In this document: positions 1-64,000 of the stretch, one piece after another
Numbering within the stretch: position 1 is the stretch's first letter
How the letters are laid out: the number at the start of each line of letters is the position of its first letter
Assembly: GCF_020172685.1 (NCBI RefSeq)
Contig: NZ_CP083986.1
Coordinates: 2,741,496-2,805,495, forward strand
Length of the DNA stretch: 64,000 nt
Direction of reading: 5' to 3'
From: [Mycobacterium] nativiensis
GTDB lineage: Bacteria > Actinomycetota > Actinomycetes > Mycobacteriales > Mycobacteriaceae
Notes under the pieces: generated by a model
Told to the model about the DNA's origin: nothing
Database searches by the model: none
Seen by the model: only the letters and a program-made list of their open reading frames with translations
Position numbers and translations under genes: made by a program

Positions 1-629
1 ACCGCCGGACCATGCACACCCAAGAAATACGACAACCGCCCGGCCGCGAAATTGGCGGCGTTACCGAACGGAACGTATGGGTCGATTTCCTCTTCGCGGA
101 TTTTGCCGACGATATTGAGGGTGTAGTCGTTGGTGGTCAGGCCGACGAAAACACCGGTCTGAGTGCCCCGAATCGCCTCCCTGGTGATCCCGGCATGCTC
201 CAACGCCTCCCAGGCCACCTCCATAAGCAACCGCTGCTGAGGATCCATCGCATCAGCCTCACGCGGCGAAATACCAAAAAACTCCGCATCAAACTCAGCA
301 GGCTGCCACGACGACAAAAACCCACCCACACGCGAACAAATCGTCCCCGGCACCGAATGATCCGACGAATAGAACGCATCGGCATCCCAACGATCCGCCG
401 GCACCCGCACAATGCCCGAACCCTCATCACACAACAACCGCCAAAAAGCAGCCGGGCCATCCACCCCACCGGGCAACCGACAACCCATACCCACCACCGC
501 GATCGGCTCAGTGTCACCAGCCTCAGCCACCGCCAACCGCGCCGTCAGATCATCAATCTTGCGCAGCGCCTCAGCAACTATCGCCCGTCGATCCGGCCCC
601 CCGGCCGATTTTGCAACCATCGCGCTCAA
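1..629 (-). CDS. Type I polyketide synthase, N-terminal fragment (ketosynthase start)
   Basis: The reading frame is open from codon 1 to the window edge, so only about 209 residues are visible. After a short charged helix (residues about 10-35, a possible docking coil) comes a beta-ketoacyl synthase start: IAVVGMGCRLPGG, then VPADRWDADAFY, GGFL, FFGISPREADAMDPQQRLL and WEALEHAG. These are the usual KS N-terminal motifs of mycobacterial Pks/Pps/Mas enzymes; the active-site Cys lies outside the window. No acyl-carrier domain precedes the KS, unlike PpsA. TTG at 629 follows GGGGAGG; ATG at 620 is the alternative. It lies 40 bp after the FAAL stop on the same strand, so the two are probably co-transcribed and the FAAL probably activates its starter acid. 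Codon use is less GC-rich at third positions than its neighbours. Confidence 0.9.
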   Translation of the reverse strand, partial: MSAMVAKSAGGPDRRAIVAEALRKIDDLTARLAVAEAGDTEPIAVVGMGCRLPGGVDGPAAFWRLLCDEGSGIVRVPADRWDADAFYSSDHSVPGTICSRVGGFLSSWQPAEFDAEFFGISPREADAMDPQQRLLMEVAWEALEHAGITREAIRGTQTGVFVGLTTNDYTLNIVGKIREEEIDPYVPFGNAANFAAGRLSYFLGVHGPA

Positions 630-669
630 CTCAACCTCCCCGAAAGCCGCGCGAGCAGCTCGTCATCAG

Positions 670-2427
670 TCATACAGACCGAGCAGAAGCATCCAGTCGG
701 TCGAATCCATCCCGCTGATAGATCTCCACGCAGCTGGAGCGGCGAATCTTGCCGCTGGTCGTGATCGGGATGGCGCCCTGCGGCACCAAGACCAGATCAC
801 CGGCTGCCAGGCCGTGCGCCTTGGACAGCGCGGCCGCGACCTTCCGCCTCACCTCGTGCAGTCTGTCCTGGACCTCCTCTTCCGATCCCCCTTTATTCTT
901 GAACTCGGCGATCGTAACAAGCTGCTCGGAGCGACTATTGGGAATTGACACCGCCGCAACACGCCCGCCGGTGATCTCCTGGACGGTCGCCTCGATGTCG
1001 TCCGGGTAGTGATTGCGCCCGTCGACGATCAGCAGGTCCTTGATCCGGCCGACGATGTAGAGCTCTCCGTCGGCGACAACCCCGAGGTCGCCGGTCTTGA
1101 GCCACGGCCCCTGCGGGGTGCCGGGCGACGGGTCGACCAGTTTGCCGCCGAAGGTGGCCTCGGTCGCCTGCTGATTGTGCCAGTAGCCGGCGGCCAGGTT
1201 GGGGCCGTAGGCCCAGATCTCGCCGACCTTGCCCTCCGGGTTCTCGGTCTGGGTCTCCGGGTCGACGACGCGTACGGTGCACGCCCGCGGCACGCCACAG
1301 CTGACCAGCTCGACGCCGCCCTCGGCGCCGCCCGGCTCGGCGGTGCCGTTCGCGAGCTTGGTGTAGTCGAAACGCGCCGTCGGCGGCGGGGTGCCGGGGG
1401 TGTTCGAGGTCAGGTAGACCGTCGCCTCGGCCAGGCCGTAACCGGGACGCAGCGCCGCCGGGTTGAGGTTGAACTTGGCGAACCGGTCGACCAGGCGCCG
1501 CAGCGTCGCCGCGTGCACCCGCTCCGCGCCGAACGCGAACGTGTGCACGCGCGACAGGTCCAGCCCGGCCATGTCCTCATCGGAGGTGCGACGGACGGCC
1601 AGTTCGTAGGCGAAGTTCGGCCCACCGGTGTAGGCGTTGGGGTAGCTGGCCACCAGCTGCATCCAGCGGGCCGGCTTGGCCAGGAAGGCCATCGGGCTGA
1701 AGATCACCGCCTGGTGGCCGCCCACCAGCGGGAAGATGATGCAGCACATCAGGCCGAGATCGTGGTAGAAGGGCAGCCACGCCACCAACGTGGTGTCGGC
1801 CGGCACCGTCTTGCCGATATTTTCGAAGGTGTCGTCGATCATCTGCTGCATGTTCACGATCGCGTTGTGATGCCCGACCATGACTCCGGCGGGCGTCCGG
1901 GTCGACCCCGAGGTGTACTGCAGGAACGCCGTCTTGGTGTGCGCGGTGGCGGTGGGGACCTCCAGCGGCTCGGAATCGAGGTCCAAAGCATCCACCTCGA
2001 TCACCACCGGCGTCTTGCCGCCCAGGTCGCGAATCGAGCTGGCGATGTCGCCGGCGGCCGCCGACGTGGTCAGGATGACGGCCGGAGAGCAGTCTCGCAG
2101 CGCCGCCGACACCCGCTCGTCCGCCACGCCGAACATCGGTACCGGCAGTGGAACGGCGATCATCCCCGCCTCCAGCGCGCCGTAGAAGCCGACGATGTAC
2201 TCCAGGCTCTGCGGGGCGAGCAGCGCGACCCGGTCACCCGGCGATGCGCAGGTGGCCAGTTCCGCAGCCACCACCTGCGCCCGGTTGCGCAGCTGCGACC
2301 AGGTCACGGTCTCGCGGTAGCCCGCCGGGTCGACGTCGAAGTCGATGAAGGTGTAGGCAGGCGCATCCGGCTTTTCCCGGGCCCTGTCCGCCAACAGGGT
2401 CGGGATGTGAGTTTGGGTGACCGGCAT
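670..2427 (-). CDS. Fatty-acyl-AMP ligase (FAAL/FadD type)
   Basis: Adenylating enzyme of 585 residues that activates a fatty acid as acyl-AMP for transfer to a polyketide synthase rather than to CoA. The AMP-binding signature YTSGSTRTPAG is near residue 171, in the form typical of mycobacterial FAALs (FadD26/28/32 group). The hinge region LKTGDLGVVADGELYIVGR, with the lysine-containing C-domain after it, is also visible. ATG at 2427 is chosen because AAGGAGAA (2437-2444) sits 9 nt upstream; an ATG farther upstream in the same frame (2469) lacks such a site. The stop codon overlaps an ATG (ATGA at 670-673), and the PKS frame begins shortly after. With tesA upstream this forms a lipid-assembly cluster. 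The exact lipid product cannot be read from the sequence. Confidence 0.93.
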   Translation of the reverse strand: MPVTQTHIPTLLADRAREKPDAPAYTFIDFDVDPAGYRETVTWSQLRNRAQVVAAELATCASPGDRVALLAPQSLEYIVGFYGALEAGMIAVPLPVPMFGVADERVSAALRDCSPAVILTTSAAAGDIASSIRDLGGKTPVVIEVDALDLDSEPLEVPTATAHTKTAFLQYTSGSTRTPAGVMVGHHNAIVNMQQMIDDTFENIGKTVPADTTLVAWLPFYHDLGLMCCIIFPLVGGHQAVIFSPMAFLAKPARWMQLVASYPNAYTGGPNFAYELAVRRTSDEDMAGLDLSRVHTFAFGAERVHAATLRRLVDRFAKFNLNPAALRPGYGLAEATVYLTSNTPGTPPPTARFDYTKLANGTAEPGGAEGGVELVSCGVPRACTVRVVDPETQTENPEGKVGEIWAYGPNLAAGYWHNQQATEATFGGKLVDPSPGTPQGPWLKTGDLGVVADGELYIVGRIKDLLIVDGRNHYPDDIEATVQEITGGRVAAVSIPNSRSEQLVTIAEFKNKGGSEEEVQDRLHEVRRKVAAALSKAHGLAAGDLVLVPQGAIPITTSGKIRRSSCVEIYQRDGFDRLDASARSV

Positions 2428-2994
2428 AGCGTTCTTTTCTCCTTGTGCTGTCAGGTCCGTGGACCTCACCTGCTGAGTACTAGTCCCTGTCCGGGGCCCC
2501 GTCCAGAGTCACCGCGCGTGCGGCCCCTAACTGACGGTTGTGCTGCGCGGCCCTGCACAGCGGAGTTATGCGGTTGGATTAGCGACATTGGGATACACCC
2601 CTGCGGGATCAGGCCTTGTGGGCACCACTACCTGAACTGCCGGCTGGCTTATTCAGCCTCACCGTGGGCCGGTTACTCGCCCTACCGACTGCAGACGGGG
2701 CCGGGGACATCCGTGCGCCGAGTTCGCGCAGCCGATGCGGGCGGTGCGGATAGAGTCGACCATCGACACGGATACCCCTTCTGGAATGGTTGGAACCGAC
2801 GCCAAAACTCCTCGGATCCCGACATCCCAGGTGTTTTCCCTCTCGCGGAGGCTACCACGTTGGCGCTGTTGACAGGGAACTTACTGGTGATATACAGCAC
2901 CCATGCGGCAGGTCAGGGACCGAAACGCAGAAAGCGCTCAGGACGCCAGCGACCACACCTGTCGATGATTCACGCCGCGGCCACCCCCGAGGCA
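2428..2994. other. Intergenic region between tesA-type gene and FAAL
   Basis: This 567-bp stretch has no convincing gene. It contains the FAAL ribosome binding site (2437-2444), a short palindrome AGGTCC-AC-GGACCT (2453-2466) just upstream of it that could be an operator, and a plus-strand TTGACA (2869-2874) followed 16 nt later by TATACA (2891-2896) that resembles a sigma-70 type promoter pointing toward the 3' end of tesA. A 72-codon minus-strand frame (2682-2900) has no ribosome binding site or recognisable product. The rest shows nothing I can name. Confidence 0.5.
2453..2466. promoter_or_regulatory. Palindrome upstream of the FAAL ribosome binding site
   Basis: AGGTCC and GGACCT form perfect 6-bp arms around a 2-bp centre, 9 bp upstream of the FAAL ribosome binding site. 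It could be an operator for the FAAL-PKS unit. No regulator is identified; arms this short can occur by chance in GC-rich DNA. Confidence 0.25.
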
Positions 2995-3708
2995 TCAGCG
3001 GCAGTGGCCCGCGATCTTCTCCTCGATGTCACCGACCAGTTCCGGCAGGTGATCGTTGAGGTAGAAGTGATGGCCCGGCGCGGTGAACGTCCGGACACTG
3101 AACTCCGAGGTGGTGCGCTCGGCCCATGGGGCCACTTTCTCGGCGGTGGCGACGCCGTCGTCGTCACCGTGGAACACGAAGATCGGGCAGGACACCCGGG
3201 CGTCCGGAGGACAGTCATAGTTCGCGATGGCTTTGAGGCCGCGCAGCGTCGGAAGGATCTTCGCCGCGAACGCCTCGTTCTCCAGAAACTCGGGGTTGAC
3301 CCCGGTCATCTGGCCAACCGCTTCGAGCAGACCACGGTCGGAGTCGCCGATGTTGTCGAATCCCGCTCGCCCCGGCGCGCCCGCCGCGGACACGAACAGG
3401 GCCGAGATCGGGTGCCCGTCCGCCTCGAACCGGCGTGCCACCTCGAAGGCCAGCAGCGCGCCCATGCTGTGACCGAAGAAAGCGGCGCCTCCGTCGGTCT
3501 GATCGGGCGGGGTCAGCATGGTGCAGACGCGGTCGGCGAGGTCTTCGATACTGGTGAACGCGCCGAGGTCGTGGCTGCCGGCCTTGCCCGGGTATTGCAC
3601 GCCAATACGTTTGACGTCGGCGGTGAACGCCTTCGAGAACGGAACGTAGTACTGCGGCGACCCGCCGGCGTGCGGGAAAATGTAGAGCTTGGGCGTTCGG
3701 TCAGTCAC
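2995..3708 (-). CDS. tesA: Type II thioesterase, TesA family
   Basis: Alpha/beta-hydrolase of 237 residues that releases or edits acyl chains on polyketide synthases; in M. tuberculosis TesA works with the Pps/Mas enzymes of dimycocerosate synthesis. The protein starts with LYIFPHAGG, carries the nucleophile elbow GHSMGA (Ser about 81), a likely acidic residue in FHGDDDG and the catalytic His in GHHFYLND, all at TesA-like spacing. GTG at 3708 is chosen because it aligns with the TesA core and lies 7 nt after the hexamer TAGTGT (3716-3721), a leaderless arrangement. The frame runs farther upstream only through a tandem repeat, which is not coding here. It lies upstream of the FAAL and PKS on the same strand. 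Assigning it as the true tesA orthologue rather than a paralogue is uncertain. Confidence 0.88.
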   Translation of the reverse strand: MTDRTPKLYIFPHAGGSPQYYVPFSKAFTADVKRIGVQYPGKAGSHDLGAFTSIEDLADRVCTMLTPPDQTDGGAAFFGHSMGALLAFEVARRFEADGHPISALFVSAAGAPGRAGFDNIGDSDRGLLEAVGQMTGVNPEFLENEAFAAKILPTLRGLKAIANYDCPPDARVSCPIFVFHGDDDGVATAEKVAPWAERTTSEFSVRTFTAPGHHFYLNDHLPELVGDIEEKIAGHCR

Positions 3709-3715
3709 CCGGGAC

Positions 3716-3721
3716 ACACTA
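3716..3721 (-). promoter_or_regulatory. Candidate leaderless -10 box of tesA
   Basis: TAGTGT on the minus strand (TANNNT pattern) ends 7 nt before the GTG start, the spacing expected when transcription begins at the start codon. The tandem repeat begins immediately upstream, so the repeat occupies the -35 and upstream promoter DNA. Confidence 0.45.
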
Positions 3722-3903
3722 GCGGCGATCGCAAACCCGACGGAGTCGGGTGCGGCGGGTCGCCGTCGTCGGCACAGCGGCGATCGCAAACCCGACGGAG
3801 CCGGGTGCGGCGGGTCGCCGTCGTCGGCACAGCGGCGATCGCAAACCCGACGGAGCCGGGTGCGGCGGGTCGCCGCCGTCGGCACAGCGGCGATCGCAAA
3901 CCC
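3721..3903. repeat. Tandem repeat, 55-bp unit, about 3.3 copies
   Basis: Copies begin at 3721, 3776 and 3831, with a partial fourth at 3886 that ends after AGCGGCGATCGCAAACCC. The units differ by one or two bases (for example GAGTCGGG in copy 1, GAGCCGGG in copies 2 and 3; CGTCGTCGG in copies 1 and 2, CGCCGTCGG in copy 3). Each contains GCGATCGC, and copy 1 contains a perfect CCCGAC-GGA-GTCGGG hairpin. It fills almost all of the gap between lipL and tesA. It is a MIRU/VNTR-like element; it has no spacers and is not a CRISPR array. Confidence 0.92.
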
Positions 3904-3916
3904 GGCCGTGCATGGA

Positions 3917-5182
3917 CTACCCGATTGCGGCGTCCAGCTCGACGAACGGCGATCCGAGCAGCGGGATCGGGTCGAGCCCGTGCCGGCGGCCCCCGGCAAC
4001 GCCCCGACGGATCAAGGCGGCCGTCCCGACGAAACCGGCATGGTCGAGCGCCACGAACGGGGTCAGCAGCCGGTTGTGAACGAAGCCGAACGCCAGCCCG
4101 GAGTCCGGGTCGGCCCAGCCCAGCGATCCGCCCAGCCCGACGTGGCCGAAGCCGGGCAGCACCGAACCGAACGGGACCGCGTGGTAGCCCTGATGGAACG
4201 CCAACGGCACCCCGATGGTGCGGTCCAGCTCCAGGGAGTGCGGTCCGGGCAGGCCCGCCACCAGCCGGCGGGACAGGAACCGGGTGCCGTCGATCTCTCC
4301 CCCATTGGCCAGGGCGCCGTAGAGGCGGGCCAGCCCGCGCGCGGTGAACACGCCGTTGATGGCGGCCGCCTCGGTGTCCAGGAACGGGGTGTCGCCGCGC
4401 ACGGTGCCCATCACCCCCGGGAAATAGAAGGCGCCCAGTCCCCCGTACGGCAGCAGCGCGGCGGCCTTGGGTGCCACGAAGTCGACGATCGGGTTACGGC
4501 GGCTGCGTTGCGGCATGACGATCTCCGCGGCGACGGTCGGTGCGCCGGCGGGCGGCCGGCCCAGGTGCAGGCCGTCGGTGTCCAGTGGCGCGGCCAGCTC
4601 GGTGCGGAACAGTTCCCGCATGCCGACACCGGTGACAGCCCGGGCCAGGCCCGACATCAGCCAGCCGTAGGTCAGCGCGTGGTAGGCGGGTTTGCCGATC
4701 TCGGGTCCCGGGGCGGCGGCGGCCATCCGCGCTTCCATCGTGAGGTGATCCAACATGTCGGCCCTGCCGGCACCGTGCAGGTGCGTCAGCCCGGCCCGGT
4801 GTCCCAGCAGTTGCCGGACGGTGATCGCGGCCTTGCCGTTGGCGCCGAATTCCGGCCAGTAGTGCGCCACCGGCGTGTCGTAGTCGACGAGTCCCCGGTC
4901 GGCCAGCCGGTGGATGACCGTCGAGGCCGCGCCCTTGGTCGCCGAGAACGTCATGGCTCCGGTGTTCTCCGACCACGGCACCGTGCCCGCGCGGTCCGCC
5001 CATCCGGTCCACACATCGACCAGCGGCCGGCCGTCCTGGTACACCGCCAGGGCCCCGCCACCGAAACGCCGGCCGGGGAACATCGCCGCGAATGCCCGTA
5101 CCGCGCAGGCGAAGTTCTGATCGGCCGCACCGTGCACGTTCGGCGGAAGCGCCATGCGGCGAGAGTCGACAGGCTCAGTCAT
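3917..5182 (-). CDS. lipL: Serine beta-lactamase-fold esterase, LipL type
   Basis: Protein of 421 residues of the class C beta-lactamase/esterase family. The nucleophile motif FSATKG (S-x-x-K, Ser about 80, Lys about 83) follows a MTFSA strand, and the second motif Tyr is probably in PAYHALTYGWL. No signal peptide is evident. ATG at 5182 is chosen: it lies 7 nt after TAGATT (5190-5195), a leaderless pattern, and gives a length close to M. tuberculosis LipL (429). The position directly after meaB on the same strand matches Rv1496-Rv1497 and supports the name. LipL proteins hydrolyse short acyl esters; the natural substrate is unknown. Confidence 0.85.
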   Translation of the reverse strand: MTEPVDSRRMALPPNVHGAADQNFACAVRAFAAMFPGRRFGGGALAVYQDGRPLVDVWTGWADRAGTVPWSENTGAMTFSATKGAASTVIHRLADRGLVDYDTPVAHYWPEFGANGKAAITVRQLLGHRAGLTHLHGAGRADMLDHLTMEARMAAAAPGPEIGKPAYHALTYGWLMSGLARAVTGVGMRELFRTELAAPLDTDGLHLGRPPAGAPTVAAEIVMPQRSRRNPIVDFVAPKAAALLPYGGLGAFYFPGVMGTVRGDTPFLDTEAAAINGVFTARGLARLYGALANGGEIDGTRFLSRRLVAGLPGPHSLELDRTIGVPLAFHQGYHAVPFGSVLPGFGHVGLGGSLGWADPDSGLAFGFVHNRLLTPFVALDHAGFVGTAALIRRGVAGGRRHGLDPIPLLGSPFVELDAAIG

Positions 5183-5189
5183 GGCTGGC

Positions 5190-5195
5190 AATCTA
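5190..5195 (-). promoter_or_regulatory. Candidate leaderless -10 box of lipL
   Basis: TAGATT on the minus strand ends 7 nt before the ATG of lipL. It lies in the short gap after meaB and would allow lipL expression separate from the mut operon. Confidence 0.4.
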
Positions 5196-5249
5196 CCGTG
5201 CCGACCGTCAGCCCTACCGTAATTACTTCAGGAACTCGTGCCGAGCCGG

Positions 5250-6239
5250 CTACTGCCAGATGGTCGCGAGAATCTGTTGAGCCGCCAGCGCGGGGGTCAG
5301 TTCGCCGCGGAGCACCTGTTGTTCCACCACGGTGCGCACCTCGCGCACCGCCGGATCCGACAGTGCCCGTTCCAGCACGGCATCGGCCACCAGCTGCCGC
5401 GTCCAGTCCACCTGCTGGGCGCGCCGACGGGCATCGAACTCGCCCGCTTCGATCAGTGTCTGCCGATGCCGCTCGATGGTGTCCCAGAGTTCCGGCAGCC
5501 CGGTGCCCTCGAGCGCGCTCATCGTCAAAACAGGTGGCCGCCAAAGGGTTTCGCGAGGATAAATGAGCCGGATCGCGGCCGACAGTTCCCGTGCGGCCAT
5601 CCGCGCCTCGGTGAGGTGCTCGCCGTCGGCCTTGTTCACCACCACGATGTCGGCCAGCTCAAGGACGCCCTTTTTGATGCCCTGCAACTGGTCTCCGGTG
5701 CGGGCCAGTGTCAAGAACACGAAGGTGTCCACCATGCCCGACACCGTCACCTCGGACTGGCCGACGCCGACGGTCTCGATCAGGATCACATCGAAACCGG
5801 CGGCCTCCAGCAGCACCACGGTCTCCCGGGTGGCCTTGGCGACCCCGCCCAGGGTGCCCGATGTCGGGGACGGGCGGATGTAGGCGCTCTCGTGCGCGCC
5901 CAGCCGCTGCATCCGGGTCTTGTCCCCCAGGATCGATCCGCCGGTGCGGGTCGAGGACGGGTCGACGGCCAGTACCGCCACCCGGTGCCCCAGTTCGACG
6001 AGGTGCATCCCGAGCGCCTCGATGCTGGTCGACTTGCCCACTCCGGGAACTCCGGTGATACCCACCCGCCGGGCGCCGCCCGCGTCCGGCAGCAGCGCCA
6101 ACAGCAGCTTCTGGGCCTGTTGGCGGTGGTCGGGGCGGGTGGACTCGACCAGGGTGATGGCCCGGGGCAGTACGGAGCGATCACCGGCGCGCACCCCCGC
6201 CGCCAGTTCGGCGACGGCATCGCCCATGTCGTCGAGCAT
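5250..6239 (-). CDS. meaB: GTPase MeaB/ArgK, chaperone of methylmalonyl-CoA mutase
   Basis: Protein of 329 residues in the G3E P-loop GTPase family that protects the mutase and gates cofactor loading and repair. The Walker A motif GVPGVGKST is at residues about 63-71, followed by VDPSSTRTGGSILGDKTRM, ETVGVGQSE (switch III/Walker B region) and NKADGEH (base recognition). The ATG follows directly on the mutB stop (TAG at 6240-6242, ATG at 6237-6239), so translation is coupled. In M. tuberculosis the mazEF4 toxin-antitoxin pair separates these genes; here nothing does. The C-terminal helical arm used for dimer formation is present. Confidence 0.95.
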   Translation of the reverse strand: MLDDMGDAVAELAAGVRAGDRSVLPRAITLVESTRPDHRQQAQKLLLALLPDAGGARRVGITGVPGVGKSTSIEALGMHLVELGHRVAVLAVDPSSTRTGGSILGDKTRMQRLGAHESAYIRPSPTSGTLGGVAKATRETVVLLEAAGFDVILIETVGVGQSEVTVSGMVDTFVFLTLARTGDQLQGIKKGVLELADIVVVNKADGEHLTEARMAARELSAAIRLIYPRETLWRPPVLTMSALEGTGLPELWDTIERHRQTLIEAGEFDARRRAQQVDWTRQLVADAVLERALSDPAVREVRTVVEQQVLRGELTPALAAQQILATIWQ

Positions 6240-8525
6240 CTATATCGGGTCTGCCGCGGGCCCGGCCGCGTCGGCGAGCTCATAGCCTCGCCGCGACGCC
6301 AGGGTCTGCAACAGACCGACCGCCGCGTCGGCGATCACCGTGCCGGGCGGGAAGATCGCGGTCGCCCCGGCGGCATAGAGCTCGTCGAAGTCCCCGGGCG
6401 GGATGACACCGCCGACCACGATCATGATGTCGGGCCGGCCCACCGTGGCCAGCGCGTCGCGCAGCGCCGGCACCAGCGTCAGGTGCCCGGCCGCCAGGGA
6501 GGACACCCCGACCACATGCACGTCGTTGTCGGCGGCCTGCCGGGCGACCTCGTCGGGGGTGGAGAACAGCGCGCCGACGTCGACGTCGAACCCGATGTCG
6601 GCGAACGCGGTGGCGATCACCTTCTGGCCGCGGTCGTGTCCGTCCTGGCCCATCTTGGCGACCAGGATGCGGGGCCGGCGGCCGTCGAACTCGGCGAACT
6701 TCTCCACCAGAGCGGTTGCGCTGGAAATGTTGCTGCCCTTCCCGACTTCGTCACGGTAGACGCCAGAGATGGTACGGATTTCGGCCTGATGCCGCCCGTA
6801 GACCTTCTCCAGCGCGTCGGAGATCTCGCCGAGGGTCGCCTTGGCCCGCGCGGCGTTGATCGCCAACGCCAGCAGGTTGTTGCCCAGGCCGTCCTCCCCC
6901 GCCGGACCTGTGGCACCGGCCGCCCGGGTCAGTTCGGCCAGCGAGGCCTGACAGGCCGCCTCGTCGCGCTCGGCGCGCAGTTGCTCGAGTTTGGCCAGCT
7001 GTTCGGCGCGCACCCGGCTGTTCTCGACCTTGAGCACCTCGATCTCTTGGTCCTCGGCGACCTGGTACTTGTTGACGCCGATCAGCGGCTGCCGCCCGGA
7101 GTCGATCCGGGCCTGGGTGCGGGCCGCGGCCTCCTCGATGCGCAGCTTCGGAATACCCTCGTTGATGGCCTGCGCCATCCCGCCGTGCGCCTTGACCTCT
7201 TCGATGTGGGCGCGGGCCCGCTGCGCCAGCTGGTGGGTCAGCCATTCCACGTAGTAGGAGCCCGCCCACGGGTCGATCGGGCGGGTGGTGCCCGACTCCT
7301 GCTGCAGCAGCAGCTGGGTGTTACGCGCGATCCGGGCGGAGAAGTCGGTGGGCAGCGCCAGCGCCTCGTCGAGGGCGTTGGTGTGCAGCGACTGGGTGTG
7401 GCCCTGGGTTGCGGCCATCGCCTCGATACAGGTGCGGGCCACGTTGTTGAAGACGTCCTGGGCGGTCAGCGACCAACCGGAGGTCTGTGAATGTGTGCGC
7501 AGCGAAAGAGATTTCGAGCTCTTGGGGCTGAACTCACTGACCAGCTCGCTCCACAGCAACCGGCCCGCACGCAGCTTGGCGACCTCCATGAAGAAGTTCA
7601 TCCCGATACCCCAGAAGAACGACAGCCGGGGTGCGAACTTGTCGATGTCCAGGCCGGCGTCCAGCCCGGCCTTGATGTAGTCCACTCCGTCGGCCAGCGT
7701 GTAGGCCAGCTCCAAATCCGCTGTGGCACCGGCCTCTTGGATGTGGTAGCCGGAGATCGAGATGGAGTTGAACTTCGGCATCTTGGCGCTGGTGTAGCCG
7801 AAGATGTCGGAGATGATCCGCATCGACGGCTTCGGCGGATAGATGTAGGTGTTGCGGACCATGAACTCCTTGAGGATGTCGTTCTGGATGGTCCCGGCCA
7901 GCTTCTCCGGCGGCACACCCTGCTCCTCGGCGGCCACCACATACAGAGCCAGAATCGGCAGCACAGCGCCGTTCATGGTCATCGACACGCTGACCGCGCT
8001 CAGGTCGATCCCGTCGAACAGCTGTCGCATGTCGAGGATCGAATCGATCGCCACGCCAGCCATGCCGACGTCGCCCTGCACCCGCGGGTGGTCCGAGTCG
8101 TAACCGCGGTGGGTGGCCAGGTCGAACGCCACCGACAATCCCTTCTGGCCGGCGGCCAGGTTGCGGCGGTAGAAGGCATTGGAGTCCGCCGCGGTGGAGA
8201 ACCCCGCGTACTGGCGAATCGTCCACGGCTGGTTGACGTACATGGTCGGGTACGGGCCGCGCACGAACGGAGGCTCACCCGGGAAACTGTCCAGCGGGTA
8301 GCCGTCGGCGGCCACCGCGGCGCGGTCGGCGGCGGTGTAGACCGGCTTGACCGCGATGCCTTCCGGGGTGTGCCACTCCAACTGCTCGGGGGTGTAGCCG
8401 TGTGCGGACGCGGCGGCAGACACGAAGTCGGCGACGGCCGCATCGGTGACCGGTTCGGCGCGACGGTCTCCGAGGGCAACGTCGGCGAAGCTGCCGAGGG
8501 TGTCGCGTGAGGTGCTGGTGGTCAT
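6240..8525 (-). CDS. mutB: Methylmalonyl-CoA mutase, large (catalytic) subunit
   Basis: Protein of 761 residues that interconverts L-methylmalonyl-CoA and succinyl-CoA with adenosylcobalamin. The N-terminal TIM barrel carries [18 protein letters not shown] and [19 protein letters not shown]; the C-terminal domain has the cobalamin-binding GQDGHDRG (DxHxxG) and a GGVIPP loop. ATG at 8525 ([11 protein letters not shown]) is used; the frame stays open upstream through mutA but that part does not resemble a mutase. The mutA stop lies 5 bp upstream, so mutA-mutB-meaB form one operon. The enzyme supplies or drains methylmalonyl-CoA, the extender unit for methyl-branched mycobacterial lipids. Confidence 0.97.
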
Positions 8526-8530
8526 GGCTG

Positions 8531-10438
8531 TCAGGCCCCCAATCGGGTCAGTAGGTCCGACAACGCCTGCACCGCATCGATTTTCATGGTCAGGTAGTCG
8601 TCCGGTTGCGGGTCGGTCTCGGCGTTGCCGGCCAATGCCTTGGCCGGGCCGGCCAGGTAAACCCGATCGATTCCGGCGGCGCGGGCGGCCGCGATGACAC
8701 CGGCGGCCTCTGCCCCGTAGCGCGCGTCGGTGCCGCAGAGCACCGCCGCGGTCGGTGCCCCCGTCTGCATCCCCGCCCCTTCCAAGGCCCCAGCCACCCC
8801 GTCGGCGTCCAGCGGCCCGGGGTTCACCGTTTCGATCCCGCCGGAGGCCAGCAGGTTCGCGGCGAACGTCGTCCGGATGTTGTGTTCGGCCAGCGGGCCC
8901 AACGGCAGCAGCAGCACCTGCGGGCGGGCTCCGGTGCGGGCCAGGTAGGCGTCGGAGCGGTCGCGCAGCGCCTCGAACTGCGCGGCATAACGCCGCAGTC
9001 CGGCCGGGGCGGCCGTAGTGGCGGTCGGCGGCAGCGGCGCTTCGGCCAGGTTCGGGTACTCGTTCACCCCGGTGATCGCGGTGCGGCGGTGCGCGATGTT
9101 CTCGGCCCGGGCAGCAGCGGAGGCGTCGATCAGCTCGCTGACGTAGGCGCGGGCCGCGTCGAATCCGCCTTCTGCAGAACGTGCTTCGGCCTGCTGGAAC
9201 TGTCGCCACGCCTGCTGCGCCAGCTGCTCGGTGAGGTCTTCGACGAACCACGATCCGCCGGCCGGGTCGAGCACCTGGCCCAGGTGGGACTCTTCGAGCA
9301 GCAGCAGCTGGGTGTTGCGTGCGATGCGGCGGGCGAAGCCGGCCGAGGTACCGGGCTGGCCGCCGGCGATCGCGGTGTCGAACGGCCACACCAGCACGGT
9401 GTCCGCACCGCCGACACCGGCGCCGAACGCCGCCAGCGTGGTGCGCAGCATGTTCACCCACGGGTCGCGTTGAGTCATCATCGCCAGCGACGTCTCGGCG
9501 TGCACGACTGCAGCACCGCACTCCGGCTCCCCGGCCACCTCGGTCACCCGCGCCCACAACCGACGCACCGCCCGGATCTTGGCGATCGTCATGAACTGGT
9601 CGTCGTCGGCGGCGAGCCGGAAACTGATCTGGCCGACCGCGTCGGCCATCGAGAGTCCCGCCTCGGTGAGCAAGCGCAGGTAGGCCACGGCGGTGGCCAG
9701 GGCGCCGGCCAGTTCCCCGGCCGCGTCGGCGCCCAGGTTGTGCAACGCCGGGCCGTTGACGGCGATCGACCGCACCCCGCGGCGCCCGGCGGCACGCGAT
9801 GCGACCGCGATCACCTCGTCGATCGACGGCGCCGGCCGCTCCCCCAGCGGCGCGGTCAACGGGTCGGCACCCAGGTCCACCGACAACCCGGCGAGGTTGT
9901 CCTGATCCAGGCCGTCGACCAACCCCAGAAGCGTGTCGGCGGCGGTGGCGTAGTCGCCGGCGCCGGCACCGTCGAGCAGAACCGGCACCAATTCCAGGTA
10001 GACGTCGGCGAATACCCGTCGCAGGTCGGCGGCCGGCACCCCGGCCGGCCCGACCCGCACCGTCAGGGCGCTGGCCCCTTCGGTCAGGGCAGCCAGGACG
10101 GCACCGTTGACCTCGGCGCCCGAGGAGTCCGCGGCAACACCGGGAAAGGCTTCGGCGACCTTCCAACCGGTGTTGACATCGCGCAGGGCATCCGCGCCGC
10201 GCACATAGGGCCACTGCCCGGGCAGCGGCGGCTCCGGCAGCTCGTCGAACACCGTGTAGAGCGCCCGGATCGCGAATCCGGCCTGCACGGGGGTGTCCAG
10301 CAGCCGCTCCGGCTCGCCGTCGGTGTCGCGCTCGATGTCAGCCGAATCGCGGCGGGAGCTCTTCGCCAACACCCCGGCCACCCCGGCACGCCAACGGGCG
10401 CGGGACTGCTCGAGTTCGGCGGATACCTCGACTGACAC
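8531..10438 (-). CDS. mutA: Methylmalonyl-CoA mutase, small subunit
   Basis: Protein of 635 residues that pairs with MutB. It has the mutase fold ([30 protein letters not shown], here cited as flanking the barrel start, and [19 protein letters not shown]) but its C-terminal domain lacks the DxHxxG cobalamin motif, as expected for the non-catalytic subunit. GTG at 10438 has AGGAGT (10444-10449) 5 nt upstream. It is the first gene of the mutA-mutB-meaB operon and diverges from the TVP38-type gene; the 165-bp gap between them holds the palindrome ACACGTGT (10486-10493). Confidence 0.94.
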
Positions 10439-10603
10439 CGGCGACTCCTGAAGTTACTCGTGAGTAGCGGAAGGATCGCTACCCGACACGTGTTAACCAG
10501 GCTAAATGATGGCGATCGAAGGATGCTGGCGAGGTACGCCGAGCGGCGAAACGCCGCGCGCACGACGCCTACCGTTAACATTCGGCCCGTAATCTCGGAC
10601 GAC

Positions 10604-11353
10604 GTGACCACCGCACCCCTGCGCGAGCTCACCCGCCCGCTACGCGGGGTGATCGCAGCGACCCTGGCGACGGCGCGCCAGGTGCCGCCGTGGCGGCTGG
10701 TGGTGACCACCGCGGTGGTGGTGATCCTGGTCGCGGTGGCCCTCCTGGTGCCCGTGCCCACCGCCGTCCAGTTGCGAGACTGGGCTCAGGCACTGGGGCC
10801 GTGGTTTCCGCTGGCATTTCTGACCGCCCACACCGCAATCACGGTGTTCCCGTTTCCCCGGACCGCCTTCACCGTGGCCGCCGGCCTGCTGTTCGGCCCT
10901 TGGCTGGGTGTGGTGCTGGCGGTGGCGGCCAGCGCGTTGAGCGCCCTGGTCGCGCTCATGCTGATGCGAGTGTTCGGCTGGCAGCTGATCCGATTGGTGC
11001 GCCACCCGAAGATCCGCTCGCTGGACGCGCAACTGCGTCGGCGTGGCTGGCCCGCGGTGGTGTCGCTGCGGCTGATTCCGGCCATCCCGTTCTCGGTGAT
11101 CAACTACGCGGCGGGCGCGTCGGCGATCCGGCTGCTGCCGTACACCGTCGCCACCCTGATCGGATTACTGCCGGGCACCGCCGCCGTCGTGGTGCTCGGC
11201 GACGGCCTCACCGGGGATGTCAGCCCGCTGCTGCTGCTGGTGTCGGCGTGCACGGCCGCGGTGGGAGTGGCGCTGTTGGCCTACGAGGTGCGTCTGCACC
11301 GCAGGCACCGAGCCCAGGCTCCTGAGCCCGCATTCCCCGTCATTACAGGCTGA
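10604..11353 (+). CDS. TVP38/TMEM64 (DedA-like) membrane protein, Rv1491c homologue
   Basis: Integral membrane protein of 249 residues. It has the SNARE-associated/TVP38 core: LVPVPTAVQLRDWAQALG, FPFPRTAFTVAAGLLFG, the re-entrant-loop region RRRGWPAVVSLRLIPAIPF and GLLPGTAAVVVLGD, with about five or six hydrophobic segments. GTG at 10604 is chosen by alignment to Rv1491c; no clear ribosome binding site is visible. It diverges from mutA exactly as in M. tuberculosis. Members of this superfamily are implicated in lipid scrambling or membrane homeostasis; the role here is not known. Confidence 0.85.
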   Translation: MTTAPLRELTRPLRGVIAATLATARQVPPWRLVVTTAVVVILVAVALLVPVPTAVQLRDWAQALGPWFPLAFLTAHTAITVFPFPRTAFTVAAGLLFGPWLGVVLAVAASALSALVALMLMRVFGWQLIRLVRHPKIRSLDAQLRRRGWPAVVSLRLIPAIPFSVINYAAGASAIRLLPYTVATLIGLLPGTAAVVVLGDGLTGDVSPLLLLVSACTAAVGVALLAYEVRLHRRHRAQAPEPAFPVITG

Positions 11354-11481
11354 GCAGGGCTTTCACCGGGAAGCACACGTCTGCGCTTTGCCGAATGTGC
11401 ACACCCTGCGACGCGCGCAGAACGTCGCACTCGGTACACGCTCGGCTCGCGCGGCTTGCCCCTTGTCGACGACTAAACATT

Positions 11482-11499
11482 TGTTTACTATCATAAACA
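11482..11499. promoter_or_regulatory. Palindromic operator overlapping the TetR gene start
   Basis: TGTTTACTATCATAAACA has perfect 6-bp arms TGTTTA/TAAACA around 6 bp and is strikingly AT-rich for this genome. It spans the candidate -10 hexamer TACTAT (11486-11491), which ends 7 nt before the ATG at 11499. This layout fits autorepression by the TetR protein of a leaderless transcript. Confidence 0.65.
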
Positions 11500-12119
11500 T
11501 GCATTTACCCGTGACCGATGACCGCACGGCCCGTGCACGAATCCGCGACGAGGCGCTGCGACTGTTCGCCGAACGCGGGCCCGACGGAGTCACCATGCGC
11601 GATATCGCGGCCGCGGCGGGAGTTTCCCCCGCGCTGCTGGTGCGGCACTACGGTTCCAAAGACGGACTGGTGGAGGCGGTCGACGAGCACGTCGTCGCCA
11701 CGCTCGAAGCACTGCTCGCCAACATCACCGGGGCCGCCGGCGTGACCGGACTGAGCGAATCGGCGCTGTCAGGGCTGCTGGACGGCCTGGCCGCTCAACT
11801 TCCCTCGAGTTCACCCATCCCGTCGTATCTGACCCGTTCGCTGATCACCGGCGGACAGCTCGGTTCGGCACTGTTCCGGCGGCTCTACGAGATCAGCAGA
11901 TCCGCCCTGGACACCATGGTCACGGCCGGAACCGCCGACACCGGAGGGGATCCGGCGGTGCGCGCAGCGTTCCTCCTGGTCAACGACCTGGCTGTGCTGA
12001 CGCTGCGGGATCGCCTCACCGAGGTGCTCGGCGTAGATCCGCTGTCACCGGAGGGAATGAAACGTTGGGGCGCCCAGGTATTCGCGATCTATCGCGGCGG
12101 GCTCATCGCTGATGCCTGA
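11499..12119 (+). CDS. TetR-family transcriptional regulator
   Basis: Regulator of 206 residues. The N-terminal helix-turn-helix is clear: RDEALRLFAERGPDGVTMRDIA, then AGVSPALLVRHYGSKDGL (residues about 15-60). The C-terminal half is a ligand-binding helical domain without a recognisable subfamily. ATG at 11499 is chosen because the longer frame upstream runs through the end of the TVP38 gene, and this ATG lies 7 nt after TACTAT. An inverted repeat overlaps the promoter and start. It heads a compact operon with an F420-type nitroreductase-like protein and a membrane protein, which it probably controls. Confidence 0.9.
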   Translation: MHLPVTDDRTARARIRDEALRLFAERGPDGVTMRDIAAAAGVSPALLVRHYGSKDGLVEAVDEHVVATLEALLANITGAAGVTGLSESALSGLLDGLAAQLPSSSPIPSYLTRSLITGGQLGSALFRRLYEISRSALDTMVTAGTADTGGDPAVRAAFLLVNDLAVLTLRDRLTEVLGVDPLSPEGMKRWGAQVFAIYRGGLIADA

Positions 12120-12144
12120 AATCGCTGCGGAAACGGAGGCACGC

Positions 12145-12639
12145 ATGTCCAGCACACACCCGTCGTCGGGGTTCGTCACCGGAGCCACCCGGCTGCTGCG
12201 GTCGCGTCGGCTGATGCGGACGCCGACCTGGCTGTACCGGTTTCGCCTCGGCGCACTGCTCGGCCCGCGGCTGCTGATGCTCGAACACACCGGACGCAAA
12301 TCCGGTGCAGCACGCTACGTCGTACTCGAGGTGTTCGATCACGCCGCGCCGGACAGCTATGTGGTGGCCTCCGGCTTCGGCAACCAGGCCCAGTGGTTCC
12401 GCAACATTCGGGCCAACCCGCGGGTCCGGGTCAGCATCGGCTCCCACGCACCCACGCCGGCCACCGCCCGCGTCCTCGACCGGCAGGAAGCCGACCGAAG
12501 CCTGGCGGCATACGTCGCTCGGCATCCGCGCGCCTGGGCGCGATTCAAGGCCGTGCTGGAGGACACCCTCGGCGCCGAGATCACCGCGACCGACAACCCA
12601 CTGCCGTTGGTCGAGCTGCGCCTCGACAGCCGGTCATGA
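12145..12639 (+). CDS. Deazaflavin (F420)-dependent nitroreductase-family protein (DUF385/Ddn-like)
   Basis: Protein of 164 residues with the Ddn/DUF385 split-barrel pattern: LMLEHTGRKSGAARYVVLEV, then SYVVASGFGNQAQWFRNI and a segment RANPRVRVSIG. These positions form the F420-binding site in the family. ATG at 12145 is chosen because GGAGG (12135-12139) lies 5 nt upstream; an ATG at 12112 would overlap the TetR gene by 8 nt. The next gene overlaps its stop by 4 nt. Family members reduce quinones or nitro compounds or use F420H2 in redox protection; the substrate here is unknown. Confidence 0.87.
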   Translation: MSSTHPSSGFVTGATRLLRSRRLMRTPTWLYRFRLGALLGPRLLMLEHTGRKSGAARYVVLEVFDHAAPDSYVVASGFGNQAQWFRNIRANPRVRVSIGSHAPTPATARVLDRQEADRSLAAYVARHPRAWARFKAVLEDTLGAEITATDNPLPLVELRLDSRS

Positions 12640-13247
12640 CGACGCTCGCCGCGCCGGCCGGCTGGCTTCGCACCTTCTTCGGCCCCTCGCGCACCCCCGC
12701 CGAAACCATCCTCGGCCTCCTCGGCGGCGCTGCGGTGATCGCGATGCTCGTCACATACATTCGGCATGCGGGCGGTTGGCACGACTGGTCGGCACTCCAG
12801 ATCGTGATCGTCGCGGTCACCGGATTGGATCTGGTCGGCGGCGTCTTCACCATCTCGGCCACCACTGCCAGCTGCTGGTATCACCGTCCCGGCCCTGCCG
12901 CACAACGGTTCCGGATGACGTTCGTCATCAGCCACGCCGTTCTGTACCTGGTACCCGTCACGGCGGTGTTCGGCCTCGGGTGGACCTGGATGCTGGCCAA
13001 CGCCGGTCTGCTGCTGGGCGCCGCGGCCCTGATCGAGGGCGCGCCGGTGGATCTCAAACGCATGGTCGCGCTGGCCCTGACCCTGATCGCGGCGCTGGCC
13101 AATCGGATCTGGCTGCCGATACCGTCCGCGCTCCAGTGGCTGCCGTTGCTGCTTATGGTCAAGGTCCTCGTCTGCTTCCTGCTTCCCGCGCTGTCAGGAC
13201 GCGAGGCACCGGCGGATCAGAACTGCACCGCCGGCGGGGCCTGCTGA
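12636..13247 (+). CDS. Six-helix membrane protein of unknown function
   Basis: Protein of 203 residues that I do not recognise. About six hydrophobic segments are seen, roughly at residues 30-48, 55-75, 95-115, 118-135, 143-160 and 165-185. ATG at 12636 overlaps the stop of the nitroreductase-like gene (ATGA), so translation is coupled. The 3' end overlaps the convergent lemA gene by 31 bp. Its place in a TetR-controlled operon with a redox enzyme suggests a membrane partner, such as a quinone-linked or transport component; this is inference. Confidence 0.75.
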   Translation: MTTLAAPAGWLRTFFGPSRTPAETILGLLGGAAVIAMLVTYIRHAGGWHDWSALQIVIVAVTGLDLVGGVFTISATTASCWYHRPGPAAQRFRMTFVISHAVLYLVPVTAVFGLGWTWMLANAGLLLGAAALIEGAPVDLKRMVALALTLIAALANRIWLPIPSALQWLPLLLMVKVLVCFLLPALSGREAPADQNCTAGGAC

Positions 13248-13783
13248 CCCGGCGCGGCCTGGTAGAACGGGCGCTCGCCAACCCCGGCCAGACCTGTGAA
13301 GAACATCCACGGGATGGTCACCACCCGCTGGTTCAGGCCGGCCACCGCGTCGTTGTAGTACTGGCGTGCGAACGCCAACTGATTCTCGGTGTCGGTGAGT
13401 TGATCCTGCAGCTGCAGAAAATTGGCCGATGCCTTCAGGTCCGGATAGTTCTCCGCCACCGCGAGGACGTTGCCGATCGCCCGGTCCAGTCGGGCCTGCG
13501 CCTGTGCCTTGTCATCGACAGTTCCGGACTGGGCGGCGCGGGTCGCCCCGGTGCGGGCGGCGGTGACCTCTTCGAAGATCGTCCGCTCATGCGCCGCATA
13601 GCCTTTGACGGAATTGATCAGGTTGGGCACCAGCTCGGCGCGGCGGGTCAGCTGGACGTCGATTCCGCCCAGTGCTTCGCGGACTTTGACGTCGAGCCGG
13701 CGCAGCAGGTTGAACGCGGTGACACCGAACGCGGCTGCGGCAAGCAGGACCACCACGACAGCGATGGCAACAGTGCTGCTCAT
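13217..13783 (-). CDS. lemA: LemA-family protein
   Basis: Protein of 188 residues: one N-terminal membrane helix (residues about 4-26), then the LemA helical bundle with RRLDVKVREALGGIDVQLTRRAELVPNL, here cited as the conserved LxxxxQLxRRxxLxPNL-like region, and AENYPDLKASANFLQLQ. LemA proteins are membrane-anchored with the bundle mostly outside or at the membrane surface. It lies 63 bp after the DUF2207 gene on the same strand, a common pairing in actinobacteria. The molecular role of LemA is unknown. Confidence 0.92.
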   Translation of the reverse strand: MSSTVAIAVVVVLLAAAAFGVTAFNLLRRLDVKVREALGGIDVQLTRRAELVPNLINSVKGYAAHERTIFEEVTAARTGATRAAQSGTVDDKAQAQARLDRAIGNVLAVAENYPDLKASANFLQLQDQLTDTENQLAFARQYYNDAVAGLNQRVVTIPWMFFTGLAGVGERPFYQAAPGQQAPPAVQF

Positions 13784-13846
13784 CTCCGGTACCTCATTTC
13801 TGTTGATGATGTTGATGTTTGATGTTGCGGTGCAGCCCGATTGGTC

Positions 13847-15667
13847 TCACCAGGTGCCACCACCGCCACCGCCACCGCCGCCCCAGCTGCCACCGCTGCT
13901 GCTGAAGCCGGACCCGCCCGAGCTCGACGACGAGCTCTGCGAACTGCGGTAGGCGCTGATCGACGCGGCCACCACCGTGTCGAAGCCGCGGAATCCGCTC
14001 GAGGAGTACAGCGCAGCGGGACTGCCGGATCTCTGCACCGGGTACCAGCCGGGGGTGGGCGGTTCGGACCCGACCGCGGTCCGGTATTTCTGCGCCCAGC
14101 GGTCGGCGACGCCGAAAGCCGCCGCGAAGGGGATGTACGCGGTGAACAGGTCGTTGCGGGCGGAGAAGTCGAACCTGTCTTCGCTGGACGAGGTGGCCAG
14201 CAGCCGCTCGAAGCCGGCCGCCCGCGACCACACCCCGCGCCCCGGTGGGGTGCGCCGGGTGCCCACGCCGGTGCTCAGCAGACCGATCCCGGCGATAACG
14301 AACGCGGCGAACGGCAAACCCCACATGGTCAGCGTGAACAGACCCCAGAACGCCGCAACGGCCGCCGGAATCGCCAACCCCACCGCTATCCGGCCGACCC
14401 GCTCCCACCTGGCCGTCACCATCAAGCCCTCGGTGTCCGCCCAGTCCGAACAGCTCGACGTCAGCTCTATGGTGGCTTCGCTGAGTTTCCTGCCGGCTTT
14501 CACGCTGCCGTTGGCGCGAAAGACCTCGCCGACGGTGGTGACTCCCAGGGCCTCGCCGACCTTGCGGCTCACCGGGTCGAGCGCCGCCCACTGTTCGGGG
14601 GCGCCGGCACCGGTGATGGTCCAGCGTCGCGAACCGCCGGACAGCCGCACCACGTTCCGTTCGGCCAGGTACAACAGGGTGGCGACCAGTGCGTGGTCGC
14701 CGACCGTCTCGTTGACGATGTAGACGGTCTGCACCGGCCCGAGCCCATCCGGCGGGACGTACATCACCGGGTGGCCGGGTTCGGGCTCACGTGATCGGCG
14801 GGCCCACACATATCCGGCCGCCGCGGCAAGTGCCGACAACAGCGCCGCCACCGCGACGGTCGACACCGAGCGGCCCAGGATCTTGTCGAACCGCACCGAC
14901 CACGGCAGGCCGGCGCGGTCGGGCAGCGGTACGTCCAGGTCGACGCGGACGGTGACCGGGTTCTGCGGCGGCAGATTCGCGGCGGTCACCGTGATCCGTT
15001 CGCTTCCGGCGCCGGCAAGCCCGCAGGGCGTCACGCCGCTGGTGTCGGCCGCGCACTGCACCAGCCCGGACGGACCGGGCAAGTCGATCACCACCCGCGC
15101 CCTGTCGATCTTCATCGCCCAGAATCCGACCGCGTTGTAGTAGAACGTCGCCGACGGCGCAGCCCGGTTCGCACCGGCGTGACTGGTGAAGGCGCCGGAT
15201 CCACTCGGCGGCCTCACCAGCACGCCGTCAATGGTGTAGCTGATCGAGTAGGTGTGCAGGCCCGGGTCGGCCAGAACGTCCGGGTCGCCGATCTGGACGA
15301 CGATGACGCTGCGATCGTCTCGCCACGAATAGCTCACCGGGACGGGTTGATGGTCCATGGTGATGGCGGAGATGGTGGGAATGAGCCGGCCACGTGGGTC
15401 GGTGGGATCGGCGGCCGGAAAGAACCGGAAGATTCCGTGCCGGAAAGCGGGCAGATCCACCGTCAGCACTTCCGTGGCCGTCAGACGGCCCTCGGCGTCG
15501 ATCCGATAGGTCGCGGAGTAGTCGGTGATCGTTGATTCGGCGTCGACGGCCGACCCGTGGGTGACCTTCGCCAGGTAGAGCTGGTGGAGCAGGGGCCAGG
15601 TCAGCCCCAGGACGGTCAGCGCGACAAACACCGTCACCACGACCAGTCGCCTGCCGTGCTGCGCCAA
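13847..15667 (-). CDS. DUF2207-domain membrane protein
   Basis: Protein of about 606 residues. An N-terminal membrane segment (about 7-28) leads to an extracellular beta-rich DUF2207 domain (about 40-260, with FFPAADPTDPRGRLIPTIS and YSWRDDRSVIVVQIGDPD), then further membrane helices near 285-305 and 420-460, and a cytosolic part ending in a Ser/Gly run (SSGGSGFSSSGGSWGGG). TTG at 15667 is chosen because GGAGGGAGA (15674-15682) lies 6 nt upstream; the frame is open to 15820 but that part is rich in Cys/Arg and unlike the family. It pairs with lemA. The function of DUF2207 proteins is not known. Confidence 0.85.
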   Translation of the reverse strand: MAQHGRRLVVVTVFVALTVLGLTWPLLHQLYLAKVTHGSAVDAESTITDYSATYRIDAEGRLTATEVLTVDLPAFRHGIFRFFPAADPTDPRGRLIPTISAITMDHQPVPVSYSWRDDRSVIVVQIGDPDVLADPGLHTYSISYTIDGVLVRPPSGSGAFTSHAGANRAAPSATFYYNAVGFWAMKIDRARVVIDLPGPSGLVQCAADTSGVTPCGLAGAGSERITVTAANLPPQNPVTVRVDLDVPLPDRAGLPWSVRFDKILGRSVSTVAVAALLSALAAAAGYVWARRSREPEPGHPVMYVPPDGLGPVQTVYIVNETVGDHALVATLLYLAERNVVRLSGGSRRWTITGAGAPEQWAALDPVSRKVGEALGVTTVGEVFRANGSVKAGRKLSEATIELTSSCSDWADTEGLMVTARWERVGRIAVGLAIPAAVAAFWGLFTLTMWGLPFAAFVIAGIGLLSTGVGTRRTPPGRGVWSRAAGFERLLATSSSEDRFDFSARNDLFTAYIPFAAAFGVADRWAQKYRTAVGSEPPTPGWYPVQRSGSPAALYSSSGFRGFDTVVAASISAYRSSQSSSSSSGGSGFSSSGGSWGGGGGGGGGTW

Positions 15668-15954
15668 CCGCGGTCTCCCTCCACGCTGAGGAACTGTGCG
15701 CGAACCCAGCCGGCGCAGGTGCTGATTCTCACACACCGCAGTGGGTTCCGAAGTGCAGAACAACGAACATCGTCGGGCGCGTGGAAAGCGCGCTGGCAAA
15801 CAACACGAAGGCCTCGTCAATCCGACAACAATTCGGTGTAAAACGGCCTTTCAATATCGAGGGAAATACCCCTATCCCGTTAAAGTCACCTCAGTGCCAT
15901 GTGCTGGCACAGCACAAATTCGACAAGTGCTCGACGGATGAAGGGACCGGATCA

Positions 15955-16632
15955 ATGGCTGATCGGAGCGCCTCGGTGCGAAAATATCTGACCGAAATGA
16001 TCGGCACGTTCGTTTTCATGTTCGCTGTGCTCGGCATCGTCTTGTCCGGCACCGAATGCGTCGCCGCCACCGCACTGGGCATCGGATCGGTGCTGATGGT
16101 GATGGTGTACGCCAGCGGGCACATCTCGGGTGGGCATCTCAACCCGGCGGTCTCGATCGCCGCGTATTTGCGGGGCGCCCTTCCGCTGGGTGATCTCGGG
16201 CCCTACATCGTGGCCCAGTTGGTCGGTGCACTCGCCGCCTTCGGGGTGGGATTCGGGCTGTGGCACGACAAGTACTCGACCGGCACTCTCGACCTGACCG
16301 GCACGATCTGGCCGGCATTTCTGGCTGAGCTGATATTCACCTTCGCGCTGTGCTACATCGTTTTGCACACCGCGACGAGCAAAGACAGTGCCGGAAACAG
16401 CTTCTACGGGCTGGCGATCGGGTTCATCGTGACCGTCGGTGTGGTGGCGGTCGGTGCCATCTCCGGCGCCGCCTTCAACCCGGCCATCACCTTCGGCCTG
16501 ATGCTGTCGGGGACCTTCGCCTGGAAGTTCCTCTGGGTCTACGTGGTCGCCCAGGTGGTCGGTGCTGTCATCGCCGCCTACGCATACAAGGCGACCAGCC
16601 TCGACGAGCACTCCCCCGCCCGTAAGGGCTAA
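15955..16632 (+). CDS. Aquaporin / MIP-family channel
   Basis: Channel of 225 residues with six membrane helices and both NPA boxes, SGGHLNPAVS in the first half and GAAFNPAIT in the second. The filter region cannot be assigned with certainty, so water versus glycerol selectivity is open; the length resembles AqpZ. ATG at 15955 follows GAAGGGA at a normal distance. It diverges from the DUF2207 gene across 287 bp and converges on the DoxX-like gene, overlapping it by 4 bp. No such gene lies at this position in M. tuberculosis, so it may be gained here or lost there. Confidence 0.9.
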   Translation: MADRSASVRKYLTEMIGTFVFMFAVLGIVLSGTECVAATALGIGSVLMVMVYASGHISGGHLNPAVSIAAYLRGALPLGDLGPYIVAQLVGALAAFGVGFGLWHDKYSTGTLDLTGTIWPAFLAELIFTFALCYIVLHTATSKDSAGNSFYGLAIGFIVTVGVVAVGAISGAAFNPAITFGLMLSGTFAWKFLWVYVVAQVVGAVIAAYAYKATSLDEHSPARKG

Positions 16633-17018
16633 GCCGCCGACCCCGGGGCCCGCACACCGCCTGGCGCGGGGTGCGGGCCCCGGGCCGTCATGGTGCCGAA
16701 CACGCCCAGCAGCAGCACTGCGGGAACAATGTTCGCGACGCGGTTGCGCACCCGCAGGTGGATGCCGACCGCCCCGGCGAAGTACAGCGTCAACAGCGCC
16801 GTGGTGACCCGGGCGACGCCCGGGAACCGAAACACCGATGCCAGGCCGAGCGCGGTGACGCCCTTGACCACCGGGACTGCCGGACGGATCCGGGGCGGTA
16901 CCCGCATGGCGTCCATGTTCGCCGCGACATAGGGCACCGGAATCGCCGAAGCCACCGCGTCACCGGCCAGAAACGCGGCCAGCAGCGCATACGTCGGCCG
17001 CGCCGTCAGAAAATTCAC
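16629..17018 (-). CDS. DoxX-like small membrane protein
   Basis: Protein of 129 residues with about four hydrophobic helices (TYALLAAFLAGDAV, PVVKGVTALGLASVF, VTTALLTLYFAGAVGIHLRV, IVPAVLLLGVFGTM), the pattern of the DoxX-like family. GTG at 17018 overlaps the stop of the SPFH gene (GTGA at 17015-17018), so it is the last gene of the NfeD-SPFH unit. The C-terminal tail is low-complexity (Pro/Gly/Ala) and encoded by the strong hairpin that may terminate aquaporin transcription. No precise function is known. Confidence 0.75.
   Translation of the reverse strand: MNFLTARPTYALLAAFLAGDAVASAIPVPYVAANMDAMRVPPRIRPAVPVVKGVTALGLASVFRFPGVARVTTALLTLYFAGAVGIHLRVRNRVANIVPAVLLLGVFGTMTARGPHPAPGGVRAPGSAA
16642..16684 (+). 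terminator. Strong hairpin after the aquaporin gene
   Basis: CCCGGGGCCCGCAC (16642-16655) and GTGCGGGCCCCGGG (16671-16684) are perfect 14-bp arms with a 15-nt loop, starting 10 bp after the aquaporin stop. No T-run follows, as is common in mycobacteria. The hairpin lies within the 3' coding end of the convergent DoxX-like gene. Confidence 0.6.
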
Positions 17019-18163
17019 GCCGGACCGGCATCGAGTTCCGGTGGCAGCATGGCGCCCTCGACCGGCTTGCGCGCGTCGGCCTCGGCTTTGGCCACCGCCT
17101 GGGCGATCGCCGGGTCGGTCTGGGTGATGAACCAGTCGGCGACCTCGTCGCTGTCGTCCTCGGACCGGTGCCGGGGCTCGTCGTCGGGCGACGGCTGGTA
17201 GCGAAAGACACCGTCCTCCCCGGGGGCACCGAGCAGTTTGGTGAAGCCCTGCAGCGCGGTGCCGAAATCGCTGGGCACCACCCACACCTTGTTGGCCTCA
17301 CCCCGGGCCATCTCCGGCAGCACCTGCAGGTACTGGTAGGCCAGCAGTTCGGGGGTGGGCCGGGCGGCCTTGATCGCCGCAAACGTCTTCTCGATCGCCT
17401 TGGCCTGCCCCTGGGCCTGCAGGTAGGCGGCGGCCCGCTCACCCTGGGCCCGCAGCATCCGGGACTGGCGTTCGGCTTCGGCGGCCAGGATCGCCGCCTG
17501 CTTGGCACCCTCGGCGGTGAGGATCTCGGACTGCTTCTGGCCCTCGGCCTGTTTGATGGCGGCCTCGCGCTGTCCCTCGGCGGTCAGGATCATGGCCCGC
17601 TTCTCGCGGTCGGCCTTCATCTGCTTCTCCATCGACGCCTGGATCGACGGCGGCGGGTCGATGCTGCGCAGCTCCACCCGGGCCACCCGAAGACCCCACC
17701 GGCCGGTCGCCTCGTCGAGCACGCCGCGCAACTGGCTGTTGATCACCTCGCGCGACGTCAGGGTCTGTTCCAGCGTCATGCCGCCGACCACGTTGCGCAG
17801 CGTGGTGGTGGTCAGCTGCTCCACACCGACGATGTAGTTGCTGATCTCATAGACCGCGGCCTTGGGGTTGGTGACCTGGAAGTAGACGACGGTGTCGATG
17901 TTCAGGGTCAGGTTGTCCTCGGTGATCACCGGCTGCGGCGGGAACGACACCACCCGTTCGCGTAGGTCGATCCGCGCCCGGACCCGGTCGATGAACGGGA
18001 CCAGCAGGGTCAGCTGGCCGCTGACGGTGCGGCTGTAGCGGCCCAGTCGTTCGATCACCGCCGCCTCGGCCTGCGGAATCAACGCGACCGATTTGGCGAC
18101 CACGATCGCAGCGAACAGGACCAGTACCGCCAGCAGTACCAGGCCGGTGGTCACGCCTTCCAT
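17015..18163 (-). CDS. SPFH/Band 7 (stomatin-like) membrane protein, Rv1488 homologue
   Basis: Protein of 382 residues: N-terminal membrane helix (about 7-27), the SPFH domain (IPQAEAAVIERLGRY, LRERVVSFPPQPVITEDN, VEQLTTTTLRNVVGGMTLEQ), then a long Ala/Glu/Gln-rich coiled coil (about 190-290) with repeated AEGQ/AEGAKQ steps, and an acidic tail. ATG at 18163 has GGAAAGGG upstream. It follows the NfeD-like gene by 16 bp; NfeD/SPFH pairs form membrane microdomain complexes in bacteria. M. tuberculosis Rv1488 has almost the same length. Confidence 0.93.
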   Translation of the reverse strand: MEGVTTGLVLLAVLVLFAAIVVAKSVALIPQAEAAVIERLGRYSRTVSGQLTLLVPFIDRVRARIDLRERVVSFPPQPVITEDNLTLNIDTVVYFQVTNPKAAVYEISNYIVGVEQLTTTTLRNVVGGMTLEQTLTSREVINSQLRGVLDEATGRWGLRVARVELRSIDPPPSIQASMEKQMKADREKRAMILTAEGQREAAIKQAEGQKQSEILTAEGAKQAAILAAEAERQSRMLRAQGERAAAYLQAQGQAKAIEKTFAAIKAARPTPELLAYQYLQVLPEMARGEANKVWVVPSDFGTALQGFTKLLGAPGEDGVFRYQPSPDDEPRHRSEDDSDEVADWFITQTDPAIAQAVAKAEADARKPVEGAMLPPELDAGPA

Positions 18164-18179
18164 GGTTACACCCTTTCCT

Positions 18180-18614
18180 CTACAGGACCTTGCCCACCAC
18201 CGCGGTGGCTCCGTCGATGTGCATGACCGTGACGTGCTCCCCCGGTTCGAAGACGTCGCCGTCGGCGAGCGGGCGGGCCGTCCACACCTCGCCCTCCAGC
18301 TTGATCCGGCCGCCGTGCTCCTCGACGCGGTCGAGCACCAGGGCACTCTTGCCCTGCAGGGCCACCACCCCGGTTTCCGCGCCGGTTCCGGTCCACAGCC
18401 GACGTCGCAGGGCGGGGCGTACCAACACCAGCAGCAGCACCGAAACAACCAGGAACACCGCGCCGTCGCACCAGATCGGCCAGTCCACCAGAGCGCTGGT
18501 CGCCGCCGCCGACAATGCGCCGCCGGACAGCATCAGCAGGAACATATCGCCGGTGAGCGCTTCGGCGCCGGCGAGCCCGAGCGCGAAGACCAACCAGATC
18601 AGGGCTGTCGGCAT
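18180..18614 (-). CDS. NfeD-like membrane protein, Rv1487 homologue
   Basis: Protein of 144 residues with two or three membrane helices at the start (ALIWLVFALGLAGAEAL, MFLLMLSGGALSAAA, AVFLVVSVLLLVLV) and a C-terminal OB-fold domain (GKSALVLDRVEEHGGRIKLEGEVWTARP). ATG at 18614 gives the same length as Rv1487 and lies 6 nt after TATCCT (18621-18626). It partners the SPFH gene directly downstream. Confidence 0.9.
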   Translation of the reverse strand: MPTALIWLVFALGLAGAEALTGDMFLLMLSGGALSAAATSALVDWPIWCDGAVFLVVSVLLLVLVRPALRRRLWTGTGAETGVVALQGKSALVLDRVEEHGGRIKLEGEVWTARPLADGDVFEPGEHVTVMHIDGATAVVGKVL

Positions 18615-18620
18615 GCCGCC

Positions 18621-18626
18621 AGGATA
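18621..18626 (-). promoter_or_regulatory. Candidate leaderless -10 box of the nfeD-SPFH unit
   Basis: TATCCT on the minus strand ends 6 nt before the ATG of the NfeD-like gene, which otherwise lacks a good ribosome binding site. Confidence 0.4.
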
Positions 18627-18693
18627 GCCCGTAAACCGCCTGTACCCGTGCGGACCGGCGCGGACAGCGTGGACTACTACACTGCCTCCCATC

Positions 18694-19533
18694 ATGTGGT
18701 GCTCGAGCGTCTCCCTGTCGGTGTGGGCCAACGCCTGGCTTGCGGGTCGGGCGGCGCCCGATGATGTCTTGGACGCACTATCGGCTTGGGCGCCAGTGCA
18801 ATCGGTGGCCGCCTACGACGCGATCAGCATCGGGGAAGCCGGCTCGGCGTGGTCGGGTGGAACCGACGGCGGCGCGGCGTCGCTGCTGCAATTGGTGCGC
18901 GGCGCCGCGCAACCGGACGCTGGGGCCTGCATCCACCCGGTGTTTCCGGTGCCGGGCGATGTGCGCGGGCTGCCGGCCGGGACGGTGTTTGCGCGGGAGG
19001 CGATCCTCGCCGGGGAGGCCGTGCTGATCGGTTCGGCCGGCGCCGCGCCCCCGATCGGGCTGGTTCCGACCTACCTGGAGGACGACGACTCCCCCGCCGA
19101 TTCCGCCGGCGAACTGAGTTGGACGGCCTTCCGGCTGACCGGCATGCCCGTCACCGACCAGCATGATCTGGGTGACGCCGAATACTCGTTGCGGTCGGCG
19201 GTGCGAACGGCCGCCGAAGCCTTGGGGTCCACCGGATCACGCTGGGCTGACTACGGTGTCGAGGATCCGCGTCTGCAGGTCGAGCTGATGATGGAAGCCG
19301 CTGCGCTGCACCGTATTCCCGATCACGCGCCGACCCGCGCGGTGCGCGTGCTGCAAAGTGCCGCCCACGTCGAGGCGATCATCACTGTCAGCGCCGATCT
19401 GCTGGCCGCCAGCGCGCAGTCGTCGACCGCGGTGCAGCGCGCCGTGGATGCGGTGCAGCCGCTGACGCTGGTGGTGCGTTCGGCGCGCAGCGCCGCGGTG
19501 AGCGCGATCCTGCACTCAGCCTGGCGAGGTTAA
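18694..19533 (+). CDS. Conserved actinobacterial protein, Rv1486c homologue
   Basis: Protein of 279 residues, conserved in mycobacteria and without a known function. It is soluble, Ala-rich, with [26 protein letters not shown] in the middle and a helical C-terminus. ATG at 18694 follows TACACT (18678-18683) by 10 nt. It converges on ferrochelatase, overlapping it by 4 bp, and diverges from the nfeD-like gene, exactly as in M. tuberculosis. Confidence 0.85.
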
Positions 19534-20558
19534 CCGCGGGGCGACACCACCGCGGTGCAGTGCGATGACCCGCACGGCGCCCCGTTGACCCCGAAACCGC
19601 AACCCAATTCGGCCCGCCCGGCGGCACGCTCGGGTGCGGTGCCGTTGCGCAGTTCCTCGACCAGGCCGCGAGCCAAGCTGGCCAGCCGCCGGTCCGCGTT
19701 CGGAGTGGTCGCGCGGGCATAGCCGATGCCGGCCGCCTGCGCCTGTTCGCGCACTTCGCTGTCGAGGTCCCACAGCACCTCGATGTTGTCGCTGAGGAAG
19801 CCGATCGGGCATACGATCACCGCTCGCACCCGCGAGTCGGCCAGCGCCGCCAGATGCGCCTCGATGTCGGGCTCCAGCCAGGGCACCTGCGGCGGCCCCG
19901 AACGCGACTGCCATACCTGGTCGTAATCGCTGTAGCCGGCGGCAGCTGCGACCAGGGCGGTCGCGTGGGTGACCTGGCGGCTGTAGAGGCGCGGGCCGTA
20001 GCGCTCATCGGCGGCCACCGGAATCGAATGTGCGGTGAACACCAGCCGGGCCGAATCGCGCAGACCCGCCGGCAGCGTGTCGGCGGCAGCGCCGATCGCC
20101 TCGGCGAACATCGCCACGAACAGCGGATGGTCGAAGTACTGGCGCAGTTTCACCAGTTCCGGTGCCTGCTCCCCGACCGCCTGTCGCGCGCGTGCGATGT
20201 CCTCGGAATACTGATCGCAGCCGGAGTACCCGCCCCAGGCCGAGGTCGGGAACACCGCGGCGCGGCGGATTCCGTCGGCGGCCATCTGCGCGACCACGTC
20301 CTCGACGTACGGCCCCCAGTTGCGGTTGCCGAAATAGACCGGCAGATCGGGCAATTCGGCGCGCAGCTGTTCGGCGAGCGCCCGGTTGATCGCGTTGATC
20401 GGCGACACTCCGCCGAAATGCAGGTAGTGCTCGGCGACCGCATCCAGGCGTTCCGGCGGGATACCACGTCCCCGGGTGACGTTCTCCAGGAACGGCCGAA
20501 CCTGCTCCGGCCCTTCGGGGCCCCCGAAGGACAGCAGCAGGACGGCGTCAATGTCCAC
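19530..20558 (-). CDS. hemH: Ferrochelatase (coproporphyrin type)
   Basis: Enzyme of 342 residues that inserts Fe(II) into the porphyrin ring; actinobacteria use the coproporphyrin-dependent route. Visible motifs are [18 protein letters not shown] at the start, [27 protein letters not shown] (catalytic His) and [17 protein letters not shown] (acidic metal path). A Cys in GYSGCDQ plus the C-terminal cluster [16 protein letters not shown] match the [2Fe-2S] site of mycobacterial ferrochelatases. GTG at 20558 is chosen because [13 protein letters not shown] aligns with M. tuberculosis HemZ; an ATG at 20591 would overlap inhA. It is the third gene of the fabG1-inhA-hemH operon. Confidence 0.95.
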
Positions 20559-20568
20559 GGGGCTCTGT

Positions 20569-21378
20569 CTAGAGCAGCTGGGTGTGTGCACCGCCGTCGG
20601 CGTAGACGACCGTTCCGGTGGTGGACGGCAGCCAGTCGGACAGCAGCGCGCAGACGGTCTTGGCCACCGGCGTCGGGTCCTTCATGTCCCAGCCGATCGG
20701 GGCCCGCTGGTCCCAGCCCTCCTCCAGCAGCCGGATCTGCTCGCCGGCGCCCTCGCCGAGGGCACCGCCCACGATCGCGCTCATCGCCAGTGTCCGGATC
20801 GGGCCGGCCGCAACCAGATTCGACCGCACTCCGACCTTGCCGGCCTCGCGCGCCACGAACCGGTTCACCGACTCCAGCGCACTCTTGGCCACGGTCATCC
20901 AGTTGTAGGCCGGCATCGCGCGGGTGGGGTCGAAGTCCATGCCGACGATTCCGCCGCCGGGGTTCATGATCGGCAGCACCGCTTTGGCCAGTGAGGCATA
21001 GGAGTAGGCCGAGATGTGGATGCCCTTGGCGACGTCCTCGTAGGGGGCGTCGAAGAACGGGTTGATTCCCATGCCGGTCTGCGGCATGAAGCCGATGGAG
21101 TGCACCACGCCGTCGAGCTTGTTGCCCTCGCCGATCACCTCGGTGACACGCTCGGCCAATGAGCCCAGGTGCTCCTCGTTCTGCACGTCGAGCTCCAACA
21201 GCGGCGCCGGCTCCGGCAGCCGGTCGATGATGCGCTGGATCAGCCGCAGCCGGTCGAAGCCGGTGCACACCAGTTGTGCGCCGGCCTCCTGCGCCACCTT
21301 GGCGATGTGGAACGCGATCGAGGAGTCGGTGATGATCCCGGTGACCAGGATCCGCTTGCCTTCGAGAATGCCTGCCAT
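20569..21378 (-). CDS. inhA: NADH-dependent enoyl-ACP reductase (mycolic acid FAS-II)
   Basis: Enzyme of 269 residues, the length of M. tuberculosis InhA. It reduces long-chain 2-trans-enoyl-AcpM in meromycolate elongation and is the target of isoniazid-NAD. Catalytic Tyr158 and Lys165 are present (AYNWMTVAK) with Phe149 (MDFD). Ser94, Ile21, Ile47 and Ile95, positions linked to resistance in M. tuberculosis, carry the wild-type residues. ATG at 21378 has AGGGGA at 6-nt spacing. It is 32 bp after fabG1 in the same operon. Confidence 0.99.
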
Positions 21379-21410
21379 GAAAAGTCCCCTATCTTGAACT
21401 GAACGAGTCG

Positions 21411-22169
<759 letters not shown>

Positions 22170-22177
22170 AATCGACA

Positions 22178-22240
22178 CGCTGACTCTGCGCACAGGGCGC
22201 GGCCTACTCGCACTTTTGCGCCATGAGCGCAGAGTCAACG
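22178..22240. repeat. Nested inverted repeat upstream of fabG1
   Basis: CGCTGACTCTGCGC (22178-22191) pairs with GCGCAGAGTCAACG (22227-22240), 13 of 14 bases, across a 35-nt spacer. The spacer has its own stem, GGCGC (22196-22200) with GCGCC (22218-22222). It lies between the end of the vWA gene and the fabG1 promoter, so it may terminate the upstream transcript or act as a cruciform near the -35 region. Confidence 0.7.
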
Positions 22241-22252
22241 CCTGACTGGGGC

Positions 22253-23260
22253 CTAGGCGGGCAGACGCCGGTTGAGCAGCAGCGCCGCCAGACCGGCCAG
22301 CGCCAGGATGAACGCCCCCAACCGCAGCCAGCCGGTGCTGGCGTCGCCGCGGATGGTCTCGTAGCCGATCTGGTCCTGCAGCGTGGAGTAGACCTCCTTG
22401 AGCTGGGCCAGGCTGGACGCGGTGTAGGCGCTGCCGCCGGACAGATCGGCGATCTTCTTCAGCGAGTCGTCGTCGACCGGCACCGGTTGCCGCTGGTCGT
22501 TGATCTCCACGTAGCCGTACGCCGTGCCGAACGAGATGGTCGAGACCGGCACCCCCTGGTCCTTGGCGGTACGTGCCGCGGTGAACGCGCCCTTGGGGTT
22601 GTCCGGGTTGGACGGCACGGTCTCTTTGCCGTCCGACAGCAGCACGATGCGGGCCGGCGGTGGCGTGTCGCCGCCACCGATGACCGCCCCGACCGTCGCG
22701 ATCGCCTGCAGCGCGGTGAAGATGCCCTCGCCGGTGGCGGTCCGATCGGCCAGTTGCAGCTTGTCGATGGCCGCCTTGGTGGCCTCGCGGTTGGTCGTCG
22801 GAGAGGTCAGCACGGTCGCGGTGCCGGCGTAGGCGATCAGTCCCAGGTTGATGCCCGCGGTCAGCTCGTCGGCGAACTGTTTGCCGGCCTCCTGCGCGGC
22901 GGCCAGCCGGGTCGGCGCGACGTCGGTGGCCCGCATCGACTGCGACACGTCGATCACCAGCATCACCACCGCACGGTTGCGCGGGATGCGGACGTCGTTG
23001 GTCGGGCCGGCCATCGCGACGGTGAACAGCAGCAGCGAGCTGATCAGGAGGACCGCCGAAAGGTGGCGCCAGCGCGTCGGCGACTTGGGCGCCACGCTTT
23101 CCAGCAGCTCCATGTTGGCGAACCGCAGGATCCTCCGCTGCCGCGCCACCTGCATGAGGATGTAGAGCGCGACCAGGCCCAGGATCACGAACAGGAACAG
23201 GAAGAACCACGGGTGCGCGAAGCCGGACAGTGTCATCGGCCCGAGTAGCGGCAATGTCAT
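22253..23260 (-). CDS. von Willebrand factor A membrane protein (BatA-like), Rv1481 homologue
   Basis: Protein of 335 residues with two N-terminal membrane helices (about 16-38 and 65-85), a vWA domain with the MIDAS motif DVSQS near residue 105 and [11 protein letters not shown] later, and a C-terminal membrane helix (about 312-330). The vWA domain probably faces outside or the periplasm. It follows the DUF58 gene by 30 bp in the moxR1-DUF58-vWA unit, a conserved MoxR chaperone arrangement. Confidence 0.92.
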
Positions 23261-23290
23261 AGCAGACCTGTCTTGTGCATCGGGGCGGGT

Positions 23291-24274
23291 TTAGGCCATG
23301 CCCGCCAGCGCACCGCGCCGGCGGGACTCGACGAATCGAACGATATCGGCGATCCAGTCCCGGTCGGTTCGCAGCGACAGCAGCGGAGCGCCGCAGCTGC
23401 GCAGGGCGTGCGCAACGTCGGCCCGGTGAGCCGCTGCCGCCCGGGCGAAGTCGTCGCGCAGCTTGGCGTCGATGGTGAACTCGCGGGTGACACCGGACTC
23501 GGTGTCCTGCAGCACCACATCGCCGACGTCGGGCAATTCGACGTCACGCGGATCGAGCACCTCAATACCCAGCACCTCGTGGCGGGCTGCGATCGCCCTC
23601 AGCGGTCGCATCCAGTTGATCGGGCCGAGGAAATCGCTGATGACGACCGCCATGCCACGCCGTCGTTCCGGCCGGCGCAGCGCGTCGATAGTCGCCGCCA
23701 GGTCGCCGCGCACCCCGACCGGGGCCCGCGGAATGGTGGCGATGGTTCGCAGCAGCGTCTGTTCGTGGTTGCGCCCGGAGCGGGCCGGTAACCGCACCAC
23801 CTGGTCACCGTTGGCCACCAGCGCGCCCAGCCGGTTGCCGCCGCCGCTGTTGAGATAGATGATGGCCGCCGCCGCCGCAACCGCCAGGTCACGCTTCTCA
23901 CAGGTGGCGGTGCCGAAGTCCATGCTGGCCGACATGTCGACGACCAGCCACGTCTCCAGCTCGCGGTCGGCGATCATCTGCCGCACGTGCGGGTGGGTGG
24001 TCCGGGCTGTGACCGACCAGTCCATCCGACGCACGTCGTCGCCGGGCTGGTAGAGCCGCGACTCGCCGGGCTCCGAACCGGGGCCGGGGATCAGGCCGAG
24101 GTGATCGCCGTGCAGTACCCCGTCAAGCTTGCGTTTGACGGTCAGCTCGAGGGTGCGCAGCGCGGCGGCCAGTTTCGGGTCACTGATCCCGCCGCGCAAC
24201 ATCGACGGTGGCGCGGTGCTGGTTTCCGGGGCTCGGGATTCCTGGGTGCCGCGCCCCGTGCCGGGCTCGCTCAC
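23291..24274 (-). CDS. DUF58-domain protein, Rv1480 homologue
   Basis: Protein of 327 residues with the DUF58 signature region ESRLYQPGDDVRRMDWSVTAR and a vWA-like fold with VVDMSASMDFG. The first 30 residues are low-complexity. GTG at 24274 overlaps the moxR1 stop (GTGA), so it is translationally coupled. It is expected to act with MoxR1 and the vWA protein on an unknown target. Confidence 0.92.
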   Translation of the reverse strand: MSEPGTGRGTQESRAPETSTAPPSMLRGGISDPKLAAALRTLELTVKRKLDGVLHGDHLGLIPGPGSEPGESRLYQPGDDVRRMDWSVTARTTHPHVRQMIADRELETWLVVDMSASMDFGTATCEKRDLAVAAAAAIIYLNSGGGNRLGALVANGDQVVRLPARSGRNHEQTLLRTIATIPRAPVGVRGDLAATIDALRRPERRRGMAVVISDFLGPINWMRPLRAIAARHEVLGIEVLDPRDVELPDVGDVVLQDTESGVTREFTIDAKLRDDFARAAAAHRADVAHALRSCGAPLLSLRTDRDWIADIVRFVESRRRGALAGMA

Positions 24275-25383
24275 CGACCGCTGGCCGCTGCCGCCGCGGT
24301 CGGGGCGCCGGGCGGCGCCGAATGCGGCTGCTGCTGCGGTACCGCATTCACCTGCGGCAGCGGGACGGTCTGCAGCACCCGGTTGATGATGATCTCCGAG
24401 GTGATCTCGTCGGCCAGCGCGTCGTAGGACAGCACCAGGCGGTGCCGCAGCACGTCGGGGATGACCTCGATGACGTCCTGCGGGATCACGTAGTCGCGCC
24501 CGCGCACCAGCGCCAGCGCACGGGACGCGGAGATGATGCCCAGGGATGCGCGCGGCGACGCCCCGAACGACAGCCAGTTCTTCACGTCCGGCATGCCGAA
24601 CTGTTCGGGGTGGCGGGTGGCGGTGATGACCCGGACCACGTAGTCGACCAGCGCGTGGTGCACGAAGTTGTTGGCCGCCAGGGTCTGCAGCCGCACCAGG
24701 TCACCGGTGCCGAGGATCGGCTTGGGCTCGGGCGGGGTGACCCCCATCCGGTAGATGATCTCGCGTTCTTCTTCCGGCGACGGGTAGCCGACGTTGATCT
24801 TGAACAGGAAGCGGTCACGCTGCGCCTCGGGCAGCGGGTAGACACCTTCGTGCTCGATCGGGTTCTGGGTGGCCATCACCAGGAACGGGTTGGGCAGCGG
24901 GAAGCTCTTGCCGCCGATGGACACCTTGCGCTCCTGCATGACCTCCAGCAACGCCGACTGCACCTTGGCCGGCGCGCGGTTGATCTCGTCGGCCAACAGG
25001 AAGTTGGTCATCACCGGGCCGAGTTCGGTGTCGAACTCCTCACGGCCCTGCCGGTAGATGCGGGTGCCGATGATGTCGGTGGGCACCAGGTCCGGGGTGA
25101 ACTGAATGCGGGCGAAGGATCCGCCGACGACCTTGGCGAAGGTCTCCACCGCCAGGGTCTTGGCGACACCGGGCACGCCTTCGAGCAGCACGTGCCCCTT
25201 GGCCAGCAGTCCGACCAGGATGCGCTCGACGAGCTGGTCCTGGCCGACGATGACGCGCTTGACCTCGAAGATGGCCCGCTCCAGCGCGTGTACGTCGGCG
25301 GCCAGACCTGAGCCGGCGCTCGACGCACCCTCCGGGCCGGGGAAACCGCTGGCGCCCGCGGGCGTCCCATCCGATGACGTCAT
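24271..25383 (-). CDS. moxR1: MoxR-family AAA+ ATPase
   Basis: Protein of 370 residues. Walker A is EGVPGVAKTLA, Walker B is LLADEINRAPAKVQSALLEVMQE, followed by sensor 1 in VMATQNPIEHEGVYPLPEAQ and the arginine-finger region DRFLFK. A Pro/Ala/Gln-rich tail closes the protein. ATG at 25383 is chosen because GGAGGA (25391-25396) lies 7 nt upstream; the ATG at 25398 would fall outside that site. It is the first gene of moxR1-DUF58-vWA and follows ripB after 133 bp. Confidence 0.95.
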   Translation of the reverse strand: MTSSDGTPAGASGFPGPEGASSAGSGLAADVHALERAIFEVKRVIVGQDQLVERILVGLLAKGHVLLEGVPGVAKTLAVETFAKVVGGSFARIQFTPDLVPTDIIGTRIYRQGREEFDTELGPVMTNFLLADEINRAPAKVQSALLEVMQERKVSIGGKSFPLPNPFLVMATQNPIEHEGVYPLPEAQRDRFLFKINVGYPSPEEEREIIYRMGVTPPEPKPILGTGDLVRLQTLAANNFVHHALVDYVVRVITATRHPEQFGMPDVKNWLSFGASPRASLGIISASRALALVRGRDYVIPQDVIEVIPDVLRHRLVLSYDALADEITSEIIINRVLQTVPLPQVNAVPQQQPHSAPPGAPTAAAAASGR

Positions 25384-25516
25384 CGAGAAATCCTCCACAA
25401 AGGTCGGTCAGACACAGACTGCTTGCTCGACGCTCGGCCGAGGGGCCGCGTTGTGCCCGCGTTTCACTATTCCAGGGTTCGCAGCATCCGTCGACGTACG
25501 GGCCTGCCCGCGCGCC

Positions 25517-26218
25517 TCAGTACTCGATGATCCGGGTCAGATACGGTGTCATCCCCGCGGTCCGCACCGGGCTGACCACCACTTTCCCGGCGCTGCCCGA
25601 AGCCTCGAGCATCTTGCCGCCGCCGAGGAAGATGGCAACGTGCTGGCCACCCCCGGGGCCCCAGAACAGCAGGTCGCCGCGGCGGGCCTGGTTGGGTGCG
25701 ATGTGGCGGCCGGCCTTGTACTGGTCACCGGAGAACCGCGGGATGAGCACCCCGACCCCGGCGAACGCGTAGCGCATCAGGCCCGAGCAGTCGAAGCCGA
25801 CCGTCCCCGCCCCGGAGTCGATCCCCTTGCTGGGACCGGTCAGCGATCCACCACCCCAGGAATAGGGCACGCCCATCTGCGAGCCGGCGCGCCGGATGAC
25901 GTATTCGATGGCCTGTTTGCCCTGCACCCGCTGGCCGGGCGAGACGTTGGCGACGGCCTCGTCGCCGACGTTGAACCCCAGGCCGGACAGGAATTTGCGC
26001 CCCAGATCCATGGTGGTCTGGGTGGCGTTCGCGGTGGCCTGCAACGACGCGTTGGCGATCGCCAGCGGATCGCCGGGCGCCCCGGCGCTGATCGTGGCCG
26101 GCAGCGTCGGGTCCCAGCCCGGGTCCGCCGCTGCTTGCCCGGCCAGGCCCAGCATCACCGGGATCGCCACCACCAGCGATCCGATGAGCCGGGAAAGTCG
26201 TAATGAACTCTGTCGCAT
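25517..26218 (-). CDS. ripB: NlpC/P60 peptidoglycan endopeptidase RipB
   Basis: Secreted hydrolase of 233 residues. A signal peptide (residues 1-32, cleavage after AGQAAA) precedes a short linker and the NlpC/P60 domain: GVPYSWGGGSLTGPSKG, FDCSGL (catalytic Cys), QHVAIFLGGGKMLEA (catalytic His). It cleaves the D-Glu-mDAP bond. ATG at 26218 gives a proper signal peptide; the longer frame overlaps ripA. It follows ripA by 11 bp, as in M. tuberculosis. Confidence 0.95.
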   Translation of the reverse strand: MRQSSLRLSRLIGSLVVAIPVMLGLAGQAAADPGWDPTLPATISAGAPGDPLAIANASLQATANATQTTMDLGRKFLSGLGFNVGDEAVANVSPGQRVQGKQAIEYVIRRAGSQMGVPYSWGGGSLTGPSKGIDSGAGTVGFDCSGLMRYAFAGVGVLIPRFSGDQYKAGRHIAPNQARRGDLLFWGPGGGQHVAIFLGGGKMLEASGSAGKVVVSPVRTAGMTPYLTRIIEY

Positions 26219-26229
26219 TCGCTCCGCCG

Positions 26230-27663
26230 TCAGTATTCGATGTATCGGACTACAAAGGGCGTCATGCCGCTCTTGCGCACCGGCGATACCTTCACGTTCT
26301 GCCCCACGTCGGGGGCCTCGAGCATCAGGCCGTTGCCGAGGTACAGCGTCACGTGCTGGCTGCCGCCCGGGCCGTAGAAGATGACGTCGCCGCGACGCGC
26401 CATCGCGGCGGGGATCTGGCGCCCCATCTTGTACTGCGAACCCGAGTAGTGCGGCAGCTTGATGCCCACCCCGGCGAAGGCGTAGAGGATCAGCCCGGAA
26501 CAGTCGAATCCGACGGTGCCCGAACCGGACCCGATGCCGCGGCCCGGTCCGGCGGCGGTACCACCACCCCACGAGTAGGGCACCCCGCGCTGCGAGAGCC
26601 CACGGCGGATCACGTATTCGGAGGCCTGCTTGCCGTACACCCGCGGGATCTGGCCGTTGTTGATGCCCGTGGAGTCGGGGCGAGCCAGACCAATCGACTG
26701 CAGGAACTTCTGGCCCAGGTTCGCCGTCACCTGCGCCGAGGTCTGGGAGATCCCGAGCACCTGGTTGATGACCGCGATCGGGTCACCGGGAACGTCGGCG
26801 CTGGGGACCATCGGCAGCGTCGGGTCCCACGGACCGTCCCACTGGTCGCTGCGCTTACCCGGCGCGGCGGCCGGCCCCGCATCCGGGTCAGCGGGATTGC
26901 CCCACCGGTCGCCGTCCGGCGCGCCGGACGACGCGGTGGGCTGCTGCGGACGGGCGGCGGCCAGTCTGGCCTGCGCCTGCTCCCGTTGTGCGGCCAGCCG
27001 GTTGATCTCGACCTGCTGTTCGGCGAACTTGCGGTGGGTGTCGGTGAGCGCGTTCACCGCGGCGTCCTGGCTGGACTGCGCGTCGGCGACGGCCTGGTCG
27101 GCCTTCTGCTTGGCCAGCCGGGCCGCCGACTCCTTGTTGAGCTGCTCGGTGCGCGCCCGCTTCAGGTTGTCCAGCGCCTGCTGGGAGCTGAGCGCCAGGG
27201 TCTGGCCGGCAGCGGCGGTGGCGATCATCTCCGACGGATCGGCCGCGGTCAGGTAGCTGTCGGAGGGTCCGTTGACGTAGGTCGACGCGGCGAAGGTGTT
27301 GAACCGCTTCTGCGCGGCGACGATCGCGGCGTCGGCGTCGGCGATCGCCTGTCGGCCGGTCTGAACGTCGTGTTGGGCGGCGGCTGCGTCGTCGCGAGCG
27401 GTCTGCAGATCCACCAGCGCCTTGTTGACGCCCTCCTTCTGCTGCTGGATCTGTGCGCCCAGGTCCTGCAACTGCTGGTTGGCATCGGCGACGTCGGCGA
27501 TCAGCCTGGCGATGCCATCGGGGTCCGATGCCGGTTGGGCCGCCGCCAGCCCGGGGGTGCCCAACAGCATGGCGGCGCTCAGGGCCGACACCACTGCGGG
27601 CTGGGCGAGCCGGCCGGCCAGACCCGAGGCGAAGCCATCGGAGCCACAGCGGATGCGTCTCAT
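26230..27663 (-). CDS. ripA: Septal peptidoglycan endopeptidase RipA
   Basis: Secreted enzyme of 477 residues needed for daughter-cell separation. A signal peptide (about 1-41, ending GLAAAQ) is followed by a long coiled-coil inhibitory domain (about 50-250), a Pro/Gly linker, and the NlpC/P60 domain with VPYSWGGGTAAGPGRG, FDCSGLILYAF and QHVTLYLGNGLMLEAPD. ATG at 27663 has GAGGAGAT upstream and gives the M. tuberculosis start (MRR...). The upstream gap holds two GTCAC half-sites that could bind MtrA. Confidence 0.97.
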   Translation of the reverse strand: MRRIRCGSDGFASGLAGRLAQPAVVSALSAAMLLGTPGLAAAQPASDPDGIARLIADVADANQQLQDLGAQIQQQKEGVNKALVDLQTARDDAAAAQHDVQTGRQAIADADAAIVAAQKRFNTFAASTYVNGPSDSYLTAADPSEMIATAAAGQTLALSSQQALDNLKRARTEQLNKESAARLAKQKADQAVADAQSSQDAAVNALTDTHRKFAEQQVEINRLAAQREQAQARLAAARPQQPTASSGAPDGDRWGNPADPDAGPAAAPGKRSDQWDGPWDPTLPMVPSADVPGDPIAVINQVLGISQTSAQVTANLGQKFLQSIGLARPDSTGINNGQIPRVYGKQASEYVIRRGLSQRGVPYSWGGGTAAGPGRGIGSGSGTVGFDCSGLILYAFAGVGIKLPHYSGSQYKMGRQIPAAMARRGDVIFYGPGGSQHVTLYLGNGLMLEAPDVGQNVKVSPVRKSGMTPFVVRYIEY

Positions 27664-27817
27664 TCGGCTTGGATCTCCTCGGACTCGGGGCAGGCGGCGC
27701 CGCGCTTCGGCCGGTGGCAAAAGCACAGGTACAACAGCTGCGCCTTTTGAACCATACGTCACATGAGTCACTAGAGAAACGTTCGTAACAAACTACGTCA
27801 TTGTAATTAAGCTGGTT

Positions 27818-27833
27818 GTGACCAACTAGTGAC
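27818..27833 (-). promoter_or_regulatory. Direct repeat GTCAC-N6-GTCAC upstream of ripA (MtrA-like site)
   Basis: On the minus strand GTCAC is repeated with 11-bp start-to-start spacing, about 155 bp upstream of ripA. This fits the GTnAC-N6-GTnAC direct repeats described for MtrA in actinobacteria, and ripA is a reported MtrA target in M. tuberculosis. The surrounding 27740-27890 is AT-rich and probably holds the ripA promoter. Confidence 0.45.
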
Positions 27834-27890
27834 CTAGCAATTTGCTACGAGCCAAATATCGACAACTATCAGTTGCCCGAATGATGAAGC

Positions 27891-27907
27891 CTCAGTTAGT
27901 AACTGAG
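27891..27907 (-). terminator. Palindrome abutting the stop of the Rv1476 homologue
   Basis: CTCAGTTAGTAACTGAG is a perfect 8-bp-arm palindrome around one base, touching the stop codon (27908-27910). As RNA it can form a 7-bp stem with a 3-nt loop. It may be a weak terminator or a binding site. Confidence 0.35.
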
Positions 27908-28483
27908 CTATTCAGCAGCGTCAGCGAGTTCCGAAGCACGTTTGCTGCGCCGTTGCAGGAATCGCGTGCCCACAGCCGCTGCCGCGACCCCGACCAACAG
28001 CGCAACAGTGAGGCCGGTCCACGGCAGATCGGGGGCCGTCAGCTCATTGAGGAAATTCTGCGCAGACACCACCGGATCACCCGTTTTGGCGTGATCCTCG
28101 GCGGCCTCGAGCTTGGACCGGTGGAACTGCCCGCTGTAGCTGCCGACGTAGTTGGTGCTGAGCACCAACACCGTGGATTCCGGGTGGTCATAGCCCACCA
28201 CCGTGGCGACATCACGCAGCGCGGTGTCCATACCGGGGTTGCTGGCCACCTCGACGATCTTCAGGTCGATGCCATCACGGCCGGCTTGCGCCACCACGTC
28301 TCGCAGTGCCGGCACGTCAGCCGCCGGTGCACTGACCCCGTCGGCGGCGACGGCGACCTTGACCAGCGCCATGCAGTCGTCGGGCGGCGTGGCCGGATCG
28401 AGGCCGACGGTGATGCAGAGCTCACCGGGAATGTAGGCCGGCGGGTGCTGGATCGTCACGGTTGACGACGGTATCAACCCCAC
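27908..28483 (-). CDS. Membrane-anchored conserved protein, Rv1476 homologue
   Basis: Protein of 191 residues conserved in mycobacteria, function unknown. The first 130 residues form a soluble domain ([35 protein letters not shown]), which resembles a TPM-type alpha/beta fold in overall look only. A single membrane helix follows near residue 158-178 ([15 protein letters not shown]), then an Arg/Lys-rich cytosolic tail. GTG at 28483 directly adjoins an IdeR-box-like sequence. It diverges from acn and precedes ripA in the same direction. Confidence 0.85.
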
Positions 28484-28502
28484 TCAGGTGAGGTGAACCT
28501 TA
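28484..28502. promoter_or_regulatory. IdeR-box-like sequence in the acn divergon
   Basis: TCAGGTGAGGTGAACCTTA matches the 19-bp IdeR/DtxR consensus TTAGGTTAGGCTAACCTAA at 14 positions, including both AGGT and AACCT cores. It lies between the two divergent start regions, next to the overlapping -10 hexamers. IdeR control of acn is not classical for M. tuberculosis as far as I know, so this is a prediction. Confidence 0.5.
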
Positions 28503-28507
28503 CTTTA
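28501..28507. promoter_or_regulatory. Overlapping divergent -10 hexamers
   Basis: On the plus strand TACTTT (28501-28506) can serve acn; on the minus strand TAAAGT (28507-28502) can serve the Rv1476 homologue. Both fit TANNNT and share five base pairs, so the promoter is probably bidirectional. Confidence 0.4.
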
Positions 28508-28509
28508 TA

Positions 28510-28525
28510 CAGGACAATCGTACTG
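28510..28525. promoter_or_regulatory. AcnR operator upstream of acn
   Basis: CAGGACAATCGTACTG matches exactly the motif CAGNACnnncGTACTG described for AcnR in Corynebacterium glutamicum. It lies just downstream of the acn -10, over the expected start of transcription, and the acnR gene is directly downstream of acn. Confidence 0.8.
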
Positions 28526-28591
28526 TTAGAGTTATCGCGCCTGTCGGCGCGGACCCGTCGATGGATGAGAACTCAATCTCGGGGAGTTGAA

Positions 28592-31426
28592 GTGACCAGC
28601 ACAGATTCGGTGAACTCGTTCGGAGCCCGCGACACCCTGGTAGTCGGTGACAACGAGTATCAGATCTACCGCCTCGACGCCGTCCCCGGCACCGAGAAAC
28701 TCCCCTACAGCCTCAAGGTGCTGGCCGAGAACCTGTTGCGCACCGAAGACGGCGCCAACATCACCAAGGACCACATCAACGCGATCGCCAACTGGGATCC
28801 GTCCGCCGAGCCCAGCGTGGAGATCCAGTTCACCCCGGCCCGCGTGATCATGCAGGACTTCACCGGTGTGCCCTGCGTCGTCGACCTGGCCACCATGCGT
28901 GAGGCCGTCACCGCCCTGGGTGGCGACCCGAACAAGGTCAACCCGCTCTCGCCCGCCGAGATGGTCATCGACCACTCCGTCATCCTCGATGTCTTCGGCA
29001 CCGCCAACGCCTTCGAGCGCAACGTCGAGCTGGAGTACCAGCGCAACGCCGAGCGCTACCAGTTCCTGCGTTGGGGCCAGGGCGCTTTCGACGACTTCAA
29101 GGTCGTCCCGCCGGGCACCGGCATCGTGCACCAGGTCAACATCGAGTACCTGGCGCGGACTGTGATGGTGCGTGACCGGGTGGCGGGCGGGAAGACCGTC
29201 AGCCAGGCCTACCCCGACACCTGCGTCGGAACCGACAGCCACACCACCATGCAGAACGGCCTGGGTGTGCTGGGCTGGGGCGTGGGCGGCATCGAGGCCG
29301 AGGCCGCCATGCTGGGCCAGCCGGTGTCGATGCTGATCCCCCGGGTCGTCGGCTTCAAGCTGACCGGCGGGATCCAGCCGGGCGTCACCGCCACCGACGT
29401 GGTGCTCACCGTCACCGACATGCTGCGCCGCCACGGCGTGGTCGGCAAGTTCGTCGAGTTCTACGGCAAGGGCGTCGCCGAGGTGCCGCTGGCCAACCGC
29501 GCCACCCTGGGCAACATGAGCCCCGAATTCGGCTCCACCTGCGCGATCTTCCCGATCGACGAAGAGACCATCAACTACCTGCGCCTGACCGGCCGCACCG
29601 ACGAGCAGCTCGCGTTGGTCGAGGCCTACGCCAAGGCCCAGGGCATGTGGCACAACCCGGACCACGAGCCGGCCTTCTCCGAATACCTGGAGCTGGACCT
29701 GTCCACCGTGGTCCCGTCGATCGCCGGCCCGAAGCGCCCGCAGGACCGAATCCTGTTGGCGGAGAGCAAGATCGCGTTCCGCAAAAACATCCACGAGTAC
29801 ACCAACGACGCGGTGGCCGAGAAGGCCCCGACCGGCGTCACCAAGGTCGGTGGCGAGGCCAAGCTGTCGTTCGCCGAGGATGACGCCGTCGACGTGCAGA
29901 ACGCCGCCAAGGGCTCGCAGGGCCGTCCGAGCAAGCCCGTGTTCATCGCCTCGGCCGAGCACGGCGAGTTCATCCTCGACCACGGCGCCGTCGCGGTCGC
30001 GGGTATCACCTCCTGCACCAACACCTCCAACCCGTCGGTGATGATCGGCGCGGCCCTGCTGGCCCGCAACGCCGTCGAGAAGGGCCTGTCGTCCAAGCCG
30101 TGGGTGAAGACCAACATGGCGCCGGGCTCGCAGGTGGTCACCGACTACTACGAGAAGGCCGGCCTGTGGCCCTACCTGGAGAAGCTCGGCTTCTACCTGG
30201 GCGGCTACGGCTGCACCACGTGCATCGGTAACACCGGCCCGCTGCCCGAGGAGATCTCCAAGGCGGTCAACGAGGAAGACCTGACCGTCACCGCGGTGCT
30301 GTCGGGTAACCGCAACTTCGAAGGCCGCATCTCCCCCGACGTCAAGATGAACTACCTGGCGTCCCCGCCGCTGGTCATCGCCTACGCGCTGGCCGGCACC
30401 ATGGACTTCGACTTCGAGACTGACGCGTTGGGCAAGGACCACGACGGCAACGACGTCTTCCTGCGCGACATCTGGCCGTCGGCCCAGGAGATCGACGACA
30501 CCATCAAGTCCACCATCAGCCAGGACATGTTCCGCAAGTCCTACGCCGATGTGTTCAAGGGCGACGACAACTGGCGCAACCTGCCGACCCCGGACGGCGA
30601 CACCTTCGCTTGGGACGACGCGTCGACCTACGTGCGCAAGGCCCCGTACTTCGACGGCATGGAGATGGAGCCCGAGCCGGTCTCTGACATCAAGGGCGCT
30701 CGGGTGATGGCGCTGCTGGGCGACTCGGTCACCACCGACCACATCAGCCCGGCCGGCCCGATCAAGCCCGGCACCCCGGCCGCGGACTACCTGGACGCCC
30801 ACGGTGTGGCGCGCAAGGACTACAACTCGCTGGGCAGCCGTCGCGGCAACCACGAGGTCATGGTCCGCGGCACCTTCGCCAACATCCGCCTGCAGAACCG
30901 GGTGCTGGACACCATCGGCCTGGAGGGCACCCAGGGTGGCTACACCCGGGACTTCACCCAGGAGGGTGGCCCGAAGGAGTTCATCTACAACGCCTGCATG
31001 AACTACCAGAAGGCCGGCATCCCGCTGGTCGTGCTGGGCGGCAAGGAATACGGTTCCGGCTCGTCGCGTGACTGGGCGGCCAAGGGCACCACGCTGCTGG
31101 GCGTCAAGGCCGTGATCACGGAGTCCTTTGAGCGCATCCACCGCTCGAACCTGATTGGTATGGGCGTGATCCCGCTGCAGTTCCCGGCCGGAGAGTCCGC
31201 CAAGACGCTGGGCCTGGACGGCACCGAGACCTTCGACATCGTCGGTGTCGAGGAACTCAACACCGGCAAGACCCCGAAGACGGTCAAGGTCACCGCCACC
31301 AAGGCTGATGGATCTCGTACTGAGTTTGATGCGGTGGTGCGCATCGACACCCCCGGTGAGGCCGACTATTACCGCAACGGCGGCATCCTGCAGTACGTGC
31401 TGCGCAACATGCTGACCTCGAAGTAG
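28592..31426 (+). CDS. acn: Aconitate hydratase A
   Basis: TCA-cycle [4Fe-4S] enzyme of 944 residues converting citrate to isocitrate. The three cluster ligands are in [11 protein letters not shown] and [28 protein letters not shown], here the substrate region, and [17 protein letters not shown] in the swivelling domain are intact. GTG at 28592 is chosen because GGGGAG (28581-28586) lies 5 nt upstream and it aligns with the M. tuberculosis start; an in-frame ATG at 28565 is possible. An AcnR operator and an IdeR-like box lie upstream; acnR follows after 23 bp. Confidence 0.98.
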
Positions 31427-31449
31427 CCTGCGTAGGCGGCGAGCTCCTG

Positions 31450-32013
31450 ATGCCCAGGGTCAGCGAGGATCACCTGGCGGCCCGGCGCCGTCAGATCCTT
31501 GATGGCGCCCGGCGCTGCTTCGCCGCCTACGGCTACGACGGGGCCACCGTCCGGCGGCTGGAGCAGACGGTCGGACTGTCGCGGGGCGCGATCTTCCATC
31601 ACTTCCGCGACAAGGACACGCTGTTCTTCGCGTTGGCTCATGAGGACGCCCAGCGGATGGCCGATGTCGTCTCGCGCGAGGGCCTGATCGGCGTGATGCG
31701 GGACATGCTGGCGGCGCCGGAACAGTTCGACTGGCTGGCCACCCGGCTGGAGATCGCGCGCAAGCTGCGCCACGACCCCGAGTTCAGTCGCGGGTGGGCC
31801 GAGCGGTCAGCCGAATTGTCCGCTGCGGCAACGGATCGACTCAGCCGGCAGAAGCAGGCCGGACGACTGCGCGACGACGTGCCCAGCGACGCGTTGCACT
31901 GCTACCTGGATCTGGTGCTCGACGGCCTGGTGGCGCGGCTGGCCTCCGGCGAGGACCCGCAGCGACTGTCCGCGGTCCTCGACCTGGTGGAGGATTCGGT
32001 GCGGCAGCGCTGA
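31450..32013 (+). CDS. acnR: TetR-family repressor of aconitase
   Basis: Regulator of 187 residues. The N-terminal helix-turn-helix is ARRRQILDGARRCFAAYGYDG, then VRRLEQTVGLSRGAIFHHF and RDKDTLFFAL (residues about 9-58), typical of AcnR. It is 23 bp after acn on the same strand, and its predicted operator sits in the acn promoter. In corynebacteria AcnR represses acn and responds to citrate and Mg; the same is likely here. Confidence 0.92.
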   Translation: MPRVSEDHLAARRRQILDGARRCFAAYGYDGATVRRLEQTVGLSRGAIFHHFRDKDTLFFALAHEDAQRMADVVSREGLIGVMRDMLAAPEQFDWLATRLEIARKLRHDPEFSRGWAERSAELSAAATDRLSRQKQAGRLRDDVPSDALHCYLDLVLDGLVARLASGEDPQRLSAVLDLVEDSVRQR

Positions 32014-32027
32014 TTTCGCCGCTGCTC

Positions 32028-32091
32028 GCGCGAGCGTGCAGAGATGTCCGTGCCCACCTGCGATTTGCCGTACAACTGTGCACGCTCGCGC
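32028..32091. repeat. Inverted repeat between acnR and the small HTH gene
   Basis: GCGCGAGCGTGCA (32028-32040) and TGCACGCTCGCGC (32079-32091) are perfect 13-bp arms across a 38-nt spacer. It fills the gap between two convergent genes and may terminate both transcripts. Arm length and spacer length resemble the repeat before fabG1 (22178-22240). Confidence 0.75.
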
Positions 32092-32103
32092 AGGAGGCGA
32101 CCG

Positions 32104-32304
32104 CTAGCGGGATCGGGTGCGGTGGTTGGGTCCACCGCGGCTGCGCATAGCAGCGCCCGATTCCCGCAACAGACTGTGCACCGAGCCGTAGGACCGCCCG
32201 GTCGACGCCGCCAGGGTGCGAATACTGGCGCCGCCCTCGTAGGCGCTGCGCAGTTCGACAAGCAGTCGATCACGCAGCTTGTTCGGCTTCGTTGCTGTTG
32301 CCAC
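32104..32304 (-). CDS. Small helix-turn-helix protein, Rv1473A homologue
   Basis: Protein of 66 residues. After a Lys-rich start comes RDRLLVELRSAYEGGASIRT, then LAASTGRSYGSVHSLLRESG, a compact helix-turn-helix like those of small mycobacterial Lsr2/HTH-type DNA-binding proteins; the tail is basic. ATG at 32304. It sits between acnR (convergent) and the ABC-F gene (same strand, 118 bp away), as in M. tuberculosis. Its target is unknown. Confidence 0.8.
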   Translation of the reverse strand: MATATKPNKLRDRLLVELRSAYEGGASIRTLAASTGRSYGSVHSLLRESGAAMRSRGGPNHRTRSR

Positions 32305-32422
32305 GTCCCCTCACCATCCCCTCGCCGGCCCCAACGGGTTCAGCGTAGGAAGACGATGTCGCCACCGGGCGACTTTGGGTGAAATCCCGGTGGATCGCCG
32401 TTAAACGACCGGCAGCAAACTG

Positions 32423-34053
<1,631 letters not shown>

Positions 34054-34057
<4 letters not shown>

Positions 34058-34119
34058 GCGCGCCACTCCTCCTCATCGCTCCGCAGGCTCCGCTCTGCAT
34101 CGTCGCTGGCGCAAATCAC
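34054..34119 (-). other. Possible 21-codon upstream reading frame before the ABC-F gene
   Basis: GTG at 34119 opens a 21-residue frame (starting VICASDDAERS) whose TGA overlaps the ABC-F GTG start (GTGA). It has its own AGGAG upstream. The sequence GGCGCGCGTGATT occurs at both start sites, 62 bp apart, so the translation start region looks duplicated. Leader peptides control some ABC-F genes in other bacteria; expression here is unproven. Confidence 0.3.
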
Positions 34120-34146
34120 GCGCGCCTAACTCCTGTCGTGTTATTG

Positions 34147-34980
34147 CTACTTATCGTCAGTGAAGGCCGGTGGGCGTTTCTCGGCGCGCGCAGCGACGGC
34201 TTCCTCGAAGTTGCTGGTCAGCAGGCGCACGTAGAGCTGTCCGAGCCCCTCGGCCTGCATGTGCCCCTCCAGACTACCGGCGTCGAGTCCGCTCCAGAGC
34301 GTGCGCTTGGTCAATTCGGTCCCCGGTCGGGAGAATCCGGCGATCCGCTCGGCCAGCTCGTAGCAGGTCTCCAGCAGGTCCGGCTGCTCGACCACCCGCG
34401 ATACCAGGCCGATCCGCTCGGCCTCTGCGGCGTCGACGTCGCGGCCGGTGAGCATGATCTCAAAGGCCCGCGAGGCGCCGATGGCCCGGGGCAGCAGATA
34501 GCTCAGGCCCAGCTCGCTGGCGGTCAGCCCGTTGTTGATGCCGGCCGCCCGGAAGTATGCCTCGGATGCGGCGACCCGGATGTCGGCCGCCAACGCCAGG
34601 CACAGTCCGCCGCCGATGGCGGCGCCGTTGACCGCGGCGATCACCGGCTGATGCAGCCGGCGCAGCGCCAGGATGATGTCGTCGAGCAGCTCCATCGACC
34701 GCAGCCCGAAGGCCGGTCGGGTCAGGCCGGCCACATTCGGCACCGACCCGGCCGACTTGTGGTCGGCGCCCGAGGAGAATCCCCGACCCGCTCCGGTCAG
34801 CACGACCACCCGTACCGAGTTGTCGTAGCTGATCTCCGACAGCACCTCGCGCAGCGGCACCATGACGTCGAACGCCATCGAGTTCATCCGCTCCGGACGG
34901 TTCAGCGTGATCAGGGCGACCTGCGGACGCGGGCGGTCGACCAGGACGAATTCGGAGCCGTGCTGGGATGCGGTGGTCAC
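34147..34980 (-). CDS. echA12: Enoyl-CoA hydratase/isomerase family protein EchA12
   Basis: Crotonase-fold protein of 277 residues. The oxyanion-hole segments are RGFSSGADH and NGAAIGGGLCLALA; a possible catalytic Glu is in NNGLTASELGLS. The first of the two Glu residues of classical hydratases (in GGGCELA-type motifs) is replaced (GGGLCLA), so activity may differ from simple hydration. ATG at 34980. It precedes the ABC-F gene by 89 bp and follows thioredoxin by 26 bp, the M. tuberculosis order. Confidence 0.9.
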   Translation of the reverse strand: MTTASQHGSEFVLVDRPRPQVALITLNRPERMNSMAFDVMVPLREVLSEISYDNSVRVVVLTGAGRGFSSGADHKSAGSVPNVAGLTRPAFGLRSMELLDDIILALRRLHQPVIAAVNGAAIGGGLCLALAADIRVAASEAYFRAAGINNGLTASELGLSYLLPRAIGASRAFEIMLTGRDVDAAEAERIGLVSRVVEQPDLLETCYELAERIAGFSRPGTELTKRTLWSGLDAGSLEGHMQAEGLGQLYVRLLTSNFEEAVAARAEKRPPAFTDDK

Positions 34981-35006
34981 GGATGCACGCTATCGCGTGC
35001 GGGCCG

Positions 35007-35381
35007 TCAGACCTGGTCGGGCTGGTCCTGTGCCTGTTGTGCCGCCACTGCTGCCTCCAGGTCGAGGTCTTTGACCTGCTGGACGAGGTGCTCCAACGCC
35101 GCGGGTGGCAGCGCGCCGGCCTGGTTGAACACCAGCGTGCCCTTCTTGAACGCCATCAGGGTGGGAATGGACCGGATCTCGGCTGCGGCGGCCAGCTGCT
35201 GCTCGGCCTCGGTGTCGACCTTGGCGAACACCACGTCCGGGTGGTTCTCCGAGGCTGCCGCGAACGTCGGCGCGAACGATCGGCACGGCCCGCACCAGGA
35301 GGCCCAGAAATCGACGAGGACGATGTCATTGCCGGCGATGGTTTCTTCGAATTGCGCGGAGGTCAGGTCTTGAGTTGCCAT
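35007..35381 (-). CDS. trxB1: Thioredoxin
   Basis: Protein of 124 residues with the redox motif WASWCGPCRSF near residue 28-38, IRSIPTLMAFKKG with the cis-Pro, and a C-terminal Gln/Ala/Asp-rich tail. ATG at 35381 aligns with M. tuberculosis TrxB1 (123 residues); the longer frame upstream has no thioredoxin similarity. It is cytosolic and reduces disulfides. It is followed by echA12. Confidence 0.93.
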   Translation of the reverse strand: MATQDLTSAQFEETIAGNDIVLVDFWASWCGPCRSFAPTFAAASENHPDVVFAKVDTEAEQQLAAAAEIRSIPTLMAFKKGTLVFNQAGALPPAALEHLVQQVKDLDLEAAVAAQQAQDQPDQV

Positions 35382-35559
35382 GATTGGGCCAACGCCCGGG
35401 CATCCCCTGGTGTTCCCCGCCGCCACCGGAAAGTGGTGGAGCTGCTTACACAGCGCGCTCACAGCTCAGGGCTAGCTGGTCGCTAACTCCACCATCGACG
35501 GTAGTAGCACCGGTCCGGCGACACCCGTCGCCGCCGATGTCGATGAACGGAGACCACTG

Positions 35560-36198
35560 ATGGCCCCCAGCACACCTACCCCGGCGATCCGCGCACTGAC
35601 CGGCGCTGCCGCACTGTTCGCCGCCGCACTGTTCATCCCGGCATCTGCGCACGCACAAGGCGACCGGGTCATCGGCCCCGTCACCTCGGTGTCCGGCAAC
35701 ACATTCGGGATCGGCGCCACCACCGTGGCGTTGACGGACACCACCCGGATCTTCGAGTCGGTTCCCGCGCAACGCGGCGAGATCACCGCCGGCACCTGCA
35801 TCAAGGCCGGCGCCACCCCCGACAGCGCCCCCGCCGACAGCGGCGCCATCACCGCCAAGTTCGTGTCGATCAGCACCGCTGTCGACGGCAAGTGCCCGCA
35901 GCGGCCGGCCGCGGCGGCCGACGCTCCCGCACCGCCGGCGCACCACCGCGGCGTCCGCGGTGTCGTCGACTCGGTCTCCGGTGACACCCTCACCGTCACC
36001 GGCCCGTCCGGGCAGACCACGGTCACGGTCAACGACGGCACCCACTTCCGCCGGACGATCGCGGTCAGCGCGCCGTCGATCAGTGCCGGAAAGTGCGCCG
36101 CTGCCGGTGGCGAGAAGGACGGCGAAGGCGTGCTGCAGGCCAGGCGGGTGACCGTGTGGTCGGCCGATGGTGGCGACTGCCCGCAGCCCGGGGCCTGA
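35560..36198 (+). CDS. Secreted protein with two DUF5666-like repeats
   Basis: Protein of 212 residues, not recognised as a named family member with certainty. A signal peptide (residues 1-33, ending ASAHAQ) is clear. Two repeats follow: about 36-110 (GPVTSVSGNTFGI ... GTCIKAG ... GKCPQ) and about 130-207 (GVVDSVSGDTLTV ... GKCAAAG ... GDCPQ). Each has one Cys in the middle and one at the end, so each may hold a disulfide. A His/Pro linker joins them. ATG at 35560 has CGGAGA upstream. It diverges from thioredoxin. No such gene lies at this site in M. tuberculosis. Confidence 0.8.
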   Translation: MAPSTPTPAIRALTGAAALFAAALFIPASAHAQGDRVIGPVTSVSGNTFGIGATTVALTDTTRIFESVPAQRGEITAGTCIKAGATPDSAPADSGAITAKFVSISTAVDGKCPQRPAAAADAPAPPAHHRGVRGVVDSVSGDTLTVTGPSGQTTVTVNDGTHFRRTIAVSAPSISAGKCAAAGGEKDGEGVLQARRVTVWSADGGDCPQPGA

Positions 36199-36245
36199 CG
36201 GCTTAGCAGCTACGCCACCGCGAACCCTCTTGCGGCGTCGGCTGG

Positions 36246-36276
36246 GCACCCCGGTGATGCACCATCACCGGGGTGC
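36246..36276. terminator. Perfect hairpin between convergent genes
   Basis: GCACCCCGGTGATG (36246-36259) and CATCACCGGGGTGC (36263-36276) are perfect 14-bp arms with a CAC loop. It lies 48 bp after the secreted-protein stop and before the end of the convergent amidohydrolase, so it can stop transcription from both sides. No T-run follows. Confidence 0.75.
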
Positions 36277-36367
36277 ACTGGCTGGTGGGTCTCCTCTTCT
36301 GAGAAACCACCGGTGATCGACCGGCGCTTCGCGCGTGGCGGTTTCGGAGTTACCCCGGGCGCGCCCG

Positions 36368-38101
36368 CTACCCGAGCAGCTTTCCGTAGGTCTGGCGCCC
36401 CATCAGATAGGTCGCCTCGACCGCCACGTCGCGCAGCTCGCCCGGCGGAACCCGTCGCGGATTGGCCGACAGCACAACCAGATCGGCGAATTTGCCGGCC
36501 TCGAGGCTGCCGATCTCGGTGTCCAACCGCAGCTGCCAGGCTGCGTTCAAGGTCTGCGCCCTGATCGCGGCGTCGATGCCGATCCGCTGCTCGGGGGCCA
36601 GCACCCGGCCGCTGCCTTTGGCGACCCGGTTGACGGCGGTGGCGATGTTGCCGATCGGGTCGGGCGGGGTGACTGTGCCGTCGTTGTGGAATGACAGCCG
36701 CAGCCCGGCATCCAGCGCCGAGCGCGCCGACATCCAGCGCGGCCCGTACTCGGACCCGAACAGCTTATCCACCAGCACTTCTCCCCAGTAGTAGATGTGC
36801 TCGATGAACAGGCTCGGGGTGACCCCCAGTTTCGCCGCCCGGGCGAACTGGTCGGGACGCATGGCGCCGACGTGTTCGAGCCGGGGCCGCAGGGCCGGCG
36901 GCACCTGCGCCTGCTCGAATGCGTCGAGCACGACGTCGATGGCGGCGTCGCCGTGTACGTGGCAGGAAACCTGCCAGCGCTGATTGATGAACGCCGTTGC
37001 CAGCGACCGGATCTGCTCGGGGCTGTAGTTCATGCCGCCGCGGTGGCCCGGTCCCAGTCCCATGCCCGCCGTGGTCGCGTTGGTCAGGTACGGGAAGGTG
37101 GTGAAGATGTTGCCCTGCCAGGGCGATCCGTCAGCCCAGATCTTCATCCCGATCTTGTCGAACAGCACATCGGCGCCGGCCCGCCTGCCACGGACGTTCT
37201 TCGGGTCGTCGGCCAGCTCCGGGGTACCGATCTCGTAGGCGCGCACCCGCACCGCGCAGTCGGGCTGCGCGGCGAGTTTGGTGAACACCTCGGACTGGGT
37301 CCGCGCGTCGTAGGAGTGCTCGGTGGCGGTCGCGATCCCGGCCCGGGCCAGCTGTGCATAGGCCCAGCGCAGATTGTCACCGGCGTTGGCCGTGATGGCG
37401 CCGGCGAACGGCGCCGTCAGCGCCATCAACGCCGCCGCTTCGCGCACCTCGCCGGTCAACTGCCCGTCGGGCCCGCGCATGAACTGCGCACCGGGCGGGT
37501 TGGGGGTGGTTTTGGTGATGCCGGCCGCGGCGAACGCAGCGGTGTTGCCGTAGGCGGCGTGCCCGCTGTTGGTGATGATCACCACGGGATTGTTCGGCGC
37601 CAGGCGGTCCAGCTCGGTGCGCGTGAACGGCTTCAGCCCGGTCTGCAGCAGCGGGTCGACCCCGTTGAGCAGCACCGGCTGCCCCTTCGGGGTGTCGGCC
37701 ACGGCCTCGGTGAGCCTGCTGAACACCCCGCCGGCCGTCGACACCGTGAACGGCCGCACGTCGATGGCCGGTGGAGCCAGGGTGGTGCCCATCTCGAACG
37801 GGTGACTGTGCGGTTCCACGAACGCCGGCAGCAGCGCCCTGCCGCGCAGGTCGATGACGGTGGTGCCGGACCCCCGCAGCCGCAGCACATCCTCGGCGGT
37901 GCCGACCTTGCTGATCCGACCGCCGGTGACCGCAAGCGCTTCGGCTTCGGGTGCCCCGGGGGCCACCGTCACCACCGGGCCACCGATGAAGATGGTGTCG
38001 GCTCCCGGCCCGCGCGATCCGCACGCGGCGAGCCCGCCGACCGCGGTTCCGGCTGCTGCCGCCGCCATGCCGGCCATGAACCGTCGCCTGCTCGATACCA
38101 C
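36368..38101 (-). CDS. Tat-exported lipoprotein amidohydrolase (YtcJ-like)
   Basis: Protein of 577 residues of the amidohydrolase_3 family. The N-terminus has a twin-arginine motif (SRRRFMAG) and a lipobox-like LAAC (Cys about 27), so it is probably a Tat-exported lipoprotein. Metal-binding residues are in FVEPHSHPFEMG, VHGDAAID, RLEHVGAM and SFHNDGTVTPPDP; the C-terminus shows GSLEAGKFADLVVLSANP. GTG at 38101. The substrate is unknown; YtcJ-like enzymes act on N-acyl or carbamoyl compounds. It has no counterpart between the thioredoxin and SufT genes of M. tuberculosis. Confidence 0.88.
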   Translation of the reverse strand: MVSSRRRFMAGMAAAAAGTAVGGLAACGSRGPGADTIFIGGPVVTVAPGAPEAEALAVTGGRISKVGTAEDVLRLRGSGTTVIDLRGRALLPAFVEPHSHPFEMGTTLAPPAIDVRPFTVSTAGGVFSRLTEAVADTPKGQPVLLNGVDPLLQTGLKPFTRTELDRLAPNNPVVIITNSGHAAYGNTAAFAAAGITKTTPNPPGAQFMRGPDGQLTGEVREAAALMALTAPFAGAITANAGDNLRWAYAQLARAGIATATEHSYDARTQSEVFTKLAAQPDCAVRVRAYEIGTPELADDPKNVRGRRAGADVLFDKIGMKIWADGSPWQGNIFTTFPYLTNATTAGMGLGPGHRGGMNYSPEQIRSLATAFINQRWQVSCHVHGDAAIDVVLDAFEQAQVPPALRPRLEHVGAMRPDQFARAAKLGVTPSLFIEHIYYWGEVLVDKLFGSEYGPRWMSARSALDAGLRLSFHNDGTVTPPDPIGNIATAVNRVAKGSGRVLAPEQRIGIDAAIRAQTLNAAWQLRLDTEIGSLEAGKFADLVVLSANPRRVPPGELRDVAVEATYLMGRQTYGKLLG

Positions 38102-38226
38102 CGTGTCCGTTCTTCCTCAGTCGCGCCTCGGCCGTTACCCGCGAGGGCGCGGGCGATTCACGCGACGAGTATGTCAGTGCCCGCCGAACCACCGCCGCCC
38201 AGCCGTCCGGGCAGGCCACGGTGGGA

Positions 38227-39039
38227 TCAGGTCAGATCGTCGTAGTCACCGCGCACCCAGGCGGTATGGCGGTCGGCGGAGAACCGGACCGCGGCCGCGG
38301 CGCCGGCATCGATGGTGTTGGCAAGCAACCCGTAGATGCGGTCGAAGCGCAGTTCCATCAGGGACTCGGCCATCCGCTGCACGACCGTGCCCGACAGCGG
38401 GATCCGATTCGGATAGCTGCGCAAGAAGGCCACCGTGCGCCGGTCCGGGTTGGGGAAGATCGTGTCACCGACCAGCAGCACTCCGCGCCCATCGGCGCCG
38501 TCGGCCCAGCAGGCCACCGCGCTGCCCGGGAAATGCCCACCCACCCGGACCACGGTCAGGGTCGGGGTCAACTCGAGTACGTCCGTCCAGGTCTTGATCA
38601 CCGGATCCGGCCGCATCACCCACTGCGCATCCGCGGCGTTGACGTACACCGGTACCCCACCGAGCCGGCGGCTCCACTCCACCTGTGCGCCGAACATGTG
38701 CGGATGGCTGGCGACGATGCCGAGCACCGGTCCCCGCTCGGTCACCGCGGCTACCGCAGCGTCGTCGACGAAGCCCGGCGGATCCCACAGCACACTGCCG
38801 TCAGCGGTGCACACCAGCTTGCCCAGCTGGCCGATGCCCAGTGACGGGTTGCTGCCGATCCCGATCAGCCCGGGCTCCAGCACGACGGTGGTGGACCGGA
38901 GCCCTTCGGCGATCAATCCCTCGAGGGTCGCCCAATGCTGGCCGTCGGCCGGCACCCATTGCCGGTCGTCCGCACAAATCGAACAGACGTCCGGCGTCGC
39001 GTCGTGCTCAACGCCGCATGTCCTGCACAGCCAGAACAC
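38227..39039 (-). CDS. MBL-fold protein with N-terminal rubredoxin-like zinc ribbon
   Basis: Protein of 270 residues. The N-terminus has CRTCG and CSICADDRQWVP, two CxxC pairs of a rubredoxin or zinc-ribbon type. A metallo-beta-lactamase-like domain follows with VASHPHMFGA (in place of HxHxDH), VGGHFPGSA and LLVGDTIFPNP; the metal ligands are thus only partly present. GTG at 39039 follows GCGGAG and lies 14 bp after the SufT-like stop, so it may belong to the suf operon. Function unknown. Confidence 0.8.
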   Translation of the reverse strand: MFWLCRTCGVEHDATPDVCSICADDRQWVPADGQHWATLEGLIAEGLRSTTVVLEPGLIGIGSNPSLGIGQLGKLVCTADGSVLWDPPGFVDDAAVAAVTERGPVLGIVASHPHMFGAQVEWSRRLGGVPVYVNAADAQWVMRPDPVIKTWTDVLELTPTLTVVRVGGHFPGSAVACWADGADGRGVLLVGDTIFPNPDRRTVAFLRSYPNRIPLSGTVVQRMAESLMELRFDRIYGLLANTIDAGAAAAVRFSADRHTAWVRGDYDDLT

Positions 39040-39053
39040 GCTGCGGGCTCCGC

Positions 39054-39395
39054 TCAGACGGTGAAGCCAACGGCGCGCATCATCTCGCGGCCCTCGTCGG
39101 TGATCTTGTCCGGACCCCAGGCCGGCTCCCAGACCCACGTGAGGTCCAGCGACTTGACCAGACCGGCGCCCACAGTCGCGTTCTCGACCTGCTCGGCGAT
39201 CATGTCCTGCAGCGGACAGGCCGGCGAGGTCAGCGTCATGCTGACCACGGCGGCCGGACCGCCCTCGTCCTGGCGAATCGACAGGTCGTACACCAGACCC
39301 AGGTCCATGACGTTGATGCCGATCTCGGGGTCGATGACGTCGTGCATCGACTCCTCGACCTCGGCCAACAACTCCTCCGGTGCGGTTTCGCTCAT
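39054..39395 (-). CDS. sufT: MIP18/DUF59 Fe-S assembly protein (SufT-like), Rv1466 homologue
   Basis: Protein of 113 residues of the DUF59 family that helps place Fe-S clusters on target proteins. The core is DVIDPEIGINVMDLGLVYDL and MTLTSPACPLQDMI, with the conserved Cys in the latter. ATG at 39395 overlaps the sufU stop (ATGA). It is the last of the recognised suf genes. Confidence 0.93.
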   Translation of the reverse strand: MSETAPEELLAEVEESMHDVIDPEIGINVMDLGLVYDLSIRQDEGGPAAVVSMTLTSPACPLQDMIAEQVENATVGAGLVKSLDLTWVWEPAWGPDKITDEGREMMRAVGFTV

Positions 39396-39934
39396 TGCTT
39401 CATCTCCACAGTTGATCCGACACCAGCCCGAACCGGCGCCTGAGTTGGCACACTGGCTGGTACCAGCGTGTGTCCTTGTGCGCCGTCAGGCAACGCCGCG
39501 AGCGCCTGTGCCAACGCGTCCTTGAAGGCCATCCAGCCGAGCAGCGCGCACTTGACCCGCGCCGGGTACTTGGCCACCCCGGCGAACGCGACGCCGTCGC
39601 CGAGCACCTCCTCGTCACCCTCCACCGTCCCCCGCGACGAGATCATCTCGTGGAACGCGTCGAACTTCGACAAGGCCTGCGGCACAGTCAATCCGATCAC
39701 CTCGGAGGCCAGCACCGAGGTGGCCGCCTGCGAGATCGAGCAGCCCTGACCGTCATAGGAGATGTCGTCGACCTGGGTGCCGTCGGCCGACAGCGCCACG
39801 CGCAGCGTCAGTTCGTCGCCGCAGGTGGGATTGACGTGGTGCACTTCGGCGCCGAACGGCTCCCGCAGACCGCGGTGCTGCGGATGTTTGTAGTGATCGA
39901 GGATCACTTCCTGGTAGAACTGCTCCAGCCGCAT
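39392..39934 (-). CDS. sufU: Fe-S scaffold/sulfur-transfer protein SufU
   Basis: Protein of 180 residues, SufU type. The three Cys and one Asp of the zinc/cluster site are in NPTCGDE, GQGCSIS and RVKCALLGW. Residues 140-180 form a low-complexity tail beyond the usual SufU end (HTLVPASVPTQAPVRAG). It receives sulfur from SufS. It starts 3 bp after the sufS stop and overlaps the sufT-like gene by 4 bp. Confidence 0.95.
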   Translation of the reverse strand: MRLEQFYQEVILDHYKHPQHRGLREPFGAEVHHVNPTCGDELTLRVALSADGTQVDDISYDGQGCSISQAATSVLASEVIGLTVPQALSKFDAFHEMISSRGTVEGDEEVLGDGVAFAGVAKYPARVKCALLGWMAFKDALAQALAALPDGAQGHTLVPASVPTQAPVRAGVGSTVEMKQ

Positions 39935-39937
39935 GTC

Positions 39938-41991
<2,054 letters not shown>

Positions 41992-42026
41992 TGCTGATTC
42001 GAGTCCTTAAGTCTTGGCGTTCGGGG

Positions 42027-43208
42027 TTATTGGTTCTCGGTGACCGCGAGCTCACGCTCGACGGCCTCGGTGAGGCGCTCCTGCACGAACGGCACGGGGA
42101 TCTTGGCGATGATCTCGCCGAAAAAGCCACGCACGATCAGGCGTCGGGCCTGGTCCTCCGGGATGCCGCGGGCCTGCAGATAGAACAGCTGCAGGTCGTC
42201 GAATCGCCCGGTCGCGCTGGCGTGGCCGGCCTGGATGATCTCGCCGGTCTCGATCTCCAGGTTGGGGATCGAGTCCGCCCGGGCGCCGTCGGCCAGCACC
42301 AGGTTGCGGTTCACCTCGAATGTGTCGGTGCCGACGCCTTCCGCGCGGATCAGCACGTCCCCCACCCAGACGGTGTGGGCGTCGGGAAGCGCGGAGTCCG
42401 GGTCGCCTTGCAGCGCGCCCTTGTAGAGCACGTTCGACCGGCAGTTGGGCTGGCTGTGGTCGACCAGCAGGCGCGATTCCAGGTGTTGGCCGTCGTCGGC
42501 GAAGTACAGGCCGAGCAGCTCGGCGTCGCCGCCGGGGCCGTCGAATCGCACCCGCCCGGTCAGGCGCACCAATTCGCCGCCCAGCTGGACAGCGCTGTGG
42601 CGCAGCACCGCGTCCTTGCCGAGTGCCGCGTGGTGCATGGTGACGTGCACCATGTCCGCGTCGGCGTCGGCGATCCACACCACGGTCAGCTGTGCACTGT
42701 TGCCGACGACGAATTCGACGTTGTCGGCGTAGGTTCCGCTGCCCCGCACGTCGATCACGACGGTGGCGCGGGAGAGTTCCTCGGCGCGCACCTGCAGATG
42801 GCCGTAGGACACCGAGCCCGCACCCGGGCCGGTCACGGTGATCTGGATCGGTTCGGCGACACTGGTGTCCTTGGGCACGGTGACCACCGTCGCCTGGTCA
42901 AACGCCGAGAAAGCCTGGGCGGCGACCCGATCCGCGGGAACGCCGGCGGCGCCCAGCCGGTCGTCGCCGCGCCGCACGGTCTCGGTGCGCACGCCGTCGT
43001 GGGTTGCGACCTCGATCGCGGCGGTCGCGTCGGCGACCGCCGAGCCGTCGTGCAGGCCGCGCAGCCGGCGCAGCGGGGTGAACCGCCACGCCTCGTCGCG
43101 GCCGTGCGGCACCTCGAATGCCTCCACGTCGAACGAGGTGAATGCGGTGCCCTTGTTGACGCCTTCGGCTGCCTCGGTGAGGTTGGCTCCGGAGATAGAG
43201 GTCGTCAC
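42027..43208 (-). CDS. sufD: Fe-S scaffold subunit SufD
   Basis: Protein of 393 residues, SufB/D fold with a long beta-helix. GELVRLTGRVRFDG and DHSQPNCRSNVLYKG mark the core, and the C-terminal helical part has GFFGEIIAKIP. GTG at 43208 shares one base with the sufB stop (TAGTG). It forms the SufBCD complex. Confidence 0.96.
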   Translation of the reverse strand: MTTSISGANLTEAAEGVNKGTAFTSFDVEAFEVPHGRDEAWRFTPLRRLRGLHDGSAVADATAAIEVATHDGVRTETVRRGDDRLGAAGVPADRVAAQAFSAFDQATVVTVPKDTSVAEPIQITVTGPGAGSVSYGHLQVRAEELSRATVVIDVRGSGTYADNVEFVVGNSAQLTVVWIADADADMVHVTMHHAALGKDAVLRHSAVQLGGELVRLTGRVRFDGPGGDAELLGLYFADDGQHLESRLLVDHSQPNCRSNVLYKGALQGDPDSALPDAHTVWVGDVLIRAEGVGTDTFEVNRNLVLADGARADSIPNLEIETGEIIQAGHASATGRFDDLQLFYLQARGIPEDQARRLIVRGFFGEIIAKIPVPFVQERLTEAVERELAVTENQ

Positions 43209-44665
43209 TAGCCCACCGAGCCTTCCATCTGCAGCTGGATCAGCTTGTTGAGCTCCAGCGCGTATTCCATCGGCAGTTCCTTGGCGATGGGCTCGACGAA
43301 GCCGCGCACCACCATGGCCATCGCCTCGTCCTCGGTGATCCCCCGGCTCATCAGGTAGAACAGCTGGTTCTCGCTGACCTTCGACACGGTGGCCTCGTGG
43401 CCGACGGTGACGTCGTCCTCGCGGATGTCGACGTAGGGGTAGGTGTCGCTGCGACTGACGTCATCGACCAGCAGCGCATCGCACTTGACGCTCGACTTCG
43501 ACCCGTGCGCGCCCTTGTGGATCTCCACCAGGCCGCGGTAGGAGGATCGACCGCCGCTGCGCGCCACCGACTTCGAGACGATGTTCGACGACGTGTTGGG
43601 CGCCAGGTGCAGCATCTTGGCGCCGGTGTCCTGGTGCTGGTCCTCACCGGCGAACGCCACCGAGAGCACTTCGCCCTTGGCGTGCTCGCCGGTCATCCAG
43701 ACCGCCGGGTACTTCATGGTGACCTTGGAGCCGATGTTGCCGTCGACCCATTCCATGGTGGCGCCCTCTTCGGCCCGCGCCCGCTTGGTGACCAGGTTGT
43801 AGACGTTGACCGACCAGTTCTGGATGGTGGTGTAGCGGCACCGTCCCCGCGGCTTGACGATGATCTCCACCACCGCCGAGTGCAGCGAGTCCGAGGAGTA
43901 CACCGGCGCGGTGCAGCCCTCGATGTAGTGCACGTAGGCGTCTTCGTCGACGATGATCAGGGTCCGCTCGAACTGGCCCATGTTCTCGGTGTTGATCCGG
44001 AAGTAGGCCTGCAGCGGGATGTCGACGCGCACGCCCTTGGGCACGTAGATGAACGATCCCCCGCTCCACACGGCGGTGTTCAGTGCGGAGAACTTGTTGT
44101 CCCCGGCGGGGATCACGGTGGCGAAGTTCTCCCGGAACAGGTCCTCGTGCTCCTTCAGTGCGGTGTCGGTGTCGAGGAAGATGACACCTTGCTCCTCAAG
44201 GTCTTCGCGGATCTTGTGGTAGACCACCTCGGACTCGTACTGGGCCGCGACGCCGCCGATGTAGCGCTGCTTCTCGGCCTCGGGGATGCCCAGCCGGTCA
44301 TAGGTGTTGCGGATGTCCTCGGGCAGGTCGTCCCAGGTCTGCGCCTGCTTCTCGGTGGACCGGACGAAGTACTTGATGTTCTCGAAGTCGATGCCGGACA
44401 GATCCGAACCCCAGTTGGGCATCGGCTTCTTCATGAACGTCCGGTAGGCGCGCAGCCGGGCCTCAAGCATCCACTCCGGCTCGTTCTTCTTCGCGGAGAT
44501 GTCGCGCACCACGTCCTCGGACAGCCCACGCTGGGCAGCGGCGCCCGCGGCATCGGTGTCGGCCCAACCGTATTCGTAGCGGCCCAGCGACGCGATGGTC
44601 TCATCCTGGGTCAGCGGCTCTGCGGGCGCCGCGGATGGGGCGGTGACCTCCGGAGTGAGTGTCAT
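43208..44665 (-). CDS. sufB: Fe-S scaffold subunit SufB, without intein
   Basis: Protein of 485 residues, the length of an intein-free SufB. The core segments [20 protein letters not shown] and [18 protein letters not shown] are continuous; in M. tuberculosis an intein interrupts sufB. The C-terminal end has [23 protein letters not shown] at 44665 has AAGGAG upstream. It follows sufR by 67 bp. Confidence 0.98.
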
Positions 44666-44732
44666 GGTGACGCTCCTTCAATGCTCGTCATGGCTTCGGT
44701 GCAGTGAGTGCACCGAACGTGGATCGGTGCTG

Positions 44733-45569
44733 CTAGTGAAGCTTCTTGGCGGTACCGGTCTTGGCTTTACCGGTCTTGCTGGTCTTACTGGTCTTTGCTT
44801 TGTTGGTCAGCGGTACATGGGTGGTGCACACGTACCCGCCGTCGGCGATGGTCGCCAACCGCTGTACGTGGGTGCCGAGCACTTCGGCCATGGCTTGCCG
44901 CTCGGCCTGGCACAACTCGGGGAACTCCTTGGCGACATTGGCCACCGGGCAGTGGTGCTGCAGGATCTGCACCCCCGGAACGCCGCCGTCCACCAGGGCG
45001 GTGGTCGCGGCGTACCCGGCATCGGTCAGCGCCACGGCGATCCGCTCGGCTGTCGCCTCGACATTCCCGTCGGCGTCGATGTCGCTCCCGGCGACCGCGT
45101 CGGCGACGTTGGACAAGATGGCGTCGATGCGCTTGCGCGCGAAGGCGACCACCGCGTCCTCGCCGCCGATCTCGCGCAGCTGACGCATCGCGGCCACCGC
45201 GAGGTCGTCATAGCGGTGCCCGAGCTTGCCGCGGCCCGCCGCGGTGAGCTGGAACCGCTTCGCCGGCCGCCCGCGTCCCACCTGCTGCCAGGCCGCTGCC
45301 GCGTGCGCCTCGGCGTCACCCATCTCGATCAGGGCATCGAGGTGGCGCCGTACGCCGGCGGCCGACAGTCCCAACCGGGTGCCGATCTCCCCGGCGGTGA
45401 TAGATCCCGACTCCATCAGCAACCGCACCACCGCCTGGCGAGTGCGGCCCTCGGGTGACTCGTGGCTGCCGGCGAGGTCAGCCGCCGGCGAAGGGTCGGG
45501 CAGAACCGTACCGCCGGGGCGCTGCCCGGCGGTTTCGGTTGCGGCCTTCACCTCAGCCTTGAATTTCAC
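44733..45569 (-). CDS. sufR: Fe-S-sensing repressor SufR of the suf operon
   Basis: Regulator of about 278 residues. A winged helix (residues about 35-95; LLMESGSITAGEIGTRLGLS, AAGVRRHLDALIE) is followed by a dimer domain, then the [4Fe-4S] ligands in QHHCPVANVAKEFPELCQAE and GGYVCTTHVP. A Lys/Thr/Ser-rich tail ends the protein (AKTSKTSKTGKAKTG). GTG at 45569 is chosen because the SufR operator overlaps it; TTG at 45587 and GTG at 45551 are alternatives. It leads the suf operon and diverges from mptB. Confidence 0.93.
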   Translation of the reverse strand: MKFKAEVKAATETAGQRPGGTVLPDPSPAADLAGSHESPEGRTRQAVVRLLMESGSITAGEIGTRLGLSAAGVRRHLDALIEMGDAEAHAAAAWQQVGRGRPAKRFQLTAAGRGKLGHRYDDLAVAAMRQLREIGGEDAVVAFARKRIDAILSNVADAVAGSDIDADGNVEATAERIAVALTDAGYAATTALVDGGVPGVQILQHHCPVANVAKEFPELCQAERQAMAEVLGTHVQRLATIADGGYVCTTHVPLTNKAKTSKTSKTGKAKTGTAKKLH

Positions 45570-45580
45570 AACACCAGTGT
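45566..45580 (-). promoter_or_regulatory. SufR operator
   Basis: On the minus strand ACACTGGTGTTGTGA fits ACACT-N5-TGTGA, the motif reported for M. tuberculosis SufR upstream of its own operon. It overlaps the proposed sufR start, consistent with autorepression. Confidence 0.8.
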
Positions 45581-45696
45581 GACGCAATTCGGGGACCCGG
45601 TCTAGAAAGGGTTACCTCAGTTCGGCCCGAATCGGACGTTGCGCTGATCACAGTGGCTCCTGCCCGGCGGACCCCAAAGGTTTCAGGACCGGCCGT

Positions 45697-45702
45697 TACG
45701 CT
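45697..45702 (+). promoter_or_regulatory. Candidate leaderless -10 box of mptB
   Basis: TACGCT ends 6 nt before the mptB ATG, which has no ribosome binding site. It lies 117 bp from the SufR operator on the other side of the divergent gap. Confidence 0.4.
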
Positions 45703-45708
45703 GCTGGG

Positions 45709-47625
45709 ATGGCAGCCCGGCGGCACTCGTTGAGCACGTCGATCGCGCATCTGCACGGCGACGAGCGCACTGTCGGCTCACCACTGAACGACACCGAACT
45801 CGTCGCGTTGCGGCGTACCCGGCTGTTCGGTGCGGCCGGCACCGTGCTGATGGCGATCGGTGCGCTCGGCGCGGGGGCGCGGCCGGTGGTGCAGGATCCC
45901 ACGTTCGGAGTCCGGCTGTTGAACCTGCCGTCGCGGCTGCAGACGGTGGCGCTGACCATGACCACCACCGGGGCGGTGATGATGACCCTGGCGTGGCTGA
46001 TGCTGGGCCGCTTCGCGCTGGGAAGGCGCCGGATGTCGCGCAGCCAGCTCGACCGCACCCTGTTGCTGTGGATGCTGCCGCTGCTGGTCGCCCCACCGAT
46101 GTACAGCAAGGACGTCTACTCCTACCTGGCGCAGAGCCAGATCTCCCGCCTGGGCCAGGACCCCTATCGGGTGGGCCCGGCACCCGCGCTGGGCTTGGAC
46201 CATGTGTTCACCCTGTCAGTGCCCAGCCTGTGGCGTGAGACGCCGGCACCCTACGGGCCACTGTTCTTGTGGATCGGCCGCGGAATATCGGCGTTGACCG
46301 GCGAGAACATCGTCACCGCGGTGTTGTTCCACCGGGTGGTGGTGCTGATCGGTGTCGGGTTGATCGTGTGGGCGGTGCCGCGGCTGGCGGCACGCTGCGG
46401 GGTGGCCGAGGTCAGCGCCCTGTGGCTGGGCGCCGCCAACCCGCTGCTGCTGATGCACCTGGTCGCCGGCATCCACAACGAGGCGCTGATGCTCGGCCTG
46501 ATGCTGACCGGCACCGAATTCGCCCTGCGCGGGATCTCCGCGGCCAAGCCGCTGCTGCCCGAGTTACACCGACGCCCGAACTGGCCGGACTGGGCGCCGC
46601 TGCTCGAACTGCTCACCGGCGCGGTGCTGATCACGCTGTCATCGCAGGTCAAACTGCCGTCACTGCTGGCGCTCGGATTCGTCACGATGGCCCTGGGCTG
46701 GCGCATGGGCGGCAATCTGCGGGCGTTCCTGCTCGCCGGGACCGGGATGAGCGCGCTGGCGGCGGCGGTGACGGGTCTGATCGGCTGGGCCAGTGGGCTG
46801 GGCTTCGGCTGGGTCTTCACCCTCGGCACCGCCAACGTGGTGCGCAGTTGGATGTCACCCCCGACCCTGGTGGCACTCGGCACCGGCCAGGTGGGGATCC
46901 TGCTCGGCCTGGGCGACCACACCACCGCGGTGCTGTCGCTGACCCGTGGCATCGGCGTACTGATCATCGCGGTGATGGTGGCCTGGCTGCTGCTGGTGGT
47001 GTTCCAAGGGCGGCTGCATCCGGTCGGCGGGCTCGGCGTCGCGCTGGGCATCACGGTCCTGCTGTTCCCGGTGGTACAGCCGTGGTACCTGCTGTGGGCG
47101 ATCATCCCGCTGGCCGCCTGGGCCACTCGCCCGAGTTTCCGGATCGCGGTGATCGCCGTGACGCTGGTGGTGGGCATCTTCGGCCCGACCGCCAACGGCG
47201 ACCGCTTCGCCCTGTTCCAGATCGTCGACGCCACCCTGGCCAGCGGCGTCGTCGTACTGGCGTTGATCATGCTGACCCACCGCCACCTGCCGTGGCGAGA
47301 GCTGCCCGGCGAGCCCGGCGGTTCAGCGAGGCTCGACGAAGGAGAGGCGAAGCTGGAACCGCCGCATCAACCCGGCGGTTCAGCGAGGCTCGACGAAGGA
47401 GAGGCGAAGCTGGAACCGCCGCATCAACCCGGCGGTTCAGCGAGGCTCGACGAAGGAGAGGCGAAGCTGGAACCGCCGTATGAGCCGAGCGGTTCAGCGA
47501 GGCTCGACGAAGGAGAGCCGACCCTGGAATCGCCGCACGAACCCGGTCCCCCGGCCGATCCGCCGGCGCCGGACCCCACCGCTGGCTCCGCCCCGGCAGA
47601 CGACGCTTACGCTGAATCCCCGTGA
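45709..47625 (+). CDS. mptB: Alpha-(1->6)-mannopyranosyltransferase MptB
   Basis: Polytopic GT-C mannosyltransferase of 638 residues that extends the lipomannan core with polyprenyl-phosphomannose. About 13 membrane helices are seen. The catalytic loop after the first helices has PPMYSKDVYSYLAQSQ with the acidic Asp, as in other MptA/B enzymes. The C-terminal 110 residues are a cytosolic, charged tail made of a 19-residue repeat (four copies of GGSARLDEGEAKLEPPHQP, with variation). ATG at 45709 is 6 nt after TACGCT. It diverges from sufR and overlaps the ABC gene by 4 bp. Confidence 0.93.
   Translation: MAARRHSLSTSIAHLHGDERTVGSPLNDTELVALRRTRLFGAAGTVLMAIGALGAGARPVVQDPTFGVRLLNLPSRLQTVALTMTTTGAVMMTLAWLMLGRFALGRRRMSRSQLDRTLLLWMLPLLVAPPMYSKDVYSYLAQSQISRLGQDPYRVGPAPALGLDHVFTLSVPSLWRETPAPYGPLFLWIGRGISALTGENIVTAVLFHRVVVLIGVGLIVWAVPRLAARCGVAEVSALWLGAANPLLLMHLVAGIHNEALMLGLMLTGTEFALRGISAAKPLLPELHRRPNWPDWAPLLELLTGAVLITLSSQVKLPSLLALGFVTMALGWRMGGNLRAFLLAGTGMSALAAAVTGLIGWASGLGFGWVFTLGTANVVRSWMSPPTLVALGTGQVGILLGLGDHTTAVLSLTRGIGVLIIAVMVAWLLLVVFQGRLHPVGGLGVALGITVLLFPVVQPWYLLWAIIPLAAWATRPSFRIAVIAVTLVVGIFGPTANGDRFALFQIVDATLASGVVVLALIMLTHRHLPWRELPGEPGGSARLDEGEAKLEPPHQPGGSARLDEGEAKLEPPHQPGGSARLDEGEAKLEPPYEPSGSARLDEGEPTLESPHEPGPPADPPAPDPTAGSAPADDAYAESP
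47314..47541 (+). repeat. In-frame 57-bp tandem repeat in mptB
   Basis: Four units of 57 bp start at 47314, 47371, 47428 and 47485 and encode the 19-residue repeat of the MptB tail. The first three units are almost identical; the fourth has diverged at its ends (CCGAGCGG, then GAGCCGACC). The unit length is a multiple of three, so copy changes keep the frame. Confidence 0.92.
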
Positions 47626-48548
47626 GCTCAGCTGTCGCGGTGCGGTTACGCGGAGTCCGCAAGTCCTATGGAGCGACTACCGCGGTCGCCGATCTTGATC
47701 TCGAAGTGCACGCCGCCGAGGTCTTCGCGCTGCTCGGCCCCAACGGTGCCGGCAAGACGACCACGGTCGAGATGTGTGAGGGCTTCGTGCGCCCGGATGC
47801 CGGCACCATCGAGGTGCTCGGCCTGGATCCGGTCACCGACAACGACCGACTGCGGGAGCGCATCGGGGTGATGCTGCAGGGCGGCGGAGGCTACCCGGCG
47901 GCCCGCGCCGGTGAGATGCTCAAGCTGGTCGCGTCGTATTCGGCGAACCCACTGGACCCGCAGTGGCTGTTGGACACGCTGGGGCTCACCGACGCCGCGC
48001 GCACCACCTACCGGCGACTCTCGGGCGGCCAGCAGCAGCGGCTCGCCCTGGCCTGCGCGCTGGTCGGCCGCCCCGAACTGGTGTTCCTCGACGAGCCGAC
48101 GGCGGGTATGGACGCCCACGCCCGGCTGCTGGTGTGGGAGCTGATCGACGCTCTGCGCCGCGACGGCGTGACCGTGGTGCTGACCACCCACCACCTGCGC
48201 GAAGCCGAGGAGCTGGCGGACCGACTGCTGATCATCGACCATGGCGCGGTGGTGGCCTCCGGCACGCCGGCCGAGCTGACGCGCAGCGGCGCCCAGGGCC
48301 AGGTGCGGTTCAGCGCACCTCCTCGACTGGAGCTGTCGCTGCTGCTCACCGCGCTGCCGGAGGGCTACCGGGCCAGCGAGGTGCTGCCCGGCGAGTATCT
48401 GGTGGAAGGGCCGGTGGACCCGCAGGTGCTGGCCACCGTGACCGCGTGGTGCGCCCAGCTCGACGTGCTGGCCACCCAGCTGCGGGTGGAGCAGCGCAGC
48501 CTGGAGGACGTGTTCTTGGAGCTGACCGGACGAGAGCTGCGCGCATGA
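47622..48548 (+). CDS. ABC transporter ATP-binding protein, Rv1458c homologue
   Basis: ATPase of 308 residues of the drug/lipid exporter type. Walker A GPNGAGKTTTVEM, signature LSGGQQQRLALA, Walker B LVFLDEPTAGMDAHAR and H-loop TTHHLREAEELAD are all present; a DUF4162-like tail follows residue 230. GTG at 47622 overlaps the mptB stop (GTGA) and its stop overlaps the permease start. It works with the permease downstream; the substrate is unknown. Confidence 0.94.
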   Translation: MSSAVAVRLRGVRKSYGATTAVADLDLEVHAAEVFALLGPNGAGKTTTVEMCEGFVRPDAGTIEVLGLDPVTDNDRLRERIGVMLQGGGGYPAARAGEMLKLVASYSANPLDPQWLLDTLGLTDAARTTYRRLSGGQQQRLALACALVGRPELVFLDEPTAGMDAHARLLVWELIDALRRDGVTVVLTTHHLREAEELADRLLIIDHGAVVASGTPAELTRSGAQGQVRFSAPPRLELSLLLTALPEGYRASEVLPGEYLVEGPVDPQVLATVTAWCAQLDVLATQLRVEQRSLEDVFLELTGRELRA

Positions 48549-49339
48549 CCACCACCGCCGATCAGTCGTTTCCCCCCGGCACCTTCACCCCCGACCCGCG
48601 GCCCAGCAGCGTGCCGGCCATGCTGGCCGCGCAGTACCGGCTGGAGTTGACGCTGCTGCTGCGCAACGGCGAGCAGCTGCTGCTGACGATGTTCATCCCG
48701 ATCACCCTGCTGGTCGGCCTGTCGGTGCTGCCGCTGGGACCGTTCGGCGACGGAACCGCCGCGCGGGCCACCACCCTGCTGCCGGTGATCATGTCCCTGG
48801 CGGTGATCGCCACGGCGTTCACCGGCCAGGCCATCGCGGTGGCGTTCGACCGCCGCTACGGAGCGCTGAAACGCCTGGGCGCCACCGCACTGCCGGTGTG
48901 GGGTGTGATCACCGGCAAGTCACTGTCGGTGGCGACGGTGGTCGTCCTGCAGTCGATGCTGCTCGGGGCGATCGGCGTTGTGCTGGGCTGGCGTCCCTCG
49001 GCGGCCGGGCTGGTACTGGGTGCGCTGGTGATCGCGCTGGGTACGGCGTGTTTCGCGGCGCTGGGCCTGCTGCTCGGAGGCAGCCTGCGCGCCGAGATCG
49101 TGCTGGCCGTCGCCAACTTGCTGTGGTTTGTGTTCGGCGGTTTCTCCGCGCTGACGGTGGAGAACGAGCTGGTGCCCGGTGCGGCCCGCGCGCTGGCCCG
49201 GTTGACGCCGTCGGGGGCACTGACCGAATCGCTGGCCCAGGCGCTGGCCTTCTCGGTCGACTGGTTCGGCTTGGCGGTGCTGGCGGTGTGGGGCGTGGTG
49301 GCCGGATTCGGCGCGGTGCGTTGGTTCCGGTTCAGCTGA
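48545..49339 (+). CDS. ABC transporter permease (ABC-2 type), Rv1457c homologue
   Basis: Membrane protein of 264 residues with about six helices (LLTMFIPITLLVGLSVLP, TLLPVIMSLAVIATAF, VLQSMLLGAIGVVLG, LGALVIALGTACFAALGLL, IVLAVANLLWFVFGGFSAL, FGLAVLAVWGVVAGFG). ATG at 48545 overlaps the ATPase stop (ATGA). The two form one exporter. It precedes ctaA by 46 bp on the same strand, as in M. tuberculosis. Confidence 0.9.
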   Translation: MTTTADQSFPPGTFTPDPRPSSVPAMLAAQYRLELTLLLRNGEQLLLTMFIPITLLVGLSVLPLGPFGDGTAARATTLLPVIMSLAVIATAFTGQAIAVAFDRRYGALKRLGATALPVWGVITGKSLSVATVVVLQSMLLGAIGVVLGWRPSAAGLVLGALVIALGTACFAALGLLLGGSLRAEIVLAVANLLWFVFGGFSALTVENELVPGAARALARLTPSGALTESLAQALAFSVDWFGLAVLAVWGVVAGFGAVRWFRFS

Positions 49340-49346
49340 CATGCCT

Positions 49347-49361
49347 ACTACATGCTGTAGT
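49347..49361 (+). promoter_or_regulatory. BlaI-like operator upstream of ctaA
   Basis: ACTACATGCTGTAGT is a perfect palindrome (ACTACA-TGC-TGTAGT) with the TACA/TGTA core of BlaI/MecI operators. It lies near the -35 position of the ctaA promoter. In M. tuberculosis the Rv1456c (ctaA) promoter is a reported BlaI target. The 3-bp centre should be checked against known boxes. Confidence 0.6.
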
Positions 49362-49372
49362 TAGCCATCCTC

Positions 49373-49378
49373 TACGAT
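49373..49378 (+). promoter_or_regulatory. Candidate leaderless -10 box of ctaA
   Basis: TACGAT ends 7 nt before the GTG start of ctaA, which has no ribosome binding site. Confidence 0.45.
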
Positions 49379-49385
49379 CAGGCGC

Positions 49386-50336
49386 GTGGGACGGTTCCTG
49401 ATGCGCCTGGTAGATCTGCTGCCCGAACCGAGCCTGCGCACCCAGCGCCTGTTGGCGGCCGCAGTCGTGTTCACCCAGGGGTTCATCTCGGTCACCGGCG
49501 CGATCGTCCGGGTGACCGCCTCCGGGCTGGGCTGTCCGACCTGGCCGCAGTGCTTCCCGGGCAGCTACGTCCCGGTGGCGGTCTCGGAGGTGCCCCGGAT
49601 TCACCAGGCCATCGAGTTCGGCAACCGGATGGTCACCTTCGCGGTGGTCATCACCTCGGCGCTGGCGGTGCTTGCGGTGATCCGGGCGCGGCGGCGCACC
49701 GAGGTTCTGACCTACGCCTGGCTGATGCCGGGTTCCACGGTGCTGCAGGCGGTGATCGGCGGTATCACGGTGCGCACCGGACTGGCCTGGTGGACGGTCG
49801 CCGTGCACCTGCTGGTGTCGATGCTGATGGTCTGGCTGGCGGTCCTGCTCTACGTGAAGGTCGGCGAGCCCGACGAGGCCACGGCCGTGGTACGCCATCG
49901 TGTCCCCACGCCGTTGCGCCGGTTGACCGCGCTGTGCTCCGCCACGCTGGCCGCGGTACTGGTGACCGGCACGCTGGTGACCGCCGCCGGTCCGCACGCC
50001 GGGGACAAGAGCGCCACCCGGACGGTGGCCCGGCTCAAGGTCGAGGTGTCCGCGCTGGCCCACGTGCATGAGGCGCTGCTGATCGGATTCCTCGGGCTGC
50101 TGGTGGGACTGTGCTTCGGGCTGGCCGCGGTGCAGGCGGCCAAGCCGGTGATCCGCCGGCTGGCGGTGGTGGTCGCCTTGGCCCTCGCGCAGGGACTGAT
50201 CGGTCTCGTGCAGTACTTCACCGGGGTGCCCGCGGTGCTGGTCACCATGCATGTCGCGGGCGCGGCGCTGGTCACCGCCGCGACCGCGGCGCTATGGGCG
50301 TCGCTGCGAGAGCGGACCCAACCCGAGCCGGTCTAG
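49386..50336 (+). CDS. ctaA: Haem A synthase (COX15/CtaA type)
   Basis: Polytopic membrane protein of 316 residues with about eight helices that converts haem O to haem A for the aa3 oxidase. The conserved haem-ligand His residues are in VPRIHQAIEFGNRM, VAVHLLVSML, LAHVHEALLIG and VTMHVAGAAL; the GLGCPTWPQC segment with the paired Cys is also intact. GTG at 49386. A BlaI-like palindrome lies upstream. Its 3' end overlaps the convergent gene by 45 bp. Confidence 0.93.
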   Translation: MGRFLMRLVDLLPEPSLRTQRLLAAAVVFTQGFISVTGAIVRVTASGLGCPTWPQCFPGSYVPVAVSEVPRIHQAIEFGNRMVTFAVVITSALAVLAVIRARRRTEVLTYAWLMPGSTVLQAVIGGITVRTGLAWWTVAVHLLVSMLMVWLAVLLYVKVGEPDEATAVVRHRVPTPLRRLTALCSATLAAVLVTGTLVTAAGPHAGDKSATRTVARLKVEVSALAHVHEALLIGFLGLLVGLCFGLAAVQAAKPVIRRLAVVVALALAQGLIGLVQYFTGVPAVLVTMHVAGAALVTAATAALWASLRERTQPEPV

Positions 50337-50987
50337 CGCCGCCTCGACCTCCAACGCGAACCGGCGCTGCGCCCGGTCTCGCTCGTCGGCTGCGAGCTCG
50401 CCCCAACCGAATTGCGGCGCAACCAGGTCCAAGCTCACCAGGCGCGCATCCGCAGCGGTACCGGCCACGTCGGCGCGTGCGTAGAGCAGTTCCTCGATGC
50501 GGATGCTCAGGCGTTCCGCGGCCGCGCGCAGGGCGGCGCGACCGACATCCCACAGCTCGAAGTCCGGGTCGGGGCCGGCGGCGCCGAATGCGTGCGATCG
50601 GCCGCCGCCGAAGAACACCAGAGTCGTCACCTCGCCCGCGGCATGGCCGGACCGCATCGGCACTCCGTCGCACTGCAGGTCGCCCAGACAGCGGCGATCG
50701 GTGTTCCAGGCCACCACTTCCGGCGGGTTGAGCAGGTTGGGCGCCCGCCTCGTCCAGGCCGCGAATTCGGCGGGTCGGTCATCTCCGGCCGTTCGCAGGA
50801 TGACCAGGTCCGCATCCAGGGTCTGCGGGTCGTCCCAGGGCAGTCGGCGGGCGTGCAGCCCGCGGTGTCGCAGTGCATCGACCAGGCCGGCGTCGTCGAT
50901 CTCCGGGACACCGTCGTCCTCGCCGCGCCGCGCGTCGCCCGCCAGCACGATGCGCGGATGGAAGATGTCGGGCCGGGCCAGCTTCAT
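50292..50987 (-). CDS. Shortened ATP-grasp-like protein, Rv1455 homologue
   Basis: Protein of 231 residues. The N-terminal part (DAGLVDALRHRGLHARRLPWDDP, then LVILR and NLLNPPEVVAWNTDRR) and the C-terminal part (TTLVFFGGGRSHAFGA, DFELWDVGRAALRAA) fit an ATP-grasp-type family of RimK-like look. Between them, where I expect the ATP-binding subdomain, only about 15 residues remain. The gene is therefore probably shortened by an in-frame deletion and may be inactive. ATG at 50987 has GAGGT upstream. It overlaps ctaA by 45 bp and diverges from qor. Confidence 0.75.
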   Translation of the reverse strand: MKLARPDIFHPRIVLAGDARRGEDDGVPEIDDAGLVDALRHRGLHARRLPWDDPQTLDADLVILRTAGDDRPAEFAAWTRRAPNLLNPPEVVAWNTDRRCLGDLQCDGVPMRSGHAAGEVTTLVFFGGGRSHAFGAAGPDPDFELWDVGRAALRAAAERLSIRIEELLYARADVAGTAADARLVSLDLVAPQFGWGELAADERDRAQRRFALEVEAALDRLGLGPLSQRRP

Positions 50988-51018
50988 GCAGACCTCATGT
51001 TCGGAGATGATAGTCACC

Positions 51019-51993
51019 ATGTACGCCGTGGAAGTCGCCGCAACCGGCGGGCCCGAAGTGTTGACCTACGTCGATCGCCCGCAGCCCGTCGCCGCCGCGG
51101 GCGAGGTGCTGATCCAGGCCGAAGCGGTCGGGGTCAACTTCATCGACACCTATTTCCGGTCCGGGATCTACCCGGCCGAGCTGCCGTTCGTGGTAGGCAA
51201 CGAAGTCGCGGGCACGGTGGCCCAGGTCGGCGCCGAGGTGACGGGATTCGGCGTGGGCGACCGTGTGGTGACCGCGGCCGCAGCCGGGGCGTACGCGCAA
51301 TACTGCACCGCACCAGCGTCTTTGGTGGCGCCGATCCCCGCCGGCATTGACTCCGCGGTGGCGGCGGCCGCTCTGCTCAAGGGCATGACGGCCCATTATC
51401 TGATCAAGTCGGTGTATCCGGTGCAGCCCGGCGACACGGTGCTGCTGCACGCCGGGGCCGGCGGCGTCGGGCTGATCCTGACGCAGTGGGCCACCGCCCT
51501 TGGCGCTCGGGTGATCACCACGGCGTCGACCCCGGCGAAGGCCGAACTGTCCCGGCGGGCCGGCGCCGTCGAGGTGCTCGACTATCCCGGAGAGGACGCG
51601 GCCGCGTTCGGCGCCCGCATCCGGAAGCTGACCGGCGACGGGGTGGCTGCGGTGTACGACGGAGTGGGCGCGGCCACATTCGACGCCAGCCTGGCCAGCC
51701 TCGCCGTGCGGGGCACGTTGGCGCTGTTCGGCGCGGCCAGCGGACCGGTGCCGCCGCTGGATCCGCAGCGTCTCAACGCCGCGGGTTCGGTGTACCTGAC
51801 GCGGCCCAACCTGGCTCATTTCACCCGGACCGCGCAGGAATTCTCCTGGCGCGCCGGCGAGCTGTTCGATGCGATCGCGGGCGGCTCGATCGAGGTGACC
51901 GTGAGCGGCCGCTATCCGCTGGCCGAAGCGGCCGACGCCCACCGGGATCTGCAGGCCCGCAGAACGACCGGCTCGATCATTTTGGTGCCCTAG
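51019..51993 (+). CDS. qor: Quinone oxidoreductase (zinc-free MDR family)
   Basis: NADPH-dependent enzyme of 324 residues. VGVNFIDTYFRSG, LPFVVGNEVAGTV, HAGAGGVGLILTQWA (cofactor loop) and the C-terminal GSIILVP fit the Qor/zeta-crystallin family; the Cys/His zinc ligands of alcohol dehydrogenases are absent. ATG at 51019 has GGAGATG upstream. It converges on the first PPE gene, overlapping by 4 bp. Confidence 0.92.
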   Translation: MYAVEVAATGGPEVLTYVDRPQPVAAAGEVLIQAEAVGVNFIDTYFRSGIYPAELPFVVGNEVAGTVAQVGAEVTGFGVGDRVVTAAAAGAYAQYCTAPASLVAPIPAGIDSAVAAAALLKGMTAHYLIKSVYPVQPGDTVLLHAGAGGVGLILTQWATALGARVITTASTPAKAELSRRAGAVEVLDYPGEDAAAFGARIRKLTGDGVAAVYDGVGAATFDASLASLAVRGTLALFGAASGPVPPLDPQRLNAAGSVYLTRPNLAHFTRTAQEFSWRAGELFDAIAGGSIEVTVSGRYPLAEAADAHRDLQARRTTGSIILVP

Positions 51994-53528
51994 GGGCAAT
52001 CTCCCGAGCCGGTACCGCGCCAGGTCTCCGGCAGCAGCGGCACCCGGGTTGCGCCGTCGAGCGTGCCGGCCAGCCGGGTCAGCCCCACCGCCGCCACATC
52101 GGGCTTGGCATTGCTTCCGGCGAAGCCCAGCTCCCCCGCGCCGTGATCGGATGCCTCGGCCCCGACCTTGATCACCTCGTGGTCTTGCCGGGCCGCCCGC
52201 CGTCGACGGCGGGTCGCCGAGCGTGTCGCCGCCTGCGCGGCGACCGCGGCCGAATCGGGTTCCGGCGCCTTCTTCTTCGCGCTCGCTGCCGCGCCCATAC
52301 CGGAGCCCGTGCCGACCCGGGGGGTACACCCGGGCCCGCCGCCGACCACGTAGGGATAGGCGAATGCCTGAACGCCGGCCGGTGGCGGGGCCGGCGCCGG
52401 GGACGGTCCGGCGGGTGGGCCGGGCGCCGCGGGCGGTGAAGCTGCTGCAGGCGCCGCCGCGGCGGGGACGCCGGGGGCGCTGCTGACGACCGTCGGCACA
52501 GCCGGTGCCGACAGCGGCACGGGCGCCGCCGCGACCACGGGTTCGGGCACGGCCAGTCCCGCCAGCCCACCGAGTCCGCCCAACGCACCGGCGGGAGCCG
52601 CCACCGCGCCGGCGGCCGCCACCAGCAACGGGGCCGACTGGCTCAGCGTGGTGGCCAACTGCGCCACGTGGGTCGGCCAGTCGAACAGGGCTACGGCGAG
52701 CAGGTATTGAAGCGCGGCGGTCGGATTCTGGGAGCCGGAGAATTGGAAGTTCTCCAGCAGTTCCAGCGCTCGGGCGAGGTACCAGATCGGCTCGTTGGCG
52801 TTCGCGTAGTAGTCGTAAACGTGCCCGTTGAGGGTCCCGCCGGTCGGATCCCAGTTGATCCCGACGTTCTTGAGCAGCTGCGCGATCGACAGATCCAGCG
52901 GGCTGCCGCCCTTCGGGTCGTGGGCGACCAGGCTGTCGGAGATGCCCAGCTTGTCCAGGAAGTCGTGAAGCCAATTGGTCGACTGGCCCTGATCGGCCGC
53001 GATCTTCGGGGCTGCGGCGGTGTGTGGGGCCGAGGCCACCGCCGCACCCGCCACCGCCTCATAGGTCGCCATCGTCGTGGCCGCCTGCACCCACATCCGC
53101 GCATAGTCAGCCTCATTGACCGCAATCGGAACCGTATTGATCCCAAAGAAATTGGTCGCCACCAACACCGCATGCACCGCATGATTAGCCGCCAACTCCG
53201 GCAATGTCGGCATCGCCGCCAACGCACTCACATACGCCGACGCCGCCACCTCACACTGCACCGCGGCTGCGGCGCTGTCGGCCTCCGCCGCCGCCAACCA
53301 CCCCAGATACGGCCCGTGCGCGGCCGCATACGAATCGGCGCCGGTACCGCGCCATTGTCCCGACCCGACAGCCCCGATCACGGCAGCCAGTTCCTGTGCC
53401 ACCGCCGCGTACTCACCGCTCAACGACGACCACGCCCCCGCCGCCGCCAACAGTGGCCCCGGGCCCGGCCCAGCGGCCAGCAACGCCGAATGCACCTCCG
53501 GCGGCGAGCCCATCCAGACAGCTGGCAC
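51990..53528 (-). CDS. PPE family protein, PPE-PPW subgroup (copy 1)
   Basis: Protein of 512 residues. The N-terminal 180 residues form the PPE domain (SPPEVHSALL, WRG as WxG motif, ANHAVHAVLVATNFFGINT, NEADYARMWVQAA). A central region (about 200-310) contains VGINWDPTGGTLNG and FDWPTHVAQLA. A Pro/Ala-rich linker (about 320-410) leads to a basic stretch (TRRRRRAARQ) and the C-terminal LTRLAGTLDGATRVPLLPETW, the PxxPxxW signature of PPE-PPW. GTG at 53528 lies 8 nt after TAAACT. It lacks the His cluster of its neighbour. PPE proteins are surface or secreted proteins of type VII systems. Confidence 0.95.
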   Translation of the reverse strand: MPAVWMGSPPEVHSALLAAGPGPGPLLAAAGAWSSLSGEYAAVAQELAAVIGAVGSGQWRGTGADSYAAAHGPYLGWLAAAEADSAAAAVQCEVAASAYVSALAAMPTLPELAANHAVHAVLVATNFFGINTVPIAVNEADYARMWVQAATTMATYEAVAGAAVASAPHTAAAPKIAADQGQSTNWLHDFLDKLGISDSLVAHDPKGGSPLDLSIAQLLKNVGINWDPTGGTLNGHVYDYYANANEPIWYLARALELLENFQFSGSQNPTAALQYLLAVALFDWPTHVAQLATTLSQSAPLLVAAAGAVAAPAGALGGLGGLAGLAVPEPVVAAAPVPLSAPAVPTVVSSAPGVPAAAAPAAASPPAAPGPPAGPSPAPAPPPAGVQAFAYPYVVGGGPGCTPRVGTGSGMGAAASAKKKAPEPDSAAVAAQAATRSATRRRRRAARQDHEVIKVGAEASDHGAGELGFAGSNAKPDVAAVGLTRLAGTLDGATRVPLLPETWRGTGSGDCP

Positions 53529-53536
53529 GCTGACAG

Positions 53537-53542
53537 AGTTTA
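53537..53542 (-). promoter_or_regulatory. Candidate -10 box of PPE copy 1
   Basis: TAAACT on the minus strand ends 8 nt before the GTG. The -35 position falls in the palindrome at 53555-53586. Confidence 0.35.
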
Positions 53543-53554
53543 GGGCATATCGGA

Positions 53555-53586
53555 ACTAATAAGTTCGGTAGGCCGAACTTATTAGT
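53555..53586. promoter_or_regulatory. Perfect 14-bp inverted repeat between the two PPE genes
   Basis: ACTAATAAGTTCGG (53555-53568) and CCGAACTTATTAGT (53573-53586) are perfect arms with a 4-bp centre. It is AT-rich, starts one base after the stop of PPE copy 2 and overlaps the -35 region of PPE copy 1. It may be an operator, a terminator, or both. Confidence 0.7.
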
Positions 53587-53587
53587 G

Positions 53588-55150
53588 TCAGCCCGCCTCG
53601 TCGGCTCCCCAACTGCCCGGCATCATCGGCTCCTTCGGCTCGGCGCCGAACGCATTTCCGGAAAGTCGGGTCAGCCCCGTCGCGGCAACCCGCTCCTTGG
53701 GCGCGTTGCCGGAGAACCCCAATGGGCCGATGCCCCGGTCGGCGGCCAGCACCGCCGCGTCGTCCGGCACCCGCCAGTCCGGATCGACCCCCACACCGAT
53801 CTTCATGAATTCATCGGCGTGCTCATGCTTGGCGGCACGGCGACGGCGCTGCGCCCGCTTCTGGTCACGAGCGGCTTCCCGGGCGGCTGCCGCCGCCGCA
53901 GCGCTGTCGGGCTCGCTGGCTTTGCGCGCCGCGCGGGCGGCCACCGCCATTCCCGTGCCCGAACCGATCCCGGGCCCGCCGATCAGGTACGGCGGAACGA
54001 ACGTCGCCCCGGCTGCTGCCGGAGGGGCGGCCGCCGCCGGAGCAGGGCCGGCGGCCGCGCTCGCCGGTGCGGGCGGCGCCGGAGCCGACGCCGGGACCGA
54101 TCCCGAGACGGCCGGTGCGGGCGGGGCGGTCCCCAGCGCAGGCAGCGCATGCGGGACGGGTCCGGCCGGCGGCGCAAGGATCGGCGCCTGCGGTGCGGCC
54201 AGTCCCCCGAGGCCCGCCAGCCCGGCCAACGATCCGGCCGGCGCCAGCGCCGCTCCCAGCGCCAGCGCCACCAGCTGCGGGGACTGACCCAGCCAGGTGG
54301 CGATCTCGGCGATGTGCGTGGGCCAGTCGAAGATCGCCAGTTGAACCAGATACTGGAAGGCGGCACCCGGGTTGGTCAGCAGCTGGTTGCCGAAGTGCTG
54401 GAAATCCTGGCTGAACTCCAGCGCCCGCACCACCCAATACATCAGGTCGCCCGGATTGGTGTACGCGTCGTACCCGATGCCGTTGACGGTGCCCTCCGTC
54501 GGATCCCAGTCGACCCGCCCGCCGGTCAGCGAGCGCAACCACCGCGCAACCTGCTCGTCCCATTCACTGGCCTCGCCGCCGTGCTCGTGCTCATGGTCGT
54601 GACCGGGCGCCTCGAGGATCTGCGGGGCGGGGCCGGTGTGCGGGGCCGAGGCCACCGCCGCACCCGCGACCCCCTCATAGGTCGCCATCGTCGTGGCCGC
54701 CTGCACCCACATCCGCGCATAGTCAGCCTCATTGACCGCAATCGGAACCGTATTGATCCCAAAGAAATTGGTCGCCACCAACACCGCATGCACCGCATGA
54801 TTGGCCGCCAGCTCCGGCAACGTCGGCATCGCCGCCAACGCACTCACATACGCCGACGCCGCCGTGTCGCACTGCGCTGCCGCCGTGACGCTGTCGGCTC
54901 CGGCCCGGGTCAGCCAGGTCAGGTAGGGCGCATGGGCGGCCACATAGGTCTCGGCGCTCGGCCCCTGCCACGCCCCGGCCTGTACGGCCCCCAAGATCGA
55001 CATCAGCTCGTCAGCGGCCGCGGTGTACTCGGCGCCGAGCTTCGACCATGCCGCGGCGGACGCCAGCAGCGGGCCAGGGCCCCCTCCGGAGCTCAACAAC
55101 GCCGAATGCACCTCCGGCGGCGACGCCATCCAGGCGCCGGCCAGAGTCAC
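53588..55150 (-). CDS. PPE family protein, PPE-PPW subgroup (copy 2), with His cluster
   Basis: Protein of 520 residues, a tandem paralogue of copy 1. The PPE domain (MASPPEVHSALL, WQG, the same ANHAVHAVLVATNFFGINT block) is followed at residues 184-190 by HDHEHEH and an acidic stretch, a metal-binding-like cluster absent in copy 1. The middle has VDWDPTEGTVNGIGY and FDWPTHIAEIA; the tail has a Pro/Ala linker, a basic stretch and LTRLSGNAFGAEPKEPMMPGSW (PPW motif). GTG at 55150 is used; ATG at 55129 is possible. A Zur-box-like palindrome lies 32 bp upstream. PPE-PPW proteins are linked to metal uptake in several cases. Confidence 0.95.
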   Translation of the reverse strand: MTLAGAWMASPPEVHSALLSSGGGPGPLLASAAAWSKLGAEYTAAADELMSILGAVQAGAWQGPSAETYVAAHAPYLTWLTRAGADSVTAAAQCDTAASAYVSALAAMPTLPELAANHAVHAVLVATNFFGINTVPIAVNEADYARMWVQAATTMATYEGVAGAAVASAPHTGPAPQILEAPGHDHEHEHGGEASEWDEQVARWLRSLTGGRVDWDPTEGTVNGIGYDAYTNPGDLMYWVVRALEFSQDFQHFGNQLLTNPGAAFQYLVQLAIFDWPTHIAEIATWLGQSPQLVALALGAALAPAGSLAGLAGLGGLAAPQAPILAPPAGPVPHALPALGTAPPAPAVSGSVPASAPAPPAPASAAAGPAPAAAAPPAAAGATFVPPYLIGGPGIGSGTGMAVAARAARKASEPDSAAAAAAAREAARDQKRAQRRRRAAKHEHADEFMKIGVGVDPDWRVPDDAAVLAADRGIGPLGFSGNAPKERVAATGLTRLSGNAFGAEPKEPMMPGSWGADEAG

Positions 55151-55181
55151 GGCAGGCCCCGCACGGCCATACCCGACGTGT

Positions 55182-55201
55182 TGAACATGATTTTCATTAT
55201 C
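55182..55201 (-). promoter_or_regulatory. Zur-box-like palindrome overlapping a -10 hexamer, before PPE copy 2
   Basis: On the minus strand TGAAAATCATGTTCA (55196-55182) differs by one base from a perfect TGAAAATnATTTTCA palindrome, the type bound by mycobacterial Zur (FurB). GATAAT (55201-55196) just upstream looks like the -10 of PPE copy 2, so a bound repressor would cover the start of transcription. Confidence 0.6.
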
Positions 55202-55303
55202 GACGATTCAATACCACCGCCGCTGTCAGCGCAAGCCGCGTCGCCCGTCATATCTGTGTGGCCCCCGACACACGTCCACCGGCCCTGCTGGCAGCATCGC
55301 GGT

Positions 55304-55795
55304 ATGCCGATTCCGCAGTTCATCGTCGACCTCCGCGCCCACATCGGCCACGACCCGCTGTGGCTGATCGGCGTGACCGCGGTGGTGATCCGCGGCGATG
55401 AGGTGCTGCTTGTCGAACGCGCCGACAACGGCGTCTGGGCGCCGGTGACCGGGATCGTCGACCCCGGCGAGGAACCCGCCGATGCCGCAGCGCGCGAAGT
55501 CGCCGAGGAGACCGGCGTCACCGCGGTGCCCGAACGGCTGGCCTGGGTGCACACCACCGCACCCGTGGTGCATGTCAACGGCGATCATGCGCAGTACCTC
55601 GACCACGTCTTCGTCATGCGGTGGGTGGCCGGCGAACCCCACCCGGCCGACGATGAGAGCACCGACGCGCGCTGGTACGGGCTGGACTCCTTGCCCGACA
55701 TGCCCGAACGGATGCGGACGCGCATCACCGCAGCGCTAAGCGCGGGTCCCCAAACCCTGTTCGAGTGGAACGGCGGGTCCCAGAAACTGACCTAG
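55304..55795 (+). CDS. Nudix hydrolase
   Basis: Protein of 163 residues. The Nudix box [20 protein letters not shown], then TGV, fits GX5EX7REUXEEXGU, so it is an active-type pyrophosphohydrolase; the substrate (NADH, (d)NTP or sugar nucleotide) cannot be told. ATG at 55304 is used; the longer frame upstream crosses the PPE gene. It diverges from PPE copy 2 across 153 bp and converges on ctaB with 4 bp overlap. Confidence 0.9.
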
Positions 55796-56715
55796 AACAG
55801 CGTGGGCAGGCCGATGGCCGAATCGACCGCCAGCGCGCAGAACACCACCGCCAGGTAGTTGTTCGACTGCAGGAACAGCCTCAGCGGCTTGACCGGCTCG
55901 CCGCGGCGCACCCCGGCATAGAGCTGGTGGGCCATGACCAGGAACCACGCGCCGGCCAGGGACGCCACCGCCGCGTACAACCACCCGGCGGCGGGCACCA
56001 GGGCCAGGGTCGCGAGCACCGTCGCCCAGGTGTAGACCACGATGCGGTGGGTGACCACACGCTCGCTGGCGACCACCGGCAGCATCGGCACCCCTGCGGC
56101 CGCGTAGTCGTCCTTGTAACGCATCGCCAGCGCCCAGGTGTGCGGCGGCGTCCAGAAGAAGATGACCAGGAACATCACCAGCGCCTGCCAGCCGACCGTG
56201 CCGGTCACCGCCGACCAGCCGATCACCACCGGCATGCAGCCGGCTGCCCCGCCCCACACCACGTTCTGCGAGGTGCGCCGCTTGAGCATCATCGAGTAGA
56301 CCAGCACGTAGAACGCGATGGTGGCCATCGCCAGCAGGCCCGACATCAGGTTGGTGGTGCGCCACAGCCACAGGAACGAGATCACGCCGAGGACCAGGCC
56401 GAAGATCAGTGCGTTGCGGGTCGGCACCGCATCGCGGGCCAGCGGCCGACGCGCGGTGCGCTTCATCACTTTGTCGATGTCGGCGTCGACGACACAGTTC
56501 AGTGCGTGGGCGCCGGCGGCGGCCAGCATTCCGCCGATCAGCGTATTGAAGATCAGCAGCGGATTCACCGTGCCGCGATCGGCCAGCAGCATCGCCGGGA
56601 TCGTCGTGACCAGCAGCAACTCGATGATGCGCGGTTTGGTCAACGACAGGTACGCCAACAACGTGGACCGTATTGCGCGTATTCGGCGCGGCGCGACGCG
56701 CTCGCGAATACTCAC
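55792..56715 (-). CDS. ctaB: Protohaem IX farnesyltransferase (haem O synthase)
   Basis: Polytopic UbiA-family enzyme of 307 residues with about eight or nine helices. The first Asp-rich motif is in [19 protein letters not shown]; the second conserved loop has [14 protein letters not shown]. It adds a farnesyl group to haem b; CtaA then makes haem A. GTG at 56715 has AAGGAG (56723-56728) 7 nt upstream. It diverges from tkt. Confidence 0.96.
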
Positions 56716-56915
56716 GTGATGACTCCTTGGATGACAGCAGCGACGTCCAGCGTCTACTACGGACGATGGTAGACCGCGCAGCCGGCCCGACCGAATCGCA
56801 GGGTCGATTCATGGGTAATCCACACCGCGACCCGTCCCGAACGCACCGCGCGCTCGCACTAGGCTGACAGCCAACCCGCCTTGTCTAAACATATCTCGAA
56901 GAGGACTTCACGTTC
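56716..56915. promoter_or_regulatory. Divergent promoter region of ctaB and tkt
   Basis: This 200-bp gap holds the ctaB ribosome binding site and an inverted repeat GTCTAC (56752-56757) / GTAGAC (56769-56774) with an 11-bp spacer, partly symmetric inside as well. GAGGAC (about 56901-56906) is a weak ribosome binding site for tkt. I cannot name a regulator. Confidence 0.4.
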
Positions 56916-59006
56916 GTGACCACTGCTGCAGAGATCGCCACCCTGACCCGACCGCACCACCCCGGTGACTGGTCTGACATCGACACCGTCGCCGTCGACA
57001 CCGCCCGGGTGCTGGCCGCCGACGCGGTCCAAAAGGTCGGCAACGGCCACCCCGGCACCGCGATGAGCCTCGCTCCCCTGGCGTACTCGCTGTTCCAGCG
57101 GGTGATGCGCCACGACCCGTCCGATACCGCGTGGTTGGGCCGCGACCGTTTCGTGCTGTCGCCCGGCCACTCCTGCCTGACGCTCTACATCCAGCTGTAC
57201 CTGGGTGGCTTCGGCCTGGAGCTGGCCGATATCGAGGCGCTGCGCACCTGGGGGGCGAAGACCCCGGGACACCCGGAGTTCGGGCACACCGAGGGCGTGG
57301 AGATCACCACCGGCCCGCTGGGGCAGGGCCTGGCCTCCTCGGTCGGGATGGCGATGGCCGCCCGCTACGAGCGCGGCCTGTTCGACCCCGACGCCGCCCC
57401 CGGCACCAGCCCGTTCGACCACTACATCTACGTGATCGCCTCCGACGGCGACATTGAGGAAGGCGTGACCAGCGAGGCCTCGTCCCTGGCGGCCGTGCAG
57501 CAGCTCGGCAACCTGATCGTGTTCTACGACCACAACAAGATCTCGATCGAGGACGACACCGCGATCGCACTGTGCGAGGACACCGCGGCCCGCTACCGGT
57601 CCTATGGCTGGCACGTCCAGGAGATCGAGGGCGGCGAGAACATCACCGCCATCGAGGATGCGATCGCCAAGGCGAAGGCGGTCACCGACCGGCCGTCATT
57701 CATCTCGGTGCGCACGATCATCGGCTACCCGGCCCCGACCAAGATGAACACCGGTGGAATCCACGGCTCGGCGCTGGGCGCCGACGAGGTCGCCGCCACC
57801 AAGTCCGCGCTCGGCTTCGACCCGGACAAGAGCTTCGATGTCCGCGAGGACGTCATCACCCACACCCGGTCGCTGGTGGCCCGCGGCAAGGAGGCCCGCG
57901 AGGCCTGGCAGGCCGATTTCGAGGCCTGGGCCGCCCGCGAGCCGAAGCGCAAGGCGCTGCTGGACCGGCTGCTGGCCGGTGAACTGCCGGACGGCTGGGA
58001 CGCCGACCTGCCGTACTGGGAGCCCGGCTCCAAGGAAGTCGCCACCCGCGCCGCCTCCGGCAAGGTGCTCTCCGCCGTCGGCCCGACGCTTCCCGAACTG
58101 TGGGGCGGTTCGGCGGATCTGGCCGGCAGCAACAACACGACGATGGACGGCGTCGACTCGTTCGGGCCGGCGTCGATCTCGACCGGCGAGTACACCGCGA
58201 ACCCGTACGGCCGCACGCTGCACTTCGGCATCCGCGAGCACGCCATGGCATCGATCCTGTCCGGCATCGTGCTGCATGGGCCCACCCGCGCCTACGGGGG
58301 GACGTTCCTGCAGTTCTCGGACTACATGCGGCCGGCAGTCCGGTTGGCGGCGCTGATGGACATCGACCCGATCTACGTGTGGACGCACGACTCGATCGGA
58401 CTCGGCGAAGACGGTCCGACCCACCAGCCCATCGAGCACCTGGCCGCGTTGCGGGCGATCCCGCGGCTGTCGGTGGTGCGTCCGGCGGACGCCAACGAGA
58501 CCGCCTACGCGTGGCGCACGGTGCTGGCCCGCGGTGCCGACAGCGGCCCCGTCGGACTGATCCTGACCCGGCAGAACCTGCCGGTGCTGGCCGGTACCGA
58601 CGCCGACGGCGTGGCCCGCGGCGCCTACGTGCTCAGCGAAGCCGCCGGCGGCGACCCCGACGTGGTGCTGATCGCCACCGGCTCCGAGGTCCAGCTGGCA
58701 CTGGCGGCACAGAAGCTGTTGGCGGACAAGGACATCAGGGCCCGCGTGGTGTCGATGCCGTGCATGGAATGGTTCGAGGCCCAGCCGGTCGAGTACCGCG
58801 ACGAGGTCCTGCCGCCGACGGTGTCGGCCCGGGTCGCGGTCGAGGCCGGCATCGCCCAGTGCTGGCATAAGCTGGTGGGTGACACCGGGCAGATCGTTTC
58901 GATCGAGCATTTCGGGGCGTCCGCGGACTACAAGACGCTGTTCCGGGAATTCGGGTTCACCCCCGAGGCCGTTGTCGCGGCCGCGGAACGCGCGTTGGAC
59001 AACTGA
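56916..59006 (+). CDS. tkt: Transketolase
   Basis: Thiamine-diphosphate enzyme of 696 residues in the non-oxidative pentose phosphate path. It has [28 protein letters not shown] (ThDP/metal motif), [10 protein letters not shown], then [23 protein letters not shown] and [22 protein letters not shown] at 56916. It is the first gene of tkt-tal-zwf-opcA-pgl, with 28 bp to tal. Confidence 0.98.
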
Positions 59007-59034
59007 CGAGTCGACTGAGCAAGGAGAAGGACCC

Positions 59035-60159
59035 ATGGCTTCACCGGATCAGAACCCCAACCTCGCGGCGCTGAGCGCCGCCGGCGTCTCCGTGTGGCTG
59101 GACGACCTGTCGCGGGACCGGCTGACGTCGGGCAACCTCAAGGAGCTCACCGAGACCCGCAGCGTCGTCGGCGTGACGACGAACCCGACCATCTTCGGCA
59201 ACGCGCTGCAGCACGGCCACGCCTACGACGACCAGCTGGGCGAGCTGGTGGCCCGCGGCGCCGATGTGGAAGCCGTCATCCGGACCGCGACCACCGATGA
59301 CGTCCGCAACGCGTGCGACGTGCTGCGTCCGGCCTGGGAGGCCTCCGACGGCGTCGACGGCCGGGTCTCGATCGAGGTCGACCCGCGCCTGGCGCACGAC
59401 ACCGACAAGACCATCCTGCAGGCCATCGAGCTGTGGAAGATCGTCGACCGGCCGAACCTGTTCATCAAGATCCCGGCCACCAAGGCGGGTCTTCCGGCGA
59501 TCACCGCGGTGCTGGCCGAAGGGATTTCGGTCAACGTCACGCTGATCTTCTCCGTCGAGCGGCACCGCGAGGTGATGGACGCCTACCTGGCCGGCCTGGA
59601 GGCCGCCAAGTCCGGTGGACATGACCTGTCAAAGCTGCACTCGGTGGCGTCGTTCTTCGTCTCCCGCGTCGACACCGAGATCGACGACCGGCTGGAGAAG
59701 ATCGGCTCCGAGGCGGCCTTGGCCCTGCGCGGCAAGGCCGGCGTGGCCAATGCCCGGCTGGCCTACGCCGCCTACGAGGAAGTCTTCGGCGGTGAGCGGT
59801 TCACCGCACTGGTCGCCGACGGCGCCCGGGTGCAACGGCCGCTGTGGGCGTCGACCGGGGTCAAGAACCCGGACTACCCCGACACCCTCTACGTCACCGA
59901 ACTGGTGGCGCCGCACACCGTCAACACCTTGCCGGAGAAGACGATTGAGGCGGTGGCCGACCACGGTGAGATCCGCGGCGACACCATCAGCGGCACCGGT
60001 CCGGCCGCGCAGCAGGTCTTCGATCAGCTCTCCGCGGTGGGCATCGACGTGCCCGATGTGTTCGAAGTCCTCGAGACCGAGGGTGTCGCGAAGTTCGAGG
60101 CATCCTGGAACGAACTCCTGCAAGCCACTCAGACCCGCCTAGACGCCGCCGCGAAGTGA
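59035..60159 (+). CDS. tal: Transaldolase
   Basis: Enzyme of 374 residues (long actinobacterial type). GVTTNPTIF at the start, the Schiff-base Lys in [11 protein letters not shown] and [13 protein letters not shown] fit the family. ATG at 59035 has AAGGAGAAGG upstream; the longer frame overlaps tkt. Its stop overlaps the zwf start by 4 bp (GTGA). Confidence 0.98.
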
Positions 60160-61709
60160 CCGGTTCAGCCACCCGCGCAGACGCCGCGCCGTGGCTGAAC
60201 CCTTTGCGGGACAAGCGCGATAAGCGCCTGCCCCGAATCGCGGGGCCGTGCGGGGTGGTGATCTTCGGGGTCACCGGGGACCTCGCGCGACGCAAGTTGA
60301 TGCCGGCGATCTACGACCTGGCCAACCGGGGGCTGCTGCCGCCCACCTTCGCCCTGGTCGGGTTCGCCCGTCGGGACTGGGCCGACGAGGACTTTGCCGA
60401 GGTGGTCTATCAGGCGGTCCGCCAGCACGCTCGCACCCCGTTCCGCCAGTCGGTGTGGGACCGGCTGGCGGCCGGATTCCGGTTCGTGACCGGCACGTTC
60501 GACGACGACGCCGCGTTCGCCCGGCTGGCGCAGACGCTGGAGCAGCTCGACGCCGAACGAGGTACCGGCGGCAATCACGCCTTCTACCTGTCGATTCCGC
60601 CGGATGCGTTCCCGGTGGTGTGCGAGAAGCTGCACTCGTCCGGCCTGGCCCGCCCGCGGGAGGGTCGCTGGAGCCGAGTGGTGATCGAGAAGCCGTTCGG
60701 CCACGACCTGGCCAGCGCCCGCGAGCTCAACAGCGTGGTCAACAGCGTGTTCCCGGAGGAGTCGGTATTCCGGATCGACCACTACCTGGGCAAGGAGACG
60801 GTGCAGAACATCCTGGCGCTGCGCTTCGCCAACCAGCTGTTCGACCCGATCTGGAACGCCCACTACGTCGACCACGTACAGATCACCATGGCCGAGGACA
60901 TCGGCCTGGGTGGCAGGGCCGGCTACTACGACGGCATCGGCGCCGCCCGCGACGTGATTCAGAACCACCTGCTGCAGTTGCTGGCCCTGACAGCGATGGA
61001 GGAGCCGGTCAGCTTCTCCCCCAGTGAGTTACAGACCGAGAAGATCAAGGTGCTCTCCGCCACCCGGCTGGCGCAGCCCCTGGACCAGACCACCTCGCGC
61101 GGCCAGTACGCCGCCGGCTGGCAGGGCGGCGAGCATGTCGTCGGGCTGCTCGACGAGGAGGGCTTCGCGCACGACTCGACGACCGAGACGTTTGCGGCCA
61201 TCACGTTGGAAGTCGACACCCGGCGCTGGGCCGGTGTGCCGTTCTACCTGCGCACCGGTAAGCGGCTGGGGCGCCGCGTCACCGAGATCGCGCTGGTGTT
61301 CAAGCGGGCGCCGCACCTGCCCTTCGATGACACCATGACCGACGAGCTCGGCAAGAACGCCTTGGTGATCCGGGTGCAGCCCGACGAGGGGATCACCCTG
61401 CGGTTCGGCTCCAAGGTGCCCGGCCACCTCATGGAGGTCCGCGACGTCAACATGGACTTCTCCTACGGTTCGGCATTCTCCGAGGATTCCCCGGAAGCCT
61501 ACGAACGCCTGATATTGGACGTACTGCTGGGTGAGCCGTCACTGTTCCCGGTCAACGCCGAAGTCGAAATGTCCTGGGAGATACTCGATCCGGTGCTCGA
61601 TAATTGGGCGCAGCACGGCAAACCCGAACCGTATCCGGCCGGCAGCTGGGGGCCCCGATCGTCGTTCGAGATGCTGGCCCGCACCGGCCGGGAATGGCGG
61701 CGCCCGTGA
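60156..61709 (+). CDS. zwf: Glucose-6-phosphate 1-dehydrogenase
   Basis: Enzyme of 517 residues, first step of the oxidative pentose phosphate path. The dinucleotide loop is [12 protein letters not shown], the substrate motif [13 protein letters not shown] contains the catalytic His, and [12 protein letters not shown] follows. It corresponds to Zwf2 (Rv1447c). GTG at 60156 overlaps tal; its stop overlaps opcA (GTGA), which encodes its likely partner. Confidence 0.98.
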
Positions 61710-62617
61710 TCCTCAATCTGACGGACACCACCACCACCGCCATCAACAAGAAGCTCAACGAACTACGTGAGCAGGTGGGTGCGGTGACGATGGGGCGGGT
61801 ACTGACCCTGATCATCGCGCCGCAGACCGGACGGCTGCTCGATGACTCCATCGCCGCGGCGAACTTCGCCAGCCAGGAACATCCCAGCCGGGTGATCGTG
61901 GTGATGCCCGGCGACCCGAATGCCGCCGAGGCCCGGCTGGACGCCCAGCTGCGGATGTTCGGCGATGCCGGGGCCGGTGAAATGGTGGCGCTGCGGCTCA
62001 GCGGTCCGCTCGCCGGACACGCCGACAGTGTGGTGGTGCCGTTCCTGTTGCCCGACATTCCGGTGGTGGCCTGGTGGCCCGAGGCGGCGCCGACGTCGCC
62101 GGCCGATGATCCGTTGGGCGCGCTGGCGGTGCGCCGAATCACCGACGCCACCAACAGCGCCCACCCGCTGTCGGCGATCCGCAGCCGCCTCGACGGCTAC
62201 CGCGCCGGCGACACCGACCTGTCCTGGAGCCGGATCACCTACTGGCGGGCACTGCTGGCCTCGGCACTGGATCAGCCGCCGTATGAGCCGATCAACTCGG
62301 CGCTGGTGTCCGGGCTGTCGACCGAACCGGCACTGGACATCCTGGCCGGCTGGCTGGCCAGTCGCATCGACGGACCGGTGCGCCGCGCCGTCGGTGAGCT
62401 GAAGATCGAGTTGGTGCGCGACAGCGAGACCGTGACCCTGAGCCGACCCCAGGACGGCGTGATCGCCACCTTGAGCCGCACCGGCAGACCCGATGCGCTG
62501 CTCCCGCTGCCACGGCGCGACACGGCCGAATGCCTGGCCGAGGATCTGCGCAGGCTCGACCAAGACGTCATCTACGGCGCCGCGCTGCGCGGTATCGAAA
62601 GAGTGGAGTACCAGTGA
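61706..62617 (+). CDS. opcA: OpcA, glucose-6-phosphate dehydrogenase assembly protein
   Basis: Protein of 303 residues, the length of M. tuberculosis Opc[18 protein letters not shown] at the start, [19 protein letters not shown] and [13 protein letters not shown] are the conserved stretches. OpcA binds and activates Zwf; it has no known catalytic residues. GTG at 61706 overlaps zwf by 4 bp, and its stop overlaps the pgl start. Confidence 0.94.
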
Positions 62618-63375
62618 CACCTATGACAACCGTCGTGCAGACCTACGCCGACTCGCAGGCATTGGTGGCCGCCGCCGGCGACCGACTCGCCGACGCAATC
62701 GAATCGGCCATCACAGCCCGCGGCCGTGCGCTGATCGTGCTGACCGGCGGCGGCAACGGTATTGCCCTGCTGCACCGCCTCGGCGAGCATGCCGGGCGGA
62801 TCGATTGGGGATGCGTGCACCTGTTCTTCGGCGACGACCGGTTCGTGCCCGAAGCCGACGCCGATCGCAACGCCAAGCAGGCCCGCGAAGCACTGCTGGG
62901 GCGCATCGACATCCCGGCCGCCAATGTGCACGCCATGCCGGCCAGTGACGGCGAGTTCGGCGACCACCTCGACGCCGCCGCGCAGGCCTACCAAGAGGTG
63001 TTGGCCGCCAACGCCGAACCCGGCCAGCCCGCACCCGATTTCGATGTGCACCTGTTGGGGATGGGCGCCGAAGGCCACATCAATTCGCTGTTTCCCGACA
63101 CGGACGCGGTACGCGAAACGACCCGCCTGGTGGTCGGGGTGCCGGATTCGCCCAAGCCGCCGCCGCGGCGTATCACGCTGACACTGCCGGCCATTCGACG
63201 CTCCCGCCAGGTGTGGCTGGTGGTCGCCGGGGAAGCCAAAGCCGAGGCGGTGGCCGCCGCGATCGGCGGCGCCGACCCGGTGGCGGTGCCGGCCGCCGGC
63301 GCGGTCGGCCGGGAGCAGACGGTGTGGCTGCTCGACTCGGCTGCGGCCTCGGGACTGCCCGGACAATCCGGCTAG
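62614..63375 (+). CDS. pgl: 6-phosphogluconolactonase
   Basis: Enzyme of 253 residues (DevB in M. tuberculosis) that hydrolyses the lactone made by Zwf. [36 protein letters not shown] and [17 protein letters not shown] (catalytic His) are intact. GTG at 62614 fits GGAG (62605-62608) with 5-nt spacing and overlaps opcA; ATG at 62623 is the alternative and aligns equally well. Confidence 0.95.
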
Positions 63376-63407
63376 GCAGTCTCGGCGTGCGACCCGCACG
63401 GCCACGT

Positions 63408-63413
63408 CATAAT
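63408..63413 (+). promoter_or_regulatory. Candidate leaderless -10 box of the coiled-coil gene
   Basis: CATAAT ends 7 nt before the ATG at 63421, which has no ribosome binding site. The first base departs from TANNNT. Confidence 0.35.
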
Positions 63414-63420
63414 AAGCGCT

Positions 63421-63810
63421 ATGGCAGACAGAACCTCGGGCACCGGTACGGAACGCAAGCGGCTCAAGACCTTGGCGCAGGCGGCGCTGAACGCCGACGT
63501 GACGGTCGGGCAGCTCGAGGATGTCCTTGGCGGTCTGGGCGGAACCATGAACGAGCTCAACAGTTCACTGGCCAATCTCAACACCACGATCGAACGACTG
63601 GGCGGCGGCCTGGATCATCTCGAGGAGACCATGGCCGGCCTCGACGACCTGGCCCGTCGGCTGGTCACGCTGATCGAACCGGTGGAGGCCATCGTCAACC
63701 GGATCGACTACCTGGTCGAAGTCGGCGAGACGGCGATGTCGCCGTTGGCCGCGACCGAGAACGCGGTGCGCGGCATGTTCAATGCCATGCGGAACCGGGT
63801 GGTGCGCTGA
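63421..63810 (+). CDS. Small coiled-coil protein, Rv1444c homologue
   Basis: Protein of 129 residues with a basic N-terminus and a helical middle (about 35-105) with heptad-like hydrophobic spacing (LEDVLGGLGGTMNELNSSLA, then LNTTIERLGGGLDHLEETMA). No membrane helix or signal is visible. It has no known function; the position after pgl is the same as in M. tuberculosis. ATG at 63421. Confidence 0.82.
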   Translation: MADRTSGTGTERKRLKTLAQAALNADVTVGQLEDVLGGLGGTMNELNSSLANLNTTIERLGGGLDHLEETMAGLDDLARRLVTLIEPVEAIVNRIDYLVEVGETAMSPLAATENAVRGMFNAMRNRVVR

Positions 63811-63817
63811 GCCTGGG

Positions 63818-63841
63818 TTGAGCTGGTTGAGCTGGTTGAGC
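63818..63841 (+). repeat. Short 9-bp tandem repeat
   Basis: TTGAGCTGG occurs twice in tandem (63818, 63827) followed by a partial third copy TTGAG. It lies just after the coiled-coil gene and before the IS element and could mark replication slippage near the insertion. Confidence 0.6.
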
Positions 63842-63903
63842 CGCCAGATTGCACTGACGCAGGAAAATCCAAGCTCAAAGTCAAGCGGCTAGTGCAATTT
63901 GGT

Positions 63904-64000
63904 TCATGCTGCTTGGTTTATGAGGGTGGCTAGGCGTTGGGCTGGGGTGTCGAGGTCCAGGGTGGGTCGGGGCCGGGTGTTGAGTTTGTCTTGGATGCGT
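63904..64000 (-). mobile_element. IS30-family transposase, C-terminal end
   Basis: The last 31 codons before a TGA read RIQDKLNTRPRPTLDLDTPA, then QRLATLINQAA, the typical IS30-family C-terminus (LNxRPRxTLxxxTPA). The rest lies beyond the window. Between the stop and 63841, AGATTGCACT (63846-63855) and AGTGCAATTT (63891-63900) pair at 9 of 10 positions; the right end of the element is probably in this stretch, but its exact tip cannot be fixed. Confidence 0.85.

Follow-up and report, generated by a model that had tools for sequence, protein, structure and literature searches.

A PPE-PPW gene of Mycolicibacter with a histidine-rich loop behind a candidate Zur box: a possible route for zinc capture at the cell surface

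In this work we have used sequence and structure comparisons to ask whether a PPE-PPW gene of [Mycobacterium] nativiensis may be switched on by zinc shortage, and whether its product could capture zinc at the cell surface. To our knowledge, the mechanism by which zinc passes the mycobacterial outer membrane is open. The window, that is, the whole stretch of 64,000 nucleotides that was analysed, is part of a 5.28-Mb single-contig genome and bears two PPE-PPW genes in tandem on the minus strand, with copy 2 upstream. We conclude that sequence comparison gives good support to the prediction that Zur controls copy 2, while metal binding and uptake by its product are put forward as a reasonable hypothesis. 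The features discussed are listed here in window positions.

55304-55795 (+): Nudix-hydrolase-like gene, divergent, 108 nt from the box; Nudix models matched, each below its curated cut-off
55196-55201 (-): -10-like hexamer GATAAT, with one base in common with the box
55182-55196 (-): candidate Zur box TGAAAATCATGTTCA, a 15-bp palindrome, 32.85 bits with a matrix of 19 published boxes
55147-55188 (-): predicted short leader frame of 13 codons, its ATG 7 nt after the -10-like hexamer
53588-55150 (-): PPE-PPW gene copy 2, 520 aa, with PF00823 and PF18878 above cut-off
54644-55132 (-): PPE domain of copy 2, residues 7-169 (PF00823), a helical bundle in the model
54581-54601 (-): His cluster HDHEHEH, residues 184-190, in a loop with pLDDT below 50 at residues 184-191
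54236-54565 (-): second helical part in the AlphaFold2 model, about residues 196-305
53609-53746 (-): PPE-PPW C-terminal region, residues 469-514 (PF18878)
53555-53586 (-): perfect 14-bp inverted repeat with a 4-nt loop, between the PPE copies, from the fold
51990-53528 (-): PPE-PPW gene copy 1, 512 aa, without box or His cluster in the domain and box scans

A first, sequence-only reading of the locus had proposed a Zur-box-like palindrome and a GATAAT hexamer before copy 2, and both are found there, the box ending 31 nt from the GTG start at 55150. The box sequence TGAAAATCATGTTCA, with up to three mismatches allowed, has no other place in the window (0.17 expected from shuffles). The gene behind it belongs to the PPE family (PF00823, E 1.9e-60, 204 bits against a cut-off of 26) and to its PPE-PPW branch (PF18878, E 1.3e-13, 51.2 bits against a cut-off of 27). 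Between hexamer and gene lies the leader frame, whose stop codon TGA and the PPE start codon overlap as GTGA in all five Mycolicibacter promoters compared (the window, L077, L078, L082 and L122), with lengths of 13, 13, 13, 12 and 8 codons. The spacing of its ATG to the -10-like hexamer is that of a leaderless transcript. This frame may couple translation to Zur-controlled transcription, or may be due to chance, because its first codons fall within the box.

How much does the box resemble known Zur boxes? A symmetric 21-bp matrix was derived from the 19 Mycobacterium avium paratuberculosis boxes of Table 2 in PMC4298942, which that source describes as predicted by motif search before zinc-responsive genes, one of them being tested by mutation. 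Scoring with such a matrix, the check suggested at the outset, gave 32.85 bits for the window site, inside the range of the 19 boxes themselves (26.3-43.7), and 4.3 bits for the next best place of the window. In the whole genome, TGAAAATSATNTTCA occurs within one mismatch at three places and its reversed control pattern at none, and TGAAAATNATTTTCA occurs within three mismatches at 30 places against three for the control. When all 30 places were scored, six reached 32.3-39.1 bits, followed by 23.3, 21.0, 16.4 and lower values. Two of these six lie between an MRF-type GTPase gene and an alternative ribosomal protein region, two before eccA copies (at 0.28 and 0.34 Mb, one identified by a model scan and the other by likeness) and two before PPE genes, namely the window gene at 2.79 Mb and a second PPE-PPW gene at 4613308. 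From their sequences, we take the frames of the ribosomal region to be L33-, S14- and S18-like. In M. avium paratuberculosis, ribosomal, CobW-like and ESX-3 genes are described as zinc-responsive (PMC4298942).

The genome also bears a FUR-family gene after an ArsR/SmtB-type gene; it scores 45.7 bits with the NCBIfam Zur model, below the 167 bits that the model demands. We presume that it is Zur, from the gene order and from the known smtB-zur arrangement. A 23.3-bit Zur-like site is seen at the start of the ArsR/SmtB-type gene (G000:C1:1899428-1899442; L006, L058), and may stand for autoregulation or for chance; another Zur-like site, of 21.0 bits, is at L007. Exact Nextera adapter sequence and masked runs are present in the assembly (L002, L015, L028, L050, L057, L058, L069, L071 and L076), with no adapters in the window. 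The eccA site at L050 shares its stretch with five adapter copies, so that this eccA copy may be an assembly product, and we do not count a second ESX-3 copy as established. The genes of the adapter regions, one eccA copy among them, need caution.

It had been proposed that both PPE-PPW copies are repressed in the presence of zinc. For copy 2 this holds as a prediction, on the strength of the score, the conservation of the box and the sites at the MRF/ribosomal and eccA genes. These grounds do not extend to copy 1, which has no box of its own (nothing in the 500 nt ahead of its PPE domain scores above -6.4 bits) and is separated from copy 2 by a strong hairpin, although it may be read from the boxed promoter. 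The 56-nt stretch with the inverted repeat folds at -22.1 kcal/mol (z -4.27), and the mismatch-free arm occurs only here in the genome. No T run follows the hairpin, which is a possible terminator or attenuator between the copies. The tandem order of the two genes is kept in L077 and L078, and the arm sequence was not found in either.

The box was expected to recur in relatives, and it does. It is identical or has one change in four Mycolicibacter relatives and is similar in a fifth, with GATAAT kept in the four and GAGAAT in the fifth; in an alignment of the six promoters, box and -10-like hexamer stay together as a conserved block, with a variable stretch on one side of it and the start codon on the other. 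The wider set of relatives comes from a protein-based search with six patterns, GHDHEHEH included, and is enriched for His clusters, so it was used for box presence and for a tree, and not for cluster rates. Among the matches listed, 47 of 79 relatives are boxed, and no row scores between 6.0 and 20.8 bits. The nearest named relatives of copy 2 among these matches are those of M. kumamotonensis (77%, best segment) and Mycolicibacter sp. MYC098 (91%). In MYC098 (L078, around 3375) the frame of the copy 2 orthologue is broken inside the PPE domain, and box and His cluster are present. Fourteen plasmid records gave partial matches, none of them covering 80% of the query.

The second trait of copy 2 is the HDHEHEH cluster, present at the residues where it had been read, and missing from the tandem paralogue as described: copy 1 has at most two His in 12 residues. 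At least four His in seven residues arose in 57 of 20000 shuffles of the copy 2 protein. Among the 49 PPE-domain genes of the genome, only two have at least four His in 12 residues (around positions 184 and 186 of the proteins), and the same two are the only ones boxed within 500 nt before the domain; the count includes a few genes that extend into masked or adapter stretches. Is this link between box and cluster also found outside this genome? PPE-PPW matches were collected from an unselected sample of 18 other genomes of the genus, 15 of which had matches (84 rows, including eight from the window's own genome). From these 15 genomes 68 PPE-PPW genes were taken, eight with short frames being left out, and 64 were scored: 57 with the start motif and seven without it, the remaining four lacking either upstream sequence or a PPE domain that could be recognised. 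Boxes that score 20 bits or more precede 12 of the 64 genes, and one further gene has a site of 18.9 bits. Clusters of at least four His after the PPE domain are found in six of the 64, all six among the 12 boxed genes (Fisher p 1.2e-5 for the 64 genes and 1.1e-4 for the 57 alone, kinship ignored). Zur control does not need the cluster, since the other six of the 12 boxed genes do not have it, and of the two traits it is the box that is kept more widely.

A second sample was built on the His-run DNA pattern CAYGANCAYGANCAYGANCAY, which was found in 219 of 297 genomes. Of 30 such loci, one per genome, four are PPE genes by motif, and all four are boxed, at 23.7-29.2 bits. Together with the six clusters of the unselected sample, they bear out the expected company of box and cluster beyond this genome. 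At 25 of the other 26 loci nothing within 3 kb exceeds 9 bits, and L179 has a place of 23.6 bits. This last locus (G279, around 1501) encodes a very long His/Asp/Gly-rich non-PPE frame with a C-terminal hydrophobic stretch, and its Zur-like site is 826 nt before the His run. Two cases run counter to the rule: HRDHQHR, with three His in 12 residues, occurs in a boxless PPE-PPW protein of the genome and in its relative L238, and L095 has a cluster and no box, in a sequence that begins 329 nt upstream.

In which order were these traits acquired? A tree of 63 PPE-PPW proteins among the matches listed was built without the loop columns, leaving out rows that were shorter than 400 aa, contained X or lacked the start motif. 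On this tree the state of the box needs four changes, against about 21 in shuffles. With L095 excluded, all 11 rows with at least four His are boxed, 31 of 62 rows are boxed overall, and the cluster needs five changes. The tree-corrected test of cluster against box was not significant: in five independent pairs, the box changed the same way 1.8 times on average and the opposite way never, and only about two of the five pairs are informative, which gives this test low power. A zinc switch that came first, followed by His loops gained more than once at the same place, would fit these data, while not being significant on the tree.

PPE genes under Zur control are already known. In M. tuberculosis, PPE3 (Rv0280) is a PPE protein described as Zur-regulated (PMC13102306, PMC13284343), a likeness that copy 2 shares through its candidate Zur box, and its phenotype concerns growth on lactate and other nutrients, with ESX-5 as the proposed exporter (PMC13102306). 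The window gene does not hold the place of PPE3, since in this genome a boxless PPE-PPW gene at 272941 stands upstream of the ESX-3 genes. PPE3 adjoins ESX-3 in M. tuberculosis, a place beside ESX-3 that the window gene lacks. MAP3737 and MAP3765 of M. avium paratuberculosis are, like copy 2, PPE genes behind predicted Zur boxes, and are described as responding to zinc chelation with strong induction (PMC4298942, Tables 1 and 2); these two sit in a large zinc island. We found no paper on His-rich Zur-controlled PPE proteins in searches of the open-access literature on His-rich or zinc-linked PPEs; the subclass in which a His loop is tied to the box was not found in print in these searches.

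The AlphaFold2 model of copy 2 (43 rows, mean pLDDT 67) is confident only at about residues 11-180 and 191-300. It places HDHEHEH in a loop, predicted to be flexible, that joins the PPE bundle to the second helical part, beyond which it has disorder and one helix at residues 415-442. Matches to solved structures cover the PPE domain only. By sequence profile the nearest solved PPE domain is PPE4 of ESX-3 (6uuj, 6vhr; E 4.3e-99, against 3.1e-29 for the next), and PPE4 is also the top match of Foldseek, whereas VIA-align ranks PPE15 (Z 17.0) above PPE4 (Z 15.0). The window gene, unlike PPE4, lies outside any ESX-3 locus. A calcium transporter made up of PE15 and PPE20 has been described, PPE20 being another PPE-PPW protein with a link to ESX-3 (PMC9731449), so that the family is shared and the metal differs. 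With ZrgA and other His-rich zinc-uptake proteins copy 2 has an acidic His run in common, although the fold here is that of a PPE; the second His-cluster PPE matches ZrgA below cut-off (19.9 against 27.4 bits), and this resemblance is likely one of composition only.

We propose, as the reading that is on balance probable, that zinc shortage lifts the repression of an exported PPE-PPW protein, which would use its flexible His loop to capture zinc at the surface. When zinc is sufficient, Zur on the box beside the -10 would block transcription of copy 2; when zinc is short, Zur would be released, here and at the promoters of eccA (ESX-3 type) and of the alternative ribosomal proteins. The protein would then be exported by a type VII system, ESX-3 being our first guess, and would stay in or on the outer membrane, where the HDHEHEH loop would bind zinc and hand it to a pore or a partner. 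PPE-PPW proteins are thought to depend on ESX-3 (PMC7028111), and as one of the eccA genes here also follows a box, the same signal could turn on the exporter and the protein it exports. What the DNA itself gives is the box, its conservation, the genes at which such sites stand in this genome and the co-occurrence of box and cluster; from these we infer Zur binding, the export route, the location, zinc binding and import.

A different cargo is a possibility that we consider doubtful, and still the most serious of the alternatives: copy 2 may be regulated by Zur and yet move a carbon source, an anion or a metallophore instead of free zinc, the His loop being a modifier, a gate or without role. 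The reported need of the Zur-regulated PPE3 for growth on lactate (PMC13102306) speaks for it, as do the reduced fitness of ppe3 mutants with mycobactin (PMC7058343) and the description of PPE1 as acting in copper starvation with a chalkophore and as dispensable under low zinc (PMC9600254). It leaves unexplained why His clusters fall on boxed genes, in six of six cases in the unselected sample and four of four in the His-run sample.

Less probable, in our judgement, is that the protein serves as a zinc store, buffer or decoy: produced under zinc shortage, it would hold zinc at the surface or in the periplasm with no transport. The composition of the loop and the control by Zur would fit such a role equally well, and the model does not reveal a pore, while several PPE proteins have been described as outer-membrane transporters (PMC9731449). 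We regard it as most improbable that a random palindrome meets an ordinary repeat expansion of GC-rich codons: the His-run pattern is indeed widespread and mostly outside PPE genes (26 of 30 loci), but the window site stands at 32.9 against 4.3 bits for the next place, in a conserved promoter, and boxed relatives are set apart by the empty interval in the scores. Just as remote is a box that serves the Nudix-like gene at 55304, either alone or together with the PPE gene; the two could in principle share it, given that the box is nearly symmetric, that it lies 108 nt before that gene and that the aligned relatives retain the Nudix-like start next to the PPE promoter, but the box touches the -10-like hexamer on the PPE strand and precedes PPE genes in the 47 boxed loci among the matches listed.

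If copy 2 does capture zinc, what other route for zinc does the organism have? Searches for ABC-3 (PF00950), ZnuA (PF01297) and ZIP (PF02535) gave no match in the window's genome, and found ABC-3 in 13, ZnuA in 11 and ZIP in eight of 14 control genomes. In the unselected sample, 17 of 18 genomes have ABC-3, and the one that lacks it, G016, has a boxed His-cluster PPE; ABC-3 is also missing from two of four further genomes, which were included for their His-run PPE. Loss of the permease is not a condition for the cluster, since ABC-3 and a boxed His-cluster PPE are found together in G006, G010, G015, G020, G021, G092 and G156. In nine named genomes searched, ABC-3 was absent from all seven Mycolicibacter (the genomes of L077, L078, L082, L117, L125, L129 and L134) and from M. 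celatum, while M. gordonae has it. As these genomes are largely one lineage, the absence is a suggestion and not a correlation.

Zur-controlled PPE-PPW proteins with repeatedly gained His loops might be a class of their own, catching zinc at the outer membrane or serving there as zinc pores, and this type VII-dependent route might have become the chief means of zinc import in Mycolicibacter; we offer this wider idea tentatively, as one that may well prove wrong. Mycolicibacter, where ABC-3 (ZnuB-type) permeases were not found in the genomes searched, would be a good setting in which to see a role in zinc uptake. The coupling of a Zur-type site with a His loop, seen here among surface proteins of one family, points to a candidate for the passage of zinc across the mycobacterial outer membrane, and with it a direct test.
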